From a virus, in IMG/VR virus record IMGVR_UViG_3300008262_000102, positions 1-59,649 of that record: a stretch of 59,649 bases of DNA; one strand, 5' to 3'. Below the pieces are notes generated by a model. The model searched no databases. It saw only the letters and a list, made by a program, of their open reading frames with translations, and was not told where the DNA came from. The position numbers and the translations under genes were made by a program. Of the stretch, positions 1 through 59,649 are shown piece by piece. Position 1 is the first letter of the stretch. Every line of letters begins with the position of its first letter.

Positions 1-354
1 AATACGCCCCACCTCAGCAAAATGCTGTTGGGCATATGCGACCACATGGCCTTGACGCCAAAACCAGCTGTAATTACGCTCAGTATAAACAGGCAGCACA
101 TCACTGCCAATACGCACCATGCGAAGTTCGTCATCTAAGGTACCTACTCTTTCTACAAGTTTGCGAACTGATTCAATGTTTCTTACCATGAGATCCCATA
201 GTCTCTGCTCTGCTACATCAGCAGTCTGGCGTTTGAGCCAAGCCACTGTAGTTGACCCTGTATTGAGCTCACGGTCACGAGCATTGATTTTCATTCCGTC
301 AACTTCGGAAGGATCATTGATCCATTTGCAGGCAAAGCCTATACGATTAGTCAT
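1..354 (-). CDS. uvsE: UV DNA damage endonuclease, UvdE/UvsE family (partial, cut by window edge)
   Basis: Only the N-terminal 118 codons are present; the gene runs off the left edge. The protein starts MTNRIGFACKWIND and continues with TVAWLKRQTADVAEQRLWDL, then LRMVRIGSDVLPVYTERN, which is the conserved order of the UvdE TIM-barrel family (RIGFAC start, N-terminal helix, then the R-x-S/G-S-D-x-L-P strand). UvdE enzymes nick DNA 5-prime of UV photoproducts. The ATG overlaps the TAA of the upstream 76-residue gene by 3 bases, so the two are translationally coupled. The identification is by family pattern only, and the metal ligands lie outside the window. Confidence 0.85.
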   Translation of the reverse strand, partial: MTNRIGFACKWINDPSEVDGMKINARDRELNTGSTTVAWLKRQTADVAEQRLWDLMVRNIESVRKLVERVGTLDDELRMVRIGSDVLPVYTERNYSWFWRQGHVVAYAQQHFAEVGRI

Positions 355-577
355 TAGATAGTCCTGAAATAAGAAGTTCACGTTCTGTCATATATGCCAC
401 AGGTTGGATCCATCCATTGCCCCAACATTCATATAAAATCTTTTGATATTCAGCCGGGCATTTTTCACTTATCTCGAATCCTGCTCTTGGAGCAGTGACG
501 AACTTATCAACGATACGAAAACGAGCATCGTCTTGCTTGATTGTGAGAATTTGGCTGCGATGTGTACTAAATGTCAT
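347..577 (-). CDS. Small conserved phage protein of unknown function (76 aa)
   Basis: I do not recognise this protein. It is basic in the first half and ends with a W-rich segment (CWGNGWIQPVAYMTERELL). It is followed without a gap by the UvdE gene. A consensus sigma-70 promoter (-35 TTGACA at 607-612, -10 TATACT at 584-589) lies directly upstream and its -10 ends 6 bases before the ATG. The transcript is therefore expected to start at the ATG itself, with no Shine-Dalgarno leader. Confidence 0.6.
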   Translation of the reverse strand: MTFSTHRSQILTIKQDDARFRIVDKFVTAPRAGFEISEKCPAEYQKILYECWGNGWIQPVAYMTERELLISGLSND

Positions 578-583
578 ACTACA

Positions 584-612
584 AGTATAACATCATTACC
601 GCCAGTTGTCAA
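584..612 (-). promoter_or_regulatory. Sigma-70 promoter, leaderless type
   Basis: TTGACA (607-612) and TATACT (584-589) are separated by exactly 17 bases and overlap the 3-prime end of the glycosyltransferase gene. Six bases separate the -10 from the ATG of the 76-residue gene, so +1 should fall on the A of that ATG. Confidence 0.8.
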
Positions 613-1420
613 CTACAAACTTATCCTGAACATCCTGCGGATTTGGTTCACCGTGGAACACAGCAATGCTACAGTCCGCAGGAGGATGAACATCATGTCT
701 TACGGTTTTGAACTGCCTGCCGCCTTGCGCCACAGTGAGTTCGTCTCTGCTACGTATTTCCCATTTGTAACTCATAATCCATTCTCTAGGCCAAAACCTC
801 ATTCGATCTTTGGCTAATTTCCAAATCCAATCTTGATCTCCCTGCAACTTTTGAGCGTCTGATGGTTTCTGTTTGAATTGATCGTAGATGTAGCTTTGAG
901 TTCCATGAGTCCATGCCAACACTGAACTATTAAGATAGTTCCAACTGGGGAAAAATTTTCTGTTGAAGTCGTGAATGCCTATAAAACTATTATTGTGATA
1001 ACCTGCAAGTTTGTCTATGTTAGCATGTATAACCACATCGAGATCCATGTACAGTATCCTACCTTTGAGAGGTAAAGAAGAATCAAACATATGAACCTTG
1101 TGCCACCAACCTCTGGCATAGTTGGCATTTGGCTGATATATTTTACGCACTCCTGCGATATCATGTTGATCATCAGTGAGACAGGCAAATTCATAAGGCA
1201 CAGTGAGATGTCTTGCAATCATGTTACGCAGACGTTCAACATACTCTCTGTTGTACTTGTTACCGAATCTCACGCAGAGGACTGTGATTTTTGTGTTAGG
1301 ATCGTGGTCAGTGGGCAGCGATTCACCGACTACCGCACCCGGCATCGGATAACCATTTGCTTTGTAAAACCGCCTTTGTTCTTTAGACCAACCGGCTCTA
1401 TCTTCTTTTGACAATCGCAT
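596..1420 (-). CDS. Glycosyltransferase-like protein (GT-A fold, DxD)
   Basis: 274 residues. After a 40-residue lead-in the protein shows a GT-A style strand ([12 protein letters not shown]), a nucleotide-binding-like region (FACLTDD) and the diagnostic DxD in [13 protein letters not shown], followed by NSSVLAW and a GDQDWI motif. These features match family-8-like or related sugar transferases that use a divalent metal and a nucleotide sugar. It overlaps the 3-prime end of kdsA by 23 bases, so it is probably co-transcribed. That neighbour suggests a role in host LPS or capsule-type sugar remodelling, which is inference. Its last codons contain the -35 box of the next promoter. Confidence 0.7.
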
Positions 1421-2225
1421 CTATGGCTACCAGGTCTTTTAAGATATCGCTGAGATCATCTAACTTGATCATGTTAGGACCATCACTAGGCGCATTGTCC
1501 GGATCTTCATGGCATTCCATGAACAGAGTTGATACACACCCTGTGGCTACAGCAGCTCTCGCCAAGTACGGGACCATGGTCCTATCGCCGCCAGATCTTT
1601 CTCCCATTCCGCCAGGTTGTTGTACAGAATGTGTGGCATCAAAGACCACTGGATACCCGGTGCTTGCCATAATAGGCAAACTACGCATATCCACAACAAG
1701 ATTATTGTACCCATGAGTATATCCTCTTTCGCATAGCATGATGCGTTCATTGCCGGTTGAAGCAATCTTTGCCGCAACGTTTTTCATATCGTGGGGAGCA
1801 AGGAACTGTCCCTTCTTGACGTTGATTACACAGCCAGTTTCTCCTGCGGCCACCAACAGATCAGTTTGTCTACAAAGGAATGCAGGAATTTGTAAAATAT
1901 CAATGCCTGCCTCTGCACATTCTTTTGCTTGCCATGATTCGTGAATGTCTGTTAAAACAGGCACTCCGAACTGATGCTTGATCGAATTAAGAATATGTAA
2001 ACCTTCTTTGATACCCACACCTCGCTTGGTAGAAATACTACTTCGATTGGCTTTATCAAAACTGCTTTTATAGATCAAGGGAATACCAAGTAACGATGTG
2101 ATAGCAATTAGTCTAGCACAAGTTGCTTCTGCATGATCCTGACTTTCTATTTGACAAGGTCCTGCAATTAAAACAAACGGAAGGTTGTTACTGATAGCAA
2201 GTGAGTTGATGTTAAATGTACGCAT
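1398..2225 (-). CDS. kdsA: 3-deoxy-D-manno-octulosonate-8-phosphate synthase (KdsA)
   Basis: 275 residues, the usual KdsA length. All family blocks are present: IAGPC (Cys24), [44 protein letters not shown] and [12 protein letters not shown]. The enzyme condenses PEP with arabinose-5-phosphate to Kdo-8-phosphate in LPS inner-core synthesis. Cys at position 24, where enterobacterial KdsA has Asn, marks the metal-dependent class (Aquifex type). It has a T4-late-like element 5 bases before its ATG and no obvious Shine-Dalgarno sequence. It is followed by a glycosyltransferase. A phage-borne copy would alter or sustain surface Kdo supply; that purpose is inferred. Confidence 0.95.
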
Positions 2226-2230
2226 ATTAT

Positions 2231-2238
2231 TATTTACC
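2231..2238 (-). promoter_or_regulatory. T4-type late promoter element (GGTAAATA) for kdsA
   Basis: GGTAAATA on the minus strand, ending 5 bases before the kdsA ATG. In T4 late promoters the octamer spans -13 to -6, so +1 would be the A of the ATG. It includes the stop codon of the upstream membrane-protein gene. Confidence 0.5.
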
Positions 2239-2425
2239 AGTGTCTAATGGTGTTGGCAATAATAAAGCAACAGGTTATAACGTGAATGATAACCCAGAAT
2301 GTTTTAAAAAACAAAGCCCACCGGGCTTCTTTTAATGTGAGGATAGGAACATCCGGACGATCGTCATCTGTGTTTCCCATAAGGTGCCCGGTTGCCCGGG
2401 CCCATATGCGTTCAATACTATTCAT
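2234..2425 (-). CDS. Small membrane protein, unknown (63 aa)
   Basis: The N-terminal half is polar and basic. The C-terminal half (about residues 37-60, [20 protein letters not shown]) is one hydrophobic helix, so this is a single-pass membrane protein with a very short tail. It starts directly after the stop of the QueD-like gene and ends just before kdsA. I do not recognise a family. Confidence 0.6.
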
Positions 2426-2977
2426 TCAACACTCACGTATAACAGGAATATCGCCTTCGTATGTTGCTGAGTTGCCAGCGTGTTCAAATACTTCTACGCT
2501 TTTAATCCGGACAGTAGGATTTAGCGGATACCGATGATTGCCATTCTTTAGCAACCAATCCATCTTATCATAGCACATTTTAGCGAACAGTTCGCAACCA
2601 ACACCTTCTACAATACGTAGATCACAAACGCCTTGTCTGCGATAGGGTTCGGTTTGTACACGTTCTTGATTACCGTCGTGTTCTGGATTTGAACTCCAAC
2701 CAGCCATTTCTTTGAATCTATCCAACAGTGGATCATCATGTGCAATTACAGTAGTGTGGTCAAACATATGATCCGCCCACGTTTTGAAATCTTTTAGACC
2801 ACCGAAGTCCATGCCCCAATTCTTTTCATCTAGTGTATCGCATTCGAACACAAGTTTAATACCAATTGAGTAACCGTGTAGCAGTGAGCAATGACTGTGT
2901 GTGGCACGCCATTGTCTGAAGCAACAACTAAGACCTCTGTCGTTGCCGTAAGTTTTTGTTGAAAGAAATTTTGCCAT
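2426..2977 (-). CDS. queD: 6-pyruvoyl/6-carboxy-tetrahydropterin synthase-like protein (QueD family)
   Basis: 183 residues. The start YGNDRGLSCCFRQWRATHSH and LLHGYSIGIKLVFE match the Cys/His region of QueD/PTPS, followed by NWGMDFGGLKDFKTW, FDHTTVIAHDDP, a C-terminal VGCELFAK and the family's late Glu strand. QueD makes 6-carboxytetrahydropterin, the first committed intermediate of 7-deazaguanine synthesis. The usual zinc motif HGH is HGY here (Tyr36), as I recall for an alphaproteobacterial branch. A good Shine-Dalgarno (AAAGGAG) fixes the start. Two QueC-like genes lie elsewhere in the window (16.1 and 25.3 kb), but no FolE, no bona fide QueE and no DpdA are visible. Confidence 0.8.
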   Translation of the reverse strand: MAKFLSTKTYGNDRGLSCCFRQWRATHSHCSLLHGYSIGIKLVFECDTLDEKNWGMDFGGLKDFKTWADHMFDHTTVIAHDDPLLDRFKEMAGWSSNPEHDGNQERVQTEPYRRQGVCDLRIVEGVGCELFAKMCYDKMDWLLKNGNHRYPLNPTVRIKSVEVFEHAGNSATYEGDIPVIREC

Positions 2978-3044
2978 CTCTAGTCTCCTTTATATAGGTA
3001 GCAAGTTTGATGACTGCAGAGTGTTTAAAGAGGGATGATGCCAT
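2928..3044 (-). CDS. Possible 38-residue leader ORF upstream of the QueD-like gene
   Basis: ATG preceded by GAGGACTTT, then 38 basic codons (MASSLFKHSAVIKLATYI...) overlapping the first 50 bases of the QueD-like gene in another frame. It could be a real small protein, a leader that couples translation, or chance. It is included because it has a Shine-Dalgarno and lies between a late promoter and the QueD start. Confidence 0.25.
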   Translation of the reverse strand: MASSLFKHSAVIKLATYIKETRDGKISFNKNLRQRQRS

Positions 3045-3090
3045 AAAGTCCTCTGTGATACTGTGTGTATGTAATATTATATTACATTTC

Positions 3091-3098
3091 TATTTATA
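3091..3098 (-). promoter_or_regulatory. T4-type late promoter element (TATAAATA)
   Basis: Exact TATAAATA on the minus strand, reading toward the QueD-like gene 114 bases away. It gives a leader of about 108 bases. Confidence 0.6.
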
Positions 3099-3687
3099 AT
3101 GCAATGAATTCCACATTATTTTTTTGCCATTCCGTTGGCATACACCATCCCTGTTTATTATAGATGACAAATTTTGTATTGGGGTAATGTGTGAATACCG
3201 CTGCAATTTGATAAATCCAATAGCTGGGATCCACTGCCTGTGCGCCCGATCGCGCATAGTTCACGGTGCCTTTATAGATATTATTCACAGTGTGGTCTAT
3301 CGGATACAGATCAAATCCGATCAGTATAACTTCTTCGTGCCCTAACACAGCTGCTAACAGCACAGCGTAGCCACCACTGCCCCAATGTTCTGCATGATTG
3401 ACTTTGGCTTCGCCTCGGGTAGGCACTTCAGGCAGTAGATGAACGTTTTTGTTTTTTCTTATTTTTCTGAAATAGTGATGCCAGTGATCACGTACATAGA
3501 TTTTTGTGTCTTTGGTATTGGGATTGGTTACAGCTTCTTCTGCCATCCTACGATCACAGCAGATCAAATGATCGACATTGAGATCTCTGTGTATGGCATT
3601 GCAGCCTATTAATGTATGTTGAGTGTATGTACTAACATCAACATGGCGTCTGCTTTCGCCATTGCCGATTACCAACGCCTGAGACAT
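3094..3687 (-). CDS. DUF115/MptE-like protein
   Basis: 197 residues. The N-terminus MSQALVIGNGESRR followed by TLIGCNAIHRDL and DHLICCDRRM, then VLLAAVLGHEEVILIGFDLY, resembles the DUF115/MptE-like Rossmann proteins, whose bacterial members act near surface glycan and flagellin glycosylation. No catalytic residues can be assigned from the sequence alone. Its ATG overlaps the stop of the upstream fibre-like gene. With the neighbouring kdsA and glycosyltransferase this supports a small surface-sugar group, which is inference. Confidence 0.5.
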   Translation of the reverse strand: MSQALVIGNGESRRHVDVSTYTQHTLIGCNAIHRDLNVDHLICCDRRMAEEAVTNPNTKDTKIYVRDHWHHYFRKIRKNKNVHLLPEVPTRGEAKVNHAEHWGSGGYAVLLAAVLGHEEVILIGFDLYPIDHTVNNIYKGTVNYARSGAQAVDPSYWIYQIAAVFTHYPNTKFVIYNKQGWCMPTEWQKNNVEFIAL

Positions 3688-4529
3688 TATTCAATTCTGC
3701 CGAATCCGTTCCAAATACCAGGACTGCCTGATTTAGTGCATACCCAACCTACGAACTTTCCTGGAGTTGGATAATTGTTCCATACTACATCGCCTTCATT
3801 AAACCCGCCGCTGCTAGGAGGTTCATTGCCGCTGAGGTGTAGTTTGTCATTGAATTTCAAAGCACCATTGACATGTAGACTGCTACGTGGATCAGCAGTA
3901 CCGACATTGATAGCTAGAGAACCTATAATAGAAACTTTAGTATCACCTGTGGCAGGGTTTCCGATGACTATGTTGCCGCCAGCTTTAATAGAAATTCTTG
4001 TTGTATGGTCAGTGCCTAGGTCTAAATCTGTGTAGTTGTATGTGCCAATCATAGCAGTGTTCAGTGATGATGCACCGATCACAATGTCTACGTTTTGATC
4101 TATGATATTCACAGCCGACTTAGGTTGGTCGGTACCCAGCCCTAGGCGATCGGTGTTGGGGTCATATATCAAATATTGATTTACACTTAACCCGCCATCT
4201 ACTATCAATCCTTTGAGATGACCGACTTCTCGAAGATTGCTTTTTGTTACAGTAGGTCCTAGTTCTTTTTCGTCTAGTACTTTGATGTTATTGATAGATA
4301 GAATTTTATTTTTTGCTAAATCGATGCTTTCGGAAACAAAAAATCTATCAGGATCGGTGTTGAACAAAAATTGTTTGTTATGTCCTTGGCCGCTCCAGAG
4401 TATACCCTTACCATTGATATCGCCTTTGATAACTATGTAAGGAAATTCAGCAGAGTTAATTTCTTGACCTTCTTGCAATACTTCTTGCAACAGGGCTGTT
4501 AGGGCATTTAATTTTTCTTGACTTGCCAT
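3687..4529 (-). CDS. Tail-fibre/virion appendage-like protein, short paralogue
   Basis: 280 residues from the preferred ATG; an ATG at 4544 would add 5 residues. The whole protein is a shortened copy of the upstream neighbour: both carry a GPTVTKSNLREVG block, an LIVDGG(L/M)SV block, R(L)GLGT, a DLGTD strand, a SLHVNGA(L)-F-N block and a C-terminal EGD(V)VWN...GWVC...GSPG..FG. Such beta-strand repeats with a terminal SGSPG motif are typical of T4-like fibre or virion surface proteins. It is adjacent to its paralogue, so it probably arose by tandem duplication. Confidence 0.65.
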   Translation of the reverse strand: MASQEKLNALTALLQEVLQEGQEINSAEFPYIVIKGDINGKGILWSGQGHNKQFLFNTDPDRFFVSESIDLAKNKILSINNIKVLDEKELGPTVTKSNLREVGHLKGLIVDGGLSVNQYLIYDPNTDRLGLGTDQPKSAVNIIDQNVDIVIGASSLNTAMIGTYNYTDLDLGTDHTTRISIKAGGNIVIGNPATGDTKVSIIGSLAINVGTADPRSSLHVNGALKFNDKLHLSGNEPPSSGGFNEGDVVWNNYPTPGKFVGWVCTKSGSPGIWNGFGRIE

Positions 4530-4530
4530 G

Positions 4531-5625
4531 TTATGAATTTCCAATTTTACCGAACGGAGCCCACAGTCCCGGGGATCCGGTTTGAATACATACCCATCCT
4601 ACGTAGGAGTTCATTCTTGGTTCTATATTCCACACAATGTCGCCTTCGTTGTACGATCCATTTGTGGGATAAGTGCTGTCGTATTTTTGCAGTCTATTAT
4701 TGAATCTCACTGCACCGTTGACATGCAAATCGACTTCTGGATCTGGAGTTGACACTCTCACTGATAGCTTACCATGCACATGTATCTGTGCAGGAGCCAT
4801 TTTAGGATTACCTAATATAATGTTCCCGCTAGATGAAATGATTATTCTTGCAGTGTTGTCCGTACCTAATTCTAAGTTATGGCTGGCATATGTGCCAATG
4901 AATGCTTTTACAGTATCCTTGGTGCCGAGTACTATCTCTACACCGTCATCTAAAATACTAACAGCAGCATTAGGACTTTCTGTGCCTAGTCCTAGTCTGC
5001 TGGTGTTAGCATCGAACACCATAAACTGACCCACTGACATCCCACCATCTACTATCAGACCATTAAGGCGACCAACTTCTCGGAGATTACTTTTGGTTAC
5101 TGTGGGACCTAATTCTTTCTCATCAATTAGTTTGATGTTGTTGATAGTGACGCTTTTACCTCTAGCAAGGTCTATAGATTCAGATGAAAAGAATCTATCC
5201 GGACCAGAGTTGAATATAAATTGTTTGGTGTTGCCCTTCCCCGCCCACAGTAGACCTTTGCCGTCTAACGTGTCTCCCGAAAACGTGATAGGTACATCTT
5301 TTTCAAATTTGATGTCAGCACGTATCTCATCAACTTCTAGGATCTTGGTTTTGAGGATGCCCTGCACTGTGAGATTGTCGATGTTTTCCACAAACAGATT
5401 CTTAACAGTAACACCGTCGTTGTTCACAGTAAGCTGAGTTTTTACCGCAGTGTCTGTGATACCAGTACTGGAGAAGTTTTGTATTTTGCCACCTGAAATA
5501 TGATCACCTGACAGCGATCGGAATGGCATTTTCCGTGCGATTTCTTTGATATCCGGGCCAGCGGTTTGTGCGATTGCGTTGATTTCATCGCCTAGTGCGG
5601 CTAATAAATTATTGACATTGCTCAT
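4531..5625 (-). CDS. Tail-fibre/virion appendage-like protein, long paralogue
   Basis: About 364 residues from the ATG at 5625 (MSNVNNLLAALGDEINAI). The N-terminal 100 residues are unique, with a helical start and short beta repeats; the rest aligns over its length with the downstream paralogue. The C-terminus ends in GWVC...GSPG.WAPFGKIGNS. A TTG further upstream is unlikely because it lies inside the terminator hairpin. A GATAAATA late element sits 7 bases before the ATG and no clear Shine-Dalgarno is seen, which fits late expression of a virion part. Confidence 0.65.
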   Translation of the reverse strand: MSNVNNLLAALGDEINAIAQTAGPDIKEIARKMPFRSLSGDHISGGKIQNFSSTGITDTAVKTQLTVNNDGVTVKNLFVENIDNLTVQGILKTKILEVDEIRADIKFEKDVPITFSGDTLDGKGLLWAGKGNTKQFIFNSGPDRFFSSESIDLARGKSVTINNIKLIDEKELGPTVTKSNLREVGRLNGLIVDGGMSVGQFMVFDANTSRLGLGTESPNAAVSILDDGVEIVLGTKDTVKAFIGTYASHNLELGTDNTARIIISSSGNIILGNPKMAPAQIHVHGKLSVRVSTPDPEVDLHVNGAVRFNNRLQKYDSTYPTNGSYNEGDIVWNIEPRMNSYVGWVCIQTGSPGLWAPFGKIGNS

Positions 5626-5632
5626 AGTAATG

Positions 5633-5640
5633 TATTTATC
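5633..5640 (-). promoter_or_regulatory. T4-type late promoter element (GATAAATA)
   Basis: GATAAATA on the minus strand, 7 bases before the ATG of the long fibre-like gene and just downstream of a terminator. A 2-base leader is predicted. Confidence 0.55.
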
Positions 5641-5647
5641 CGCCAAA

Positions 5648-5673
5648 GAAAAAGCGGGCCGAAGCCCGCTTTT
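5648..5673 (-). terminator. Rho-independent terminator
   Basis: Perfect stem AAAAGCGGGC / GCCCGCTTTT closed by a stable TTCG loop and followed by TTTTTCTTT on the minus strand. It ends the transcript of the 391-residue gene. Confidence 0.9.
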
Positions 5674-5690
5674 ACTGAGAATTTACTTTG

Positions 5691-6866
5691 TTATTGTACT
5701 TTTAACAATATAGTATCTTCGTTGATCCTACCGTTGAGCTTGATATCCACAGCTTTGATATCGTCTAGGAACTTGCGCAACTGTACCTTACCCGCTGCCT
5801 TGAATTCTTTAAGCTGTTCTTCGGGCTTGCGCAGGGTCTTCTGTACACTTTTTATTGTATCAAACCCAATAATTGTGGTTCCCTTGACCCCAAGTTCATT
5901 GAATTCCGCAGCCATGTACTTGCCAATTTTACGTGTCTTGACGTTATAAATCCACAGTTCTTTGGTACCTATGATGTCTTGCGGGTTGATAGAAACCAAT
6001 TTAAGTGTTTCATCCTGCTTGAGGTACTTCATCTTAGCCACAACTTTGGCCTTGTCAGTGGGCTTCTTAGCACGAGGCTTTTTATTGACCTTGGCTTCTT
6101 GTGCCAGCATGTCACACGCTGAAAGGATTTCGCTATAGAACAGAGTGATCTTTTTCAGATTAGCCTTGCTCAAATGACTGTAACCTTCCTTCAACTGTTC
6201 GTCTTTGGTGGTAGCTGCTTCAACTAATTCTTCGTAGTTGCGAATATATAGATCTTTGATAATGCGAGCGTGAGCAGCTTTGGCCTGACGTCCACGTAGA
6301 AGATTCAGCAGTTTAAATGCTTTTGGATCAAACGATTCTGGATCTGTTTGAAACGCCTCAATAGCATCTTCGATTTCTTCAGTCATGCCTATTGCAACAT
6401 CACGCAGTCGTTCTTGAATACTAGGAGTATACACTGCGGGCTTAACTTCGACAGCACCATCTTCTGGCTCTGCTTCGTCGTGTTTGCCCTCTTCAATGAT
6501 CTTAGCAATAGACTTGCTTAACCATTCTGCGGTGTTACGACCTTCGTTGAAGTCTGCTCTTATTGCAGGCATGCCTCTAAGTAGATTGGCAGCGATAGCA
6601 CCTACGGTTGTGCCGCAACGGTTATCTTTGGTATTCTTAAAGGCTTTGATAATATCTTTTGGATAGTCCTGGCTGCTCATCCAATTAATAACCTTAGGTT
6701 TAAGTTCTTTACCGCTGGTTTCTAACCGGTAATAACTCATAGCCATACGGAAGTGTCGACTAAACTGATCAGCAGTCATGGTTTCGTGATCATCCCATTT
6801 CGGACTTAGATCACGTCCTTTGTTCTGGCGAATAGCAATGCTGGCTTTTTTCAGTTTGGTTACCAT
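5691..6866 (-). CDS. Unknown phage protein, helical and lysine-rich (391 aa)
   Basis: Start chosen at MVTKLKKASIAIRQ because AGGAG precedes it and a consensus promoter lies 32 bases upstream; an in-frame upstream ATG overlaps that promoter. The first 170 residues look like a small helical domain (DQFSRHFRMAMSYYRLE, GTTVGAIAANLLRG), then an acidic linker (EAEPEDGAVEVKPA), a long helical segment, a lysine-rich stretch (KVNKKPRAKKPTDKAKVV) and a beta-rich C-terminus (ELWIYNVKTRKIGKYM). I recognise no enzyme motif. Its own strong promoter and terminator make it a monocistronic early-type unit. Confidence 0.6.
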   Translation of the reverse strand: MVTKLKKASIAIRQNKGRDLSPKWDDHETMTADQFSRHFRMAMSYYRLETSGKELKPKVINWMSSQDYPKDIIKAFKNTKDNRCGTTVGAIAANLLRGMPAIRADFNEGRNTAEWLSKSIAKIIEEGKHDEAEPEDGAVEVKPAVYTPSIQERLRDVAIGMTEEIEDAIEAFQTDPESFDPKAFKLLNLLRGRQAKAAHARIIKDLYIRNYEELVEAATTKDEQLKEGYSHLSKANLKKITLFYSEILSACDMLAQEAKVNKKPRAKKPTDKAKVVAKMKYLKQDETLKLVSINPQDIIGTKELWIYNVKTRKIGKYMAAEFNELGVKGTTIIGFDTIKSVQKTLRKPEEQLKEFKAAGKVQLRKFLDDIKAVDIKLNGRINEDTILLKVQ

Positions 6867-6897
6867 AGAGTCACTCCTGTTGTTAAACAATACATAT

Positions 6898-6926
6898 ATT
6901 ATAGCACCAAACTGTGAGTTTGTCAA
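6898..6926 (-). promoter_or_regulatory. Consensus sigma-70 promoter
   Basis: TTGACA (6921-6926), 17 bases, TATAAT (6898-6903) on the minus strand. It overlaps the stop of the 64-residue gene and drives the 391-residue gene. Confidence 0.9.
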
Positions 6927-7117
6927 CCATGTCCAAATCTCTTGATTTCGTGCAGATCACCATTCTCATCTTCTTGATACACAATGGCTTCCATAACACC
7001 CAATCCAAGATTGGCTTCTGCTATTTCCAACGCTTCTTTCCTGCTGCTGGTGGTTTCTACCAATTCTTCGTGACCGGCTTCATCCACTGCCCAAACTTCG
7101 TATAGTTCAAAGTTCAT
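6923..7117 (-). CDS. Small acidic protein, unknown (64 aa)
   Basis: MNFELYEVWAVDEAGHEELV and a helix rich in Glu/Ala (SSRKEALEIAEANLG), then a beta strand MEAIVYQEDENGD. It reads like a small alpha/beta regulator or inhibitor, but no family is recognised. AAGGAG lies 15 bases upstream of the ATG. The downstream promoter overlaps its stop codon. Confidence 0.55.
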   Translation of the reverse strand: MNFELYEVWAVDEAGHEELVETTSSRKEALEIAEANLGLGVMEAIVYQEDENGDLHEIKRFGHG

Positions 7118-7135
7118 GATACTAACACAATCTCC

Positions 7136-7693
7136 TTAAGTAAATTTTTCCCAATCTCCACCAGGCACTATTGCCCAGCCAAGACGCTGGAGATCATTCC
7201 GGATCTCGTCGGTAATACAACCTTCTGGTACGTATCCATTTGCAGGGCGATGATCTAATCCGTAGCCAGACTCGTCATTGCCAATGCCGCTACAATACCA
7301 ATCAATGTAGTCGCCTTCTTGTCGCATATCTGCCACAATGCCTCCAGCATATCTCCAAGAAGCTGACCAATAGTCTCTGTCTGGATCTTGTCTAAGGATA
7401 GGAACAACTTCCAATTTTATAAAATCGTTATTACATATGGCCGCATATACATTTTGGGCATAGGTTTCGCTGGCACGAACTTTTTCTAAAATCCACTCGT
7501 TACTGCGTAGATCGTATTCCATGTTGTTCTGTTGCCAAGCAGGATCGTTAATCTTGTTGGCATCGTCGATTTTAATCTGATCCCACATGTCAATGTAGGC
7601 TTGGTTAGGTTCTTCACCCTTTTCTTCAGCCCGTTGGATCGCACCTTCCTTTTGAAAGGTATGTCGGTTAGGACTGCTTGAAACTTTTGACAT
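7136..7693 (-). CDS. Unknown conserved-looking phage protein (185 aa)
   Basis: The N-terminal 30 residues are polar. The C-terminal half has DRDYWSASWRYAGGIVADMR, GDYIDWYCSGIGNDESGYG and a final VPEGCITDEI...GWAIVPGG. It overlaps the preceding gene by 26 bases. No catalytic motif is seen; the aromatic-rich acidic C-terminus is like many small early phage proteins. Confidence 0.55.
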   Translation of the reverse strand: MSKVSSSPNRHTFQKEGAIQRAEEKGEEPNQAYIDMWDQIKIDDANKINDPAWQQNNMEYDLRSNEWILEKVRASETYAQNVYAAICNNDFIKLEVVPILRQDPDRDYWSASWRYAGGIVADMRQEGDYIDWYCSGIGNDESGYGLDHRPANGYVPEGCITDEIRNDLQRLGWAIVPGGDWEKFT

Positions 7694-8018
7694 CTTTAAT
7701 TGCTTTCTTTAGAGTTTCTGCGTAATTAAGAGCCTGCTGTTCACTCATAATAATGTTAGCTTCGTACTTAACATAACCTTTGGTCAGCAGGATCCAAATA
7801 GTCTGCCAACGATTCAGACTCCACCATTGAGACTTCTGAGTCGTATAAGTTGTAACAGTGACGCCAGTGTCGTCTGCTTCGATCCAGACATTATGATCGT
7901 GGTCTGGATCTGTACATTCGCAAACAACTTGATATGACATCGCATCTCCCCAACTACTACGCTTAAGGATTCCTTGTGCAGGAATCTGAGGTTTAAAATC
8001 AGTTGAAGGTTTTAACAT
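7668..8018 (-). CDS. Unknown protein (116 aa)
   Basis: Start MLKPSTDFKPQ chosen from GGAG five bases upstream; an earlier ATG at 8033 is less well placed. A central VVCECTDPDHDHNVWIEADD segment with paired Cys and His could bind metal but is unproven. The C-terminal helix (QQALNYAETLKKAIKDV) is amphipathic. It overlaps genes on both sides. Confidence 0.55.
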   Translation of the reverse strand: MLKPSTDFKPQIPAQGILKRSSWGDAMSYQVVCECTDPDHDHNVWIEADDTGVTVTTYTTQKSQWWSLNRWQTIWILLTKGYVKYEANIIMSEQQALNYAETLKKAIKDVKSFKQS

Positions 8019-8220
8019 CATTTCTCCGTTCATATATGCTTTGTACCATGCGTTGATAATCTTCTTCTAGCAACACGGTTTTATACATGCTGAGAGCCTG
8101 TGTAATCATGATACCTGCTATCTCGATATCTTTGTAGTCTTCCAACATCACAGCGGTAAACTGTAGATATTTGGCATAAAGGTCTTCAATGCTATGGTCG
8201 TTTTTATCTGCTATACTCAT
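7999..8220 (-). CDS. Small helical protein, unknown (73 aa)
   Basis: Almost entirely helical (SIEDLYAKYLQFTAVMLEDY, then MITQALSMYKTVL). It starts one base after the stop of the 277-residue gene and overlaps the next gene, so it belongs to the same operon. No family is recognised. Confidence 0.55.
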   Translation of the reverse strand: MSIADKNDHSIEDLYAKYLQFTAVMLEDYKDIEIAGIMITQALSMYKTVLLEEDYQRMVQSIYERRNDVKTFN

Positions 8221-8221
8221 A

Positions 8222-9055
8222 TCAAGTCCACAGGCTTTCGCGAATCTTAATCAGTCGGATCATCATAGCTTCATCTTCTGCTTCGTAGGCCTTTTCGATC
8301 TTTGTAAGCAGTTTGTGTGCCTTGTCGCTGGCTTTACGATCAGCAGGATCTTTTGAGTTTAGGCTGGAAAACATACTGCCTGGATACTTCACACGCATGG
8401 CATCACAGTGAGCACTCCAGCCGCTTGCTTCATATGGATCGGGACGATTGCGATAGGTCACAGTCCACCAGGTATAAAGCTCTATAATTTCCTTAGCGGC
8501 TTTGGCCTGATAAGTTGGCTCTGCTTTATGCTTCTCGCCTTCTTCCAAAAATTCTTCGTTGGTTAATGTTTCAGCCCAACGTAGGTATTCCATGCCAGCT
8601 TCTGGACAACGCCATGTTCTCAAACGTAGCCATCCTTTGCGATACCAGGGAACATTGAACTTGGTCTTAGCATCATCACTCCAAATACAGTGATGCCATG
8701 CTTGTTCTATTTCAACAAAATCCACAAGCTCGTTGAAAAGACAAGGAAGAAAGCGATTGCCCACATCACGCCAAGTGCCCGGCGCAATATCTCGGGGATG
8801 GGCAGTAAGGGCATGGCTGCGAGTAATCCAGCGATTATTAATATAATAGCGAATGTCATTTAGTCGATCTGGTATGTAATAGACAAATTTTTGAAGGTGA
8901 TCCAACCCTTCTTCAGCGATCCAATAGCGGATAGGGTGAGATTTGGCTGAACTGGCATACCAGGCATCCCATTCTTCGCTGGTGCCGCACTTGAGCTTTG
9001 GCGTACCACGAAGCCAATCTGCAAATTTCGAACATGTCCAATAATGACTACGCAT
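8222..9055 (-). CDS. Unknown phage protein, tryptophan-rich (277 aa)
   Basis: Starts MRSHYWTCSKFADWLRGTPK. It is rich in Trp and Tyr (about 15 Trp) with a His pair in QAWHHCIW, and has a helical, charged C-terminus (KAHKLLTKIEKAYEAEDEAM). It has its own consensus promoter and a TTGAGGAA Shine-Dalgarno. I recall similar proteins as hypothetical genes in large phages, but no function. Confidence 0.6.
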   Translation of the reverse strand: MRSHYWTCSKFADWLRGTPKLKCGTSEEWDAWYASSAKSHPIRYWIAEEGLDHLQKFVYYIPDRLNDIRYYINNRWITRSHALTAHPRDIAPGTWRDVGNRFLPCLFNELVDFVEIEQAWHHCIWSDDAKTKFNVPWYRKGWLRLRTWRCPEAGMEYLRWAETLTNEEFLEEGEKHKAEPTYQAKAAKEIIELYTWWTVTYRNRPDPYEASGWSAHCDAMRVKYPGSMFSSLNSKDPADRKASDKAHKLLTKIEKAYEAEDEAMMIRLIKIRESLWT

Positions 9056-9091
9056 TTTTATTCCTCAAAGATTATACTGCCGAACACTTTA

Positions 9092-9120
9092 ATTATACAA
9101 TCTTTTAGAAAACCTGTCAA
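9092..9120 (-). promoter_or_regulatory. Consensus sigma-70 promoter
   Basis: TTGACA (9115-9120), 17 bases, TATAAT (9092-9097) on the minus strand, driving the gene starting at 9055 and its followers. Confidence 0.9.
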
Positions 9121-9137
9121 GATGATTGTTTTTTGAC

Positions 9138-9521
9138 TCAAATTTTTCTCTGATAGCCTGCTAAATTAAGCATGATTGAATATTGTTCATAGGCCTTTTG
9201 CACAGCAGCGTTGGTATGCCTAATGTTTGCTTCTTCACGTTCCTTGTTCATTAAGGTTTCGAACATGTCAATTTCTCCTTGACTATGTCGTTGCCATTTG
9301 AAGAAACGACGTTCCATTTCTATCAGTGTTCGCAGTCGACCTTCTGGAATTTCTAAGGTAATGACCTGCTCAGTTTCAAACTCCACAATGTCATTGCGAA
9401 TAATATCAGCTCGGGATGGTTCTGTAAAGAAACGTGGAGGGTGATAACGTGCTCTACGTTTTTGGTCGTTGAGCACATTCACTTCATAGTTGCGACAGAA
9501 GTCTTTTAATTCGTCAGTCAT
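9138..9521 (-). CDS. Unknown helical protein (127 aa)
   Basis: Basic N-terminus (QKRRARYHPPRFF), then a strongly helical remainder (RLRTLIEMERRFFKWQRH, MNKEREEANIRHTNAAV). It starts 6 bases after the halogenase stop and is probably co-transcribed with it. No family is recognised. Confidence 0.55.
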   Translation of the reverse strand: MTDELKDFCRNYEVNVLNDQKRRARYHPPRFFTEPSRADIIRNDIVEFETEQVITLEIPEGRLRTLIEMERRFFKWQRHSQGEIDMFETLMNKEREEANIRHTNAAVQKAYEQYSIMLNLAGYQRKI

Positions 9522-9527
9522 AGGATG

Positions 9528-11033
9528 TTAGGTGTTGGTGTCTGTTGGTGCTACAAAATTGTTAAAATAATCTAAAATTTCTTTATGGGAAACAAACTCA
9601 TTTGTCTGAACGTGTTCGGGGGACGTTAATATGTATGGAACATAGTAATCTTTCATGATATCATAATACTTAGACAAATCTACAAGTCTCAGACCATGTA
9701 ATACCTGCATCCAGCTTCTATCAGTGAACATACTGAAATCAATTTCGGGAGATTTTCCCTGATGTAGTTGTTCTAGAATTACTGCTAATCTTTCTGGAGG
9801 TGGGTAATTCTTTTGAAAGTCTCTCCAAAATTCAGTATCCTGTCGCTTGGTCATGTAGTGTAGATAAACAAATTCTAGTATGTTAGTGTTGCGATCGAGG
9901 CATCGCTTGTTAAGGTCTTCTTCGAACTTGAGGTCAGTGGTATTGAATCCATCACAATTTAAAAAATCAATAACATTCAACGCACTGACCCAAATGTTTG
10001 TGGCTTCCAACGGTTCTAAGAATCCTGCACTTAGTCCAACCGCCATGGAATTTCCCACCTTGGTCTTTTCATATGTGCCTGCTTCGAACTTAAAAATTTT
10101 AGGCACAGTAAGTTGTTGACCAAAAAATTCCTGTGCTTCTTCGAGAGCTTCTTGATCTGAACAGAATTTTGAATTATACACGTACCCGCATCCGTATCTA
10201 CCGTTTACAGGAATTCTCCATATCCAACCATTCTTCATACAGAATGCATCAGTCACTGGTGAAATGTTATTGTCGTGCTCGATGAAAAACGGCATCGCTC
10301 TGTCAAGACCACAGCTGTCTGCATAACTGTTCCATTTGACTTTGTGATGTTTTCCAATTACTAATCGAGCAAATCCTGAACAGTCAAATACAAAGTCGCA
10401 GGCTAATTCACTGTCATCATCTAAAATTATATGGGTAATAATGTTATCACCTCGGAATTCTTTAACTCGTGCATCTATATGATGTATGCCCTTGTTAGCT
10501 GCAAACTTTGATAGATACGTTGCTAATAGCCTTGCATCAAAATGCAAAGAAAACTGTCCGTGATGATTTAAAGGAAACGCATCAAGGGATGAATCTTTGT
10601 CTGTCCAGGTAAATGGTACACGATTTTCCTTTGACATTTTTTCATACACTGATAAATCTTGTGAATCGCTGTCAGCGATAGACGCTTGCAATGACAGCAA
10701 CTTGTCAATCAAGTTTTGATGTACAGGAATTGGATTATGAACTTCGTCTTTGTATATAAAACTATGGAAATAACTTTGTCCGTCGTTGTTCCAGTTGGCA
10801 AAATTAATTCCTAATTTGAATGTGGCCTTGCATTCTCTAATTAAATCTGTGATTGGAATGTCCAACATGTCGAGAATATTTGTTAAGAATGGCACGGAGC
10901 CTTCGCCAGCACCTAAAATACCAATTTCGCCACTTTCTATAAGTGTTACGTCATAGTGTGGATAGAATTTTTTAGCAAATAACGCAGTAAACCAGCCAGC
11001 GGTTCCACCACCGATTATATAAACTTTTTTCAT
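9528..11033 (-). CDS. Flavin-dependent (tryptophan-type) halogenase
   Basis: 501 residues, the normal length. The FAD dinucleotide motif is IIGGGTAGW (residues 6-14). The catalytic lysine is in CKATFKLGINFANW (Lys73). The WxWxIP signature of flavin halogenases is WIWRIP (270-275), and the catalytic glutamate lies in LEPLEATNI (Glu343). All active-site landmarks are thus intact. The family uses FADH2 and O2 to make HOCl/HOBr that is carried by the lysine to an aromatic substrate; viral members exist, such as VirX1 from a cyanophage. The substrate is unknown. A TATAAATA late element lies 5 bases before its ATG, and a radical SAM gene sits directly upstream. Confidence 0.92.
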   Translation of the reverse strand: MKKVYIIGGGTAGWFTALFAKKFYPHYDVTLIESGEIGILGAGEGSVPFLTNILDMLDIPITDLIRECKATFKLGINFANWNNDGQSYFHSFIYKDEVHNPIPVHQNLIDKLLSLQASIADSDSQDLSVYEKMSKENRVPFTWTDKDSSLDAFPLNHHGQFSLHFDARLLATYLSKFAANKGIHHIDARVKEFRGDNIITHIILDDDSELACDFVFDCSGFARLVIGKHHKVKWNSYADSCGLDRAMPFFIEHDNNISPVTDAFCMKNGWIWRIPVNGRYGCGYVYNSKFCSDQEALEEAQEFFGQQLTVPKIFKFEAGTYEKTKVGNSMAVGLSAGFLEPLEATNIWVSALNVIDFLNCDGFNTTDLKFEEDLNKRCLDRNTNILEFVYLHYMTKRQDTEFWRDFQKNYPPPERLAVILEQLHQGKSPEIDFSMFTDRSWMQVLHGLRLVDLSKYYDIMKDYYVPYILTSPEHVQTNEFVSHKEILDYFNNFVAPTDTNT

Positions 11034-11038
11034 GCAAT

Positions 11039-11046
11039 TATTTATA
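11039..11046 (-). promoter_or_regulatory. T4-type late promoter (TATAAATA), leaderless, for the halogenase
   Basis: Exact TATAAATA ending 5 bases before the halogenase ATG; with T4 spacing +1 is the A of ATG. It contains the stop codon of the upstream radical SAM gene. Confidence 0.65.
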
Positions 11047-12124
11047 TGCTGTATTTTTGCATAATTTTTTTATAAACCTCAGGCTGTGCAGCTTTGGGAG
11101 CGCACAGTCCGCACCAGCAACTGGATTTATCACAGATAATATCTGGCAACGTGTTAGTTTCCAATTTTTGTTTGAGATCTTTTAATAATGCTTCACTGTT
11201 TTTGAGATACCCTAACACTCCGACTTTGCTGTCTAGGTTCATTCTACAGTCTTTATTAGTGAAAATTTCTCCAGTTGTTTGCCTTATGTACAGAAAGAAT
11301 CGATTAACTGAACAGGTCCAACCTTTGAATCTATTGTTTTTAATATAGGTAGTACCGCTGTCAACATCAGTACACAGTGTTTCGCCGCCACAACAGGCCC
11401 GACCCTTGGATGACAAATCAATACCGTTTTTAAAAAAAGATATTACCTTAGTGGTCATTGATACCTGTTTGGTTCCGGTTAGGAATTCAGATTGTTCGGG
11501 AGTGTAATTGAATTTAAAATTGGTCCACCCGTGATCTAGTTGGCGTGTGATATATTTCACATCGTTATTTTTACACCACTCAATTTGATCTAAACATACT
11601 TGCCATTTTTTAGGGTGCATGAGTACAGACACTTGGAAATTTTTATTGCTGTCTTTTAAATATTTCACATTTTGCCTAAACATATCCTGCTGCTTTACAA
11701 GGCTCTCGGAATGAAAACTCATGGTAAAGTAATCGACTAGGTCTGCAATTTTTTTCCAACGCTCTGGACTGGTTATGCCATTAGTAATTAAACCAATGTT
11801 AAGATTCCAATTATGATACAACGACTTTTTACTTTTTATATATTCAAGTATTTCTAAAATATGAGGATGGAAAATACTTTCTCCACCTTGTATATTCAAT
11901 GTAGCGAATCTAATATGATCCGGACGTGAACACATGTATAAATTCAAGTACTCCACAATAAAATCAACGGTGCTGAGACTGTCTTCCAAGCTAGGATGAT
12001 CTTGGCTGTTGTCATGACCGTCACCGCAGTAACTACAATCCAGATTGCATTTTAATGTAGATTCCCATGCTACCTGGAAAGAGTTATGAGAATTAGTTTG
12101 ATCTATGTAGTTGAAGTCGGGCAC
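11042..12124 (-). CDS. Radical SAM enzyme with Cys-rich C-terminus (paralogue of the gene at 19746)
   Basis: 360 residues from a GTG start. The CxxxCxxC cluster motif is CNLDCSYC (Cys26, 30, 33), followed by a GGE-type motif (NIQGGESIF). The C-terminal third holds CCGG, CSVN, C-R-M-N-L-D-S-K and a final CWCGLCAPK, which should bind an auxiliary Fe-S cluster (SPASM-like). The 19746 protein shares length, the CCGG, CSVNW/R, LDSK and C-x-CGLC-x-PK blocks, so these are true paralogues on opposite strands. SPASM-type enzymes usually modify peptides or proteins; the substrate here is unknown. Confidence 0.85.
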   Translation of the reverse strand: MPDFNYIDQTNSHNSFQVAWESTLKCNLDCSYCGDGHDNSQDHPSLEDSLSTVDFIVEYLNLYMCSRPDHIRFATLNIQGGESIFHPHILEILEYIKSKKSLYHNWNLNIGLITNGITSPERWKKIADLVDYFTMSFHSESLVKQQDMFRQNVKYLKDSNKNFQVSVLMHPKKWQVCLDQIEWCKNNDVKYITRQLDHGWTNFKFNYTPEQSEFLTGTKQVSMTTKVISFFKNGIDLSSKGRACCGGETLCTDVDSGTTYIKNNRFKGWTCSVNRFFLYIRQTTGEIFTNKDCRMNLDSKVGVLGYLKNSEALLKDLKQKLETNTLPDIICDKSSCWCGLCAPKAAQPEVYKKIMQKYSI

Positions 12125-12130
12125 AAGATT

Positions 12131-12138
12131 TGCTTATA
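12131..12138 (-). promoter_or_regulatory. Possible degenerate late promoter (TATAAGCA)
   Basis: TATAAGCA ends 6 bases before the GTG of the radical SAM gene. Two mismatches from TATAAATA make it weak evidence. Confidence 0.25.
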
Positions 12139-12141
12139 AAA

Positions 12142-12825
12142 TCAGTGATTAACTGTTAAATTATCAGCCATAGGAAAGATTGTGGCGATGGCCTTGGCAC
12201 AGGCAACAGCTACCAGCTGATGTTCTTTCTGTGTGCCATTTGCCGAACGCAGTTCAATGAAGTGTATCCATGAACGCAGTGTGCCATTCATATACAAGCG
12301 GCTCACTGTGTTGCCTTCTGGTAATACTACACGAGCTTGTTCTTTGGCTATGCCTTTAGACACAGCCCATTCGTATGTTGACTTTGCAAGTTCAATGAGC
12401 TCTCGTTGTCTACGAGACCATTCTTCTTGTAACATTGTATCACCAATTGTTGGTTCCAACTCGACTGAGTTTTGTCTGTTCTTTGGATCTTGCTTTCGTG
12501 CTTCTCTAACCACAAACGAGAGATCTTTAGTAGGGTCAGCATATCGCTGGCTGAACTCTTGGAAGGCAAAGCTTCTGTGACGCAGGATCTGTCTGGCGAT
12601 ATCTCTAGTTGTGGTGATTTCAACGCAGGCTGAAACCATTTCCAAGGGACTCCAGTGTGCGTGTTTAACAAGATATCGTATAAGCTTCTCTGATGTCTCT
12701 GTATTGAGCTGGTTGCTTGGGTTGCTGACACGGGCGCAATACGCAATGAGTTCCTGCGCATCGTCGATGCCAAGGTCTGCAAATTCTGCGGTGGGCTGAC
12801 TATAGGATAAGAGTTTAACATTCAT
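12142..12825 (-). CDS. thyX: Flavin-dependent thymidylate synthase ThyX
   Basis: 227 residues. The ThyX signature RHRxxSxxExSxRY appears as RHRSFAFQEFSQRY (82-95), with LRHR, the N-terminal YCARVSNP block and a C-terminal RSANGTQKEHQ-type block. It makes dTMP from dUMP using methylene-THF and FAD/NADPH, supporting phage DNA synthesis. It starts 1 base after the preceding virion-like gene stop. Confidence 0.95.
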   Translation of the reverse strand: MNVKLLSYSQPTAEFADLGIDDAQELIAYCARVSNPSNQLNTETSEKLIRYLVKHAHWSPLEMVSACVEITTTRDIARQILRHRSFAFQEFSQRYADPTKDLSFVVREARKQDPKNRQNSVELEPTIGDTMLQEEWSRRQRELIELAKSTYEWAVSKGIAKEQARVVLPEGNTVSRLYMNGTLRSWIHFIELRSANGTQKEHQLVAVACAKAIATIFPMADNLTVNH

Positions 12826-13320
12826 TTAGGTTTCTTTCAAAATTTTCATTAGTTTTTCTTTTTCAAGAAGGTCTCGTTCCAGTTCTACATACTGCTCACG
12901 TAATTCCTGAAGTTGTTTCCAGCGTGACTCTAATTCCGGATTGGGTGTAAGGATAGCCAGTCGCTGTTCAATCTTGTCTATAGCTTCACTGAGACTCTTA
13001 CCTCCGATTTTGATATCAGCACCCTTCTTCATAGTTAACCCATCGGCATCTATATGCACAGTAGTAGGATTACTATTGATCGTATACCCCGCAGTACCGT
13101 TGGTGGTGTAGACATAAGGAGTAGTAATACTACCCGAGGTAATACCAACATTCGAAGTAAACGTACTAGGATCGAGGGTGATAGTGTCTGTGCCCATACT
13201 GGTTCCTATGTTATAGGAAGACCAATTTGGCACAGCACCATACCCACCAATGGTGCCAGCCGCACCACTGCCAACGAAGACAGTGTCCTGATTATGCTGA
13301 CTTTGCTTCTTTGCGGGCAT
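12826..13320 (-). CDS. Small virion-type protein with coiled-coil C-terminus
   Basis: 164 residues. The first 100 residues are Gly/Thr/Ser-rich short beta strands (GTIGGYGAVPNWSSYNIG, PYVYTTNGTAGYTI), then KKGADIKIGGKSLSEAI and a charged coiled coil (LESRWKQLQELREQYVELER). This layout is common for small T4-like virion structural proteins. It overlaps the Hc1-like gene by 29 bases. Confidence 0.55.
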   Translation of the reverse strand: MPAKKQSQHNQDTVFVGSGAAGTIGGYGAVPNWSSYNIGTSMGTDTITLDPSTFTSNVGITSGSITTPYVYTTNGTAGYTINSNPTTVHIDADGLTMKKGADIKIGGKSLSEAIDKIEQRLAILTPNPELESRWKQLQELREQYVELERDLLEKEKLMKILKET

Positions 13321-13486
13321 TTTTTTCTTCGGTGATTTCGTTGCGGCGAGCTTTAACTGCCTTACCTACTTCCTGAAGAGCTTTGCGGGCACGAGTTCCT
13401 GCGGCGTTATTACCTGCGGCAAATTTAGCATCCTCTGATAGAAACGCTTCCATTGCTGCTTTTAATTGTTCTACTGTGTTTGACAT
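13292..13486 (-). CDS. Small basic histone H1-like (Hc1-type) DNA-binding protein
   Basis: 64 residues from MSNTVEQL, chosen because AAAGGAAAA precedes it. The core KFAAGNNAAGTRARKALQEV followed by KAVKARRNEI matches the GN-AAGTR-RK-LQEL pattern of small bacterial Hc1-type histone-like proteins. It ends in a basic Lys/Arg-rich tail. Such proteins coat DNA; a role in phage DNA condensation or host nucleoid change is inferred. Its 3-prime end overlaps the next gene. Confidence 0.65.
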   Translation of the reverse strand: MSNTVEQLKAAMEAFLSEDAKFAAGNNAAGTRARKALQEVGKAVKARRNEITEEKNARKEAKSA

Positions 13487-13514
13487 GTTTTTTCCTTTGG
13501 TTAATGTTACTGCT

Positions 13515-14285
13515 TCATCCGGTTCTGATATGATTAATAAACCACCCAATCAAATCCCATTCTTTGGGACTTTTTTGAGTCGTATAACTACCAGCAGCCC
13601 CGTGATGATTGTTATGCCAACCTTCTCCTAAACTGATCAGGTTAGCTATCCAGCTGTTTGTGCTGAAATCTTTGGTGTCATAATTACGATACCCATGACT
13701 GTGACCTAACACATTTACCACACTTGTGGTGTTAAGTGCAATTGTAGCAGGTAAAGAATATAAAAACAACCCCATTATTGGATCTATGAAAAATAAAATA
13801 GTTACCGGTATCAATAACAATTTAAAATAGTTATCGTGAATCCATCTTTGAAACTGGTTTCTTGAAAGATCTTTTACATAGCTGATTGGAATTTTAACTT
13901 TAGGGGAGCCGTATCCAGTCCACACAGATAAAATACCTCTGAACGATAATTTTCCATTTCGATAAGAGCTGTGTGGGTCATTGGCTTGATCGGAAAATCC
14001 GTGATGTGATCGGTGTACAGCTACCCATGCAATCGGAGAACCTACTGTAGCGTATATACTTGTGATAGATAGAATTTTTTCTATAACCGGAGTTGTTGTA
14101 AACGACCGATGACTGAGTAATCTATGTAAGCCGACACTGATGCCAATAGGACAGAAAATCACAAACATCAAATACGAAAGTATCAGTAGATATAGTGGCC
14201 CAGTGGTCACCGCATAATAGATCGCAAATACAGACAACAACAAGTTGATGAATTGTATAGTTCTAATTTTTTGATTGGTAGTCAT
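13515..14285 (-). CDS. Membrane fatty-acid desaturase (delta-9 / stearoyl-CoA type)
   Basis: 256 residues from ATG in GAGGGAGCATG. The three His boxes of the family are present: HRLLSH (54-59), HRSHH (91-95) and HNNHH near residue 225. Two hydrophobic hairpins separate them (LLLSVFAIYYAV..., KLLLIPVTILFF...), giving about four membrane helices. The enzymes are di-iron, membrane-bound and desaturate acyl chains. Start and stop overlap as ATGA with the upstream gene, so translation is coupled. In a phage it could alter membrane fluidity or an acyl group on a product; that is inference. Confidence 0.88.
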   Translation of the reverse strand: MTTNQKIRTIQFINLLLSVFAIYYAVTTGPLYLLILSYLMFVIFCPIGISVGLHRLLSHRSFTTTPVIEKILSITSIYATVGSPIAWVAVHRSHHGFSDQANDPHSSYRNGKLSFRGILSVWTGYGSPKVKIPISYVKDLSRNQFQRWIHDNYFKLLLIPVTILFFIDPIMGLFLYSLPATIALNTTSVVNVLGHSHGYRNYDTKDFSTNSWIANLISLGEGWHNNHHGAAGSYTTQKSPKEWDLIGWFINHIRTG

Positions 14286-14896
14286 GCTCCCTCTGATAAC
14301 TCTTGCCATTGATCGTGAGATAATATTGTGGGGTTCCATTCATCAAACAATCCTGCTCTTTGTTCATAGTAGACAAAATTTTGCCAACATTGTTGAACCA
14401 TCCACGGACAGGTTTGTATATATCCTTCTGGCTCGACCCACATGTTATTACTGGACTCACGCATCATCTTTTTCCAAAGATTCCACCAACCCTTGCCGCC
14501 TCGATTTCGATTCTGCATGGTAATGATATACAAGTCGTAATGATTTATATCTATCAACGGCTTTACAATTCTCTCGTGATGTAGTTTATAAGACTCGACC
14601 ATGTTGTGCCTACTGCATCTAAATTCAGGAAACAGGTAAAGTCGATTGGCCATGCGGGCGACATTATTTGGAAATTTTCCGTTGTTATAAACACCTGCCA
14701 TGATGATAGGTTTGTCAGTGGCCTTTTGGTAAACAACCACGTACCCGCTGTGATCTTTTATGATGAGTTTTTCTTTTGTATAGTTTTGTCGCAGCCAGTT
14801 ATCTTCTTCCAAGCAAATAGATCTTACTCGTTCGAATTCATCACAGGTATCATGATAGATAACATGGTATGTGTTTTCGTATGAAAAAACGCTCAA
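14282..14896 (-). CDS. Unknown protein, possible GNAT-like or viral host-range protein
   Basis: 204 residues. It has an N-terminal alpha/beta part (VVVYQKATDKPIIMAGVYNN, then RMANRLYLFPEFRCSRHNMV) reminiscent of acyltransferase folds, but without a convincing acetyl-CoA loop. The C-terminal part is Trp-rich (GGKGWWNLWKKMM). It forms a coupled pair with the desaturase. Confidence 0.45.
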   Translation of the reverse strand: MSVFSYENTYHVIYHDTCDEFERVRSICLEEDNWLRQNYTKEKLIIKDHSGYVVVYQKATDKPIIMAGVYNNGKFPNNVARMANRLYLFPEFRCSRHNMVESYKLHHERIVKPLIDINHYDLYIITMQNRNRGGKGWWNLWKKMMRESSNNMWVEPEGYIQTCPWMVQQCWQNFVYYEQRAGLFDEWNPTILSHDQWQELSEGA

Positions 14897-14912
14897 ACTA
14901 TATCCCTTATAT

Positions 14913-15019
14913 TGGTGTGGTCGGTAGGATTCGAACCTACAAAGCGATGTCTAAGACGTTGCCCTTACCCAAATGCGTTTCACAACGGACCGGAGGTATG
15001 CCATTCCACTCACGACCAC
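14913..15019 (-). ncRNA. tRNA-like RNA with normal acceptor and T arm but abnormal core
   Basis: On the minus strand GTGGTCG pairs perfectly with CGACCAC, followed by A and an encoded CCA, and the T arm GTAGG-TTCGAAT-CCTAC is canonical. The remaining 70 or so bases are too long for a tRNA core: I find a short D-like arm, a CGTT-GTGA-AACG hairpin with a GNRA loop and a TAAG...CTTA stem, but no acceptable 7-base anticodon loop. It could be a type II tRNA with an insertion, or a tRNA-like RNA of other function. No other tRNA is near it. Confidence 0.5.
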
Positions 15020-15064
15020 TCATACAGTATATAACCGTAAACGCAAAAGGTCAAGCATTTTGTA

Positions 15065-15072
15065 GTTAAATA
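15065..15072 (+). promoter_or_regulatory. Possible late promoter element (GTTAAATA)
   Basis: GTTAAATA on the plus strand, 10 bases before the ATG of the first gene of the plus-strand radical SAM operon. It has two mismatches to TATAAATA. Confidence 0.35.
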
Positions 15073-15082
15073 CTGTCAGAAT

Positions 15083-16108
15083 ATGACGCACGACTTTACC
15101 AAGATACCTTTTGACCGCATAGTAAGATTTGGACAACGTACCATGCTGGACAGGCCACTGTTTAGTATCAGTTGGATTCTGGGACGCTTCTGTAACTACA
15201 ACTGTTCATACTGCTGGCCGTATGCCCGCAGTGATAAAATTGATTATCAACCATTTGAAGTATATACCAATGCCATAGATGAAATCAAATCACAGGCACG
15301 GGCTAATGGATTCAATGAGTTTCACTGGAGTTTCTCAGGCGGGGAGCCTACTGCTTATAAACAGCTGCCCCAACTCATGCGGTATATGCAAGACGATCTT
15401 CAAAGTCCGTACCAGAGCATACACATGACCACTAATCTTTCACCCGGATCTAAGTGGTGGAACACATGGTGTGCCAACACAGACATGGTACAACGTCGCA
15501 GTATCACAGCCAGCTTTCATGCAGAATTTGCCAAGGAGCAGGAGTTCGGAGACAAATGCCTGCAATTGATCTACGAGCGAGTACATGTCACAATAAATCA
15601 AGTAATGGTGCCTGACCAATTTTGGTCTTTGTATGAACGCTGCCAACGATTCCATGCTCGTGGAATTAATGTGACACTGAAACCTCAGAGTGATCCTACT
15701 GCCAGCGGCATTGTTCAAGGATACACTGATGAAATGATACACATCATGCAGACAGGGTTTCCACAGCAGTCAATAGACGGAGAACTTTATCAAATAGCTT
15801 TATATGATGACACCGGCGCAGAATATCTTTTTGATCAAGCAGAGAGATTTAATGCATTTGGATTTAATAAGTTTCAAGAATGGACTTGCAATAGCGGATA
15901 TCAAAGTGTTATAATAAGAAGTAACGAAGTGAAACGATCGTATAGCTGTCACGATCAGCCCTTGGGAACATTGACTCAGGGATTTAAATTGTTTAATAGT
16001 CCACAGAATTGTGAGACTGCCAATTGCGTGAGTTCGGCAGATTCTAAGATCCCAAAATGGAAAAATATACATTTTGCAAACAACAATGAAAAGAATAAAT
16101 CTATCTAA
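15083..16108 (+). CDS. Radical SAM enzyme (operon A, gene 1)
   Basis: 341 residues. Cluster motif CNYNCSYC (Cys37, 41, 44), then FSGGEPT for SAM binding, with further Cys near the C-terminus (EWTCNSGY, SYSCHD, CETANC) that may hold an extra cluster. It opens a run of seven overlapping plus-strand genes ending at 21894. Its last 23 bases overlap the QueC-like gene. Substrate unknown; the family norm is radical chemistry on a peptide, protein or cofactor. Confidence 0.85.
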   Translation: MTHDFTKIPFDRIVRFGQRTMLDRPLFSISWILGRFCNYNCSYCWPYARSDKIDYQPFEVYTNAIDEIKSQARANGFNEFHWSFSGGEPTAYKQLPQLMRYMQDDLQSPYQSIHMTTNLSPGSKWWNTWCANTDMVQRRSITASFHAEFAKEQEFGDKCLQLIYERVHVTINQVMVPDQFWSLYERCQRFHARGINVTLKPQSDPTASGIVQGYTDEMIHIMQTGFPQQSIDGELYQIALYDDTGAEYLFDQAERFNAFGFNKFQEWTCNSGYQSVIIRSNEVKRSYSCHDQPLGTLTQGFKLFNSPQNCETANCVSSADSKIPKWKNIHFANNNEKNKSI

Positions 16109-16712
16109 TGATACTGTGGTAGACATACCAGATGGCCCTATTGGTATCAGTTGCTCTGGCGGCGTAGATAGTTCTCTATTGCTGTACATCCTTATGGCAA
16201 ATTGCACAGACACTATACACGTTTTTACTCTCTCAAACGACCGCAAGGGTCGGGCCAATGCAGTTATAGTTCCTAAAGTTATTGAACGATGCATTCAGCT
16301 CACTGGTAATTTAAATGTCATACAACATTCTTATTATGCAGCAGATCAAATAGAAAATACATTGTTTGATGTTCCGCGTGAGTATCTAAAAAACAAAACT
16401 ATCAACTGCATCTTTTTTGCAATCACGGCAAACCCACCCGCTGACGTGGTCTTTGCTGCACAAGGTTCAGAGCACAGTAATAGAGATCCGCTGACAATCA
16501 AAAAAGAAATCGAACACAACGGGTTTCTGTACCAACCGTTTGTAAACAAAGATAAAAAAACGATTGCAGAAATTTATAAACAATTGAATTTAATGGAAGC
16601 ACTATTTCCTGTAACACGTAGCTGTGAACAGGTAGGGAAATTAGAGTACTACGACCATTGCGGCAAATGTTGGTGGTGTGAAGAAAGACAATGGGGGTTT
16701 GGTCGTGTCTGA
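16086..16712 (+). CDS. QueC-like N-type ATP pyrophosphatase (operon A, gene 2)
   Basis: 208 residues from the ATG at 16086; a TTG 12 bases upstream is possible. The PP-loop SGGVDSS lies near residue 26 and the C-terminus has the Cys cluster CGKCWWCEERQWGF. Both features match the QueC/ATP-PPase family, which adenylates a carboxylate or activates a substrate with ATP, in QueC for nitrile formation. A paralogue with the same CGKCWWCEER tail lies at 25296. The substrate is not predictable; the tight overlap with radical SAM genes suggests joint action. Confidence 0.8.
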   Translation: MKRINLSNDTVVDIPDGPIGISCSGGVDSSLLLYILMANCTDTIHVFTLSNDRKGRANAVIVPKVIERCIQLTGNLNVIQHSYYAADQIENTLFDVPREYLKNKTINCIFFAITANPPADVVFAAQGSEHSNRDPLTIKKEIEHNGFLYQPFVNKDKKTIAEIYKQLNLMEALFPVTRSCEQVGKLEYYDHCGKCWWCEERQWGFGRV

Positions 16713-18090
16713 TAAAGTTAAAAAATTTATTGAAATAGTAGAAAAGAAAACAGGTACTTCTACTTTTTGTGTGTTACCATGGATACACGTAGCCACACGC
16801 CCCAACGGCGATGCGAGATTGTGCTGTGGATCAAACGCCAGTCAGGCCACTAACGGCATCATGGACGCAGGCCTAGTAAAGAAAGAAGACGGTATTCCTG
16901 CAAATTTTGGCAAAGAGACCCTGCAGAGTGCATGGAATAACAAGTACATGCGAACAGTTAGAACTACCATGCTTGATGGAAATATTCCATCTAGTTGCTC
17001 TAAGTGTTTTGAAGAAGAATCAAAAGGTATTGTTAGCAAGCGTGTGTGGGAAACCTACTACTGGCACGAAGAAGGCACCGACCTTGCACAGTTAGTCAGA
17101 GATACAGAAGCCAACGGAGTAGTTCCACCGATGATACGGTATCTCGATCTGCGACTTGGTCATAACTGCAACTTAAAATGTGTAATGTGTACTCCGCACG
17201 ACAGCAGTAGATGGACGCAAGACTACGACAAACTGATCTCTAAAACAAAGAGTCCTATAATTCTACAACAGATTAATTGGGACAAAGACACGTTTGATAA
17301 CCAATGGTATGAAAAGCCGGAGCTCTGGGAAGAAATTTTTCAGCAGATTCCTAACATACAACAATTGTATTTTGCTGGCGGCGAGCCTTTGATGATCAAA
17401 GAGCATAGAAAGTTCTTAGAGGAGATCATTCGCAGAGGACATGCTGGCAATATCACAGTCCGATACAATTCCAACGGTGTGTTGGTTGACGATGACATCA
17501 TTGAAATATGGTCTAAGTTTCGAGAAGTTAGGTTTGCTTTCAGTATAGACGCTGTAGGTGATCGTAATCACTACATTCGATATCCTGTGAGTTGGGCAGA
17601 AACTGAAGCGGCATTAGAAAAACTCGATAATACACCAGACAATATCAAAGTAGGCATTGCCTGCGCTGTGCAAATTTTCAATATCAAACATATCATAGAC
17701 TTTGCCAAATGGAAAATACAAAAGAACTTTAAGAAAATAAACTTCTTTGAAGTATTTGGGATTCAAGCCGGCGGCGGCCTACTAAACATGCATATGCTTT
17801 ATATTCCTACCTTTCTTTCAGCACGTATTCTTTCTAAAGAAGATAAGATACAGTTGAGAAAAGATTTTGAGGAATTCAAACAATGGTTGTGGGACAACTA
17901 TAGACAGGATGACGACTTCTGGAAACACAATCCCAATGGGTGGAATCGTTGGGAAAGTATTTTAAAATTTGTAGAGGCTGAAGACCATACACAGCTGTTG
18001 CCGGATTTTAAAGAATATGTCAATAATCTAGACGGTATACGACAAACAAACGCCAAAGAGGTATTTCCGGAATTGGCACATTTACTATGA
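16705..18090 (+). CDS. Twitch-domain radical SAM protein (operon A, gene 3)
   Basis: 461 residues from the GTG at 16705, which overlaps the QueC-like stop by 8 bases; a GTG at 16678 is an alternative. The N-terminal domain has FCVLPWIHVATRPNGD, LCCG and CSKC, the layout of an N-terminal twitch auxiliary Fe-S site. The radical SAM motif is CNLKCVMC (155, 159, 162), followed by FAGGEPL. It belongs to the same type as the 20821 protein. Function unknown. Confidence 0.85.
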   Translation: MSDKVKKFIEIVEKKTGTSTFCVLPWIHVATRPNGDARLCCGSNASQATNGIMDAGLVKKEDGIPANFGKETLQSAWNNKYMRTVRTTMLDGNIPSSCSKCFEEESKGIVSKRVWETYYWHEEGTDLAQLVRDTEANGVVPPMIRYLDLRLGHNCNLKCVMCTPHDSSRWTQDYDKLISKTKSPIILQQINWDKDTFDNQWYEKPELWEEIFQQIPNIQQLYFAGGEPLMIKEHRKFLEEIIRRGHAGNITVRYNSNGVLVDDDIIEIWSKFREVRFAFSIDAVGDRNHYIRYPVSWAETEAALEKLDNTPDNIKVGIACAVQIFNIKHIIDFAKWKIQKNFKKINFFEVFGIQAGGGLLNMHMLYIPTFLSARILSKEDKIQLRKDFEEFKQWLWDNYRQDDDFWKHNPNGWNRWESILKFVEAEDHTQLLPDFKEYVNNLDGIRQTNAKEVFPELAHLL

Positions 18091-18680
18091 TGATTGATAC
18101 AGAACATTTACATCATTGGATGCAGGCCATACGGCAAAGTCCAGACCCTATGCGTACCATGGATGCTTTTTGGTCTGGGCAACTCAAGAGCAAAGAATGG
18201 CTGATTACAAACCTACGTAAGAATGTCAACAAATTTGTTAGTATAGATATCCACGGTGGGTGGGTAGGAGTATTGGCCAGTATGTTGTTTCAAAGCGATA
18301 TCTATATTACAAATATTCGCAGTGTTGACATTGACCCTACATGTGAACCTATTGCCACAATGATGAATAAGAAAGAGGAAATGGCTGGCAAATTCCGTGC
18401 AGTGACCGCAGACATGTGTGCCATTCGCAGTGATGCTGACGTTGTTATCAACACCAGCTGCGAACATATCACACAGGAACAATATGATCTTTGGTTAAGC
18501 GGCATGCCTTATAATACTTTATTGGTGTTACAGAGTAACAATTACGATATTCTAGAACATGTAAGAATTGCCAACGACCTCGACGAGTTTAAAACACAGT
18601 CTAAAATCAATGTGTTATGGGCAGGCGAATTAGAATTACCTCTATACAAAAGATTTATGATTATAGGACGCAATGTTTAA
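18087..18680 (+). CDS. Class I SAM-dependent methyltransferase-like protein (operon A, gene 4)
   Basis: 197 residues. The fold is suggested by FVSIDIHGGWVGVLASMLF (motif I position), then IRSVDIDPTCEPIA with an acidic residue ending strand 2, AVTADMCAI and ADVVINTSCEHI at motif IV. Glycines of motif I are altered (IHGGW instead of GxGxG). It overlaps both neighbours by 4 and 8 bases. Methyl transfer is inferred. Confidence 0.6.
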   Translation: MMIDTEHLHHWMQAIRQSPDPMRTMDAFWSGQLKSKEWLITNLRKNVNKFVSIDIHGGWVGVLASMLFQSDIYITNIRSVDIDPTCEPIATMMNKKEEMAGKFRAVTADMCAIRSDADVVINTSCEHITQEQYDLWLSGMPYNTLLVLQSNNYDILEHVRIANDLDEFKTQSKINVLWAGELELPLYKRFMIIGRNV

Positions 18681-19749
18681 GTTTAACGAATTAAAAACAG
18701 TTCATTTAGAGATCAGCACACGTTGCCAAGCAGCCTGTCCTATGTGTCCTCGCAACTATAAAGGTGGATTAGAGAATCCCAACTTAAAGATAGCTGACTG
18801 GACCTATGACGACTTTGTAACGATCTTTGATAAAGAGACGTTGGCACAGTTAGAAGGAGTGTACTTCTGTGGTAACTTCGGAGATCCCATGATGAATAAC
18901 GATCTCATCCCCATGTGTCGGTATCTCAAAGATAATGCTCCACATATTGATTTAAGAATTCACACCAACGGCGGCGCAAGAAGTGCAGTTTGGTGGAATG
19001 ATTTATATTCCGCAATGCCGGAAAAACATGTTGTGGTGTTTGCGCTTGACGGATTAGAAGATACACATCACTTGTATCGAGTAGGCACTATGTATGAACG
19101 TGTGGTACACAATGCCAAATTGTTTATTGATGCTGGTGGCATAGCAGAATGGGTGTTTATTAAATTCAAACACAACGAGCATCAAGTAGAGGAAGCAGAA
19201 TCGAGATCAAAACGATTGGGATTTCAACGTTTCACTGTTAAGAATACTATTAGATTTATCGGGGAATTAAAATTTGCTGTGCTGGATAAAGAAGGTGATA
19301 CACTCTATTATCTAGAGCCCCCGACTACCAATCAAGTAACACTAATAGATGCCGAAACCATTAAGAACTTTAAAAAATGGTACTCAGAAACTTCAGTTGA
19401 TTGTTATGCATTATCTAAAAAAGAAATTTACATAGACGCACACAAGAATGTGTTTCCTTGTTGCTTTCTTGCATCAGCACCTTACAATCACAGCAGCTCT
19501 CAAAGTATCGTAGCCGATATTAAAAAACAAATCTTAGATCAATATTATGAACTTGTAACTGATCTAGGCGGCATTGAAAGTCTAAATGCAGTGGATCGAG
19601 GAATCAAAGGCATCATCGACGACGATAAATGGCAACAGGTATGGGAGCCATATTGGACTGACAAGAAATTAATAACCTGCGCTAGAGTCTGCGGTGTAAA
19701 CGATCTTTCTAAGCCCAATGATCAGTTTGTCACAAGGGTGACCAATTGA
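18673..19749 (+). CDS. Radical SAM/SPASM-type protein (operon A, gene 5)
   Basis: 358 residues. CQAACPMC (Cys18, 22, 25) at the extreme N-terminus, then YFCGNFGDP in place of the GGEP motif, then a C-terminal Cys set (DCYALSKKEIYIDAHKNVFP, CCF, CARVCG) typical of SPASM domains that bind auxiliary clusters. The stop overlaps the TTG start of the next gene by 4 bases. Confidence 0.82.
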   Translation: MFKFNELKTVHLEISTRCQAACPMCPRNYKGGLENPNLKIADWTYDDFVTIFDKETLAQLEGVYFCGNFGDPMMNNDLIPMCRYLKDNAPHIDLRIHTNGGARSAVWWNDLYSAMPEKHVVVFALDGLEDTHHLYRVGTMYERVVHNAKLFIDAGGIAEWVFIKFKHNEHQVEEAESRSKRLGFQRFTVKNTIRFIGELKFAVLDKEGDTLYYLEPPTTNQVTLIDAETIKNFKKWYSETSVDCYALSKKEIYIDAHKNVFPCCFLASAPYNHSSSQSIVADIKKQILDQYYELVTDLGGIESLNAVDRGIKGIIDDDKWQQVWEPYWTDKKLITCARVCGVNDLSKPNDQFVTRVTN

Positions 19750-20828
19750 ATAAAATCTTTGCTATCACTCCTGTCAACGAAGATCCGTTTATTGTAACCT
19801 GGGATCTAGGACGGAGATGCAACTACGATTGCAGTTATTGTCCTGCCCATAGACATGATAATTTCAGTTCACATGCCAGTTTAGAACAATTAAAAGCTAC
19901 GACAAATTTCTTGTTTGATTACATTCTATTGGTTTCGCAGCATAGAAAAAACAAAGATTTTCATGTGAGCTTTACCGGTGGTGAGCCTACAGTTAATCCT
20001 GTATTCATTGATTTTGCAAAATACATTCGCAAAGAGTATGATGACACATACAAGAATGCGTTTAATCTAAAGCTCAGTCTAACCACTAATGGCGCGATGA
20101 GCGAAAAAACAGCACAGGCTGTGATTGAAAATTTTGATTATGTGACAGTTAGCTATCATGCAGAAGCCAAAGACTCAGTCAAGACCAGTGTTATTGATCG
20201 AATTAAATTTTTCAACAGCAGTGAAATTGGGGTCAAGGTAAATGTAATGTTTCATGCAGACTACTTCGATGAATGTAAGACAGTCTGTGAAAGATTATCA
20301 TCATGGGATGTAAAGTTCATCCCTCGACTGATAGGTGATGACCCTGACAGTAAGTCCAGTCAAGCACACTTGTACACTGATGATCACAAACAGTGGCTAA
20401 AACAAAACTGGAATATTGATATTACTCCTACTTCTAGACCATGTTGCGGTGGTAGAGAGTTTGGAGTTTGCAGCACTGCTGGTCAAGAAACAGCAAAAGC
20501 AGTAACTGATAGACAATTTAAGAATTGGCACTGTTCAGTTAATTGGTACTTTTTACACATAGAACAACAAACAGGATTGGTATATCATCACCAGACCTGT
20601 CAAGCCACACTCGACAGCAAACGAGGAAGCATAGGAACATTAACAGAATCAGATACTATTGTTGAAACCCTACGCGACCACTTGATTAATAAAACAATGC
20701 CGGTGATAACGTGTCCTAATAATCTCTGCGGCTGCGGCCTATGTACTCCAAAGAGTTCCGATAGGCAAAAATTAATGTCAGCTATGAAAGATGTAATGAT
20801 CAGCACAGAGATTTTTCACAATGTCTAA
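19746..20828 (+). CDS. Radical SAM enzyme with Cys-rich C-terminus (operon A, gene 6; paralogue of 11042)
   Basis: 360 residues from a TTG start inside a TTGA overlap. CNYDCSYC (25, 29, 32), FTGGEPT, then CCGG, CSVNW, C-x-ATLDSKRG and a final CGCGLCTPK, the same tail as the protein at 11042. The pair shows that the enzyme type was duplicated into two transcription units of opposite orientation, one beside the halogenase. Confidence 0.85.
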   Translation: MNKIFAITPVNEDPFIVTWDLGRRCNYDCSYCPAHRHDNFSSHASLEQLKATTNFLFDYILLVSQHRKNKDFHVSFTGGEPTVNPVFIDFAKYIRKEYDDTYKNAFNLKLSLTTNGAMSEKTAQAVIENFDYVTVSYHAEAKDSVKTSVIDRIKFFNSSEIGVKVNVMFHADYFDECKTVCERLSSWDVKFIPRLIGDDPDSKSSQAHLYTDDHKQWLKQNWNIDITPTSRPCCGGREFGVCSTAGQETAKAVTDRQFKNWHCSVNWYFLHIEQQTGLVYHHQTCQATLDSKRGSIGTLTESDTIVETLRDHLINKTMPVITCPNNLCGCGLCTPKSSDRQKLMSAMKDVMISTEIFHNV

Positions 20829-21894
20829 TACTGTATGTGCATATCCGTGGGCTGGAGCGGCAGTAAGGCCCGACGGCACTATTCTTCCTTGCTGTAAATT
20901 TATACACAACAAAGAATTTGGCAATATCACAGACCAAGATCCCAGAAATTCCAGCGCATGGTCCGAGCTACGCAAGAGCATGTTAGCAGGAAATAAAATT
21001 GATAACTGTAAAACATGTTATAGAGATGAAGCCAGCGGAGTTGAAAGTCTAAGGCAACAGAGTTTAAAATTTTATCAACCAGTTGACACCAAGGCGCAGC
21101 CTCTCAAACAGTTAGAAGTCAGCTTTGACAATTTATGCAATCTTGCCTGTGTCATGTGTTCTGAAGAATTCAGTACTAAATGGCAGACAGAAAAATACAC
21201 TCACAGAAAAATCATAGCCACCGGTGTTATGGCGCATGGATTTGATTATACTTCTTGGGATTTAACCAAGGTCACGCATCTTAAAATAATAGGCGGCGAG
21301 CCGATGATGAGTCAAGAAAAATTTATCAAACTGCTTAGACAATTTGACTTAAAGAATCTTGAGGTAGCTGTTACTACAAACGGTACAATTTTACCAAATT
21401 TGGATCTTAAAACTCTATTAGAAACTTGTAAGAGTGTATCTTATAAAGTCAGTCTCGATGGAGTAGGAGAAATCAACGATTGGATTAGATGGCCAAGTAA
21501 ATTTTCTGTGATAGAAAATAACATCAACACTCTGGAACAATGGTGGGCAGGCACTAACGTTGATTTACAATTCCACACTGTGATTGGAATATATAATATC
21601 AATCATTTGCAAGACTTAGTGGATTTTGTAGTGAAGAAACCTGACTGGAACATTACCTGGAACTGGGTAACTACTCCTGCATGGCAATCAATATCAGTAG
21701 TAACGGACAAAGAAAATTTAAAAATACAATTACAAGAATTAGGATCAAAGTATGATCTTGATCCTAATCCCTTCTATATCAGTGTTGATAGGCTATGTGA
21801 TGAATCACAGTCCGATTGGCTCACTGCTGTAAAAGAAACCCAAAGACTGATTTCGGAAAGAAACGTAGTTCCTACAAATTTTAATGTAGGTTAA
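20821..21894 (+). CDS. Twitch-domain radical SAM protein (operon A, gene 7)
   Basis: 357 residues. N-terminal CAYPWAGAAVRPDG, CC (24-25) and CKTC (63, 66) form the twitch-type cluster site; the radical SAM motif is CNLACVMC (106, 110, 113), then IIGGEPM. It resembles the protein at 16705. Its 3-prime end overlaps, tail to tail, the fibre gene on the other strand by 14 bases. Confidence 0.85.
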   Translation: MSNTVCAYPWAGAAVRPDGTILPCCKFIHNKEFGNITDQDPRNSSAWSELRKSMLAGNKIDNCKTCYRDEASGVESLRQQSLKFYQPVDTKAQPLKQLEVSFDNLCNLACVMCSEEFSTKWQTEKYTHRKIIATGVMAHGFDYTSWDLTKVTHLKIIGGEPMMSQEKFIKLLRQFDLKNLEVAVTTNGTILPNLDLKTLLETCKSVSYKVSLDGVGEINDWIRWPSKFSVIENNINTLEQWWAGTNVDLQFHTVIGIYNINHLQDLVDFVVKKPDWNITWNWVTTPAWQSISVVTDKENLKIQLQELGSKYDLDPNPFYISVDRLCDESQSDWLTAVKETQRLISERNVVPTNFNVG

Positions 21895-23152
21895 CCCAAG
21901 CACTGCTGTCGTATACCTGCACTTTATTTGTGGCTGCAGGAGTAGTGCCCGATGTCATAAAAATCATCATACCAGCAGTTGGAGTCGGCACTAATGCGGT
22001 ACGAGCCGTGTCGTCGGCTACTACAGGAAGTTTTGGAGGTAACTGAAACTCTGTTGAAGTTGGTTTGAATCGTATGGTATTCGTAGCGTTTACTGTTAAA
22101 TCCATTCTCGCAGGCGGATTACTTCCAGGCGTTACTACACCGTCTACCACAACACTTAGAATAGATGACGGTTGAAATTGTGTACCATCGTATGCAGAAA
22201 AAGTAATACCTCCGACGAAATCTCCGTTTTGAACTATTGTCTGTGAAACAATCGATCCTCTGGATTTCTGAATAAGTATCGATGGGCCAAACGTAGCTGA
22301 GCTAATGAAAGCAGCTACGTTTAGAGTGGGGGTATTTGGAACACTACCGTCATGACTGCTAACAACGTTGACGCCGCTATCGGATATAAAGAGCGGATTA
22401 CCGGTTATTACAGATGCACCAGACAATGCAATGCCAGTAAGAGCCGCTGTTTTGGCGGTGTTATTGATAATAGTTGATGTATCTGTGGCTAACACATTAC
22501 CGGTGACGTTGGCAAACACTGGAGCAACGATTCTTCCATCAACACCGTCTACTAGAAGAGTAGACGAATCTGAAAATACACTGCCAGTGATATCGCCAGT
22601 AAACCGTCCTACAAAAGATTTGTCAATGGCATTAACCATCAAGCTGGAATCATCTGCAAAAATTGATCCGTTTACATCGCCGTCGACGTTTCCAGTAACA
22701 TTGCCAGTTAAGTTTCCAGTAACATTACCAGTTAAGTTTCCAGTAACATTGCCAGTTAAGTTTCCAAAAAATCCGTTAGAGGCATATATTTTTTCGTCAA
22801 TGGTATCTATCATAACCGACGAGTCATCAGCAAAAATAGAACCCTGCAATGCTGACGCATTAATTATGCCGTTATAGTTTGATAAATCTACAGATGCAGA
22901 TAAACTTGCGGTGGCATCGTTGTATGTGAACGTTATTCCTGAATGTACTCCGTTGCTGAACAGAGTGGCTGACGCATCTTGCGCATCTTCATTGGTATAT
23001 CCGGTAATTTGTATACCGCCGAGAGTACTGCCGTTTCCGACATATAATCTCTCAGCTCCTGGTGTCGTAACAAACAACAGCTCGCCTTGTGCAAGCGGCT
23101 GCGTCATTGCTAATCTTTCTGCATCAGTGCCTCTGCGAATCTGTAAGGGCAT
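21881..23152 (-). CDS. Tail-fibre-like protein with Mtd-type N-terminus and GNLT/GNVT repeats
   Basis: 423 residues. The N-terminus PLQIRRGTDAERLAM, AQGELLFVTT, RLYVGNGSTLGG is the motif set of the major-tropism-determinant/fibre N-terminal domain. The middle has glycine-rich short beta repeats, including three exact 24-base DNA repeats encoding GNLTGNVT. The C-terminus ends with ATNKVQVYDSSAWVNLH, a common fibre trimer-tip ending. CAGGAG and an exact TATAAATA late promoter precede it. It is the only clear virion gene inside the enzyme island. Confidence 0.8.
   Translation of the reverse strand: MPLQIRRGTDAERLAMTQPLAQGELLFVTTPGAERLYVGNGSTLGGIQITGYTNEDAQDASATLFSNGVHSGITFTYNDATASLSASVDLSNYNGIINASALQGSIFADDSSVMIDTIDEKIYASNGFFGNLTGNVTGNLTGNVTGNLTGNVTGNVDGDVNGSIFADDSSLMVNAIDKSFVGRFTGDITGSVFSDSSTLLVDGVDGRIVAPVFANVTGNVLATDTSTIINNTAKTAALTGIALSGASVITGNPLFISDSGVNVVSSHDGSVPNTPTLNVAAFISSATFGPSILIQKSRGSIVSQTIVQNGDFVGGITFSAYDGTQFQPSSILSVVVDGVVTPGSNPPARMDLTVNATNTIRFKPTSTEFQLPPKLPVVADDTARTALVPTPTAGMMIFMTSGTTPAATNKVQVYDSSAWVNLH
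22692..22763 (-). repeat. Three tandem 24-base repeats in the fibre gene
   Basis: Units at 22692-22715, 22716-22739 and 22740-22763 differ by one base and encode GNLTGNVT steps. Such in-frame repeats can change fibre length by slippage or recombination. Confidence 0.9.
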
Positions 23153-23185
23153 ATTTAACTCCTGGGTGTCATTGACTTCATAGTA

Positions 23186-23193
23186 TATTTATA
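23186..23193 (-). promoter_or_regulatory. T4-type late promoter (TATAAATA) for the fibre gene
   Basis: Exact TATAAATA on the minus strand, 33 bases before the fibre ATG, with CAGGAG near the start. It gives a normal leader. Confidence 0.75.
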
Positions 23194-23234
23194 CCTACTT
23201 ACGCAAACTGCTTTCAAGCAAATTTACAAGTAGG
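23194..23234. repeat. Inverted repeat next to the late promoter
   Basis: CCTACTT at 23194-23200 and AAGTAGG at 23228-23234 form a stem that also brings GCAAA/TTTGC-type segments together. It separates the B12-type radical SAM gene from the fibre promoter. With no T run it is a doubtful terminator. Confidence 0.4.
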
Positions 23235-23253
23235 TAGGAAAAGTGCGTATATT

Positions 23254-24723
23254 TTAGTTGGCGTCAGCAAATTTCTGCAATAACGCCTTGTATTCCTGCA
23301 TCATTTCAGATTTTCTTAAATTATATTTGGCCCAATCAATGTCTCGCCACCTTGATTTTTGTATGGTGTCTGCGTCATCTAGCTGATAACTCAGCATCAA
23401 AAACAGATACCACGAATTAACGGTACCGAGATCCAAGGAGATATCGCTGAATCGCTGTGCAGTTTTTTCGGCAAATTTGCGATCCATGATAGAGCTTTTC
23501 CAGTACCCTACTTCGTCACTTAGTTCGTACCCGTATTTTTCATAGTTTTTATCGATATCACTCAAATAAAAATTACTAGGAGTAATAGCCAATGGCATCC
23601 ATATAGAATTGATACCGGAATTTATGAACCAATTAAAGCTCTCTTCGAGCTGTTCTGGAGTTTCGTACGGCAACCCTACTATCAGTGAACAGATGATCGA
23701 AATCTCTTGATTCCACAGGTCATAATACAATCTTGGAAGAAATTCCTTTATTTTGTTCTCAGCTAAACCTTTGCCTATAAACTTAGCTGTGCGGGGATTC
23801 ATGCTTTCAATTCCAAACGCTGCAGACTTCAACCCCATTTCTTTAAGTAGCGTGATTTGCTCTGGATGAGCGTAGAGCAGATCCAGCCTTAGATATGCTA
23901 CAAATTGTATACGAAACGGTAACGTTGTAAAAACTTCATGTAACAGTTCTAGTTTATAGGTAGAATCGTTGAAGGTATCATCACTGAACATGTAGTTAGT
24001 GGTACCAAACATTTCATAATTTCTAATCAATTCTTCTCTAATTAATTCTGGATCTCTGATATAATCGAATTTCTTTTTACCGTTTAACGGATAGGAGCAG
24101 AATTTACAATTAAAAATACATCCTCTACTGATTTCAATTGGCAGTGTTTCTTTAGGTAAAATACAATCGCTGGGTTCCCAGATATGCCTCATAGTCGATA
24201 CCTCGAGTAGCTGATGGTCTCCGTTGATAATTTCTTTATCATGTAATTTTGGATATATCTTCTTTGGACCGTATCTTAACCCGTTGAGATAATCTAATAC
24301 AACTACTTCTCCGTATCCTGTTACTATTACGTCAAATATATCATCCTCTTTGTACCAATTTATGTTTCCGCCACCGCCTATGATTTTAATTTTTTTATTT
24401 TTTGTTTTATAAAAATTTATAACCTTGCGTAATCTATCAGAAATTGTTCTTAACTTTTTATATGTAGAACTGATCATTTCGTCAGTTTGCGATTTCAAAA
24501 AGGTTGTGCTCACACATAACGCTAATGTATTATCTCCAGTAAATTTGTCTAATAACATAGATAGTTGATCAAAGTCAAATTCGTCGACAAAATCAATAAC
24601 CTGAGTTGTATACCCGTGTTGTCTTAAATGACTTCCTATGCGATATGCCCCGATAGCTCGCTGAAATTCATTGCCGGATATACCGGTGAGGATTATGACA
24701 TCAACTGCCATTGTAGATAACAT
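23254..24723 (-). CDS. B12-binding-type radical SAM protein (operon B, last gene)
   Basis: 489 residues. The N-terminal 150 residues form a Rossmann/B12-binding-like domain (RAIGAYRIGSHLRQHGY, CVSTTFLKS, IIGGGGN, VIVTGYGE) without the canonical DxHxxG. The cluster motif is CIFNCKFC (202, 206, 209), followed by FSDDTFND and the EMGLKSAAFGIES barrel motif. The protein at 45371 is a full-length paralogue. GGATGA lies just upstream of the ATG at 24723. Class B radical SAM enzymes commonly methylate inactivated carbon or do related chemistry. Confidence 0.85.
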   Translation of the reverse strand: MLSTMAVDVIILTGISGNEFQRAIGAYRIGSHLRQHGYTTQVIDFVDEFDFDQLSMLLDKFTGDNTLALCVSTTFLKSQTDEMISSTYKKLRTISDRLRKVINFYKTKNKKIKIIGGGGNINWYKEDDIFDVIVTGYGEVVVLDYLNGLRYGPKKIYPKLHDKEIINGDHQLLEVSTMRHIWEPSDCILPKETLPIEISRGCIFNCKFCSYPLNGKKKFDYIRDPELIREELIRNYEMFGTTNYMFSDDTFNDSTYKLELLHEVFTTLPFRIQFVAYLRLDLLYAHPEQITLLKEMGLKSAAFGIESMNPRTAKFIGKGLAENKIKEFLPRLYYDLWNQEISIICSLIVGLPYETPEQLEESFNWFINSGINSIWMPLAITPSNFYLSDIDKNYEKYGYELSDEVGYWKSSIMDRKFAEKTAQRFSDISLDLGTVNSWYLFLMLSYQLDDADTIQKSRWRDIDWAKYNLRKSEMMQEYKALLQKFADAN

Positions 24724-24729
24724 CGTAAA

Positions 24730-25299
24730 TCATCCTGCTTCACAAATAACCAAATGAATTCGCGGCTCCCAACCGCCATTATATACAAAGTGGTCTCTGG
24801 TTGTATCTACTTTATAAAAGTATCCATCTGCAGGAATATGATAACACTTTGCGGCCAATTGGTCGTCGACTACCTTTTCACCAAACAGTGCATTGGTATT
24901 GGTTTCAATAACCAAATGATATCTTTTTTCAAAATCAGCATGTATGCTAAGACCAGTTTTTGGCATTAATCGCATGAATCTAATTCGGCCAAATTTTGTG
25001 TTCTCGGCAGCTGACAATGCTTCTAAGACTTGTCTTGTATATGTAGGAGTATTGGGATTCCACAGTGAAAAGTCAGATTCTTTTCCTACAAACTCTTTTA
25101 ATTTTTTGTCATACAAACTACCCGAACTGTCTAGCCATATATCTTGTGCATCGGGTCTATGCGTGAGCCCTATTTGATTGCCTGGCATTAGTTTTTCTGG
25201 AGTCATAGCCGGCCAAGGATATATTGACAAGATTGCAGTTAGGTCTTGTTTTACTTTATCAATGTCGCAGCTTGACTCAGTTTTGGTTATAAAATTCAT
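24730..25299 (-). CDS. Aspartyl/asparaginyl beta-hydroxylase-like 2OG oxygenase (operon B)
   Basis: 189 residues. TGLSIHADFEKRYHLVIETN gives the HxD metal pair, and DTTRDHFVYNGGWEPRIHLV supplies the distal His and the Arg for 2-oxoglutarate. The order and spacing suit the Asp/Asn beta-hydroxylase family. The 4-base overlap with the upstream ATP-pyrophosphatase gene couples translation. It probably hydroxylates a protein or amino-acid-derived substrate. Confidence 0.7.
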   Translation of the reverse strand: MNFITKTESSCDIDKVKQDLTAILSIYPWPAMTPEKLMPGNQIGLTHRPDAQDIWLDSSGSLYDKKLKEFVGKESDFSLWNPNTPTYTRQVLEALSAAENTKFGRIRFMRLMPKTGLSIHADFEKRYHLVIETNTNALFGEKVVDDQLAAKCYHIPADGYFYKVDTTRDHFVYNGGWEPRIHLVICEAG

Positions 25300-25985
25300 T
25301 CTAATCTCTCAAATGCCCAAAGTCGTTCTTCGCACCACCAACACTTACCGCAGTGCCCCTGTAAAAAATTTCTATCTTCGCAACTTCTAGTTAACGGAAA
25401 CAACGAATCTAATAATCCGTGTTCTTGATATAGCGCAGCTATATTTTTTTTAGTTATGTTAAAAAAAGGTTTGTATTCTAAAAATTCATATTCAACGCTG
25501 TTTTCACTTTCTATAAAATATCTAACAGTGTCTTTGACTAAATGAGATCCTCTTTTTAATTCAACATCTTCTAGTATACCCCATTGAAAGTTTTCTTGTA
25601 CTTCTCTTGGAGGATTAGTTGTTATACCAGAAAACAATGCTTGAAACAAATCTTGTCTAATATTTTCTCGATTCATCCTAGCAAACATTGATAGATAGTC
25701 TTCGGCATACCATCCTGTTGCTGGTGCAGGATATACTATATGTTCACTGAATATATTTTCAGCATCTAATAATTCGATAATCTTATTTTTAACAGGTATT
25801 GATTCAAATATATTTGGTCTCTTTTGTACAGTTAACGGTTGTATTTTTACAGGTATATTTTGTGTTTTGATTTCTTTGGCCATCAGATAACACAACAGCG
25901 AACTGTCGGCGCCACCGCTCATCCATATTCCTATGGTTTTAATTTTATTGCCAGCGGGCGTTGTTAATGGTATATCTAACTTCAT
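25296..25985 (-). CDS. QueC-like N-type ATP pyrophosphatase (operon B)
   Basis: 229 residues. PP-loop MSGGADSS near residue 23-30, central ITTNPPREV (the 16086 protein has ITANPPADV at the same place) and the tail CGKCWWCEERLWAF. It is a clear paralogue of the 16086 protein. It overlaps the 2OG oxygenases on both sides by 4 bases. As in operon A it accompanies radical SAM genes, so ATP-dependent activation of the same kind of substrate is likely; this is inference. Confidence 0.8.
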   Translation of the reverse strand: MKLDIPLTTPAGNKIKTIGIWMSGGADSSLLCYLMAKEIKTQNIPVKIQPLTVQKRPNIFESIPVKNKIIELLDAENIFSEHIVYPAPATGWYAEDYLSMFARMNRENIRQDLFQALFSGITTNPPREVQENFQWGILEDVELKRGSHLVKDTVRYFIESENSVEYEFLEYKPFFNITKKNIAALYQEHGLLDSLFPLTRSCEDRNFLQGHCGKCWWCEERLWAFERLE

Positions 25986-26611
25986 ACTATTCTATACATA
26001 AGCCCTGCGTTCAGTCCTATTACCACTCTGGCTTCATCACTGGGATTCTTTTGTGTTTTGTGGTAGAGCCATCCGGGAAATAATACCAGTTTACCAGGCT
26101 TGGGTTCAACTATGTGATCAAAAAAGAATCTTCCTTGTTTGCTTTCGTCTGAATCATAATACGGCAGTCTACCTCTGATCATTTCGTTGGGATCCACTAA
26201 TACTAAACTGCCACGATCGGGAGAAGCATCTACATAAAACGAACCAGCTATTTCGTAGGGACTGTGATTGTGTTGAATAATGTTTCCGCCCTTGGGTGTT
26301 AGATTTGCCCACATGTGTACGATTTCAGGAGTGACAAATCTGCTGTAGTGCAACTCCTTCCAATAGGTTTCTACATGATGTTGAATCCAGTCTATCAATT
26401 CTTTGTGCTGCAATTTTTTATGTAGATCTCGATACATGCCTTCTTGTGTGCCCTCGAGACTATACGATTGATTAAACAGCCTATGCTTAGAATATAACTC
26501 TAAGTTTTGATTAAACAATGTCATGATGTCCGATAGCAGGACGTCCTTGATTACATCGTAATCTGGAAAATCAACTTCGTAAATTTGTACAGGAAATATA
26601 TTTTTTAACAT
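25982..26611 (-). CDS. 2OG-Fe(II) oxygenase, TIGR02466-like (operon B)
   Basis: 209 residues. The N-terminus MLKNIFPVQIYEVDF, then HMWANLTPKGGNIIQHNHSP, AGSFYVDASPDRGSLVLVDP and GKLVLFPGWLYHKTQKN...VVIGLN is the standard order of the phage-common putative 2OG-Fe(II) oxygenase family (2OG-FeII_Oxy_5). The first His/Asn-His group and the late H supply metal ligands. Paralogues occur at 29423, 32844 and 33533. Confidence 0.8.
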   Translation of the reverse strand: MLKNIFPVQIYEVDFPDYDVIKDVLLSDIMTLFNQNLELYSKHRLFNQSYSLEGTQEGMYRDLHKKLQHKELIDWIQHHVETYWKELHYSRFVTPEIVHMWANLTPKGGNIIQHNHSPYEIAGSFYVDASPDRGSLVLVDPNEMIRGRLPYYDSDESKQGRFFFDHIVEPKPGKLVLFPGWLYHKTQKNPSDEARVVIGLNAGLMYRIV

Positions 26612-27777
26612 TTGATCAAAGGAATAATAGATTTAGGTTTGGTTGTTTTCAACCAGTCTTCTTGAATAGTGAAATCGAATTCTGTAAATTCTTCCGGACC
26701 ATTCCAATGATGACTCCAATGGTCATGATTGAACGCCTCGTTGATTTTTCTATATCTGTATCGATCAGGAACGGTATCTTTAACCGGCATATTCATATTG
26801 GTATATGCATCTCTAGTAATTACCTGATGTACAAAATTTGTAATAGGACCATCGTAAAAATTGCACCAAGGCCCTGTTCGTAATTCTTCCATGTCTATAT
26901 TAGTAACATCTGGCCATTGTATTAATCGTAATTTTATATTTCCCCATTCCATCATAACATGATAGGGATTATCATCATACGTTCCGTATTGTACTTCGTC
27001 TCCTAACAGAGACTTCACTTTTTTAACAAGATTGCTCAGGTAACTGCGTTGCTTATCCAAGCTGCGTCCAATAAAACTTCCGCATCTTATTCTGTAGTGA
27101 CTAATTTTATCAGTGTTGATTGTCTGTATTTCTTTTAAAATATCTGATACATCTTCTAAACTTTCTATAGTGTATCCCACGTACCCGATCTCGTATCCGA
27201 CATCTAGCATGTTCTGTAAACCAGATAATTGTTTTTGATGTATAGTTTCGCCTTGGTAAGAATGATGATTCAACCCAAGACATAATTGTTTAAGACCTGC
27301 GTCATACGAATGTTGTGTAAATTCTTTATCTGCAAATTTAATGCCATTGGTTAATAGACTGAATTCTTCAAATCCTAAATCGTTGATACGGCTACACATC
27401 TCTATGAAATCTTTTCTAAGAGTGGCTTCAGCACCGGCAAACATAGGCATGCATTCTTTAGGGAAAGATTTTACTTGATCTACTATGAGATCTAGAGATC
27501 GATCTGTAACCTTGTTATCTGGTAAATGATAACAATGAGGGCAACTGAGTTGACATCGATCAGTGACTTCGAATATAACTTGATTGAACGTTGTAAAATC
27601 TTTTTTATGTTCAAGCCCGTAATAGAACTCAGGATCGATTTCTACAACACTGTCTATGACCCCGTGTTCCGGACAATTTTTCTTCATTAGAATTTGATTG
27701 TTATCTTCGTAGACAACAGCAGGTATGTGTCTGTAACAGTGGTCGCAGAGACTGATGGTTTTGTGTATGAGCAGCAT
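26605..27777 (-). CDS. Radical SAM enzyme with Tes-like N-terminal zinc-type domain (operon B, first gene)
   Basis: 390 residues. The N-terminus HKTISLCDHCYRHIPA followed by KKNCPEHG (Cys11, Cys14, Cys35, His38) is the small domain seen in tetraether-lipid-synthase-like and related MoaA-type radical SAM proteins. The cluster motif is CQLSCPHC (75, 79, 82), then FAGAEATLR where GGEP normally is. It opens a five-gene minus-strand operon with 7-, 4- and 4-base overlaps and a final 6-base gap. It has an AATAAATA late element and no Shine-Dalgarno. Lipid coupling is one known activity of the type; the substrate here is open. Confidence 0.78.
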   Translation of the reverse strand: MLLIHKTISLCDHCYRHIPAVVYEDNNQILMKKNCPEHGVIDSVVEIDPEFYYGLEHKKDFTTFNQVIFEVTDRCQLSCPHCYHLPDNKVTDRSLDLIVDQVKSFPKECMPMFAGAEATLRKDFIEMCSRINDLGFEEFSLLTNGIKFADKEFTQHSYDAGLKQLCLGLNHHSYQGETIHQKQLSGLQNMLDVGYEIGYVGYTIESLEDVSDILKEIQTINTDKISHYRIRCGSFIGRSLDKQRSYLSNLVKKVKSLLGDEVQYGTYDDNPYHVMMEWGNIKLRLIQWPDVTNIDMEELRTGPWCNFYDGPITNFVHQVITRDAYTNMNMPVKDTVPDRYRYRKINEAFNHDHWSHHWNGPEEFTEFDFTIQEDWLKTTKPKSIIPLIKC

Positions 27778-27785
27778 TTGTCAGA

Positions 27786-27793
27786 TATTTATT
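27786..27793 (-). promoter_or_regulatory. T4-type late promoter element (AATAAATA) for operon B
   Basis: AATAAATA on the minus strand, 8 bases before the ATG at 27777. It is divergent from the plus-strand TATAAATA at 27811, so both operons start from one 48-base gap. Confidence 0.55.
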
Positions 27794-27810
27794 AAAAGGT
27801 CAATGGGCCC

Positions 27811-27818
27811 TATAAATA
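27811..27818 (+). promoter_or_regulatory. T4-type late promoter (TATAAATA) for operon C
   Basis: Exact TATAAATA on the plus strand, 7 bases before the SDR ATG. A leader of about 2 bases is predicted. Confidence 0.65.
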
Positions 27819-27825
27819 TTCCATC

Positions 27826-28401
27826 ATGCGCAGCTTTAAAAAAGTAGCTATTACCGGACATACCAGCGGAATAGGTCTTAACCTATTTGAGGTATTCTCT
27901 TCCAATGGTCACGAAGTAACAGGATATAGTCGACGCACTGGGGCAGACATTGAGGATCCAGATGTACGTAAACGCATCATAGATGAAAATGCAGATTGCG
28001 ATATCTTTATCAATAATGCCTATTCCCCAAATGGACAAACCAAGCTGCTCGAAGAATTAATATCACATTGGGACAGTCAACCAAAAAAAATAATAAATGT
28101 CAGCAGTAAATTGAGTTTTTTCGAGCTAGGCAAAGTTAGTGTTCTTGATGACTATATCAAACAGAAATCACAACAGAATGAAATTATACAACAGCGATTC
28201 AGCACAGCATACCCTCAAATAATGAATGTGGTTATCGGGTTGGTTGATACTCCTATGTCTGCGGTATTTCAAAGCCCGAAACTGGATCCGCAAACTCTAT
28301 CGGAATTTATATATAAAATGTCCATGGTCGATGACTTGTACATACAACAAGTCATCGTCGACGTTCCTGGGTTAGATTGGAAGAATATAAAAGGCCCTTA
28401 A
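27826..28401 (+). CDS. Short-chain dehydrogenase/reductase (operon C, gene 1)
   Basis: 191 residues, short for the family. TGHTSGIGLNLF is the TGxxxGIG cofactor loop, FINNAY is the NNAG-like motif, VSSKLS carries the catalytic Ser and DDYIKQKS gives YxxxK. It should be an NAD(P)H oxidoreductase on an unknown carbonyl or alcohol. Related genes occur in marine T4-like phages. No Shine-Dalgarno is seen; the late promoter lies 7 bases upstream. Confidence 0.8.
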   Translation: MRSFKKVAITGHTSGIGLNLFEVFSSNGHEVTGYSRRTGADIEDPDVRKRIIDENADCDIFINNAYSPNGQTKLLEELISHWDSQPKKIINVSSKLSFFELGKVSVLDDYIKQKSQQNEIIQQRFSTAYPQIMNVVIGLVDTPMSAVFQSPKLDPQTLSEFIYKMSMVDDLYIQQVIVDVPGLDWKNIKGP

Positions 28402-28407
28402 CGCTCA

Positions 28408-28415
28408 CATAAATA
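28408..28415 (+). promoter_or_regulatory. Possible late promoter element (CATAAATA)
   Basis: CATAAATA on the plus strand, 20 bases before the preferred ATG of the cupin-like gene and 8 bases before an earlier in-frame ATG at 28424. Confidence 0.4.
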
Positions 28416-28435
28416 TGTACATTATGGAAAATACT

Positions 28436-28945
28436 ATGTGGGAAACGTTAGAAGAATTTGTCGAATGGTACAAAAAGGAAGGATTTCCAATCCGCCCTCC
28501 TTTTGAGGATCCTGTCTATGTCACAGACATCAGTTACAGCTATGTGCTTTTTAGACAAGGGCAGTACCAGGCCGAATTATATTTGGTGCGACCTAACACC
28601 AGCAGTCCTGATCACAATCATCCCGGTGTTGAAAACATTGTTATGATATGGGGTGGTGATATTCACACCAGACAAAACGGAAAACATCTAGATCTTACTA
28701 AAGAATATCAAACAGCATCAGAGACTGGTACTAACAGACTGTTTGGTGTGTGCGGAGAAAAATTAGATGATCGTGGTACTCATGCACTGATTGTTGGCGA
28801 TAAAGGCGGTGCGTTTCTAAGTTTAGAAAAATGGCCAGAAGGTGTAAAACCTAATAGTGTTACAATAAATTGGAGCGGTGATCCGGTAGATCCGGGTCAC
28901 TTAAAGATCATACAACCACTGGAAAAAACATATGAAATGGAATAA
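28436..28945 (+). CDS. Cupin-like protein, first of a tandem pair (operon C)
   Basis: 169 residues when started at MWETLEEFVEWYKKEG, the start that aligns with the downstream paralogue; ATGs at 28424 and 28415 are alternatives. Cupin motif 1 is seen as HNHPGVENIVMIWGGD, and a late Asp/Gly strand follows. A fixed block YQAELYLVRPN matches YQAELYLLAPN in the neighbour. Cupins bind metal or small ligands; function here is unknown. It overlaps the next gene by 14 bases. Confidence 0.6.
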   Translation: MWETLEEFVEWYKKEGFPIRPPFEDPVYVTDISYSYVLFRQGQYQAELYLVRPNTSSPDHNHPGVENIVMIWGGDIHTRQNGKHLDLTKEYQTASETGTNRLFGVCGEKLDDRGTHALIVGDKGGAFLSLEKWPEGVKPNSVTINWSGDPVDPGHLKIIQPLEKTYEME

Positions 28946-29423
28946 CTTAGACGAGTTTACTGCTTGGTATAAAGAAAACGGATATCCAATGAGACCGCCA
29001 ACTAAAGATCCCATCTATGTAACTGACCATACCTATAGTGCCATTGTTTTTCGAGAAGGAAGGTATCAGGCAGAATTATATCTGTTGGCACCAAATTGGG
29101 AAACACCGCAGCACGGACATCCCGGAGTTGATGCTAGAATAATTTTTTTAAACGGTACACTGTCGGGGTCATGTAACGGAGTTAGATTGTTAGATTCTAC
29201 ACCGATATGTGACGTGGCCAAAGAAGACGGGACCAATGTGTATATGGGAGCCGAACATCCGTTCAATGGCACTGATGTGCATTCGGTCTGGGCTGGTCAC
29301 AAGGGTGCTATGGTTATCATTACTCAGCATTGGGCAGAAGAATTAGAAATGACCAGTCAAAGCGTACACTACACCGGAGATGCAATTGGTCCTATACATG
29401 CCGACAGGCTGGGGCAAGTTTAA
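28932..29423 (+). CDS. Cupin-like protein, second of a tandem pair (operon C)
   Basis: 163 residues. MKWNNLDEFTAWYKENG, PPTKDPIYVTDHTYS and the metal-type motif HGHPGVDARIIFLNG mirror the upstream protein, so the genes are tandem duplicates. The stop TAA overlaps the ATG of the following oxygenase (TAATG). Confidence 0.6.
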   Translation: MKWNNLDEFTAWYKENGYPMRPPTKDPIYVTDHTYSAIVFREGRYQAELYLLAPNWETPQHGHPGVDARIIFLNGTLSGSCNGVRLLDSTPICDVAKEDGTNVYMGAEHPFNGTDVHSVWAGHKGAMVIITQHWAEELEMTSQSVHYTGDAIGPIHADRLGQV

Positions 29424-30067
29424 TGGCAGAAGTATTAGAAATATTTCCTACTACAATATACAAAGACTTTTATCCTGAATTTTATAAATTAAAAAACAAT
29501 TTATTTTCTAAACTGGAGAAAGTTTTTCAAGACACCGCAGACAATAACAATGCGTTCATGCGTGACGGAACACTTTGTAGTTACAATACCAATTCATACT
29601 TACACAAAGATTTTCCCGACGACACACAAGATGTAGTAAATTTTGTGGAACAGGCTGCAAAGCAATTTTGGAAAACCTGTAATTATCATGATGAATTAGA
29701 ACCGTATGTGTTTCAGGTCTGGGCTAACAGCACTCCTGAAGGTGGTTGGATTCATAGTCATTTGCACGGAAGCATGCCGTTCACTGCGGTGCTGTATGTC
29801 GATGCATCACCTGAACAAGGAAATTTAATTATAGAAAATCCCATGGATATGGTACTAATGACACAGCCTATCAGTCCAACGGTGAATTACCCCATGGTCA
29901 AAGAAATGCCTGTGCAATCAGGCGATCTAATTATGTTTCCTGGATATCTCAAACATAGTGTACGACCAAACACAATCGATAAGAACAGACTTATCTTAGG
30001 ATTCAATATAGGATGCAAAGGAAAATATTGGAACGGCCAATGGAATCACAGTCATGAAAAAAATTAA
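29423..30067 (+). CDS. 2OG-Fe(II) oxygenase, TIGR02466-like (operon C)
   Basis: 214 residues starting in the TAATG overlap. EIFPTTIYKDFY, FQVWANSTPEGGWIHSHLHG, AVLYVDASPEQGNLIIENP and GDLIMFPGYLKHSVRPN, LILGFNIG give the full family order. It is a paralogue of the genes at 25982, 32844 and 33533. A 14-base overlap couples it to the B12-type radical SAM gene that follows. Confidence 0.8.
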   Translation: MAEVLEIFPTTIYKDFYPEFYKLKNNLFSKLEKVFQDTADNNNAFMRDGTLCSYNTNSYLHKDFPDDTQDVVNFVEQAAKQFWKTCNYHDELEPYVFQVWANSTPEGGWIHSHLHGSMPFTAVLYVDASPEQGNLIIENPMDMVLMTQPISPTVNYPMVKEMPVQSGDLIMFPGYLKHSVRPNTIDKNRLILGFNIGCKGKYWNGQWNHSHEKN

Positions 30068-31814
30068 AGTTTTTAGTTCAAATTGTTTGAGCGTTTGGTC
30101 CCAGCAGGTGTGCTATGTCACACCTATTAATTGGATTTTAAAACTGCATCATGTGAAATTCTCTTTGTCCAAAAACGAATACACATGGACTGAGCCTTAT
30201 TTTTTAATAGGGCCTGAATACTATGATCTAGAAGCTGCATACAATATGGTAGTTGAAGAGAACATCGATATAGTTGTATTCAGCATTTATATTTGGAACA
30301 AATATGAATTTTTAAAAATGGCAAAGTTTTTCAAGGAAAGAAATCCTAACCTCATAATCATAGCAGGTGGCCCAGAATTAGATGCTCATAGAGATGTTGA
30401 TTTTTTTGTCAAGCATAGCTTTCTAGATTATGTGATTTACGGTGAAGGTGAGATTGCGTTTTCAAGACTGTTGGATCATATTGCCGGGCATGAAGTTGAA
30501 CTGCTTAATGTAGTGTCGGCAGAGGGCGGAGTGAGCAATCACGAACCGGTGAACAAAAAAGACGAAATATTGAAATACAGTATATACATGGAATTTGAAG
30601 AAGAGATTGCTGCTTTTTTTAATACTTTTGTTGAGAAGAAGATCTTTTACGCATTGGCTTGGGAAACTACTAAAGGCTGTCCATATCTTTGTACTTTCTG
30701 TGACTGGAGCTCTGGGCTGCATCATAAAGTTCGAATATGGGGCAAAGATGAATTGATTCCGCCATGGAAAAAAGAACTCGATATGTTCAGCAGATTAGGG
30801 GTGCCAAGCATATACTGGACCAACCCCAACGTAGGGCTGTCTCATCAAGACACAGAAATTGTAGATTACATTTGTGATTTAAAGCAGACTGGTAAACATA
30901 CACCTATCTTTATCAGCACACAGTTCTCTAAGACCAAAAAAGAACATTCATACGGACTGTTGGATAAGATGCTAACGTATCAAGTTACAGCAGGGTTGAA
31001 ATTTGATTTGCAAGATCTAGATCCGGTTGTGTTAGATCTCATAGACCGACCTGAAATAGAATGGAATTATCATAAGACTCTGATTAGAAAAATCTTAGAC
31101 AAGCATAGTAAAGTAAAAGTGTGGGGCGAAAGAACCAACCCAGTCTGGTGTAATTTTATTTGGGGTCTGCCAGGGCAAACATTGAATCACATGCGAAGAA
31201 ACATGATAGAAAGTGGTGAGCTAGGAATGTTCCCCACACATCACATATTTGAACTGTTGCCTAATTCTCCAGCGGCTGCTCCGGAATATCAAGCAAAGCA
31301 CGGCATGAAAATTAAAAAGATATATTTGAATGTAGCCGACGGAGTGAAAATGCATCCAGGACCGATCTCAAGTCATTGGGCTAATGCTGTTGTAGAGCAT
31401 AACACACTGCCCAACAGGGATTGGTTCACCGGAGTTTTTATTTTTAATTTGTACGGAGCTCTTACAGATTACAGTGGAGTTATGTCAGATAATAGGGACA
31501 CGGGCCTTGGCAAAGAAGGAATATATTTTGATAATACCTTGGATATTTTACAAGATATAATTGATGCCAGCTATCAACATTTTATGAACACAGATAGAAT
31601 AGAAATATTTCACGGAAATCAAGCCTACGGATTTCAAAACTGGGTAGAAGCAAGACGTGATGGGTTAGCAGCATTGTTCAGTGACGATTCAAATAAAAAG
31701 CAGGATCTTATAACCCTGCTGAATTACAGCATCGACGAACATTTTGAACATGTGCATCATACAAAATATGGGTTGACACCTGAAAATTTGCAGAATTTTA
31801 TCGCTGAAAAATAA
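30054..31814 (+). CDS. B12-binding-type radical SAM protein, BchE-like layout (operon C)
   Basis: 586 residues. An N-terminal Rossmann half (IDIVVFSIYIWN, IIIAGGPELD, DYVIYGEGE) is the layout of cobalamin-binding class B enzymes, though DxHxxG is not seen. The cluster motif is CPYLCTFC (209, 213, 216). The C-terminal 250 residues are unlike the 23254/45371 pair, so this is a separate subfamily. Substrate unknown. Confidence 0.82.
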   Translation: MKKIKVFSSNCLSVWSQQVCYVTPINWILKLHHVKFSLSKNEYTWTEPYFLIGPEYYDLEAAYNMVVEENIDIVVFSIYIWNKYEFLKMAKFFKERNPNLIIIAGGPELDAHRDVDFFVKHSFLDYVIYGEGEIAFSRLLDHIAGHEVELLNVVSAEGGVSNHEPVNKKDEILKYSIYMEFEEEIAAFFNTFVEKKIFYALAWETTKGCPYLCTFCDWSSGLHHKVRIWGKDELIPPWKKELDMFSRLGVPSIYWTNPNVGLSHQDTEIVDYICDLKQTGKHTPIFISTQFSKTKKEHSYGLLDKMLTYQVTAGLKFDLQDLDPVVLDLIDRPEIEWNYHKTLIRKILDKHSKVKVWGERTNPVWCNFIWGLPGQTLNHMRRNMIESGELGMFPTHHIFELLPNSPAAAPEYQAKHGMKIKKIYLNVADGVKMHPGPISSHWANAVVEHNTLPNRDWFTGVFIFNLYGALTDYSGVMSDNRDTGLGKEGIYFDNTLDILQDIIDASYQHFMNTDRIEIFHGNQAYGFQNWVEARRDGLAALFSDDSNKKQDLITLLNYSIDEHFEHVHHTKYGLTPENLQNFIAEK

Positions 31815-31822
31815 GATAAATA
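31815..31822 (+). promoter_or_regulatory. T4-type late promoter element (GATAAATA)
   Basis: GATAAATA starts one base after the radical SAM stop codon and lies 24 bases before the next ATG, which has AGGACT as Shine-Dalgarno. Confidence 0.5.
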
Positions 31823-31846
31823 AACAGAACGTGACAGGACTAAACT

Positions 31847-32656
31847 ATGCTTCCTTATCAAAGATCTTATTTTATATCAACATTAACCGAAAAGCTAAAG
31901 CATTGGTATAGTCCAGCGGCTAAGCAAGAATTTTATCCTAACATTGATATCAAGCCCGCATTTGGCATACAACTGCTAGAAAATGGGTATTATTATCTAA
32001 GTGATACATATGTGTCTTACAATGATCTGACTAATGGACTTATTGTAAGACTCAACAAACATTCCGATAACAGCAAGAACTGGGAATGTTTTACAGAATT
32101 AAGCAAAGCTGAAAATTTCAAAACTGATCTGCCTGTTTATAGAGATTTTGTTTCTACCGCTGATTTCGGAATTTACGAATATGCAGAAATAAAAAGTCCG
32201 CACAGCCAGTACGGTGAAAATCTCTATGATACCATATTCAACAATACCATAGAAACATTTGAGACTAACCCCGACGTTTACTTAGACAAGGATTGGAATC
32301 CTCCTCTGCAATCATCTGAAATACTTGAAAATACCAAAGCTATTTTAGAATCATACATAGAACCATTTCAGCAGCTGGTAGTAGCAATTGCTGAGATCGA
32401 CAACAAATACCAGTCTGGGTTTCCAGAGTTTGAATTGTCTATAGTCAAGTCATTATATAAAGACTCTGTGGGATTTTTTTGGTCTGACATTGATCAATTG
32501 TCGTGGAATGATAGAATGACTCAGACAGTGTTTATAGATCAAGCATTGAAAGATTTATGGATCATTAGTGCGTTTGTTAGGGACTGCGGTCTGTTAACTG
32601 ATGATATGTTAGCTGAAATTCATGAAAAAGCGAGGACCACATGGCTGATGATTTAA
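31847..32656 (+). CDS. Unknown protein (269 aa, operon C)
   Basis: I do not recognise it. The first half is beta-rich with many Tyr (FGIQLLENGYYYLSDTYVSY), the second helical and acidic (ILESYIEPFQQLVVAIAEID). It may be a helper for the preceding enzyme. It overlaps the next gene by 16 bases. Confidence 0.5.
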   Translation: MLPYQRSYFISTLTEKLKHWYSPAAKQEFYPNIDIKPAFGIQLLENGYYYLSDTYVSYNDLTNGLIVRLNKHSDNSKNWECFTELSKAENFKTDLPVYRDFVSTADFGIYEYAEIKSPHSQYGENLYDTIFNNTIETFETNPDVYLDKDWNPPLQSSEILENTKAILESYIEPFQQLVVAIAEIDNKYQSGFPEFELSIVKSLYKDSVGFFWSDIDQLSWNDRMTQTVFIDQALKDLWIISAFVRDCGLLTDDMLAEIHEKARTTWLMI

Positions 32657-32862
32657 ACAAATTTTATCTTAGAATCGAGGTCTATAATGGCGCACAAGAT
32701 AAGGTTTATAATACCGTGTGCCCAAGATCAATCATAGATAAATTTACACTTTATTTTGTAAACAATTACCCGAGAGATCATTATTTCAAGATGTATGATC
32801 TTGAAAATAATCTCAGATACGACAGCAGAATTCTAAAAGGTGATTACGCCCAATCGGTGTAA
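32641..32862 (+). CDS. Small unknown protein (73 aa, end of operon C)
   Basis: MADDLNKFYLRIEVYNGAQD, then VCPRSIIDKFTLYFVNNYP. A compact alpha/beta protein with no family recognised. Its 3-prime end overlaps by 19 bases the end of the oxygenase on the minus strand. Confidence 0.5.
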   Translation: MADDLNKFYLRIEVYNGAQDKVYNTVCPRSIIDKFTLYFVNNYPRDHYFKMYDLENNLRYDSRILKGDYAQSV

Positions 32863-33524
32863 TACACTTGTCCGTAGCAACCGTAATTAATTGCCATAAG
32901 CACACGTTCACTGTCGCTGGTGTTTGATCTACTGAAATGTTTCATCCATCCGGGAAACATCACCAATCTTCCATTTTTAACTTCGATCTCTTGATGGAAC
33001 CTTTTTGGTGTGCCTTTTACCTTGTTATACGGCGCTCTAGAAAGCACAAGTTCAGAAGGATCTTCTAAAACAAAATTACCTTTGTTTTCTGCATCAATAT
33101 AGAACGATGCAGCAATAGGAATTCCTGCATGATTGTGTGAGGCTGTAAACCCTCCTGGTGTTTGCCATACTCCCCACATCTGTAGTACATAGGGATGAAG
33201 AAGTTGATTATATGTCAGTTCATTCCAGTACTGCTTGCATTGCTCTCCTAACCAATCGTGCAATTTTCTCAGTGCTGGGTTTGATATGTTTTCCGGACTA
33301 TCTGGATTAGCAAAGTTTATAACATCATACATGATACCGTATTCTCCGCCGCGACACGGATGATCATGTACTTTGTCATAGGGATCGGTACCTGTAGTTT
33401 CTTTGGGATAATCTACTCCAAGAGTTTTTTTCACCTCTGCTTTGATCGAGTCTTTGATCTCATCGAAATTAGGATAATCCACAATGGCTACAGTGTGTGG
33501 AAATATTTGTTTATATTCTATCAT
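32844..33524 (-). CDS. 2OG-Fe(II) oxygenase, TIGR02466-like (operon D, last gene)
   Basis: 226 residues. YKQIFPHTVAIVDYPNF, LQMWGVWQTPGGFTASHNHA, ASFYIDAENKGNFVLEDP, GRLVMFPGWMKHFSRSN and VLMAINYG. Longer than its paralogues by an insert near residues 40-75 (TTGTDPYDKVHDHPCRGG). It follows the next oxygenase by 8 bases. Confidence 0.8.
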   Translation of the reverse strand: MIEYKQIFPHTVAIVDYPNFDEIKDSIKAEVKKTLGVDYPKETTGTDPYDKVHDHPCRGGEYGIMYDVINFANPDSPENISNPALRKLHDWLGEQCKQYWNELTYNQLLHPYVLQMWGVWQTPGGFTASHNHAGIPIAASFYIDAENKGNFVLEDPSELVLSRAPYNKVKGTPKRFHQEIEVKNGRLVMFPGWMKHFSRSNTSDSERVLMAINYGCYGQVYYTDWA

Positions 33525-33532
33525 TATTTTCC

Positions 33533-34150
33533 TTAATATGGTCGAGCTTTATATTGCCAAGATAATCCGAAGTTGAAACCAAATGCTATTCTGTTTGAAG
33601 TAGATTTATTGGATCTGACATGATGCATGAGGTAGCCCGGGAACATTACAATTTTACCTGCTTCGGCAGTGATCTCTTCTGAAAACACATACGGTTTCTT
33701 TTGCCAGTCATAGGGCATGCGCTCTCTACAAAAGTGTGTAGGATCTTCAAGATGTAAATTTCCTTTGTTAGGATCTGCATCAAGATAAAACACACCGCCT
33801 ATGGCAATCGGAGTATGATTATGTGCAGCTGTGAATCCGCCTGGCGGAACATCATTGGCCCATAGTTGCAAGGTGTACGGTTCTTCTTGACTTGTTAGAT
33901 TCATATGGTTCCAATAAATTTTGCCATGATGATCGATAAAATCTACAATGTCTTTAAATTCAGATTTCAAGTGTAAATTAGGCAGTGTCCTTCTAAAGAT
34001 GGGTTCGCCGTCTTTGTCGTAATAATCATTACCCGGTGCCGTGTTGCCTTCAAAACTTTCTAATGCCTTTTTTATAAAGGACTGTTGCACCTTATCAAAA
34101 TCTAGATAGTGGGCTTCGTAAATTACAGTAGGAAATATAGATCTAAACAT
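33533..34150 (-). CDS. 2OG-Fe(II) oxygenase, TIGR02466-like (operon D)
   Basis: 205 residues from MFRSIFPTVIYEAHY; this ATG overlaps the stop of the upstream methyltransferase by 8 bases and fits the family's usual start. LQLWANDVPPGGFTAAHNHT, GVFYLDADPNKGNLHLEDP and GKIVMFPGYLMHHVRSN complete the signature. Confidence 0.8.
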   Translation of the reverse strand: MFRSIFPTVIYEAHYLDFDKVQQSFIKKALESFEGNTAPGNDYYDKDGEPIFRRTLPNLHLKSEFKDIVDFIDHHGKIYWNHMNLTSQEEPYTLQLWANDVPPGGFTAAHNHTPIAIGGVFYLDADPNKGNLHLEDPTHFCRERMPYDWQKKPYVFSEEITAEAGKIVMFPGYLMHHVRSNKSTSNRIAFGFNFGLSWQYKARPY

Positions 34151-34892
34151 TTTTGGTCCATACACATCTATAACCCAGTACATCGTCTTGGTTATTATCA
34201 ATCCAAGGCACAATGGTATTTTTAAATTCGTGCATCTTAGGCTTGCATTTGAAGCTATCACTGATCTCGGCAACCGTATCTCTGTCTTTGAGTTTTCTCA
34301 CATCTAGTATCAATTTGCCGCCTGGCTTCAATATTAAATTAACTTTGTCCCAATAGATCTCTTTTGGGTAATGCATACACCATGAAAAATAAGAAGTAAC
34401 ACAATCGACAGATCCGGGCCACCAATCCTGTGGTTCTAACATGGATATTCGGTCACCTAATGACGAAGTTCTGTTCAAACAATCTTTAGTCGGTGCCCAC
34501 GAGTTGTAGTAAAAATAATTGTCAGTGTAATATACCCCAGGCTTATTATTCAGTTCTTCTCGGTCTATTAGGTATATTTTAGATTCTGGAAGGTATTGGG
34601 CCAGCAGTAGATCTATAATTCCTACCCCCGACCCTATATCTAAAACTGTTGAATTAGCAGGTATATCGAAGCCGCCAAGTTTGTATGTGATATCCCACAT
34701 GCTTTGATAGAATTTAGGAAACATTTCAAAGAACACTTGTTTGGAGAAAGGTCTCATTACTCCAAACAGCCCAGATTGCAGTGTGCTGTATCTAGCCAGA
34801 GTTTCTACGTCATCCCACCAAAGAGAAAGTTCACCCTTGTCTGTGTTGACAGTTAAATTGTAGGTGTTCCAGTCTTGGTTAAATTTATCCAT
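34143..34892 (-). CDS. SAM-dependent methyltransferase (operon D, second of a pair)
   Basis: 249 residues from MDKFNQDWNTYNLTVNTD. Motif I is TVLDIGSGVGIIDLLLA, strand 2 ends in IYLIDREE, and motif post-I/IV is VDCVTSYFSWCMHYP with a late LKPGGKLILDVR. These are textbook class I features. It is about as long as, and aligned throughout with, the upstream gene, so the two are tandem duplicates. The 8-base overlap (ATGGATAA) couples them. Confidence 0.82.
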   Translation of the reverse strand: MDKFNQDWNTYNLTVNTDKGELSLWWDDVETLARYSTLQSGLFGVMRPFSKQVFFEMFPKFYQSMWDITYKLGGFDIPANSTVLDIGSGVGIIDLLLAQYLPESKIYLIDREELNNKPGVYYTDNYFYYNSWAPTKDCLNRTSSLGDRISMLEPQDWWPGSVDCVTSYFSWCMHYPKEIYWDKVNLILKPGGKLILDVRKLKDRDTVAEISDSFKCKPKMHEFKNTIVPWIDNNQDDVLGYRCVWTKNV

Positions 34893-35652
34893 TTCTAGTC
34901 CACATAAATCTACCACCAACAGGTGTGCCTTCTGAAGGTGCTGGAAGGTTATCTATATGGGCAGGCAGTTTTATGTCAAACCATTTAGCCACAGGTTCGG
35001 ATTTCATTTGTTTAGAGATCTCGCCAACAACATCTCGATCAGGTAATGTTCGAATATCCATGATAAGTTTGCCCCCTACTTTTAAGCTAGACATAACTTT
35101 TTCCCAATACGTTTCTTTTGGATAATGCCAACCCCATGATAGATAAGAAGTAATGCAATCGACCTGTTGTGGAAACTCATCACTCGGCCCCTGCATGATA
35201 AATCTTGAAGGATCTATTCCTGTTGCTGAAATGGCATCTTTCACAGGTTCCCAACTGTTGTATTCCGGATAATTTTGATCGTAGTACACGCCCTTTTGAA
35301 AATTGAAACCTTCTCTGTCTACAAGATAAAATTTACTATTAGGCAAATACGATGACAACAAAAGATCTATAACTGCTATCCCCGATCCGATATCGATGAT
35401 AACAGCATCGTCTGGGAGATTAAACAACCCTTGGTTGAATCTTGCATCCCAAAACATTTGATACCATCTTGGAAAATGTTCGTAGAAAGTCTGAAGGCTG
35501 TTTTTATCCTGAAGATATAACCCAGCCTGCATGTTCGACCACTTGGCTAGATTATCCGCGTTATTCCATTTTACATTCAACACTCCGCGGTCTGTGTTTA
35601 CACTCAGAGAATATTTTTGCCAATCTTCGATAAAGTCATTCATGCTCGACAT
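34885..35652 (-). CDS. SAM-dependent methyltransferase (operon D, first of a pair)
   Basis: 255 residues. IIDIGSGIAVIDLLLSS, FYLVDREG, CITSYLSWGWHYPKETYWEK and LKVGGKLIMDIRTLPDRD. The N-terminal VNTDRGVLNVKWN block is shared with its paralogue (VNTDKGELSLWWD). AAGGACT precedes the ATG. The substrate is unknown; the shared YWxKV and HYPKE blocks may mark a common partner. Confidence 0.82.
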   Translation of the reverse strand: MSSMNDFIEDWQKYSLSVNTDRGVLNVKWNNADNLAKWSNMQAGLYLQDKNSLQTFYEHFPRWYQMFWDARFNQGLFNLPDDAVIIDIGSGIAVIDLLLSSYLPNSKFYLVDREGFNFQKGVYYDQNYPEYNSWEPVKDAISATGIDPSRFIMQGPSDEFPQQVDCITSYLSWGWHYPKETYWEKVMSSLKVGGKLIMDIRTLPDRDVVGEISKQMKSEPVAKWFDIKLPAHIDNLPAPSEGTPVGGRFMWTRNG

Positions 35653-35671
35653 GTGTAGTCCTTTGGGATAT

Positions 35672-36397
35672 TTAGTGTGGTAGTAACAGGGACTGAATTT
35701 TTCTTATGCTGTCTGTTGACACTGATAGAAAAAATTGATATGAATCTCCGTGCCCAACAGCGTCATGTACACGACTGGTATCGATCAAATAGATTCTACC
35801 AGATTCTACATTTCGCACTGAACTCATTTGATTTTCGTCTGTGTCCCAATATCTGATTTCTAAATTTTCTGCATTGGTAGTTCCCCACAACCGGAACCAA
35901 GGCGATGGAAGAATGGTATCTATGTGAGGTTTAAATTCTGCACCTGCTTGCCATTTCAGTATGTTGGATCGAAACCAATGATTTTTAAAAATTTCTAATG
36001 GTCGGAGTGATTCAATCTGCATCACTTCAGTTGGCGTAGTACAATCTGATTCAATTATAGGTTGGTTAGGAAATTTTTTATTCCACTCATACAACGACCC
36101 ATTAATTGGATCTTGACTTTTTAAAACCCCGTCTTGATTTACCAGTGCAATTCCTGATCTAGGAAGATGTATATGTTCTGAACCCCATTGTTCGAAATGT
36201 GAGTTAAATTTTACAATTTCTTTATGGAACAGCTCTACATTAATTTTAACAGATAATGGCGTTAAAAAATCTCTGTGCAGTGATATGTAATTTTCATTGT
36301 CAACAAATTTTGTTATTTGAGAATATTTTTTTCTTTGAGACTCTGATTGAAAAAACACAGTTCGAGTGTCGCTGATAATTTGCGCTGGATCAATCAT
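35672..36397 (-). CDS. Aspartyl/asparaginyl beta-hydroxylase-like 2OG oxygenase (operon D)
   Basis: 241 residues. The catalytic strand is GAEFKPHIDTILPSPWFRLW (HxD), and the distal part GRIYLIDTSRVHDAVGHGDS supplies the second His, followed by YQFFLSVS. The N-terminal 110 residues are family-poor. It overlaps the upstream gene by 8 bases. Confidence 0.65.
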   Translation of the reverse strand: MIDPAQIISDTRTVFFQSESQRKKYSQITKFVDNENYISLHRDFLTPLSVKINVELFHKEIVKFNSHFEQWGSEHIHLPRSGIALVNQDGVLKSQDPINGSLYEWNKKFPNQPIIESDCTTPTEVMQIESLRPLEIFKNHWFRSNILKWQAGAEFKPHIDTILPSPWFRLWGTTNAENLEIRYWDTDENQMSSVRNVESGRIYLIDTSRVHDAVGHGDSYQFFLSVSTDSIRKIQSLLLPH

Positions 36398-36854
36398 TAC
36401 ACCATCTCTTTATTTTAGAATAGACTTCTTGAAATGTATAATCAAAGATAGAGATTTTTAACATTATTCTTTCATGTTGATTATTAATGACCTTGTGAGG
36501 CACTGTGGTATCTAACAGCACAGCTTCGTAAAAATATTCCGCGTCACCAAACATGATAGGACTGGCATTCTCAGTTAACACAAAATTCAAACTACACAGG
36601 GTTCCGTTGTCCACATGCTCTGGTATAACAGCATGTGGTTGCAAATAATAAAATCTTGGCTTGCCTTTTATATCAAAGTCTTCCATGATTTTGTCTATGT
36701 AAGGAGTTGAACAGTGTCCGATTAACCAATCATTCAGCTGTAGTTCAGGGTATCTAGAATCAGTGTAAGCTACTGCTGTGTTTTTAATCAGATCAGCCTC
36801 ATGCAGCAATCTCTGTTTGTCTACTGCGTAGTTTAAATGAATAAGTGGTTTCAT
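36390..36854 (-). CDS. Small 2OG oxygenase-like protein (operon D, first gene)
   Basis: 154 residues from MKPLIHLNYAV, with ATGs at 36860 and 36887 as alternatives. The core PEHVDNGTLCSLNFVLT (HxD) and TVPHKVINNQHERIMLKIS (distal His and Arg) suits the Asp/Asn hydroxylase-like fold in a short form. A CTTAAATA element ends 5 bases before the ATG, so the message is expected to be leaderless. Confidence 0.6.
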   Translation of the reverse strand: MKPLIHLNYAVDKQRLLHEADLIKNTAVAYTDSRYPELQLNDWLIGHCSTPYIDKIMEDFDIKGKPRFYYLQPHAVIPEHVDNGTLCSLNFVLTENASPIMFGDAEYFYEAVLLDTTVPHKVINNQHERIMLKISIFDYTFQEVYSKIKRWCND

Positions 36855-36859
36855 CAACA

Positions 36860-36867
36860 TATTTAAG
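36860..36867 (-). promoter_or_regulatory. Possible late promoter element (CTTAAATA) for operon D
   Basis: CTTAAATA on the minus strand, 5 bases before the ATG at 36854. It has two mismatches from TATAAATA, but the spacing equals that of the halogenase and kdsA elements. Confidence 0.4.
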
Positions 36868-36884
36868 ATAATAAAAAGAGTAGC

Positions 36885-36912
36885 CAAAAAAATAGCACCC
36901 GGAGGTGCTATT
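36885..36912 (-). terminator. Rho-independent terminator
   Basis: AATAGCACC and GGTGCTATT form a 9-base stem with a TCCG loop, followed by TTTTTTT on the minus strand. Two more hairpins (AGCGCC/GGCGCT and AGGAC/GTCCT) precede it. It ends the metallophosphatase unit. Confidence 0.93.
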
Positions 36913-36968
36913 CTGCCCTTTTTGTAAAGCGCCTTAGGGCTGGCGCTAAAATAGGACTATGTCCTATG

Positions 36969-37577
36969 CTAATCTACCGAAGGACCATTGCCACTCTTAA
37001 AGCCGATACTGCCACCTTCTGCTTCAATACGCTTGATAACGTCCTCAAACAAGATTGGTGCAAAGTCTGGAGTTTGTTCTACACAAACGCAATGATAACG
37101 AACATCGGGCTCATCGCTGTATAAAATCTCTCCAGTCCTAGCATCAACACCACGGGCCTTCTTCACGCGGTTGGCGTGAGTGTGACCGTGAATGTTAACT
37201 CCAAACCGTCCTAAGCTATCGCTGTGTACAGGAATATGGCTTAAGATCATTCCGTTCATAACATGGTATGCTCGTAATTCTCTAAAGTACATCCTGTACT
37301 CATCATCGCGGAAGATGTCGTGGTTACCACGAATTAACACCTTGTCGCCGTTTAAACGAGCTAACGTCTTTAACGACTTTCGGTTAATAACAACGTCACC
37401 TAAGTGGTAAACTTTGTCAGTGGGCTTGACTCTGTCGTTCCACGCCTTGATCATGGCCTCATCCATTTCGTCTGGATCAGTCCACGGACGTAACTTGGTC
37501 ACTCCGTCGTTGCGAGTAAACTTACATACGCCAGTGTGACCAAAGTGCGTATCGCTTACTAAAAATACACTAGGCAT
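36969..37577 (-). CDS. Calcineurin-like metallophosphoesterase
   Basis: 202 residues. SDTHFGH (8-14), GDVV, RGNHD and HGHTH are the four metal-binding blocks of the MPP superfamily in order, with SHIPVHSD in between. It hydrolyses phosphomono- or diesters; the compact single-domain type is common in T4-like phages. It starts 10 bases after the 83-residue gene in an early-type operon beginning at the promoter near 38.06 kb. Confidence 0.88.
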   Translation of the reverse strand: MPSVFLVSDTHFGHTGVCKFTRNDGVTKLRPWTDPDEMDEAMIKAWNDRVKPTDKVYHLGDVVINRKSLKTLARLNGDKVLIRGNHDIFRDDEYRMYFRELRAYHVMNGMILSHIPVHSDSLGRFGVNIHGHTHANRVKKARGVDARTGEILYSDEPDVRYHCVCVEQTPDFAPILFEDVIKRIEAEGGSIGFKSGNGPSVD

Positions 37578-37587
37578 AATGTTCTCC

Positions 37588-37839
37588 TTACATTTTTAAC
37601 ATAGCCATTGTGGCTGTTGATTCATTTTTAAACCCTACATAGTAAGGTCTTGCTGTATAGCCTAAAGTTCTATTAAACTTAGACTTACCCCAAAATGTTG
37701 AATCCCAACGCCATCCTTCTAAATCTTTTACAGCCTTTTCTACTCTATTTGAATCAGAACTAAATCTATCGATCAGAAAGGCAAAGCGATAGCCTCTGTG
37801 ATACAGATTGTGTCTGCGATCTAATTTTATTAACTTCAC
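37588..37839 (-). CDS. Small basic protein, unknown (83 aa)
   Basis: GTG start with AGGAGG six bases upstream. Sequence begins MKLIKLDRRHNLYHRGY and contains VEKAVKDLEGWRWDSTFW and PYYVGFKNESTATMAML. It may be a small alpha/beta protein; no family is recognised. Confidence 0.55.
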   Translation of the reverse strand: MKLIKLDRRHNLYHRGYRFAFLIDRFSSDSNRVEKAVKDLEGWRWDSTFWGKSKFNRTLGYTARPYYVGFKNESTATMAMLKM

Positions 37840-37854
37840 TTTGCCCTCCTTTCA

Positions 37855-38025
37855 TTAATAAACCTCTTTGATAATTTTAAATTCAGTTTCAGGGTACTTT
37901 GTTTTAAAGTCTTCTGTTTTAACGAAATCGTTAAATTCTTTTGCATTAAAAAACATGCGATGAAATACTGACTTGTGATCCATTGTGGTTACTGTGAGGT
38001 AAACCGATTTTGCCTTGCCAGCCAT
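37855..38025 (-). CDS. Small protein, unknown (56 aa)
   Basis: MAGKAKSVYLTVTTMDHK, then FHRMFFNAKEFNDFVKT and YPETEFKIIKEVY. AAAGGA precedes the ATG and a consensus promoter ends 28 bases upstream. It is the first gene of the operon that ends with the metallophosphatase. Confidence 0.55.
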   Translation of the reverse strand: MAGKAKSVYLTVTTMDHKSVFHRMFFNAKEFNDFVKTEDFKTKYPETEFKIIKEVY

Positions 38026-38052
38026 TTGATTCCTTTCACTGTTTAATATATA

Positions 38053-38081
38053 ATTATAACATCAAAAAGAAACCCCGTCAA
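38053..38081 (-). promoter_or_regulatory. Sigma-70 promoter overlapping a terminator
   Basis: TTGACG (38076-38081), 17 bases, TATAAT (38053-38058) on the minus strand. Its -35 lies inside the 3-prime arm of the terminator stem at 38063-38097. Confidence 0.85.
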
Positions 38082-38097
38082 CCGAAATCGACGGGGT
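38063..38097 (-). terminator. Rho-independent terminator sharing its stem with a promoter
   Basis: CCCCGTC and GACGGGG form a 7-base stem with a 10-base loop followed by TTTCTTTTT on the minus strand. It ends the phosphatase unit upstream, and the last arm contains the next promoter's -35. Confidence 0.85.
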
Positions 38098-38116
38098 GTA
38101 GCAAAGCCGCCACAGC

Positions 38117-38317
38117 TTACCAGTGTTCTACGCCCGACACTTCTAATTCAAACGAGCCTATACAGCCATTGATATTTTGTGCAAAAGTCATAGAAGTAAC
38201 AGAACCAATACCACTGGAATTGTCTTGTGTTAGTTCAAATGCTTGAACATCCGGAAACTTAGACAAAATGGCGGATATTCGCTCGATATCATTGCGATGT
38301 AAAATAACGGGTTTCAT
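38117..38317 (-). CDS. Small unknown protein (66 aa)
   Basis: MKPVILHRNDIERISAILSK, then an acidic beta part (SSGIGSVTSMTFAQNINGC). It overlaps the phosphatase stop as ATGA. No family is recognised; it is the last gene before the terminator. Confidence 0.5.
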   Translation of the reverse strand: MKPVILHRNDIERISAILSKFPDVQAFELTQDNSSGIGSVTSMTFAQNINGCIGSFELEVSGVEHW

Positions 38318-38874
38318 ATGTCACCTTCTCTTTCTCTACGTGCTCTGCGTTCTGCGGCCAGCATAAAGACCTTTTCGTTGTCGTTGGTCCATTCTACAGT
38401 CTTAGGCAGTATGATCCCAAACTCAGTAGTTTGACCGTTGATAGTATGAGGCTCATTCTCGTCATAGGTCCACCCCAGGGCCTTCATCATGCGATGCTTG
38501 ACTAATAGGTTAGGGCTACGAAACACTTCAGTATCTTCGAAGCCTAGCATAACACCAATCTCGCAGACAGCGCCCGAACGACAAACACCCGCTACACAGT
38601 GAACGACCACGTTCATTCGATTTTCCAATGCGTGTTGCAGAAGTCGAACAAGCTCGTTGGCCTGCTCTTGACTGCAACGCATGGCCTCTTCTAAGGCAAA
38701 ATCCTTTTCTTCAATGTCTAAAAATTGAAACTGATGAACTTCTTTGAATGTGTGCAAGGGAGTAGGAAAATCCCCAGGCGGATCTACGATTTGGATCAGC
38801 ATAGAGTTTACGCCCGCATCGAAATGAAACCCTTTGCGGATGTCACTGAGTGCTACGTTTTGAATCCATGGCAT
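38314..38874 (-). CDS. Dual-specificity/protein tyrosine phosphatase-like
   Basis: 186 residues. VVHCVAGVCRSG is the CX5R(S/T) active-site loop, preceded by the DSP-type strand and an acidic region (FLDIEEKDFALEE) with the general-acid candidate. A C-terminal 60-residue extension is basic (ERRARREREGD). It should remove phosphate from protein or another phospho-ester. A host target is unknown. Confidence 0.82.
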   Translation of the reverse strand: MPWIQNVALSDIRKGFHFDAGVNSMLIQIVDPPGDFPTPLHTFKEVHQFQFLDIEEKDFALEEAMRCSQEQANELVRLLQHALENRMNVVVHCVAGVCRSGAVCEIGVMLGFEDTEVFRSPNLLVKHRMMKALGWTYDENEPHTINGQTTEFGIILPKTVEWTNDNEKVFMLAAERRARREREGDI

Positions 38875-38884
38875 GATATTTTCC

Positions 38885-39103
38885 TTACAATCTATATGTC
38901 ACACGACCTTTGGTAAGATCGTATGGGCTAACTTCAATTTTTACTCTGTCGCCTAAGATAATTTTTATCTTGTGCTGTTTCAATTTGCCGCTGGTGTAGC
39001 AGGTAAGAATGTTAGGTAGATTGTCTACCTTGACCCTGAACATATTGCCGGGTAGTACTTCTTCAACTGCACCAGTTAATTCTATAAGATCACTTTTTGA
39101 CAT
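38885..39103 (-). CDS. infA: Translation initiation factor IF-1 homologue
   Basis: 72 residues, exactly IF-1 size. [40 protein letters not shown] and [18 protein letters not shown] match the S1/OB-fold protein block by block ([33 protein letters not shown]). IF-1 binds the ribosomal A site and promotes correct initiator tRNA selection. It overlaps the SprT-like gene by 14 bases. A phage copy is unusual and lies 1.6 kb from a phage initiator-type tRNA gene. Confidence 0.92.
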
Positions 39104-39551
39104 TTTTCTTTGACTTTACTTTGGCATCTGCCTTGTCGATGATTTGAAAAACCTTGTTGGCTAACACTCGCTCTTTACTAAAAGCTTCTACTTCCCAGGG
39201 CAGATCATAATAGTGTCCTCGGATTTTTTTGCCCATCCAAAATCTGCTATTTAGATTCTTCCCATGAGTAATCTGTCCTCGAGCATACTGCTTGACATGT
39301 ACCATTTCGTGTGCTAACGCGATAATTAATCGTTCAACATCAAGTGCAGTATCTATGCTCATACCTATGACTCTTGGTCCTAATTTAAACACGCTTCCTC
39401 GAAACCCCTCTTTAACACTCATCCCTCTTTCAGGAACCACTACCAACGAGTACCGACTGTTTTGTAATTTCAATTCATTTCGAAAAACTTGTAGGCAGGT
39501 TTCAACCAACATTTTGCTGGCGCTTTTTCTTGCCATAACTTGAATATCCAT
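39090..39551 (-). CDS. SprT-like zinc metalloprotease
   Basis: 153 residues. [12 protein letters not shown] gives the HExxH zinc motif with the third ligand probably His/Glu in the following [17 protein letters not shown] region. The basic C-terminus ends [10 protein letters not shown]. SprT-like proteases act on DNA-bound proteins or in maturation. It has its own promoter with AAGGAG upstream of the ATG. Confidence 0.75.
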
Positions 39552-39574
39552 AAGAGCTCCTTGTGTGTTGCTTA

Positions 39575-39603
39575 ATTATACAGTCTCTTTTGAATATTGT
39601 CAA
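39575..39603 (-). promoter_or_regulatory. Consensus sigma-70 promoter
   Basis: TTGACA (39598-39603), 17 bases, TATAAT (39575-39580). The -35 starts one base after the CCA of tRNA-Thr(GGT). It drives the SprT-like and IF-1 genes. Confidence 0.9.
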
Positions 39604-39604
39604 G

Positions 39605-39678
39605 TGGTGCTCCAACCAAGAATCGAACTTGAAATACATCCTTACCAAGGATGCGTTATGCCATTTAACTATAGGAGC
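39605..39678 (-). tRNA. tRNA-Thr(GGT)
   Basis: Anticodon arm CATCC-TTGGTAA-GGATG, T loop TTCGATT, CCA encoded. The first 14 bases overlap the stop region of the upstream oxygenase gene; one acceptor pair is mismatched. Confidence 0.9.
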
Positions 39679-40246
39679 ATTCTATATCTGCTGCTAACAC
39701 AAAGCGATAGTGTTCGCTCTGCACTATGCCCGGGCGATGCCAGGTGTCGCTGGGATAAATGATCCAGTGGCCTTCGGCGGGTTTAATGAAATATTTTCCG
39801 TCTTGCTCTGCACCGTTGGGTGCTATCTCTGTGCCGCAATAGTCTCGATCTTTAACATCATTGGGAATATGCAGATAGTATATTCCGCTGAACATTTTAC
39901 TGTTTGGATTTTTTGGATGCCAGTGGTGATGCCATAAGTTGTCGCGATTTTCGGCACCCTGGAGATTTGTCATAAAACTCCAAGCCATCATTTCAGAGAC
40001 TTTTACTTCTCGTCCAAGATACATGAATACCGAGAACATAAAACTCATGCGGTATTTTAACCAAACAGCTTCTGGTCTAGCAAATATGTTTTCTTTGGTT
40101 TGGAATTTGGGACTATTGGTAAAGTAGTCACCATTGGTTATGATGTTAGTTACGATGCCGCAGGCAGCGATATCATCTTGCTCAGTGATGACACTGCGAA
40201 AATTAAATTTACGTACAAGTTCTGTTTGATCAACAACTGGCTGCAT
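39665..40246 (-). CDS. 2OG-Fe(II) oxygenase-like protein
   Basis: 193 residues. LWHHHWHPKNPNSKMFSGIY, GKYFIKPAEGHWIIYPSDTW and HRPGIVQSEHYRFVLAAD give the His cluster, the distal His and the Arg strand of a double-stranded beta-helix oxygenase. It is distinct from the TIGR02466-like paralogues. The final codons lie inside tRNA-Thr, so the stop codon is part of the tRNA D arm. Confidence 0.65.
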   Translation of the reverse strand: MQPVVDQTELVRKFNFRSVITEQDDIAACGIVTNIITNGDYFTNSPKFQTKENIFARPEAVWLKYRMSFMFSVFMYLGREVKVSEMMAWSFMTNLQGAENRDNLWHHHWHPKNPNSKMFSGIYYLHIPNDVKDRDYCGTEIAPNGAEQDGKYFIKPAEGHWIIYPSDTWHRPGIVQSEHYRFVLAADIECSYS

Positions 40247-40254
40247 AGTGTCCT

Positions 40255-40328
40255 TGGAGCGGGATAAGAGAATCGAACTCTTGACCGAAGATTGGAAATC
40301 TGCTGTTTTACCATTAAACTAATCCCGC
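40255..40328 (-). tRNA. tRNA-Gly(TCC)
   Basis: Anticodon loop ATTTCCAAT region, T arm AAGAG-TTCGATT-CTCTT, acceptor GCGGGAT/ATCCCGC, discriminator T, CCA encoded. Confidence 0.95.
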
Positions 40329-40352
40329 ACTATTTTACTTATCAACTGACCA

Positions 40353-40429
40353 TGGTCGGAGTACAAGGATTCGAACCTTGGACCTCCTGGTCCCAAACCA
40401 GGCGCACTACCAGGCTGTGCTACACTCCG
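40353..40429 (-). tRNA. tRNA-Pro(TGG), copy 1
   Basis: Anticodon arm CCTGG-TTTGGGA-CCAGG, acceptor CGGAGTG with CACTCCG-type partner, CCA encoded. Confidence 0.95.
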
Positions 40430-40431
40430 AA

Positions 40432-40659
40432 TTATTCTACTTTTTTAAGATATTCTTTGCCTATCTTGCCTGCCTGTACGTCTAACAAGGCGCTAACAGG
40501 AGCATTGAGTTGAGTAGCATGTCCTGCTGCCTTGTGCCTACGACTAAGCTCTCTAGCTCTTACTGTAGCAATTAACACCAGATCGAATCTACTACCACCT
40601 ACTTGTTCCACACACTTTTCTGTATCTATGCCGGGACCTCGGCTGTCAGTTAGTTTCAT
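40432..40659 (-). CDS. rpoZ: RNA polymerase omega subunit homologue
   Basis: 75 residues from MKLTDSRGPG (AAAGGCAAAA upstream; a longer frame runs through a tRNA). The core KCVEQVGGSRFDLVLIATVR followed by ARELSRRH matches the omega signature (A-x-x-G-N-RF-LV-xAxxRAR-L). Omega helps assemble and stabilise RNA polymerase and carries regulatory contacts. A phage copy could replace or alter host omega. The gene sits between tRNA-Pro and the initiator-type tRNA. Confidence 0.85.
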   Translation of the reverse strand: MKLTDSRGPGIDTEKCVEQVGGSRFDLVLIATVRARELSRRHKAAGHATQLNAPVSALLDVQAGKIGKEYLKKVE

Positions 40660-40677
40660 TTTTGCCTTTGTAAAAAC

Positions 40678-40753
40678 TGGTTGCGGGAGTCGGAGTCGAA
40701 CCGACGATCTGGAGCTTATGAGACTCCCGAGATACCACCTTCTCCATCCCGCG
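40678..40753 (-). tRNA. tRNA-fMet(CAT), initiator type
   Basis: CGCGGGA...TCCCGCA with the C1:A72 mismatch that marks bacterial initiators, anticodon loop CTCATAA, CCA encoded. The anticodon stem GGAGT/GCTCC lacks the usual three GC pairs, so initiator use is likely but not certain. Confidence 0.85.
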
Positions 40754-40764
40754 ATAACTTTATA

Positions 40765-40886
40765 GAGGCTCTCTGTTGGAATCGAACCAAACTGCTTAAC
40801 TCCGTATCTTCCTTGCACTTTCAGTGGGTAGTCGACTTAGCACCTACTTGTGTTCTCAAGTGTAGTTAAACTTCAAAGAGCTTTTA
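40765..40886 (-). ncRNA. Structured RNA with tRNA-like ends
   Basis: CTTTATA-AA-GCTCTTTG at one end pairs with CAGAGAGC-CTC-TATAAAG at the other, closing an element of about 120 bases. Inside are hairpins ACTTG/CAAGT, CACT/AGTG and a T-arm-like GG-TTCGATT-CC at the 3-prime side. There is no CCA and no credible anticodon, so it is not a plain tRNA. Confidence 0.4.
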
Positions 40887-41097
40887 TAAAGTGTCTAGCT
40901 ACTCACACCACATGAGCCCTAAACTGAGCGGTTACTCTGTCCATAACATTTCTTCTTCTGGAATGGCGTTATACCACACCCTAGGCAGTTTCCAGTATCC
41001 CCCAACGGGGACTGTGAGGTCAGGTCCTAGTGTACCCCCTGTTCTCTCGTTTCAGGGACGCTATTTCGTTAACGTAGAAATAGTAAGACGGGGTCTG
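40887..41097 (-). other. Non-coding stretch after the 191-residue gene, hairpin-rich
   Basis: No gene is seen. On the minus strand there are clear hairpins: CTATTTC...GAAATAG, and CAGT-CCCC-GTT-GGGG-GAT-ACTG. It may be a structured 3-prime region or a further RNA joined to the tRNA-like element. Confidence 0.4.
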
Positions 41098-41673
41098 TTA
41101 CAGCAGGCCTTCAGCTTGTAGCGTAGCCACTGTGTCGTCGCTGAGAGGAACCTCAGTCTTGATGTTTAACTCCAATACTTCGTCGTTGAGCTGTTGCTTC
41201 TGTTTCTTGAGATTCAAGATTTCTGCCTTGGCCTGCAAGATCTGATCCTTGCTTAGGATAGATGTAGATACGGTGTCAGTATAACCGTAAATGCTACGAC
41301 GGCTGGTTTCGCCTTTGTCGTTCTTGATCTTTTCCAACTTGCCTTTGATTACATCCAACGAAATCATTTCGCTGCCGTTTGCAAACTGTTCCAACTGACC
41401 AATGCGTTTATCAATAAACGCTGCCTTGGCCAATGCTGTGTTAATGCCGCTGGCTGCATTGGCTGTGCCGACCAAGGCACGGATGTTGTACAGAGCCATG
41501 ATCAGTTTCTGTCTGCGAGCATCGTTAGATACTAATTCAGAGTTGGCCTTAGTGATGGCATCTTCAACATTCTGGAACTCGTTGAGTTCGAGATTGAAAT
41601 CAATTTTGATACTTTTTACAGTATCGTTGATGCTGTTCTGTACAGCGTTGGCTTTTCTCAGTGTGATATTCAT
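41098..41673 (-). CDS. Helical coiled-coil protein, unknown (191 aa)
   Basis: MNITLRKANAVQNSINDTVK, then long charged helices (VEDAITKANSELVSNDARRQ; IGQLEQFANGSEM) and a C-terminal coiled coil rich in Lys/Gln (ILQAKAEILNLKKQKQQLND). It fits a structural or scaffolding helix bundle. It lies within the tRNA array with its own promoter and a leader of about 280 bases. Confidence 0.55.
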   Translation of the reverse strand: MNITLRKANAVQNSINDTVKSIKIDFNLELNEFQNVEDAITKANSELVSNDARRQKLIMALYNIRALVGTANAASGINTALAKAAFIDKRIGQLEQFANGSEMISLDVIKGKLEKIKNDKGETSRRSIYGYTDTVSTSILSKDQILQAKAEILNLKKQKQQLNDEVLELNIKTEVPLSDDTVATLQAEGLL

Positions 41674-41968
41674 TTTCTTCCTTTATTCAAACAACAATGA
41701 CGGGTCAGCGAAAGGTCAAGTAATAGACCGGACAATGTACAAACGAAAGGGTTGTAATCTTTCTTGACAATGTGCAAATAACAATACACAGAGGTCCATA
41801 TATTTCCGATTAACAAATGACATTCTATTAGGGATCGGATCACATAAACACGTTCCAAGTTTCAAGTTTGGATTGTAAGTTTGGAGTAAGCATGAAGCTC
41901 ACGCCTTTTCGTCTATCCTCTTCTACCCTTCGCCTCACCGGTTGAAGCATTACTGCCCCAACAAAACT
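41674..41968 (-). other. Long untranslated leader of the 191-residue gene
   Basis: About 290 bases between promoter and gene, without a convincing gene. Two short ORFs start at 41950 (36 codons, basic) and near 41826, so uORF control is possible. GGAAG before the ATG of the real gene is the Shine-Dalgarno. Confidence 0.4.
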
Positions 41969-41997
41969 ATTATACAACGTTCGACTTGATATGTCAA
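41969..41997 (-). promoter_or_regulatory. Consensus sigma-70 promoter
   Basis: TTGACA (41992-41997), 17 bases, TATAAT (41969-41974) on the minus strand, 17 bases downstream of tRNA-Thr(TGT). Confidence 0.9.
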
Positions 41998-42013
41998 GTC
42001 TTTTTGGTAATCC

Positions 42014-42089
42014 TGGTGCCGGTTGTCGGATTCGAACTGACCACATCCGCCTTACAAGAGCGGCGCTCTACCTAATGAGCTAAACCGGC
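42014..42089 (-). tRNA. tRNA-Thr(TGT), copy 1
   Basis: Anticodon arm CCGCT-CTTGTAA-GGCGG, acceptor GCCGGTT/AACCGGC, CCA encoded. Confidence 0.95.
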
Positions 42090-42142
42090 ATTAAAAATGA
42101 CATACTACTTATCCTATTATACACCATATGTCAGGGTGAATT

Positions 42143-42218
42143 TGGTGGAGGTGACAGGACTCGAACCCGCTACCTACTGCTTGCAAAGCAGCCGCTCTCC
42201 CAGCTGAGCTACACCCCC
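42143..42218 (-). tRNA. tRNA-Ala(TGC), copy 1
   Basis: Anticodon arm CTGCT-TTGCAAG-CAG region reading TGC, D arm AGCTCAGCTGGGAGAGC, CCA encoded. Confidence 0.95.
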
Positions 42219-42228
42219 AAATAACTAA

Positions 42229-42441
42229 TTAATCTCTAGTCGACGCAGTACCAGTGGGATTCTTCTGATATCCACCCGGACCAGCAGGTCTCTTTTCACG
42301 CTTAGGCTGAATAGCAGCACACAGTTCAGCATCGATACATGCACGTTTCCACGCACCACGTTGATGTGCATCTTTGAACTTGCCTGTGGCTAAACTGATC
42401 TTAAGCAGCGAACTCATTCTATAATTTGGACCTGGTTTCAT
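42229..42441 (-). CDS. Small basic protein, unknown (70 aa)
   Basis: MKPGPNYRMSSLLKISLATG, then DAHQRGAWKRACIDAELCA and a basic, Gly/Pro-rich tail. I recall MKPGPNY-starting small proteins as common in T4-like marine phages, without known function. GAGGAAATAT precedes the ATG. It lies between two tRNAs. Confidence 0.6.
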   Translation of the reverse strand: MKPGPNYRMSSLLKISLATGKFKDAHQRGAWKRACIDAELCAAIQPKREKRPAGPGGYQKNPTGTASTRD

Positions 42442-42462
42442 ATATTTCCTCTTTTAAAAAAA

Positions 42463-42552
42463 TGGCGGAAGACCGGGGACTCGAACCCCGAAGACGTTTT
42501 AAAGCGACCGACGGTTTAGCAAACCGCTCCAATACCATTATGGGAGTCTTCC
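42463..42552 (-). tRNA. tRNA-Ser(GCT)
   Basis: Type II tRNA with a long variable arm; anticodon arm CGGTT-TGCTAAA-CCG reading GCT; discriminator G and CCA encoded. Confidence 0.93.
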
Positions 42553-42559
42553 GTGTTGT

Positions 42560-42633
42560 TGGTACCTCGTGACAGAATTGAACTGCCGTGTCCGCTGTGT
42601 AAAAGCGGCATTCTACCATTAAATTAACGAGGC
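42560..42633 (-). tRNA. tRNA-Val(TAC)
   Basis: Anticodon arm CCGCT-TTTACAC-AGCGG; acceptor GCCTCGT/ACGAGGT; CCA encoded. Confidence 0.93.
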
Positions 42634-43581
42634 AAACTATTCTGAAACACACTAAGTCTTAAAGTCCAACGATGAATTTACGACCAGCCTAATGTGTTTT
42701 AGAATAGTGTTAAGACTGAGATTACATCTTAACCATAAGCACCTCTAGCATTACCGTACACCTTGCGAGCATACGTTCTCTAGACATCCACTAAGTCCAT
42801 ATCACTATGTAACCTAGTCTGCTTACAGTATCGCCGTTTTTAAAGACAGGCATTAGTCTTGTCGCTATGTGCTATTCTACACCATCTATCCCGTTAACCT
42901 TGCGAGCTATTCAGCGGCGCTAACCACTTACGAAACTTCCAGTATAAACTAATGTTACCTTGCGAGCTTCATTAGACTTGATTGTGTTGCCACTCAAGTA
43001 TTAGATACTTTTCACACATAACCGAGGCAGTCTTTGCATTTTTGTTGATAGTTGGGATCGAACCAACAGTCTATTTCTTAAAAGGAAATCGCGCTACCAT
43101 TACGCTATATCGAACCTACCGCGATGAGCTGCCTCTGTTGCTGAATAATCTTTTGAACTACCCAATACAACTCACCACATACCTTTTGCCTCGCGAGCTA
43201 CTCAGTGATGTTTCACGATCGGTGTACTGTATTACTACAGCCCACTAACCTCCACCGGTCTTATCAGTGAACGCTACCTCGCGGTAGTGAGCAGGCTTGT
43301 TTACGTGAACCATTTCTGGCGCTGGTATGTAGGCATTCCAGCTTTGGGTGTGTCGCCACACTTATTCTTCGTAGACGGCAAGCCGCCTACAGGACAATAA
43401 ACTGCCCTTAAATTCTTTACCATTAAAAATAACATTAGACCCTATGGGATCAAGCATATTTCTGAGTGGAGTTCGATGCTCCTCATAAGCCATTGCTCAC
43501 GGTTATATCAGAAGAGTAAGATGGCCCTATTCTTCATGAGACTGTGCGTCCACAGACGATTCCCGTCAATGCTATTTTTAA
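42634..43581 (-). ncRNA. Candidate giant structured RNA (GOLLD/ROOL-like), 0.95 kb, with embedded tRNA
   Basis: This 948-base stretch has no credible gene on either strand but many stems: ACTATTCT...AGAATAGT closing the 3-prime end (42636-42651 with 42693-42708), CTAATG/CATTAG, GTTA/TAAC, AAGTAT/ATACTT, GTAG(A)CGGC/GCCG(C)CTAC and GAGGCAG/CTGCCTC around a tRNA-Lys-like domain. The loop sequence GCTCGCAAGGT recurs three times on the minus strand (42763, 42899 and 42957 region). Large ornate RNAs of phages (GOLLD, ROOL) are known to lie in tRNA arrays and can contain a tRNA. A promoter at 43722 reads into it through tRNA-Leu(TAG). The assignment rests on pattern, not homology. Confidence 0.5.
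43043..43114 (-). tRNA. Degenerate tRNA-Lys(TTT) embedded in the large structured RNA
   Basis: Anticodon arm ATTTC-CTTTTAA-GAAAT and T arm GTTGG-TTCGATC-CCAAC are good. The acceptor stem has mismatches and CCA is not encoded, unlike every other tRNA here. Outer stem GAGGCAG/CTGCCTC encloses it. Probably a structural domain rather than a working tRNA. Confidence 0.6.
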
Positions 43582-43665
43582 TGGTGCCCCAGGAGAGACT
43601 CGAACTCTCACGCCTTGCGACATCGGCTTCTAAGACCGACGTGTCTACCATTCCACCACCGGGGC
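43582..43665 (-). tRNA. tRNA-Leu(TAG)
   Basis: Type II; anticodon arm CGGT-CTTAGAA-GCCG; variable arm TGTC-GCAA-GGCG; CCA encoded. Confidence 0.95.
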
Positions 43666-43721
43666 AAAATTACTAACCTAACTTTTTAAAGAACGTTTAA
43701 CTAATTTCTTAGTATGTGTAT

Positions 43722-43750
43722 ATTGTAACATCATATTTAAATGCTGTCAA
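43722..43750 (-). promoter_or_regulatory. Sigma-70 promoter inside the tRNA array
   Basis: TTGACA (43745-43750), 17 bases, TACAAT (43722-43727) on the minus strand. It reads into tRNA-Leu(TAG) and the large structured RNA. Confidence 0.8.
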
Positions 43751-43758
43751 CCTTTATC

Positions 43759-43833
43759 TGGCACCGCCTACAGGAATCGAACCCATATTCAAGAGGTAGA
43801 AGCTCTTTGTATTATCCATTATACTAAAGCGGT
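43759..43833 (-). tRNA. tRNA-Arg(TCT)
   Basis: Anticodon arm AAGAG-CTTCTAC-CTCTT; acceptor ACCGCTT/AGGCGGT; discriminator G; CCA encoded. Confidence 0.92.
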
Positions 43834-43834
43834 A

Positions 43835-43918
43835 TGGTGCGAGAGACGGGACTCGAACCCGTATGCCTTTCGGCGGCAGATTTTAAGTCTGCTGTGTATA
43901 CCATTCCACCACTCTCGC
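43835..43918 (-). tRNA. tRNA-Leu(TAA)
   Basis: Type II; anticodon arm CAGA-CTTAAAA-TCTG; acceptor GCGAGAG/CTCTCGC; CCA encoded. Confidence 0.95.
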
Positions 43919-43927
43919 ATTATTCTG

Positions 43928-44152
43928 TTATCTACGTGATGCACCAATACGACTAGATTTATTCCAGTCATATGCTACACCATCAGGACATTGACCGTCC
44001 TGAATACTATCAACTCCAAACACACCACAAACTTCAAATTCAGGTCCGTTGATAGTTACAAAAATTCCTACAGTTTTGGCGAATGCCATTGCTTCGTTTA
44101 GAGTTGGGCACGAATTTAATGGTAGCCCGTTTTTGCTTATTATTTCATACAT
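43928..44152 (-). CDS. Small unknown protein (74 aa), leaderless
   Basis: MYEIISKNGLPLNSCPTLNE, then AMAFAKTVGIFVTINGPEF and FGVDSIQDGQCPDG. The ATG chosen is 6 bases after TATAAT of a perfect promoter, so the transcript should begin on it; an ATG 15 bases upstream overlaps the -10. No family is recognised. It lies between tRNA-Leu and tRNA-Phe. Confidence 0.6.
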   Translation of the reverse strand: MYEIISKNGLPLNSCPTLNEAMAFAKTVGIFVTINGPEFEVCGVFGVDSIQDGQCPDGVAYDWNKSSRIGASRR

Positions 44153-44158
44153 GCGTGT

Positions 44159-44187
44159 ATTATACATTCTGTTGCTGATGTTGTCAA
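44159..44187 (-). promoter_or_regulatory. Consensus sigma-70 promoter, leaderless type
   Basis: TTGACA (44182-44187), 17 bases, TATAAT (44159-44164), then 6 bases and ATG (44152). Confidence 0.9.
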
Positions 44188-44199
44188 CAACTATTTTAT

Positions 44200-44275
44200 T
44201 GGTGCCGCCCCTAGGGATCGAACCTAGTTCCTCGGTGCTTCAAACCGGTGCAATGACCACATTTGCTAAAGCGGC
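44200..44275 (-). tRNA. tRNA-Phe(GAA), probable
   Basis: Acceptor GCCGCTT/GGGCGGC-type, T arm CTAGG-TTCGATC-CCTAG, CCA encoded. The loop reads TTGAAGC between CGGT and ACCG, giving GAA; one stem mismatch and the G37 C38 pair are unusual for Phe. Confidence 0.7.
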
Positions 44276-44278
44276 GTT

Positions 44279-45322
44279 TTAATTGATCCAATCGACCATT
44301 TCAGCCATTCGTCTACGATATTCCGAAACAAATGGTTCTTTAACATAGGGTATGTATGGGTTGGTCTGTACAAAGTTATAATCGTGTTGCATTCTGTAAC
44401 ACATTCTGTTTGTTATACCACCCAATCTTCTATGTAACGTAATAGAATTATCAAATAAACATAAGTCTGTATCTGATTGATACCAATGATCATACATGTA
44501 TTTTTCTACAAATAATTCATTTTGTATTTTATCTAATAATTTTTTAGATTCTATATCAGACATTCCTTCGATCTTACTAATCGTGTTCACACTTATATGC
44601 AGTCCTTTGTGTCCCCCAGGACTGGTTACGATCAACGGGATTCTCGAATCGTCTACTGGACACATATTTTTCTGCATTATAGAATCTTGTTCTTCTATAA
44701 GTCCGGGATTTATTCTTCCTGGAGTGAACCGGTGAAGCAGTACCATTTCATCTAGCTCACTTCTAAAACTCTCACTTAATGATTCATAATAATCAACCGT
44801 GGTCAAAAAGCCAGTGGCACTTCCTACTACACCCGATCTACCTAACAGCGACACTCCGGGAGTAAAACACAAATCTCCCGATTCGTTGCTATGCCACAGT
44901 AACTCTCCTTCGGCAAACATTCCCAAAGGGTCACCGCTGGGATCTTTCATTCCAGTGACCTTCATTATAGAAGTTGGCTTTCCGTCTTCGATGAGCATGA
45001 GTTTACTGGCAGATCTTAAAAATTTCTTATCATCATCATCTATGACGTTGGAATTTTCTAAAACTTTTTGAAAAATTTCACCTACGGAAACTCCATACTT
45101 TTTTTGTAATCTGTGCGCTTGATTTGTTCTCGGTAGCCCCAGTTTAAAAATTAATTCTTCGTACCTAAACGTGTTTAGATTTGTATTTCTTATAATAGTT
45201 ACTAATTTTTCTAGGTGCAATTTTCCTATCTCTTGCCATTCTTCGTTGGTTATATTATCAAAGTCAACATCGTCGATGAAGACCCCAAATCTCCCCAACC
45301 CTGGTATTTTACTAATTTTCAT
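44279..45322 (-). CDS. TauD/TfdA-like 2OG oxygenase
   Basis: 347 residues. LLWHSNESGDLCFTPGVSLL is the first metal motif position, and LCLFDNSITLHRR the distal His region with Arg; IDDVDF and the N-terminal GVFIDDVD fold elements also fit the TauD/clavaminate-synthase-like family. The usual HxD is HSN here (Asn in place of Asp, followed by Glu), so iron ligation may be changed. GGAGAGGGAA and AATAAATA lie upstream. Substrate unknown; amino-acid hydroxylation is common in the family. Confidence 0.72.
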   Translation of the reverse strand: MKISKIPGLGRFGVFIDDVDFDNITNEEWQEIGKLHLEKLVTIIRNTNLNTFRYEELIFKLGLPRTNQAHRLQKKYGVSVGEIFQKVLENSNVIDDDDKKFLRSASKLMLIEDGKPTSIMKVTGMKDPSGDPLGMFAEGELLWHSNESGDLCFTPGVSLLGRSGVVGSATGFLTTVDYYESLSESFRSELDEMVLLHRFTPGRINPGLIEEQDSIMQKNMCPVDDSRIPLIVTSPGGHKGLHISVNTISKIEGMSDIESKKLLDKIQNELFVEKYMYDHWYQSDTDLCLFDNSITLHRRLGGITNRMCYRMQHDYNFVQTNPYIPYVKEPFVSEYRRRMAEMVDWIN

Positions 45323-45337
45323 ATAATTCCCTCTCCA

Positions 45338-45345
45338 TATTTATT
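45338..45345 (-). promoter_or_regulatory. T4-type late promoter element (AATAAATA)
   Basis: AATAAATA on the minus strand, 15 bases before the TauD-like ATG, giving room for its GGAGAGG Shine-Dalgarno. Confidence 0.5.
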
Positions 45346-45370
45346 AATTGAAATATCAGCGGGATAGACA

Positions 45371-46816
45371 TTAACAATTTTTCAAATGTTTTTTATATTC
45401 AAGTATCTTATTTTGAATTTTAACATGCACATCGGGATTATGTATTAAATCGATTAATCTTGTATTGAGAAGGTCTTTCCATGAACCAAGTCCCATTGCA
45501 GCACAATCCATTAGAGGCCAGCTATGGGCTGTGTTGCTTCTTTCTGTATTGAACTCTTTTGCTATGTTAGAGGCATCGTCAAAATTAGTCCAATCATTGG
45601 TCCAGCTATAGTTATTTCCTCTATCTAATCGATATCCATATTTTTCATAGTTCTTGTCGATGTCACTTTGATATCTCATTTTTGTTCGTATAAACAAAGG
45701 ACTCCAAATGGTGTTGAAATCATATTCTTGACACCATTCAAAACTTTTCCTACAACTATCAATAGTTTCATGCGGCAATCCAACAATAAACGAACAGATA
45801 AAATTAGAGCCATTGTCGGGATTGAAATGACTTTCTTTTAATTCTATAAGAAATTCTTTTATTTTTTCGCTATGAAAACCTTTTCCGACTGCTTTTGCAG
45901 ATTCTAGATTTAGACTTTCTACTCCAAAAAAACCGCTGCGTAATCCCATTTCTTTAAGCAAAGTGATTTGATCTCTATGTGCATGAAGCAGATCTAATCT
46001 AAGATAGGTTATAAAGTTTACCTTAAATGGCAAACTTGTAATAACTCTGTGTATCTTTTCTAGCTTTTCTGTACTGTCATTAAATGTGTCATCACAGAAA
46101 GTGTAATTGGTTACTCCAAATTTTTCATAATTTCTTATAAATTCTTCTCTTAAAAATTCATAGTCACGAATGTAATCTAATTTCTTTTTACCTGTTAACT
46201 GAAAATTGCAAAACTTACATTTGAAAATGCAACCTCTGCTAATTTCTATAGGTAACGTTTCTCCTGGAAAAATAACATCGTTATCTTCCCATTGATGTTT
46301 AAGATGCTCGATGTCTACAGGATAGTGTTCACCTTCTATAATTTTTGTACCCAGAGAAATATTCCAAATTGGTTTTTTCTTACCCACCAATGACAGAGCG
46401 TACTCTATTACAGAATTATCTGAGTATCCATGAAATACCGCATCAAAAATAGGATCTCCTATTTCTTGATGACTGTGTGCTCCACCTGAGATAAATTGAA
46501 TCTTTGGATGTAAAGATTTTATCTGTTTTAACACTTCTTTTAACGAGGCCGGCGTCCCTTCGCTAAACGTAGCATGCATCTGTGTCACATCTACGTGTTG
46601 AAAAAAGGTAGTGCTAACTCCGATGATCTTTGTATTATCTCCGATGAACAACTCGATGGTTTCTAACAGTTCATTGTTTGAAAAACTGTTTACCATAGGG
46701 ATAACTTGTACTGAAAACCCATTTCTTCTTAACGAGTCTGCTATTCTGTAAGGCCCTATTGTTTTAGCGAATGGCGCGACAGATAGATGAGTTAATAATA
46801 TCACATCATATTTCAT
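45371..46816 (-). CDS. B12-binding-type radical SAM protein (paralogue of 23254)
   Basis: 481 residues. CIFKCKFC (196, 200, 203) with ETLPIEISRG before it and FCDDTFNDST after it, matching the 23254 protein (ETLPIEISRG, CIFNCKFC, FSDDTFNDST). N-terminal Rossmann part has GPYRIADSLRRNGF and GVSTTFF. It lies next to a TauD-like gene, away from the main operons. A GATAAGTA element ends 5 bases before the ATG, so the mRNA is expected to be leaderless. Confidence 0.85.
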   Translation of the reverse strand: MKYDVILLTHLSVAPFAKTIGPYRIADSLRRNGFSVQVIPMVNSFSNNELLETIELFIGDNTKIIGVSTTFFQHVDVTQMHATFSEGTPASLKEVLKQIKSLHPKIQFISGGAHSHQEIGDPIFDAVFHGYSDNSVIEYALSLVGKKKPIWNISLGTKIIEGEHYPVDIEHLKHQWEDNDVIFPGETLPIEISRGCIFKCKFCNFQLTGKKKLDYIRDYEFLREEFIRNYEKFGVTNYTFCDDTFNDSTEKLEKIHRVITSLPFKVNFITYLRLDLLHAHRDQITLLKEMGLRSGFFGVESLNLESAKAVGKGFHSEKIKEFLIELKESHFNPDNGSNFICSFIVGLPHETIDSCRKSFEWCQEYDFNTIWSPLFIRTKMRYQSDIDKNYEKYGYRLDRGNNYSWTNDWTNFDDASNIAKEFNTERSNTAHSWPLMDCAAMGLGSWKDLLNTRLIDLIHNPDVHVKIQNKILEYKKHLKNC

Positions 46817-46821
46817 TAAAA

Positions 46822-46829
46822 TACTTATC
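46822..46829 (-). promoter_or_regulatory. Possible late promoter element (GATAAGTA), leaderless
   Basis: GATAAGTA on the minus strand, 5 bases before the ATG at 46816. Two mismatches, but the same spacing as the halogenase and kdsA elements. Confidence 0.4.
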
Positions 46830-46871
46830 GCAGTTTTAACAACAGCTGTAAATTTTTAAAAGTAACATACA

Positions 46872-46971
46872 TATCTAAACACACAAGCCACCGTCACTCT
46901 TTCAAGTATCGACAATGCCGCAGGCCAAGCCCTAAGAGTTACACTCGTTCTTTCACTGGTGTGTTTAGATA
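46872..46971 (-). ncRNA. Long hairpin element directly after tRNA-Val(GAC)
   Basis: TATCTAAACACAC (46872-46884) and GTGTGTTTAGATA (46959-46971) form a perfect 13-base stem. The stem begins at the first base after the tRNA CCA. Inside is a GC-richer 74-base loop region with no gene. Confidence 0.5.
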
Positions 46972-47046
46972 TGGTAGTTCCTACAAGAATTGAACTTGTG
47001 TCTTTACCATGTCAAAGTAATGTTCTACCATTAAACTAAGGAACTA
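46972..47046 (-). tRNA. tRNA-Val(GAC)
   Basis: Anticodon arm TTACT-TTGACAT-GGTAA; acceptor AGTTCCC/AGGAACT with one mismatch; CCA encoded. Confidence 0.88.
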
Positions 47047-47051
47047 TACTT

Positions 47052-47124
47052 GGGGTGAAGCCGGGAATCGAACCCTGTCAAACTGATTCACAGTCAGTTA
47101 TGCAACCACTACATCAGCAACACC
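47052..47124 (-). tRNA. tRNA-His(GTG)
   Basis: Anticodon arm ACTGA-CTGTGAA-TCAGT; CCA encoded. The extended acceptor GGTGTTGC/GCTTCACC carries the extra G-1 of tRNA-His and two mismatches. Confidence 0.88.
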
Positions 47125-47130
47125 ATTGAT

Positions 47131-47205
47131 TGGTACCCCTGGATGGAATCGAACCACCGTCCCCACGTTCGTAGCATGGTATCCTATCCGTTGAACGACA
47201 GAGGT
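47131..47205 (-). tRNA. tRNA-Arg(ACG)
   Basis: Anticodon arm CCATG-CTACGAA-CGTGG; CCA encoded. It would need TadA editing to inosine. Confidence 0.92.
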
Positions 47206-47210
47206 AAACT

Positions 47211-47285
47211 TGGCCGGGCTTGAGAGGATCGAACTCCCACCGTCGGTTTCGAAGACCGAAATGATATCCATTTCACCAAAGCCCG
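47211..47285 (-). tRNA. tRNA-Arg(TCG)
   Basis: Anticodon arm TCGGT-CTTCGAA-ACCGA; discriminator G; CCA encoded. Confidence 0.93.
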
Positions 47286-47290
47286 ATATA

Positions 47291-47364
47291 TGGCAGGCGT
47301 GCTAGGGCTCGAACCTAGAATAACAGAGTCAAAGTCTGTGGTGTTACCATTACACTACACGCCA
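47291..47364 (-). tRNA. tRNA-Gln(TTG)
   Basis: Anticodon arm ACAGA-CTTTGAC-TCTGT; discriminator G; CCA encoded; weak first pair as usual for Gln. Confidence 0.93.
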
Positions 47365-47598
47365 ACATATTGAATTTGTAAGCCTACGTCACGTTTATCG
47401 TAGATTTATTCAGGACTTACCGGCCGCCTAGCCTGACCTCGAGCACGATGGATATCACTTGGGTTTCCACCAGCGTAGTCTCCTTTACAGACCTCCGCAG
47501 TTCCCCGCGGGTGGGAGTTGAACCCATTTGCCTTTTGCGTCTAAGTACCTTCGAAGAATACTTTGAACGTGTTTCCACTTGCTGACGCTTACAAAACT
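47365..47598 (-). ncRNA. Inter-tRNA structured region
   Basis: No gene. On the minus strand TTTTG-GCGTC pairs with GACGC-AAAA around GTG-GAAA-CAC and AAGTA...TACTT hairpins; a T-arm-like ATGGG-TTCAACT-CCCAC follows; GTAAG/CTTAC with an inner CTACG/CGTAG ends it. It joins tRNA-Thr(TGT) and tRNA-Gln without other content. Confidence 0.4.
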
Positions 47599-47673
47599 TG
47601 GTGCCCCAGGAAGGAATCGAACCTCCGCACCCTGCTTACAAGGCAGGACCTCTACCACTAAGGATACAAGGGC
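47599..47673 (-). tRNA. tRNA-Thr(TGT), copy 2
   Basis: Anticodon arm CCTGC-CTTGTAA-GCAGG; acceptor GCCCTTG with TGGGGC partner; CCA encoded. Different from copy 1. Confidence 0.92.
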
Positions 47674-47679
47674 AAAAAC

Positions 47680-47755
47680 TGGTCTCCCTACTTGGATTCG
47701 AACCAAGACCCTACGGCCCCAAACCGCAAATGCAACCAGATAACACTTTAGAGAG
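47680..47755 (-). tRNA. tRNA-Pro(TGG), copy 2
   Basis: Anticodon arm TGCGG-TTTGGGG-CCGTA with G37; T arm CTTGG-TTCGAAT-CCAAG; CCA encoded. Confidence 0.9.
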
Positions 47756-47760
47756 ATAAT

Positions 47761-47835
47761 TGGTGGAGGCCGAGAGTATCGAACTCTTCTAGACATGATT
47801 CTTGCAAGGAACCACCGCAGCCCTCTGCTGCCCCC
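47761..47835 (-). tRNA. tRNA-Ala(TGC), copy 2, with abnormal D arm
   Basis: Anticodon arm GGTTC-CTTGCAA-GAATC, T arm AAGAG-TTCGATA-CTCTC, CCA encoded. The D arm is reduced to GCAG-AGGG-CTGC without the GG pair of a normal D loop, and the acceptor has wobble pairs. Possibly decayed. Confidence 0.65.
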
Positions 47836-48005
47836 GAATTTAAAAATAGGTTTTCCGAGTGCCCAACTATCCTCCTGGGAGGACTCACTGGATTGTCTCG
47901 ACAGGGCAAGTTTATGCTACCGTCATAGCCGTCTGTGGTGTCATACAGCCGACCTAAACTGTACTAGGCTTGCGGGACTCAAACCCTGCGTCTATCTCAG
48001 AAACT
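47836..48005 (-). ncRNA. Inter-tRNA structured region
   Basis: No gene. Minus strand hairpins TCCTCC-CA-GGAGGA and a T-arm-like GCAGGG-TTTGAGT-CCCGC; no CCA, no anticodon arm. Confidence 0.35.
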
Positions 48006-48080
48006 TGGTGGTAAAGGTGAGATTCGAACTCACACTGGGCACCGTATGAAGGTGTTGCACAACCATTATGCTACTTTACC
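48006..48080 (-). tRNA. tRNA with CAT anticodon (elongator Met or Ile2)
   Basis: GGTAAAG/CTTTACC acceptor, loop TTCATAC, CCA encoded. It lacks the initiator C1:A72 mismatch. Elongator Met and lysidine-modified Ile(CAT) cannot be told apart here. Confidence 0.88.
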
Positions 48081-48208
48081 ATATGTTAACACACTCGGCT
48101 CCCCTTACAACCTTGTTCCTGTCAATTCAGGATGCACCTGGAATGAACCCAGCGGATCCCCTTGGTTGTTTGTATCTGTCAATTCAGATTGAAAGTGTGT
48201 TAGCATAT
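48081..48208 (-). ncRNA. Long hairpin element filling the gap between two tRNAs
   Basis: ATATGTTAACACACT (48081-48095) pairs with AGTGTGTTAGCATAT (48194-48208) except one position; the arms touch the end of each flanking tRNA. An inner ACAACC/GGTTGT stem and two small hairpins with the same loop (CCTG-TCAATT-CAGG and TCTG-TCAATT-CAGA on the plus strand) follow. Confidence 0.5.
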
Positions 48209-48282
48209 GGTAGGGGCACAGGGACTCGAACCCTGATAGACCGGTTAAAAGCCGGCTATTCTAGCCTTTGAATTATACCCCC
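48208..48282 (-). tRNA. tRNA-Lys(TTT)
   Basis: Anticodon arm GCCGG-CTTTTAA-CCGGT; CCA encoded. Confidence 0.95.
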
Positions 48283-48285
48283 ATA

Positions 48286-48360
48286 TGGTCCACGCTCTGA
48301 GAATCGAACTCAGTTAGTCCGGTTAAGAGCCGGGTACTTCGCCACTAAAGTTTAGCGTGG
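48286..48360 (-). tRNA. tRNA-Lys(CTT)
   Basis: Anticodon arm CCCGG-CTCTTAA-CCGGA; acceptor CCACGCT/AGCGTGG; CCA encoded. Confidence 0.93.
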
Positions 48361-48446
48361 ATGGATCGTAAATATTTTCTTTTACGTGCCATCTAAGACC
48401 ATACGGGGGTCAAAGATGACACTAACGTTTACCTGAACGTTTCATG

Positions 48447-48575
48447 TCATTCTCCTTGTTTAATATTACGTTTTTGTGCTTGTCTTTCTGACTTCCAGAA
48501 GATTCGCTTCCAGTCCTTGAGGTGCTTCCACCATTGAGGACTCTTAGTAAGATTGCCTTGCTTTACATTCGCCAT
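48447..48575 (-). CDS. Small basic Trp-rich protein (42 aa)
   Basis: MANVKQGNLTKSPQWWKHLK, then DWKRIFWKSERQAQKRN. AGGAGAAAG precedes the ATG. I recall similar KQGNLTK-PQWW proteins in marine T4-like phages. The sequence AAGGAGAATGACATG follows its end and would start a 7-codon ORF (MKRSGKR, 48422-48445), possibly a micro-peptide or chance. Confidence 0.6.
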   Translation of the reverse strand: MANVKQGNLTKSPQWWKHLKDWKRIFWKSERQAQKRNIKQGE

Positions 48576-48589
48576 TGCTTTCTCCTATA

Positions 48590-48663
48590 TGGTTCCCAGA
48601 ACAAGAATCGAACTTGTAATGACCGGTTATCAGCCGATTGTTATACCATTTAACTATCCGGGA
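48590..48663 (-). tRNA. tRNA-Ile(GAT)
   Basis: Anticodon arm TCGG-CTGATAA-CCGG; acceptor TCCCGGA/TCTGGGA; CCA encoded. Confidence 0.93.
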
Positions 48664-48669
48664 ATAATT

Positions 48670-48759
48670 TGGCGGAAGTGGTAGGATTCGAACCCACGGC
48701 CCCTTTCGGAACTTCAGTTTTCAAGACTGCTGCCTTAAGCCAGACTCAGCCACACTTCC
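48670..48759 (-). tRNA. tRNA-Ser(TGA)
   Basis: Type II; anticodon arm CAGT-CTTGAAA-ACTG; discriminator G; CCA encoded. Confidence 0.95.
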
Positions 48760-48767
48760 TTAAACTT

Positions 48768-48848
48768 TGGTACCCCTGCCCGGACTCGAACCGGGATACA
48801 TAACACTCCTTTTGAGAGAGCTGCCTTTACCAATTTGGCCACAGGGGC
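48768..48848 (-). tRNA. tRNA-Leu(CAA)
   Basis: Anticodon loop CTCAAAA; acceptor GCCCCTG/CAGGGGT; CCA encoded. The variable arm is short for Leu (about 9 bases). Confidence 0.85.
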
Positions 48849-48850
48849 AT

Positions 48851-48928
48851 TGGAGTGTCGGGTCAGATTTGAACTGACGGTTTTACGGATTTGCAATCCG
48901 TTGCAATGGGCCTCTCTGCCACCGACAC
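48851..48928 (-). tRNA. tRNA-Cys(GCA)
   Basis: Anticodon arm ACGGA-TTGCAAA-TCCGT; acceptor GTGTCGG/CCGACAC; discriminator T; CCA encoded. Confidence 0.93.
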
Positions 48929-48932
48929 ATAA

Positions 48933-49024
48933 TGGTACCAGCGGAGGGAATCGAACCCTCTCAAGAACGCTAATCTGGCGCTAAAAGGTTTATAAAACCT
49001 CTCTGACTACCAAGTCTCGCTGGC
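48933..49024 (-). tRNA. Type II tRNA with loop TTTATAA (anticodon TAT), identity uncertain
   Basis: Acceptor GCCAGCG/CGCTGGT, T arm GAGGG-TTCGATT-CCCTC, CCA encoded. The anticodon stem GAGGT/ACCTT gives TAT (Ile AUA), yet the variable arm is long (CGC...GCG), which is normal only for Leu, Ser and Tyr. Confidence 0.7.
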
Positions 49025-49168
49025 ATATGAATTTGTTTATCGTCACACAATGTCCAAGTCGTGCGCTGAACGTATCGACTACGTTTGCTACGGGCTTCAG
49101 GTACAGTAACAAGTGTCTTGGGCGACTCGCTACTCACATATGGGTAACCGTACACACATAAACAAAAC
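49025..49168 (-). ncRNA. Long hairpin element between two tRNAs
   Basis: TTTGTTTAT (49032-49040) and ATAAACAAA (49158-49166) close the gap. Inside, several further pairings occur, e.g. CACAC/GTGTG on the shoulders. No gene. Confidence 0.45.
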
Positions 49169-49242
49169 TGGAGCGGGATAGGAGAATCGAACTCCTGACT
49201 AAACCTTGGCAAGGTTTCGTTTGACCATTAAACTAATCCCGC
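49169..49242 (-). tRNA. tRNA-Gly(GCC)
   Basis: Anticodon arm AAACC-TTGCCAA-GGTTT; same acceptor and D arm as tRNA-Gly(TCC); CCA encoded. Confidence 0.95.
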
Positions 49243-49245
49243 AAT

Positions 49246-49320
49246 TGGTACACGATACGAGAATCGAACTCGTCTTTCCGCCTTGAAAGGGCAGCGTCCT
49301 AACCGATAGACGAATCGTGC
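49246..49320 (-). tRNA. tRNA-Glu(TTC)
   Basis: Anticodon arm CTGCC-CTTTCAA-GGCGG; CCA encoded. Confidence 0.94.
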
Positions 49321-49328
49321 AAATTGTT

Positions 49329-49402
49329 TGGCTACCCTCCAGGGACTCGAACCCCGACGAACAGTTTTGGAGACTGTCATGCTGCCATTACATTAGAGAG
49401 TA
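49329..49402 (-). tRNA. tRNA-Trp(CCA)
   Basis: Anticodon arm ACAGT-CTCCAAA-ACTGT; discriminator G; CCA encoded. Confidence 0.94.
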
Positions 49403-49407
49403 ATATT

Positions 49408-49483
49408 TGGCTCCCCAGGGTAGGATCGAACTACCGACACCTTGATTAACAGTCAAGTGCAACTACCGCTGTGCTACTGGGGA
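49408..49483 (-). tRNA. tRNA-Asn(GTT)
   Basis: Anticodon arm TTGA-CTGTTAA-TCAA; discriminator G; CCA encoded. Confidence 0.95.
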
Positions 49484-49489
49484 ATAAAC

Positions 49490-49565
49490 TGGCGCCTCGT
49501 AGGGGAGTCGAACCCCTGTATTCCGCTAGACAGGCGGATATAATAGACCGTTATATGAACGAGGC
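49490..49565 (-). tRNA. tRNA-Asp(GTC)
   Basis: Anticodon arm CCGC-CTGTCTA-GCGG; discriminator G; CCA encoded. Confidence 0.95.
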
Positions 49566-49569
49566 AATC

Positions 49570-49658
49570 TGGTGGAAGTGGTAGGATTCGAACCTACAAC
49601 GTTTCTTATGTGGCGGATTTACAGTCCGTTGCCTTCAACCAATTCAGCACACACTTCC
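49570..49658 (-). tRNA. tRNA-Tyr(GTA)
   Basis: Type II; anticodon arm CGGA-CTGTAAA-TCCG; acceptor GGAAGTG/CACTTCC; CCA encoded. It is the first tRNA of the array in transcription order. Confidence 0.95.
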
Positions 49659-49912
49659 ATTATTTGTAAACACACTCTCCGCTATGCTTTTTGACACCGT
49701 CAAAGGGTGAAAGGAGAATGTGTGTATTAAAATATTCTAATAACGCCTGCTATGCAGTACTACGCTATGGGTGTAGCCGTCCCTATAGAATACTTTAATA
49801 CGCTGTAATTTTTCGCTCTAGAAGAAGAGTTTCATCCTACAGGCCGCCCGTTTGCTCTATGTTTTAAGTGCAGAGCGAGGACCTCGTTTCCTCTTTTTCA
49901 CACTTTGCGCTT
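49659..49912 (-). ncRNA. Three consecutive long hairpins at the head of the tRNA array
   Basis: No gene. Stems: ACACACTCTCC (49670-49680) with GGAG-AATGTGTGT (49713-49725); GTATTAAAATATTCTA (49724-49739) with TAGAATACTTTAATAC (49786-49801), 15 of 16 paired; CGCTCT (49814-49819) with AGAGCG (49872-49877). Each spans about 55-80 bases. Confidence 0.5.
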
Positions 49913-50086
49913 TCAGTTTACACTAAACATCGGCAATTTTGCCAACGACTCGTGATACACTTTAGCACGATCGAACTTATCTTGAATAAGTTTTTGAAGT
50001 TGTTCTTTAGACATTTCTCCAAGAACACCTTCATAAGCCTGTTCAACAATACGTTCATTCAATTTTGCGTAATCTATCTGTTTCAT
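49913..50086 (-). CDS. Small helical protein, unknown (57 aa)
   Basis: MKQIDYAKLNERIVEQAYEG, then KEQLQKLIQDKFDRAKVYHE. AAAGGAAAA precedes the ATG; an upstream in-frame ATG at 50227 would place the terminator inside the gene and is rejected. No family is recognised. Confidence 0.55.
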   Translation of the reverse strand: MKQIDYAKLNERIVEQAYEGVLGEMSKEQLQKLIQDKFDRAKVYHESLAKLPMFSVN

Positions 50087-50102
50087 TTTTCCTTTGTTAA
50101 AA

Positions 50103-50134
50103 ACAAAAAACCCCAGGGTTTTAATCCTAGGGTC
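50103..50134 (-). terminator. Rho-independent terminator or attenuator
   Basis: CCCTAGG and CCTGGGG pair with an 8-base loop and are followed by TTTTTT on the minus strand. It lies between the triple promoter and the tRNA array, so it may attenuate read-through. Confidence 0.8.
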
Positions 50135-50162
50135 CTTGAAGTTTGTTGTGTTAACTTGTGTG

Positions 50163-50309
50163 TTACACGACAGTCCTCCGGACCCTTTGAATCTCTGGTG
50201 TACGATCATATGATAGACTTCCGCCATTAATCGATAACCAAGAACAGGCTATTACACCTGCCAGTTTGGGCATCGTATTAAATTGTTGATGTCTATTGAA
50301 CGATTGCAT
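50163..50309 (-). CDS. Possible small protein (48 aa)
   Basis: MQSFNRHQQFNTMPKLAGVI, ending in a basic segment (EIQRVRRTVV). GGAAAG precedes the ATG and it is the first ORF after the promoters, ending just before the terminator. No family is recognised. Confidence 0.4.
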   Translation of the reverse strand: MQSFNRHQQFNTMPKLAGVIACSWLSINGGSLSYDRTPEIQRVRRTVV

Positions 50310-50365
50310 TTTGCTTTCCAATTTACCTTTTCTTTATAAACAGCACCTTTGCTGCCTATGTGTTA

Positions 50366-50394
50366 ATTATAGCGCCTTTCGGCACACCTGTCAA
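50366..50394 (-). promoter_or_regulatory. Consensus sigma-70 promoter (third of three tandem)
   Basis: TTGACA (50389-50394), 17 bases, TATAAT (50366-50371) on the minus strand. Confidence 0.92.
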
Positions 50395-50464
50395 CCTCTT
50401 TTGTAATTTATTTTGTTGTATTTCTACAACACCTATGAACTACATTGTCTGCTAACTTGTTTCA

Positions 50465-50493
50465 ATTGTACATTTATTTAGCCAGGTTGTCAA
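50465..50493 (-). promoter_or_regulatory. Sigma-70 promoter (second of three tandem)
   Basis: TTGACA (50488-50493), 17 bases, TACAAT (50465-50470) on the minus strand. Confidence 0.85.
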
Positions 50494-50549
50494 CCACTTT
50501 TTGTAATTCTGGCAAAAAAGTTTTGACTCTCTTCTAAACAACTGTGTGT

Positions 50550-50578
50550 AGTATACGACCTTTTTATTTAGCTGTCAA
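50550..50578 (-). promoter_or_regulatory. Sigma-70 promoter (first of three tandem)
   Basis: TTGACA (50573-50578), 17 bases, TATACT (50550-50555) on the minus strand. The 308-base gap 50310-50617 holds these promoters and a GTGGC-loop-GCCAC hairpin (50599-50614), no gene. Confidence 0.88.
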
Positions 50579-50617
50579 CTAAAATCTATATACTTTATGT
50601 GGCTTTTTTGCCACAGT

Positions 50618-50884
50618 TTATTCTGTGTCAGAGATACCAGTCTCACTGGAGATCAGTAAGTGCTTGCCAATCTCAAACAAGCCTATGCTACCAGGAAGGT
50701 CCAACGCACACACATGTATCTGTGTGATGCCATCTTCATCTATGCTGGCTGCTACGAACTCTGCGATCTCTCCACTCTGAACCATCAATCGCATTGCGTC
50801 AATGACATCGAGAAGATCTTGTTTGCGTTTAGCCTCGGCTTCTAGTTTTCCGCCTAATACAACTACTTTTGAATCTGTTTTCAT
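50618..50884 (-). CDS. Unknown protein (88 aa)
   Basis: MKTDSKVVVLGGKLEAEAKR, then LDVIDAMRLMVQSGEIAEFV and a beta part (DGITQIHVCALDLPGSIG). It starts 7 bases after the clpP stop and is co-transcribed. No family is recognised. Confidence 0.55.
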   Translation of the reverse strand: MKTDSKVVVLGGKLEAEAKRKQDLLDVIDAMRLMVQSGEIAEFVAASIDEDGITQIHVCALDLPGSIGLFEIGKHLLISSETGISDTE

Positions 50885-50891
50885 CTTGTTC

Positions 50892-51470
50892 TCACTCTAA
50901 AATATGATCAGCTATGCCTATGTCCAACACTTCTTGTGCGGTAAGGTACACATCCGATGGCGGCAGTAATTTTTTCTTGATTACCGATGGAGCAAGTCCA
51001 GTGGCTTCTTTGAGAATATTAATCATTTTGTCATTGCAGATATCATTTTCTTTCATAGTGGCTTTCAAATCATGATATTTGTTTTCCATGTTTTCTGAAA
51101 ATTGGTGACACATGAAACTGGTATTTTTAGCAGCATATCTCTGTCCTCGATCAGCGGCTGCAAAGATTAGAAAGGCAGCACTCATCACTGAGCCTATACC
51201 TATGCATCGAACCACATGAGGACTGGCCTGCATGACATCGATCAATCCAAACGCCTGATAGAGGTCGCCCCCTGTAGAATTTATATACAGAGTAAGAACT
51301 TTTTCTTTGGAGACGTCTAGATTTTCGCAGATCAGCCATTTGGCGCAGGCACCTACAGATTCTTCACAGATTTCACCGTTTAGAAAATACGTATTGTTTT
51401 CCAACAGTTTGAGATCAATGCGATCCTCGGCATTAAAATCTTCCAGTTTTCTCACTTTTTGCTCCATCAT
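50892..51470 (-). CDS. clpP: ClpP-like serine protease
   Basis: 192 residues. LTLYINSTGGDLYQAFGLID, then GIGSVMSAAF with Ser97, FMCHQF with His122 and a late PPSDVYLTAQEVLDIGIADH with the Asp. Ser97 and His122 fall at the same numbers as in E. coli ClpP. The N-terminal 20 residues, which seal the axial pore in ClpP, are divergent. Phage ClpP may form rings with or replace host ClpP; that is inference. Confidence 0.9.
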   Translation of the reverse strand: MMEQKVRKLEDFNAEDRIDLKLLENNTYFLNGEICEESVGACAKWLICENLDVSKEKVLTLYINSTGGDLYQAFGLIDVMQASPHVVRCIGIGSVMSAAFLIFAAADRGQRYAAKNTSFMCHQFSENMENKYHDLKATMKENDICNDKMINILKEATGLAPSVIKKKLLPPSDVYLTAQEVLDIGIADHILE

Positions 51471-51494
51471 GTACTCTTACTTATGCTTTGTAAT

Positions 51495-51523
51495 ATTATA
51501 CTTTAATTACTGCTATAGACCAA
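51495..51523 (-). promoter_or_regulatory. Sigma-70 promoter for clpP
   Basis: TTGGTC (51518-51523), 17 bases, TATAAT (51495-51500) on the minus strand; it overlaps the stop of the DUF3307-like gene. Confidence 0.65.
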
Positions 51524-51896
51524 AGAATACCCAACCAACCAAAAAGATATAGGTAATTTGATGAGCAAGCTGATCCAGCCCTAGCCAAAACCAAAATTTA
51601 TGGTCTGCGGGCGTATATTTGTATTTCTTATTAATGTTGATCTTAGCCCAATCGATATGATAGTGTGCTAGGAAATCTAAGAATGCTGTGATAATTCCTA
51701 TTACAGGATGTAACCAAGCAAAAGCCAAGAAGGTTCCGGCACTCTGCACAAGGCTGTGATAGATGCCGTGTTTTGCACCATAGATGCCTTTTTCTACAAC
51801 CATGCGATCTGTTTGCAGTGCAAAGTCTGCAATAAAGTGTTTTGTCTGCAGAATGAAGAAAACTATCAGTAGGGTTTCTATGTCTGTGAATGCCAT
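51513..51896 (-). CDS. DUF3307 family membrane protein
   Basis: 127 residues. LQTKHFIADFALQTDRMV, HGIYHSLVQSAGTF, LDFLAHYHIDWAK and LDQLAHQITYIFLV form the His/Asp pattern of DUF3307 with about four hydrophobic segments. The function of the family is unknown. Confidence 0.8.
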   Translation of the reverse strand: MAFTDIETLLIVFFILQTKHFIADFALQTDRMVVEKGIYGAKHGIYHSLVQSAGTFLAFAWLHPVIGIITAFLDFLAHYHIDWAKININKKYKYTPADHKFWFWLGLDQLAHQITYIFLVGWVFFGL

Positions 51897-52147
51897 TGGC
51901 CGTCGCTCCAGTGTCTTGAATCGTAAAAATTAAAGTCTATGTTGACTCCGCACAGTCCGACACCTAGCTGTATACCACTGTGATCTTGTTTGGCAGTAAT
52001 GTTCACAGAGGCAGCAACGATGTCTGCACTGAGATAGATCTGCAGTTCCCAGAATTTATGTGCTATAGGAGTAATGCCGTGCCACACTCGAATATTTCGA
52101 AATCGATTCGAGCCGGGTATTCTAATATTAAAATTAAAATTAATCAT
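51878..52147 (-). CDS. Unknown phage protein (89 aa)
   Basis: Beta-rich: MINFNFNIRIPGSNRFRNIR, FWELQIYLSADIVAASVNIT, QDHSGIQLGVGLCGVNIDFN, FYDSRHW. I recall the QDHAG...FNFYDSRHW pattern in small proteins of many T4-like phages; no function known. Confidence 0.6.
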   Translation of the reverse strand: MINFNFNIRIPGSNRFRNIRVWHGITPIAHKFWELQIYLSADIVAASVNITAKQDHSGIQLGVGLCGVNIDFNFYDSRHWSDGQWHSQT

Positions 52148-52328
52148 TCGGCTGTTCTCGGAATCTGCTTAAAAAACTTTCCTCGTAACAACTGTATTCA
52201 CGATTAGAATCTTCGGGTGCATTTTCTTTGATATAATGAACCCAAGTATGCCCTTCTATCTCAATCACATGTATTACATGAAATTTTTGTCCGTTGTTGC
52301 CTTCCCACCTTGATCCCTCTTTGACCAT
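52140..52328 (-). CDS. Small unknown protein (62 aa)
   Basis: MVKEGSRWEGNNGQKFHVIH, VHYIKENAPEDSNREYSCYE, ESFLSRFREQPND. The YSCYEESFLSRF end is a motif I recall in small phage proteins. It overlaps its downstream neighbour by 8 bases. Confidence 0.55.
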   Translation of the reverse strand: MVKEGSRWEGNNGQKFHVIHVIEIEGHTWVHYIKENAPEDSNREYSCYEESFLSRFREQPND

Positions 52329-52336
52329 AGCATCTC

Positions 52337-52744
52337 CTATTGTTTGAAAACCTCTGTCGATTCATTGTCGACGTTCTCAGTCATATGTAGCATAAATCTA
52401 TAGGCATCCCAGGCAGACTTGACTGAATGATTTTCACTGAGCTCGGTAGGGAACATATCTACCCAAACTGAGTTTTCTGGTTGACGATGGCGATGCAGGC
52501 CTTGTCTACGAGGCTGTAGTATTTTGTTTGTGCTCCACAATGCCAACGCCACTTCTTGGCATTTAGACTCATCTAAGCCGTAAAGATAATCGTCATCGCG
52601 ATACATGTATTGTTCTATTACATTCGCAAGTTGCGGTTCGTCATGTATAGAGGTAGCTGCAATGATAAATGCCACATCGTTGATGTCAACCGATCCCTTA
52701 ACGATATCGCGGACGCAACGTCCAAGGCTAAATCCTATTTTCAT
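52337..52744 (-). CDS. Unknown phage protein (135 aa)
   Basis: MKIGFSLGRCVRDIVKGSVD, VAFIIAATSIHDEPQLANVI, then a polar C-terminus (RRQGLHRHRQPENSVWVDMF). It overlaps the upstream gene start as ATGA. No family is recognised. Confidence 0.55.
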   Translation of the reverse strand: MKIGFSLGRCVRDIVKGSVDINDVAFIIAATSIHDEPQLANVIEQYMYRDDDYLYGLDESKCQEVALALWSTNKILQPRRQGLHRHRQPENSVWVDMFPTELSENHSVKSAWDAYRFMLHMTENVDNESTEVFKQ

Positions 52745-52995
52745 TTTATTTCATCCGATGTTGTTATAAAGTCTTTAATAATTAGATTGAGAGCTTCAAT
52801 CCTGCGTATGTTACCTGTGACGTCTTCTGGATGTAACCAGTATCCGTCCGGGTTGTCCTCAGTCTTGGGATTCTTTTTCCATTGTGCTAATTCTTTCTTA
52901 AGATACGCACGATAGTCTTTGAGATTGAGACTGGTAATACGATCCGCAGTTTCACCATCAATCCACTGATAAGGTTTGTGTTTGGCTCTGCTCAT
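52741..52995 (-). CDS. Small unknown protein (84 aa)
   Basis: Charged, helical: SLNLKDYRAYLKKELAQWKK, HPEDVTGNIRRIEALNLIIK. Coupled by 4-base overlaps to both neighbours. Confidence 0.5.
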   Translation of the reverse strand: MSRAKHKPYQWIDGETADRITSLNLKDYRAYLKKELAQWKKNPKTEDNPDGYWLHPEDVTGNIRRIEALNLIIKDFITTSDEIK

Positions 52996-53219
52996 ACAAC
53001 ATGTCCTAACCCTGCATAGATTAGTTGATCCAATTCTGCTTGATAGTCTGCACGACCCATTCTACGTTTAAGCCAAATAGCTGTTAGCAAGTCTTTGGCA
53101 TCATACCCGCTGTCAACAGGTAGGGCACCACGTGACTCTAGTTCGTCCAACAAATCTTCAGTTTCGAAGTCGCCCAAGTCGACGTCTACTTCAACTTCTG
53201 TGTAAACTGTTTTATACAT
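52992..53219 (-). CDS. Small acidic protein (75 aa)
   Basis: MYKTVYTEVEVDVDLGDFET, EDLLDELESRGALP, then WLKRRMGRADYQAELDQLIY. Coupled to the genes on both sides. Confidence 0.5.
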   Translation of the reverse strand: MYKTVYTEVEVDVDLGDFETEDLLDELESRGALPVDSGYDAKDLLTAIWLKRRMGRADYQAELDQLIYAGLGHVV

Positions 53220-53787
53220 GTTCTTCCTCGTCGCTGTTTAGGTGTTCGGGTTTGGTATGCAGATCGCAAGCAGTATAGATCCATCCGCCGCCGCGCCGTT
53301 CGCCGGGGTCACCACATTCTTCACAAGTAACTCCGCTCATTGCTTCTGCCAATGACACCATACCGCTGATATAGTCATCACCACCTGAATAGTAAAAACG
53401 CAGTGTGCCAAACTTTTCTTTAACTTGATCCAATGTTACTTGTGGAATAGCATCAGGTACTTGTCTAAAGTCTCCGGCAACAATTTCCGCAAGTCGTTTT
53501 TCTTTGTACGCAGGATCGATTGAATCTTTCATAGTTTCTTCAAACAGATCGAAGTTGCCTGCTTTGGCTTGCGTGGCCATTTCATTGTATTTGCGAGCAT
53601 ACTCACGTTGTTTGTCTTTCCAATCGATATGGTGCTGAATATTACCCATAAGCTGATTTAGAATATTGAACCAACCATCACCACATTCAAACCCCCAACA
53701 CATACAAGTTTCTTGCATGTTCTTATGGCGATTTACCATCATCTTTGGATACTTCTCGCAAAGCAATTTATCTAGTTCTTGTTTCAT
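53212..53787 (-). CDS. Unknown protein with a C-terminal Cys/His cluster (191 aa)
   Basis: Start MKQELDKLLCEKYPKM from AAGGACTGAG; a longer frame overlaps the promoter. GWFNILNQLMGNIQHHIDWK, LDQVKEKFGTLRFYYSGGDD and a zinc-ribbon-like VTCEECGDPGERRGGGW, YTACDLH. I recall this C-terminus in many phage hypothetical proteins. It has its own consensus promoter. Confidence 0.6.
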   Translation of the reverse strand: MKQELDKLLCEKYPKMMVNRHKNMQETCMCWGFECGDGWFNILNQLMGNIQHHIDWKDKQREYARKYNEMATQAKAGNFDLFEETMKDSIDPAYKEKRLAEIVAGDFRQVPDAIPQVTLDQVKEKFGTLRFYYSGGDDYISGMVSLAEAMSGVTCEECGDPGERRGGGWIYTACDLHTKPEHLNSDEEEHV

Positions 53788-53815
53788 TCTCAGTCCTTGA
53801 TAGCATACATAATAC

Positions 53816-53844
53816 ATTATAACATACTATTGATCGGCTGTCAA
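53816..53844 (-). promoter_or_regulatory. Consensus sigma-70 promoter
   Basis: TTGACA (53839-53844), 17 bases, TATAAT (53816-53821) on the minus strand, overlapping the stop of the 73-residue gene. Confidence 0.92.
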
Positions 53845-54062
53845 CTGGTTTTCCATTTTAGTTGGAACAGAATAGCATCTTTTGGATCGTCGAATCTGTA
53901 TTCGGTAACAAAATCGTTTATGAGAGAAACATCTGAAACATCTTGTACATGATAGTCAACGAAACTAGAACACTGTCTACTGGCCCATGCTGCTGCTTCG
54001 GCAAAATATTCTTCAGCCTGTTCGTAGGGAATACCGGTATCGTTGAGATAGACTACTTTCAT
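53841..54062 (-). CDS. Small protein of the F-x-L-K/R-W tail family (73 aa)
   Basis: MKVVYLNDTGIPYEQAEEYF, then AAAWASRQCSSFVDYHVQDV, and a tail DDPKDAILFQLKWKTS. The start overlaps the upstream stop as ATGA. The tail motif recurs in six more proteins of this region. Confidence 0.55.
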   Translation of the reverse strand: MKVVYLNDTGIPYEQAEEYFAEAAAWASRQCSSFVDYHVQDVSDVSLINDFVTEYRFDDPKDAILFQLKWKTS

Positions 54063-55081
54063 TTTAAATCGGTCCAAGAAAAATCGTAAATTTTGGATTG
54101 TAGCACATTTCCAAAATTGTCCTCCAAACCAATTTCGTATAGATCGTCCATTTGTTTAAGTTTCTTTATTATTTCTGTTTTATCTTCATTTAATTCTAAT
54201 TCCGCAACTCTAGGAAATCCCAGAGCCAAGCGAGGGTCATCTTTATCAAAATCATTTTGAGTTAACCAATCGAAGAATTCTGGGGGTTGATAGATTTTCT
54301 GATCGTTCAGAATTGGAAAAGAAACTACAAATTCTCCGGTAAGATATCGGTAACCACTTATGTTTTCTCTATCTATATATTCGTCTCGATCTCTAAAGGC
54401 TTCGATATGACGTTTACCTAATTGTGCATAATAGATGGTGATATCCCCCCATTGTGTATATTCACTAAAAGAGTTTAATTCATTTATCGATAATTCCTGC
54501 ACTTGTTTACCGGAGATATGATTTCCTTGAAAATTTCTACCCATTAAGCTGCCAAATATGTATTGATTTGTGTATTCAGGAAAACGTTGATTTATCTTTA
54601 TAGACTCTACTGCGCTTTCAATTTCGTGACAGAGATTATTAATTAATCGAATATGCTGTTTAGTGTGGTCGTCAGCGACATTCCACCATTTACTGGGATT
54701 CCAACTTTGCCCTATTAAGATTTCAAAATGATGATGTATGTCATTCATTAGATCTCTATAACTATCTGTTTGTAATTTTTCTTTAGAAAAAATCAAATCA
54801 ATTTTTTCATACCCTAAGGGAATCATTCCTTGATTGATCTGTTGTATAGAACAATTTATTTCATCGCAGAGAAAGTCTAAATTTCTTGGATTCGAACTAT
54901 CCCAAGATGTTATCCAACCTTTGAGACAATTGTCTTTTTCTATAGGATGATCTATTTTAAAAAAATTATAAGAAAATAATGTTAACCAAGTTTTAGCCAG
55001 AGCATTATCTAATACTTTAAAATTTAATCTATAAGGAGAAACTTTGTTTTGAGAGTTTCTTAGAACTAAAAATATTTTCAC
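54059..55081 (-). CDS. Unknown protein (340 aa)
   Basis: Starts at a GTG inside a GTGA overlap, with GAGGTGG before it. It is AT-richer and longer than its neighbours. Elements: SYNFFKIDHPIEKDNCLKGW, a His-rich DIHHHFEILIGQSWNPSKWW, DDHTKQHIRLINNLCHEIES, YAQLGKRHIEAFRDRD. I recognise no family. Its base composition suggests a later insertion into the small-gene operon. Confidence 0.5.
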   Translation of the reverse strand: MKIFLVLRNSQNKVSPYRLNFKVLDNALAKTWLTLFSYNFFKIDHPIEKDNCLKGWITSWDSSNPRNLDFLCDEINCSIQQINQGMIPLGYEKIDLIFSKEKLQTDSYRDLMNDIHHHFEILIGQSWNPSKWWNVADDHTKQHIRLINNLCHEIESAVESIKINQRFPEYTNQYIFGSLMGRNFQGNHISGKQVQELSINELNSFSEYTQWGDITIYYAQLGKRHIEAFRDRDEYIDRENISGYRYLTGEFVVSFPILNDQKIYQPPEFFDWLTQNDFDKDDPRLALGFPRVAELELNEDKTEIIKKLKQMDDLYEIGLEDNFGNVLQSKIYDFSWTDLK

Positions 55082-55335
55082 GCCCACCTCATGGCAAACA
55101 TAGCGGCATCTTGCTCATTTTGGAAATACCATGCTCGCCCGTTTGGATCACTGAGATCTCGAAACTTGTCTTGACAATTTTCCAAACACCAAGTTAGTTT
55201 CTGTGAAAAATCATCATCCCGTAGAGTGATCGAATGATACGATTCTAATAACTGCATCAATCTTTCATCAACCTTGAGATGCTCTTCTGCTTTCTGAGCC
55301 CGCAGAATTGTCACTGTGGGATTCGGATCTATCAC
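55078..55335 (-). CDS. Small protein of the F-x-L-K/R-W tail family (85 aa)
   Basis: Helical first half, then SQKLTWCLENCQDKFRDLSD and the tail QNEQDAAMFAMRWA. Coupled to both neighbours by 4-base overlaps. Confidence 0.55.
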   Translation of the reverse strand: MIDPNPTVTILRAQKAEEHLKVDERLMQLLESYHSITLRDDDFSQKLTWCLENCQDKFRDLSDPNGRAWYFQNEQDAAMFAMRWA

Positions 55336-55688
55336 TTTCCGTGCCTCAACAGATATTCTGTAAGTCTAGCACCTGACAGTTTGGCTCGAATCTCAAATCG
55401 GTATCCATATTGCAGTTGATCCGGAATTCTATACCAGCTGGGAGTTTCCACTGAGTGAGACATGACCCATTTTCCTTCTTCACTTTGTTGCCAGTTCCAA
55501 AGTGGTTCTGCAGCATACAGATCTGGATCTTCTACGTCGCCCATGGTAAACGAATGGACAACGACTTCTCGCACTTCCTCTACTCGATCGTTGATTATCA
55601 TATACCTGTATGTATCTTTTCTAGGTCCACGACCTAGATAACCTTGAGCAGGTTCAAATTGGTACCCTTTGGTTTTTATTACGGCCAT
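55332..55688 (-). CDS. Unknown protein (118 aa)
   Basis: ATG within TAATG overlap. KTKGYQFEPAQGYLGRGPRK, then VREVVVHSFTMGDVEDPDLY and an aromatic beta-rich C-terminus (LQYGYRFEIRAKLSGARLTE). It lacks the tail motif of its neighbours. Confidence 0.5.
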   Translation of the reverse strand: MAVIKTKGYQFEPAQGYLGRGPRKDTYRYMIINDRVEEVREVVVHSFTMGDVEDPDLYAAEPLWNWQQSEEGKWVMSHSVETPSWYRIPDQLQYGYRFEIRAKLSGARLTEYLLRHGK

Positions 55689-55939
55689 TATGCCCACTTT
55701 AATATAAACATCAGCATATCTTGTTCTTCAACAAAATGAAATATGTATTTGGTATGATCGTTTCTACCTGCCCAGAACATTGTCCAAGCACCGTCGGTGT
55801 TGCCTACAGCTTCCCATCGTTTTCCAAACTGCGTTAGACACCAAGCGCCAGCGTCTCTATGTTTCTTAGCATCAATTAGAACATTGTGTTCTAGTTTTCT
55901 AAATGCTCTAAGGCCCCTGCGTCTTTGTGATGAGTTCAT
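55688..55939 (-). CDS. Small protein of the F-x-L-K/R-W tail family (83 aa)
   Basis: Start at ATGA overlap (MNSSQRRRGLRAFRK); an ATG 6 bases upstream is possible. GAWCLTQFGKRWEAVGNTDG, then tail EEQDMLMFILKWA. Confidence 0.55.
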   Translation of the reverse strand: MNSSQRRRGLRAFRKLEHNVLIDAKKHRDAGAWCLTQFGKRWEAVGNTDGAWTMFWAGRNDHTKYIFHFVEEQDMLMFILKWA

Positions 55940-56199
55940 TTCCATCTCAGGGTAAAATTCACAGCATCTACTTCAGATTCAAAGATAAAATCTGCACCTC
56001 TTCTTTCAAAGGGATTTTTACAATTTGCTGCCAACCAATGCGTGATATCCACCGCATGATTGTTGTCTGTGAATCTATCCAACATGACTCTGCGCCAACC
56101 CAACGATTTGAGCATTCCCCACATGACTTCTCGATCTATTTCACTCTGCATCTTTGTGCCGAGTTCATCTAAGATTTCTTTTTCTAGATCTCTTTTCAT
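55936..56199 (-). CDS. Small protein of the F-x-L-K/R-W tail family (87 aa)
   Basis: MKRDLEKEILDELGTKMQSE, then DITHWLAANCKNPFERRGAD and tail ESEVDAVNFTLRWK. The W-x-x-x-NC block is shared in spirit with the neighbours (WCLENCQD, WCINNCKD). Confidence 0.55.
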   Translation of the reverse strand: MKRDLEKEILDELGTKMQSEIDREVMWGMLKSLGWRRVMLDRFTDNNHAVDITHWLAANCKNPFERRGADFIFESEVDAVNFTLRWK

Positions 56200-56202
56200 A
56201 CG

Positions 56203-56790
56203 TTAGCGCCACTTCATTACAAACATCAACCGATCTCGATCATCACGGAACCAGAACTTGCGATTGTTCATATACCAACGCTGTGCAGGACTAGGAGCCT
56301 TTTCTTCGGCCCAGATACTGGTACCTGCGATCTCACCAAATGTTTCGTGACACCAGTGTTCCATTTCTCGCCAACTTCCGCCCACTGGTTCCACGCAATA
56401 ATATTTCGAACCATACACTGTACCTTCACTGAGCTTAAGGTCTTCAACTGCACGGTTATGTATATCATCCCATAACCGCATGAAGGCCTGATTAGTCAGA
56501 TGACTCTTTCCAATTCCGCGGCCTGCCATGGTCAATATCAGCTGACTGGGTTTGACGCCTTGAATTTTATTCAGTACATTCATTTGCCAATCCGGTATCA
56601 TACGAAAGTACAAGGCGTGATAATGTTCTTCACGCCATAGGTCTTTGCAGTTGTTAATGCACCATGTGGCCATTTCTTCGATTTGATTACGTGTGATATT
56701 ATCAAAGTTCACACGATACGGGTAAACTGTTCTAACTCGTGTTGCTAGAATCTCATTGAGAGATCCAATTTTAATCTTGTCCGTTGCCAT
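56203..56790 (-). CDS. P-loop-containing protein of the same tail family (195 aa)
   Basis: NQIEEMATWCINNCKDLWRE, then a Walker A-like AGRGIGKSHLT near residue 90-100, then MEHWCHETFGEIAGTSIWAE and the tail DDRDRLMFVMKWR. It looks like two units of the small-protein family flanking a P-loop segment. NTP binding is plausible, but no Walker B is clear. Confidence 0.5.
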   Translation of the reverse strand: MATDKIKIGSLNEILATRVRTVYPYRVNFDNITRNQIEEMATWCINNCKDLWREEHYHALYFRMIPDWQMNVLNKIQGVKPSQLILTMAGRGIGKSHLTNQAFMRLWDDIHNRAVEDLKLSEGTVYGSKYYCVEPVGGSWREMEHWCHETFGEIAGTSIWAEEKAPSPAQRWYMNNRKFWFRDDRDRLMFVMKWR

Positions 56791-57085
56791 ATCTTAGAAG
56801 AAACATTGTGCGTTTCTGATCATCGTAGAAATCCAGTCGAACTGTATGCACATTCATCTTACCCTCAAACCAACCAGCAGGTTCCATATTATACCATTCA
56901 CCGTTGTCTGGCCGTTTCACATAGTCTGGGTCTTTGATATACTCTCTGTGATCACGCACAGTAAAGCCCAGAACTTCTTTCATTTTTGATCTAGAAAGAT
57001 AGACACTGGGCTTTTCCCGTTGTTTAATACGGTCAAGTACTGTGTCCCATTGACTAGGAGTCATAACTACAGGTTTACTCATCAT
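56771..57085 (-). CDS. Small protein of the tail family (104 aa)
   Basis: Starts in an ATGATGA overlap. KPSVYLSRSKMKEVLGFTVR, GEWYNMEPAGWFEGKMNVHT, then tail DDQKRTMFLLRYGNGQD, where Trp is replaced by Tyr. Confidence 0.55.
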   Translation of the reverse strand: MMSKPVVMTPSQWDTVLDRIKQREKPSVYLSRSKMKEVLGFTVRDHREYIKDPDYVKRPDNGEWYNMEPAGWFEGKMNVHTVRLDFYDDQKRTMFLLRYGNGQD

Positions 57086-57381
57086 AACCACTTTAATTGA
57101 AATAATGTTGCTTCTGTATCATCGCTGATGTAGACAGTCCACATAGGATCACCACTGTTAAACCGATGCGTGATATCTGTTGTAGGACACATTCTACTCA
57201 TCCACTCTTGAAATTCTTGATCATCGCTAGGATATACCCAACAGTACCAACCGCGAGGTACGAACGATTCTCCAAATTGATTACCTGGATTGATAGGTTT
57301 TGTACCATCATCGAATCTCCAATGATGTACTGATGTTTTGCGCATTTTTACCCATCCGCCTTTTACTGCTACTAATGTCAT
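57082..57381 (-). CDS. Small protein of the F-x-L-K/R-W tail family (99 aa)
   Basis: RKTSVHHWRFDDGTKPINPG, RGWYCWVYPSDDQEFQEWMS, then tail DDTEATLFQLKWL. The start overlaps the upstream stop as ATGA. Confidence 0.55.
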   Translation of the reverse strand: MTLVAVKGGWVKMRKTSVHHWRFDDGTKPINPGNQFGESFVPRGWYCWVYPSDDQEFQEWMSRMCPTTDITHRFNSGDPMWTVYISDDTEATLFQLKWL

Positions 57382-57704
57382 TTCCAGGTACGATGATCTT
57401 CAGCCACCCATTCTACTCCGTCGTACTCGCCGATGTGCCAAGATACATCGCCGGGGATCTCCACTATCTTGAGCTTGGCATGACCGCCACTGGCAGCGGA
57501 GCCAAGTTCTTTGACTACCTTGACCAGATAGGGATCGTCTCTGGCCACATCACGATCATACCAACCAGGATCTGTGATACCTGCGAGTTTTTTGTATTCA
57601 TCACGAGCAAGATCACTGAGACCGAAACCGCCGTAGCAGTCGTTGATTACAATATATCGAACACCAGTCTTTAGATCATCTAAAAACTTTTGTGCATCGG
57701 TCAT
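57378..57704 (-). CDS. Unknown phage protein (108 aa)
   Basis: VRYIVINDCYGGFGLSDLAR, then RDDPYLVKVVKELGSAASGG and IVEIPGDVSWHIGEYDGVEW. I recall the YGGFGLS motif in proteins of several large phages, function unknown. Confidence 0.6.
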   Translation of the reverse strand: MTDAQKFLDDLKTGVRYIVINDCYGGFGLSDLARDEYKKLAGITDPGWYDRDVARDDPYLVKVVKELGSAASGGHAKLKIVEIPGDVSWHIGEYDGVEWVAEDHRTWK

Positions 57705-58270
57705 TTTTTACCTTTCTTTTTCTTACGTTTTTCTGTTGGTAGTGGAAAAGGAATATCGTTCAACATGCGATGTTGATCAATTGCCTCCTGTAGAGCAATC
57801 TCTACAAGCTCGTTGAAAGTGATATCACGGTCGTGTGCAATCTTCATATACTCTAACAGTTCTGCATCTTCGAAGTTTACTTCGATCTGTACACGAGTGT
57901 CATAGTCTTCACCATCACGAATAGCCAGTCCTTTTTGGATAAAGTCATCATCGACATCAAGGTCGATGTAATTGACGTCATCCCAGGCTTGGTCAAGATT
58001 AACATCACGTTGTCCCGCTTCTTGATCGTGAATTGATTTAAATTCAGGATTGATTAGTCGATAGGCACGATTACGAACATAGTCGTGTGCCTGTACTTCG
58101 TAGACTGTTTGATTCTTAGTGTCAAAGATAACTGTGAAACTATGACCATCCTGATCACCGTTCCAGGAGTCTAACATATGAGCGTCATGTCCGTAGCAAT
58201 TCCAACCGTAGCTGCTGCCTTCGGTGATACGGTAATCTACAAGTTCCATCCATTCTTTAAGAGAAATCAT
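57701..58270 (-). CDS. Unknown acidic protein with a lysine-rich tail (189 aa)
   Basis: GSSYGWNCYGHDAHMLDSWN, then acidic YIDLDVDDDFIQKGLAIRDG and a C-terminus TEKRKKKKGKK. TATCATG with AAAGGATT upstream. It is the first gene after a consensus promoter; no family is recognised. Confidence 0.55.
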   Translation of the reverse strand: MISLKEWMELVDYRITEGSSYGWNCYGHDAHMLDSWNGDQDGHSFTVIFDTKNQTVYEVQAHDYVRNRAYRLINPEFKSIHDQEAGQRDVNLDQAWDDVNYIDLDVDDDFIQKGLAIRDGEDYDTRVQIEVNFEDAELLEYMKIAHDRDITFNELVEIALQEAIDQHRMLNDIPFPLPTEKRKKKKGKK

Positions 58271-58294
58271 GATAATCCTTTCATTTGATGAGTT

Positions 58295-58323
58295 ATTATA
58301 ACACTAATTTTTCAGTTTGTCAA
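58295..58323 (-). promoter_or_regulatory. Consensus sigma-70 promoter
   Basis: TTGACA (58318-58323), 17 bases, TATAAT (58295-58300) on the minus strand; overlaps the stop of the membrane-protein gene. Confidence 0.92.
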
Positions 58324-58546
58324 TGTCTTTCTGTGGTTCAAACTTAGGTTCGTTAATAGTGTCTTCTGCGACAGTGAAACGCATTTTTGGATAGAGGCTT
58401 TCGTTTCTAAAAAACACCACGGTTACTGGTTTCCAATATTTGTGCAAGAGATTGTTAACCAGAACACACATAAACACCAATACCAATACACCTAGTGCAA
58501 ATAAAATACTGCCTATCAACCAATTTGCCATTTGTTCTGCTATCAT
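58304..58546 (-). CDS. Small membrane protein (80 aa)
   Basis: One long hydrophobic helix (WLIGSILFALGVLVLVFMCV, residues about 9-28), then a polar C-terminal part (NEPKFEPQKDIDKLKN). Unknown family. Confidence 0.55.
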   Translation of the reverse strand: MIAEQMANWLIGSILFALGVLVLVFMCVLVNNLLHKYWKPVTVVFFRNESLYPKMRFTVAEDTINEPKFEPQKDIDKLKN

Positions 58547-58794
58547 TCTTCATCCTCGTGCAGTTGATTCTTAAAAAACTCAAGTTGCATAATCAAATCC
58601 TGTATACCTTCACGGTTCATGGTAAGTGTAGTATTCCCCATTTGAAATGCCATACGATTATCATCAGTTAATCCAAATGTATAATATACCTTAGATTTGG
58701 TTTCTTGCTTAGGAGGTTCGATATAGGGAACTGCTTCGGGCCGTGGAAAGGGTAGTACATTTTTGTACTCGGGCTTTTTAAACCAATCAAACAT
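58543..58794 (-). CDS. Small unknown protein (83 aa)
   Basis: MFDWFKKPEYKNVLPFPRPE start chosen from GAGG seven bases upstream; an ATG at 58800 is possible. YYTFGLTDDNRMAFQMGNTT, then DLIMQLEFFKNQLHEDEE. Unknown. Confidence 0.5.
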   Translation of the reverse strand: MFDWFKKPEYKNVLPFPRPEAVPYIEPPKQETKSKVYYTFGLTDDNRMAFQMGNTTLTMNREGIQDLIMQLEFFKNQLHEDEE

Positions 58795-58927
58795 CTTCAT
58801 CCTCTTTGTTTTCAGTTTCTAAAACAGGAAAGTACATCTTCTCGCCATCCCAACGCTGGCCGCACCAACACTCGCCAAGATCGTTTATGATACAACTACC
58901 TGTGCCGCAACAACGTTCATCTTCCAT
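58787..58927 (-). CDS. Small Cys-rich protein (46 aa)
   Basis: MEDERCCGTGSCIINDLGEC, then WCGQRWDGEKMYFPV. AGGAGAAT precedes the ATG. The CCGTG-C-I...CWCGQ-WDGEKM pattern recurs, as I recall, in small T4-like phage proteins. Six Cys may bind a metal. Confidence 0.6.
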   Translation of the reverse strand: MEDERCCGTGSCIINDLGECWCGQRWDGEKMYFPVLETENKEDEDV

Positions 58928-58971
58928 ATATTCTCCTGCTGTTGTAAATTTTAAATCGTTCATATATAATG

Positions 58972-59346
58972 TCAGCGAGATAACAGTTGATCAGCTTTAG
59001 CTATACTTGCAAGACGTTGTTCCTCAGTAAGTTCATCGCAACGACTTGAGTAGTCGGGCATACGCAGATAATTGGCACCTCTGGGATTACCAGTATTCAA
59101 ACTACGAAATGTATACCAAGTCACAAACACCATGGTCACAATGGCCACATGACCTAACATGTTATAGCCAATTGTCAACAGTTCTCCGATATACAGGCCA
59201 AATGCCAAACACCAAAAACAACTCAACATAATCATGGCCAGGTACTTGGTAGGATTAGGCACATTGGCCAAAGCGTTCCGATCTACATTTAGTAACGCAG
59301 GAAATGCTTTGAATACAATATAGATAAATTTTAGTACACTGAACAT
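58972..59346 (-). CDS. Membrane protein, unknown (124 aa)
   Basis: N-terminal hydrophobic segment, then YLAMIMLSCFWCLAFGLYIG and GYNMLGHVAIVTMVFVTWYT, giving two or three membrane helices. The C-terminus is a charged helix (CDELTEEQRLASIAKADQLL). AAGGAT precedes the ATG. Confidence 0.6.
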   Translation of the reverse strand: MFSVLKFIYIVFKAFPALLNVDRNALANVPNPTKYLAMIMLSCFWCLAFGLYIGELLTIGYNMLGHVAIVTMVFVTWYTFRSLNTGNPRGANYLRMPDYSSRCDELTEEQRLASIAKADQLLSR

Positions 59347-59360
59347 GACTATCCTTTAGA

Positions 59361-59649
59361 TTACTTGTTCATCATTAGGGCGTTGAAGTTGCTAGGAACA
59401 ACAATAGTCTGCACTTGACCGTTCTTGATACCTTCTGAGATATTCAACATGGCTTGTGCTTGCATGAACTGAATACTTGCTCCGCTGTTGTTAGCCAATG
59501 CCGCCATACGACGGCTTTCAGCTTCAGCAGTCTTGACTTCAACTTCTTTCTGCTTGAGTTCATTCTTTGAGCGAACCAATGCGTTAGCACTTTCAACTAC
59601 AGAGTCTGCTGGCACAACATTACGAATCAGTACTTGGCTAATCATAATA
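59361..59649 (-). CDS. SPFH/band-7 domain protein, C-terminal part (cut by window edge)
   Basis: The frame remains open to the window end, so only the last 96 codons are seen. ISQVLIRNVVPADSVVESAN, then an Ala/Glu/Lys coiled coil (KNELKQKEVEVKTAEAESRR) and a final SNFNALMMNK. This is the usual end of prohibitin/band-7 proteins that scaffold membranes. Phage band-7 proteins are known in T4-like phages. Confidence 0.7.
   Translation of the reverse strand, partial: IMISQVLIRNVVPADSVVESANALVRSKNELKQKEVEVKTAEAESRRMAALANNSGASIQFMQAQAMLNISEGIKNGQVQTIVVPSNFNALMMNK

What the first reader, a model, noticed from the sequence alone, without database searches (positions are those of the whole stretch)
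42634..43581. Possible giant ornate RNA of the GOLLD/ROOL type with an embedded tRNA-Lys
A 948-base non-coding stretch with many nested inverted repeats, three copies of a GCTCGCAAGGT loop motif, a tRNA-like domain without CCA enclosed by a GAGGCAG/CTGCCTC stem, and a promoter upstream. Giant RNAs known from phages lie in tRNA arrays and may hold a tRNA, so this fits in place, size and style.
Basis: partly seen in the sequence, partly recalled or inferred. Interest (0 to 1): 0.88.

Follow-up and report, generated by a model that had tools for sequence, protein, structure and literature searches.

The report
Phage GOLLD RNA with crippled tRNA
A virus of bacteria carries, inside a cluster of 34 tRNA genes, a copy of the known giant cage-forming RNA called GOLLD, and within it sits a tRNA whose business end is broken; the same pattern in many related viruses suggests that these built-in tRNAs are kept as look-alikes and not as working tRNAs.

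Summary
Rfam's GOLLD model (RF02032) matches the MINUS strand at 42713-43178 over its full length (203.5 bits, cut-off 150; E 5e-56). The RNA lies between tRNA-Leu(UAG) and tRNA-Val(UAC) in a phage tRNA array. The embedded tRNA-Lys(UUU) sits in GOLLD's variable linker, where tRNAs are already known. The "enclosing stem" GAGGCAG/CUGCCUC is a strongly covarying GOLLD pseudoknot, also present in GOLLDs without a tRNA.

Two things were not in the finding. (1) The window copy lacks 177 nt of the conserved 5' (cap) domain. A second record of the same virus, otherwise 99.9-100% identical over 9.4 kb, has them, so this is a deletion variant or an assembly fault. (2) In 29 distinct linker tRNAs, 27 have an imperfect acceptor stem (free tRNAs of the same loci 46/243; 16 of 17 lineages). 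D, anticodon and T arms stay paired and covary, the elbow motifs are in 29/29, and at least 13 different anticodons occur.

Best reading: a member of a known family whose linker holds a tRNA mimic that is not meant to be matured. GOLLD identity is near certain; the mimic mechanism is inferred (about 0.55).

The parts
43722..43750 (-). sigma-70-like promoter TTGACA-17-TACAAT with extended TG, upstream of tRNA-Leu and GOLLD
   Evidence: consensus match only (10 sites found, 8.0 expected by chance)
43582..43665 (-). tRNA-Leu(UAG), CCA encoded, directly upstream
43420..43581 (-). leader element between tRNA-Leu and GOLLD; ends form an inverted repeat ACCATTAAAAATA / TATTTTTAATGGT whose upstream arm overlaps the CCA end of tRNA-Leu
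   Evidence: homologous to L241 5797-5950 (77.6%), where the repeat is ACCATTAATTGAA / TTCAATTAATGGT (read); two sequences only, weak
43179..43417 (-). GOLLD 5' (cap) domain, truncated
   Evidence: homologous to nine relatives; in the relatives 49 of 121 predicted pairs have double changes
43248..43250 (-). junction where 177 nt of the 5' domain are missing compared with L273 (8594-8770)
42713..43178 (-). GOLLD 3' (ring) domain, Rfam RF02032 model 1-416
   Evidence: 203.5 bits, E 5.2e-56 (alignment)
43129..43135 (-). pseudoknot strand 1 (GAGGCAG)
   Evidence: 5 of 8 pairs with double changes in tRNA-bearing GOLLDs, 6 of 8 in a set mostly without tRNA
43024..43030 (-). pseudoknot strand 2 (CUGCCUC)
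43043..43114 (-). linker tRNA-Lys(UUU); acceptor pairs 1:72 (U.C) and 3:70 (C.A) not formed; no CCA
42957..42967 (-). GCUCGCAAGGU hairpin loop, copy 1 in RNA order
   Evidence: aligned to a model hairpin
42897..42907 (-). GCUCGCAAGGU loop, copy 2
42760..42770 (-). GCUCGCAAGGU loop, copy 3 (in a model loop with insertions)
42636..42708 (-). 3' terminal hairpin following the Rfam end, before tRNA-Val
   Evidence: 7 of 17 pairs with double changes in nine relatives; z = -5.0
42560..42633 (-). tRNA-Val(UAC), CCA encoded, directly downstream

Best explanation
This is a phage GOLLD RNA, transcribed on the minus strand as part of a tRNA operon (tRNA-Leu, GOLLD, tRNA-Val) and probably trimmed at its borders by tRNA processing. 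As in the solved GOLLD, the 5' and 3' domains should form cap and ring of an RNA cage with the linker inside (taken from the literature, not shown here). In this branch the linker, clamped by a covarying pseudoknot, carries a tRNA fold with intact D, anticodon and T arms but a broken acceptor end and no CCA. I infer that the damage is selected: maturation by RNase P and RNase Z at this tRNA would cut the cage RNA in two. The tRNA is thus kept as an uncharged look-alike that presents elbow and anticodon arm in the cage interior, most likely to hold something that binds tRNA. Shown: GOLLD identity, position, pseudoknot, tRNA pairing pattern across homologues, redundancy with a free tRNA-Lys(UUU) in the same array. 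Inferred: operon processing, cage, resistance to maturation, a bound partner. The window copy itself may be non-functional because 177 nt of its cap domain are missing.
For: GOLLD. Array. tRNA at one linker site in many GOLLDs. Acceptor imperfect in 27/29 distinct linker tRNAs against 46/243 free tRNAs of the same loci (p 1.6e-15), lesions mostly at positions 1-3; D, anticodon and T arms not worse. By lineage, 16 of 17 clusters at 80% identity. With any choice of frame for the acceptor, 11 of 14 were still imperfect against 20 of 188. D 4/4 and anticodon 5/5 pairs show double changes, so the fold is maintained and not just recent. G18G19 and TTCRA 29/29, U33 26/29. In the window 32 of 33 free tRNAs encode CCA, the linker tRNA does not. 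Free tRNA-Lys(UUU) present. Within one cluster of 3' domains (single linkage at 80% identity) five members carry five different anticodon loops. Literature: the linker lies inside the 14-mer cage and sometimes holds tRNAs (PMC12286853); the tRNA inside a Mycobacterium GOLLD was called a pseudo tRNA and gave no separate Northern signal (PMC6582537).
Against: Two linker tRNAs of one lineage (L526, L534; Arg UCU) have a perfect acceptor and a CCA tail, so at least one branch could release a real tRNA. Mismatched or bulged acceptors do not prove resistance to RNase P or Z; the window's acceptor could still pair with one bulged base. No expression, processing, binding or structure data for these RNAs. 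The window copy has lost part of the cap domain.
Confidence: 0.55

Rival explanations
1. The embedded tRNA is an ordinary phage tRNA that is cut out of the GOLLD transcript and used in translation; GOLLD and tRNA merely share a transcript.
For: ARAGORN and Rfam score it as well as its neighbours (58 bits). The anticodon loop looks able to decode (U33 in 26/29). The L526/L534 lineage has an intact acceptor and CCA.
Against: 27/29 acceptors imperfect; CCA absent where the other tRNAs of the array encode it; the same anticodon is already served by a free tRNA in the window, L145, L241, L249, L264 and L657. Excision would cut the cage RNA.
Confidence: 0.12
2. The linker tRNA is a decoy for one particular class of host enzyme, such as defence anticodon nucleases: anticodons diversify in an arms race and the tRNA need not be charged.
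For: Anticodons change fast at a fixed site (Lys, Asn, Arg, Ser, Ile, Leu, Gln, Pro, Tyr and CUA among others). The anticodon stem is fully kept by compensatory change. Phage tRNAs that evade tRNA-cutting defences are published (titles PMC10264068 and PMC11555353; not read).
Against: Three members have 8-nt anticodon loops (L064, L076, L407), odd for a decoy of an anticodon-reading enzyme. No partner known. GOLLD was dispensable for phage production in one Lactobacillus prophage (stated in PMC7567579).
Confidence: 0.18
3. The tRNA is a passive relic: tRNA genes insert easily into the tolerant linker in tRNA arrays and then decay.
For: Position in tRNA arrays; variable isotype; some near relatives have no recognisable tRNA (L067, L095, L016).
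Against: Decay should hit all arms. D, anticodon and T arms are 97.5-100% paired with many compensatory changes and the elbow motifs are in 29/29. No free tRNA of the window is a close copy of the linker tRNA.
Confidence: 0.12
4. The window's own copy is simply a broken or misassembled GOLLD with no function, whatever its relatives do (this can be true together with the best explanation).
For: 177 nt of the conserved cap domain are missing while a record 99.9-100% identical over 9.4 kb (L273) has them.
Against: The 3' domain and linker tRNA are intact and identical to L273; the deletion may be an assembly fault.
Confidence: 0.35

Closest known systems
GOLLD RNA (Rfam RF02032), structure of env-38 in PMC12286853
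   Same: Full 3' domain at family score; tRNA-array setting; variable linker at the same place; 5' region of about 404-438 nt in the relatives, as in env-38 (420 nt).
   Different: Linker holds an acceptor-damaged tRNA-Lys; the window copy lacks 177 nt of the 5' domain.
Pseudo tRNA inside the Mycobacterium aubagnense GOLLD (PMC6582537)
   Same: A degenerate tRNA within GOLLD in a phage-derived tRNA cluster; no separate tRNA signal on Northern blot.
   Different: There a single case; here a pattern over 29 linker tRNAs in 17 lineage clusters.
ROOL RNA
   Same: Large phage RNA near tRNA genes that forms a hollow cage with a linker inside (PMC12286853).
   Different: No Rfam ROOL match; different sequence and structure.
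Bacterial Y RNAs (tRNA mimics) and tmRNA (from own knowledge)
   Same: A tRNA-like fold used outside normal decoding.
   Different: Y RNAs bind Rsr/Ro, and tmRNA keeps a chargeable acceptor but no anticodon arm; here it is the reverse, an anticodon arm without a proper acceptor.

Membership tests
GOLLD (RF02032) | Covariance-model match at or above the gathering score of 150 bits | tested here: met
   203.5 bits, E 5.2e-56
GOLLD (RF02032) | Match over the complete modelled 3' region | tested here: met
   model 1-416 of 416
GOLLD (RF02032) | Phage or prophage origin, near tRNA genes | tested here: met
   IMG/VR virus record, 34 tRNAs by ARAGORN
GOLLD (RF02032) | Variable linker after the first hairpin domain of the 3' region, sometimes holding a tRNA | tested here: met
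   PMC12286853
GOLLD (RF02032) | Structured 5' region of about 420 nt (less conserved part of the family) | tested here: inconclusive
   present and covarying in L273 and relatives, but 177 nt missing in the window copy
GOLLD (RF02032) | Assembly into a closed 14-mer cage | not testable with these tools
   needs cryo-EM or mass photometry
GOLLD (RF02032) | Expression rising during lysis | not testable with these tools
   no RNA data
ROOL | Rfam ROOL match | tested here: not met
   no ROOL match at gathering or at E up to 1 for 42500-43700
Functional tRNA gene | Intact 7-bp acceptor stem | tested here: not met
   pairs 1:72 and 3:70 not formed
Functional tRNA gene | CCA encoded, as in the other tRNAs of this array | tested here: not met
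   tail AAAA; 32 of 33 free tRNAs have CCA
Functional tRNA gene | D, anticodon and T arms with elbow motifs | tested here: met
   all paired; covarying across homologues

The most novel reading that the evidence does not exclude
A large branch of phage GOLLD RNAs carries rapidly changing, uncharged tRNA mimics inside its cage (up to 14 per particle if the solved stoichiometry holds), displaying elbow and anticodon arms to capture host or defence proteins that act on tRNA, while acceptor damage protects the cage RNA from tRNA-processing enzymes.
Probability: 0.3. Interest if true: 0.85.

Novelty: new member of a known kind. Interest (0 to 1): 0.52.

Why it matters
What GOLLD cages do is unknown. 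The literature suggests they may enclose phage tRNAs. If the linker tRNAs are systematically unable to mature, then delivery of tRNAs for translation is unlikely and a mimic or decoy role becomes directly testable with point mutations in the acceptor and the anticodon arm. The census also gives a natural control: one lineage (L526, L534) with an intact acceptor and CCA.

Tried and rejected
Blastn of the whole stretch against phage records: the hits listed lay only under tRNA-Leu; the 3' domain without tRNA found none, and 24 kb of the phage gave no near relative, so no named phage or host. Patterns with 14 fixed bases gave many chance matches; paired motifs with set spacing worked better, though most hits with long spacing were false on inspection and were not used. 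L495 was rejected as a chance hit (no GOLLD match). The one scan of bacterial genomes gave no verified linker-tRNA GOLLD. Thermodynamic folding of the tRNA alone is uninformative (z -0.22), as is folding of most of the leader element (z -0.82). Weinberg 2009 and Morgado 2020 are not held, so I could not check whether the pseudoknot or the acceptor pattern was described there; two paper searches found no such report.

Full report
WHAT IS THERE. cmscan of the window against Rfam gives GOLLD, RF02032, at 42713-43178 on the minus strand, 203.5 bits against a gathering score of 150, E 5.2e-56, model positions 1-416 of 416. The record is a 59,649-base IMG/VR virus record with 34 tRNA genes by ARAGORN, all on the minus strand. 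GOLLD lies between tRNA-Leu(UAG) at 43582-43665 and tRNA-Val(UAC) at 42560-42633. No ROOL match was seen.

ANATOMY. The embedded tRNA-Lys(UUU), 43043-43114, falls in the low-conservation stretch of the Rfam model after its first hairpin domain. In the solved GOLLD env-38 (833 nt; 5' region 1-420, 3' region 421-833) the disordered linker is 497-538 and faces the cage interior (PMC12286853); counted from the start of the 3' domain, the window's tRNA sits at the corresponding place. That paper states that phage-encoded tRNAs are sometimes present in the linker, so a tRNA there is not new.

THE "ENCLOSING STEM" IS A PSEUDOKNOT. GAGGCAG lies between two strands of a Rfam helix and pairs with CUGCCUC behind the linker, so it crosses that helix. 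In ten tRNA-bearing GOLLDs, aligned without regard to pairing, 97.5% of its cells pair and 5 of 8 pairs show changes on both sides. In eleven distinct GOLLDs whose linkers are mostly too short for a tRNA, it pairs in 93.2% of cells with double changes in 6 of 8 pairs. It belongs to GOLLD and not to the tRNA. It is not in the nested structure printed for the Rfam model; whether it was drawn in earlier papers I could not check.

5' AND 3' PARTS. In relatives the conserved 5' domain runs about 404-438 nt upstream of the first hairpin of the 3' domain. RNAalifold on nine relatives predicts 121 pairs, 49 with compensatory changes. The window has only 249 nt there. The record L273 is the same virus: 100% identical over 8,593 bases and 99.9% over the next 776, but with 177 extra bases exactly at window 43248-43250 (sequence). 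These bases contain blocks that do not vary among the nine relatives of the alignment, and the gap removes one side of several helices. The window copy is therefore a deletion variant or an assembly fault. Behind the Rfam end, a hairpin with arms of 18 columns (17 pairs counted) before tRNA-Val covaries (7 of 17 pairs with double changes; z -5.0). Its place suggests a processing element; that is inference. Upstream, a leader element (43420-43581) has one homologue among the loci held, in L241 (77.6%).

THE LINKER tRNA IS NOT AN ORDINARY tRNA. In the window its acceptor has two unpaired positions (1:72 U.C and 3:70 C.A) and no CCA, while 32 of 33 free tRNAs of the array encode CCA. The array also has a free tRNA-Lys(UUU) at 48208-48282. 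I then collected GOLLD relatives from viral contigs. A tRNA sits at the same linker site in many of them. For 29 distinct linker tRNAs, with arms located from the inside outwards by the same rule for all, the acceptor is imperfect in 27, against 46 of 243 free tRNAs on the same loci (Fisher p 1.6e-15). Lesions concentrate at positions 1-3 (17, 10 and 7 cases). D, anticodon and T arms are as good as in free tRNAs. CCA follows in 3 of 29. An earlier count that let the acceptor frame slide freely still gave 11 of 14 imperfect against 20 of 188.

CONTROLS AND LIMITS OF THAT TEST. The sequences are related. Clustered by their flanking GOLLD sequence at 80% identity they form 17 lineages, 16 of them imperfect. 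Some anchoring errors inflate the imperfect count of the FREE tRNAs (for example window tRNA-His and tRNA-Tyr), which works against the effect. Several scans selected on the T-arm motif, so T-arm and TTCRA conservation is partly by selection, but acceptor state was not selected. ARAGORN calls also favour well-formed arms; L241, which ARAGORN missed, was added by hand. In scans blind to the linker, 11 of 52 GOLLD-like loci had a linker tRNA; not every one of the 52 was checked with Rfam. Rfam confirmed GOLLD above cut-off for L145, L241, L249, L250, L271, L274, L407, L502, L526 and L264, L273, L483, L517, L657, L658, and at E 1e-24 or better for L166, L457, L510, L534, L538. The loci L012, L020, L021, L058, L064, L068, L076, L090, L091 and L460 were recognised by profile and pseudoknot only.

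THE FOLD IS MAINTAINED. In the ten-sequence alignment all 4 D-stem and all 5 anticodon-stem pairs have double changes, and these stems pair in 97.5% and 100% of cells; the acceptor pairs in 77%. G18G19 and the T-loop motif occur in 29/29, U33 in 26/29. At least 13 anticodons occur, including CUA. The window's relatives L145, L241, L249 and L657 have Asn(GUU) where the window has Lys(UUU), loop CUGUUAA against CUUUUAA. Five members of one single-linkage cluster (80% identity) of 3' domains have five different anticodon loops. This is not what random decay or selection for one codon would give.

MECHANISM. Most likely the RNA is made with its tRNA neighbours, trimmed by tRNA processing at its borders, and forms the cage, with the tRNA fold held inside. 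Damage of the acceptor end would spare it from RNase P and RNase Z, whose cuts would split the cage RNA, while elbow and anticodon arm remain as a binding surface. Operon, cage, resistance and partner are inferred. A published parallel: the tRNA in the M. aubagnense GOLLD was judged a pseudo tRNA and gave no separate Northern signal (PMC6582537). Against: the L526/L534 lineage has an intact acceptor with CCA and may release a tRNA.

VERDICT. The finding is a true member of a known RNA family, with the known trait of a linker tRNA. What seems not to have been stated in the papers I could search is the general, arm-specific acceptor damage with fast anticodon change. That makes the function of the linker testable. 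The window copy itself should be treated with care because of the 177-nt gap.

Noticed in passing
window 9528-11033 and 11042-31814, 45371-46816: The phage encodes a tryptophan halogenase (PF04820, 334 bits) and about ten radical-SAM proteins, one with a SPASM domain and two with B12-binding matches; an unusual load of modification enzymes for a phage.
   Followed up: no
window 44279-45322, 39665-40246: A taurine-dioxygenase-like protein and a 2OG-Fe(II) oxygenase-like protein within the tRNA array.
   Followed up: no
window 43248-43250 compared with L273 8594-8770: 177-nt gap in the GOLLD 5' domain between two otherwise near-identical virus records.
   Followed up: partly
window 43420-43581; L241 5797-5950: Possible separate structured leader element between tRNA-Leu and GOLLD, with a closing repeat that changes on both arms between the two sequences.
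   Followed up: partly
record of L483 (G031) 20212-20657 and 21539-22019: Two GOLLD matches in tandem in one virus record, 164 and 129 bits.
   Followed up: no
L271 1294-1368 and 2645-2717: A free tRNA and a GOLLD-linker tRNA that both read as anticodon CUA (amber); the phage may read UAG as sense.
   Followed up: no
L510 798-1046: Sub-threshold match to archaeal RNase P RNA (RF00373, 54 bits, cut-off 84) in a GOLLD-bearing virus contig.
   Followed up: no
window 44187-44159 and 41997-41969, minus strand: Two perfect consensus TTGACA-17-TATAAT sites inside the tRNA array, suggesting several separate transcription units.
   Followed up: no
L457, L526, L534 linkers: GOLLD-linker tRNA-Arg(UCU) with intact acceptor and CCA, although the free tRNAs on the same loci lack encoded CCA: the reverse of the usual pattern.
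   Followed up: partly
L064, L076, L407 linkers: Linker tRNAs with 8-nt anticodon loops.
   Followed up: no
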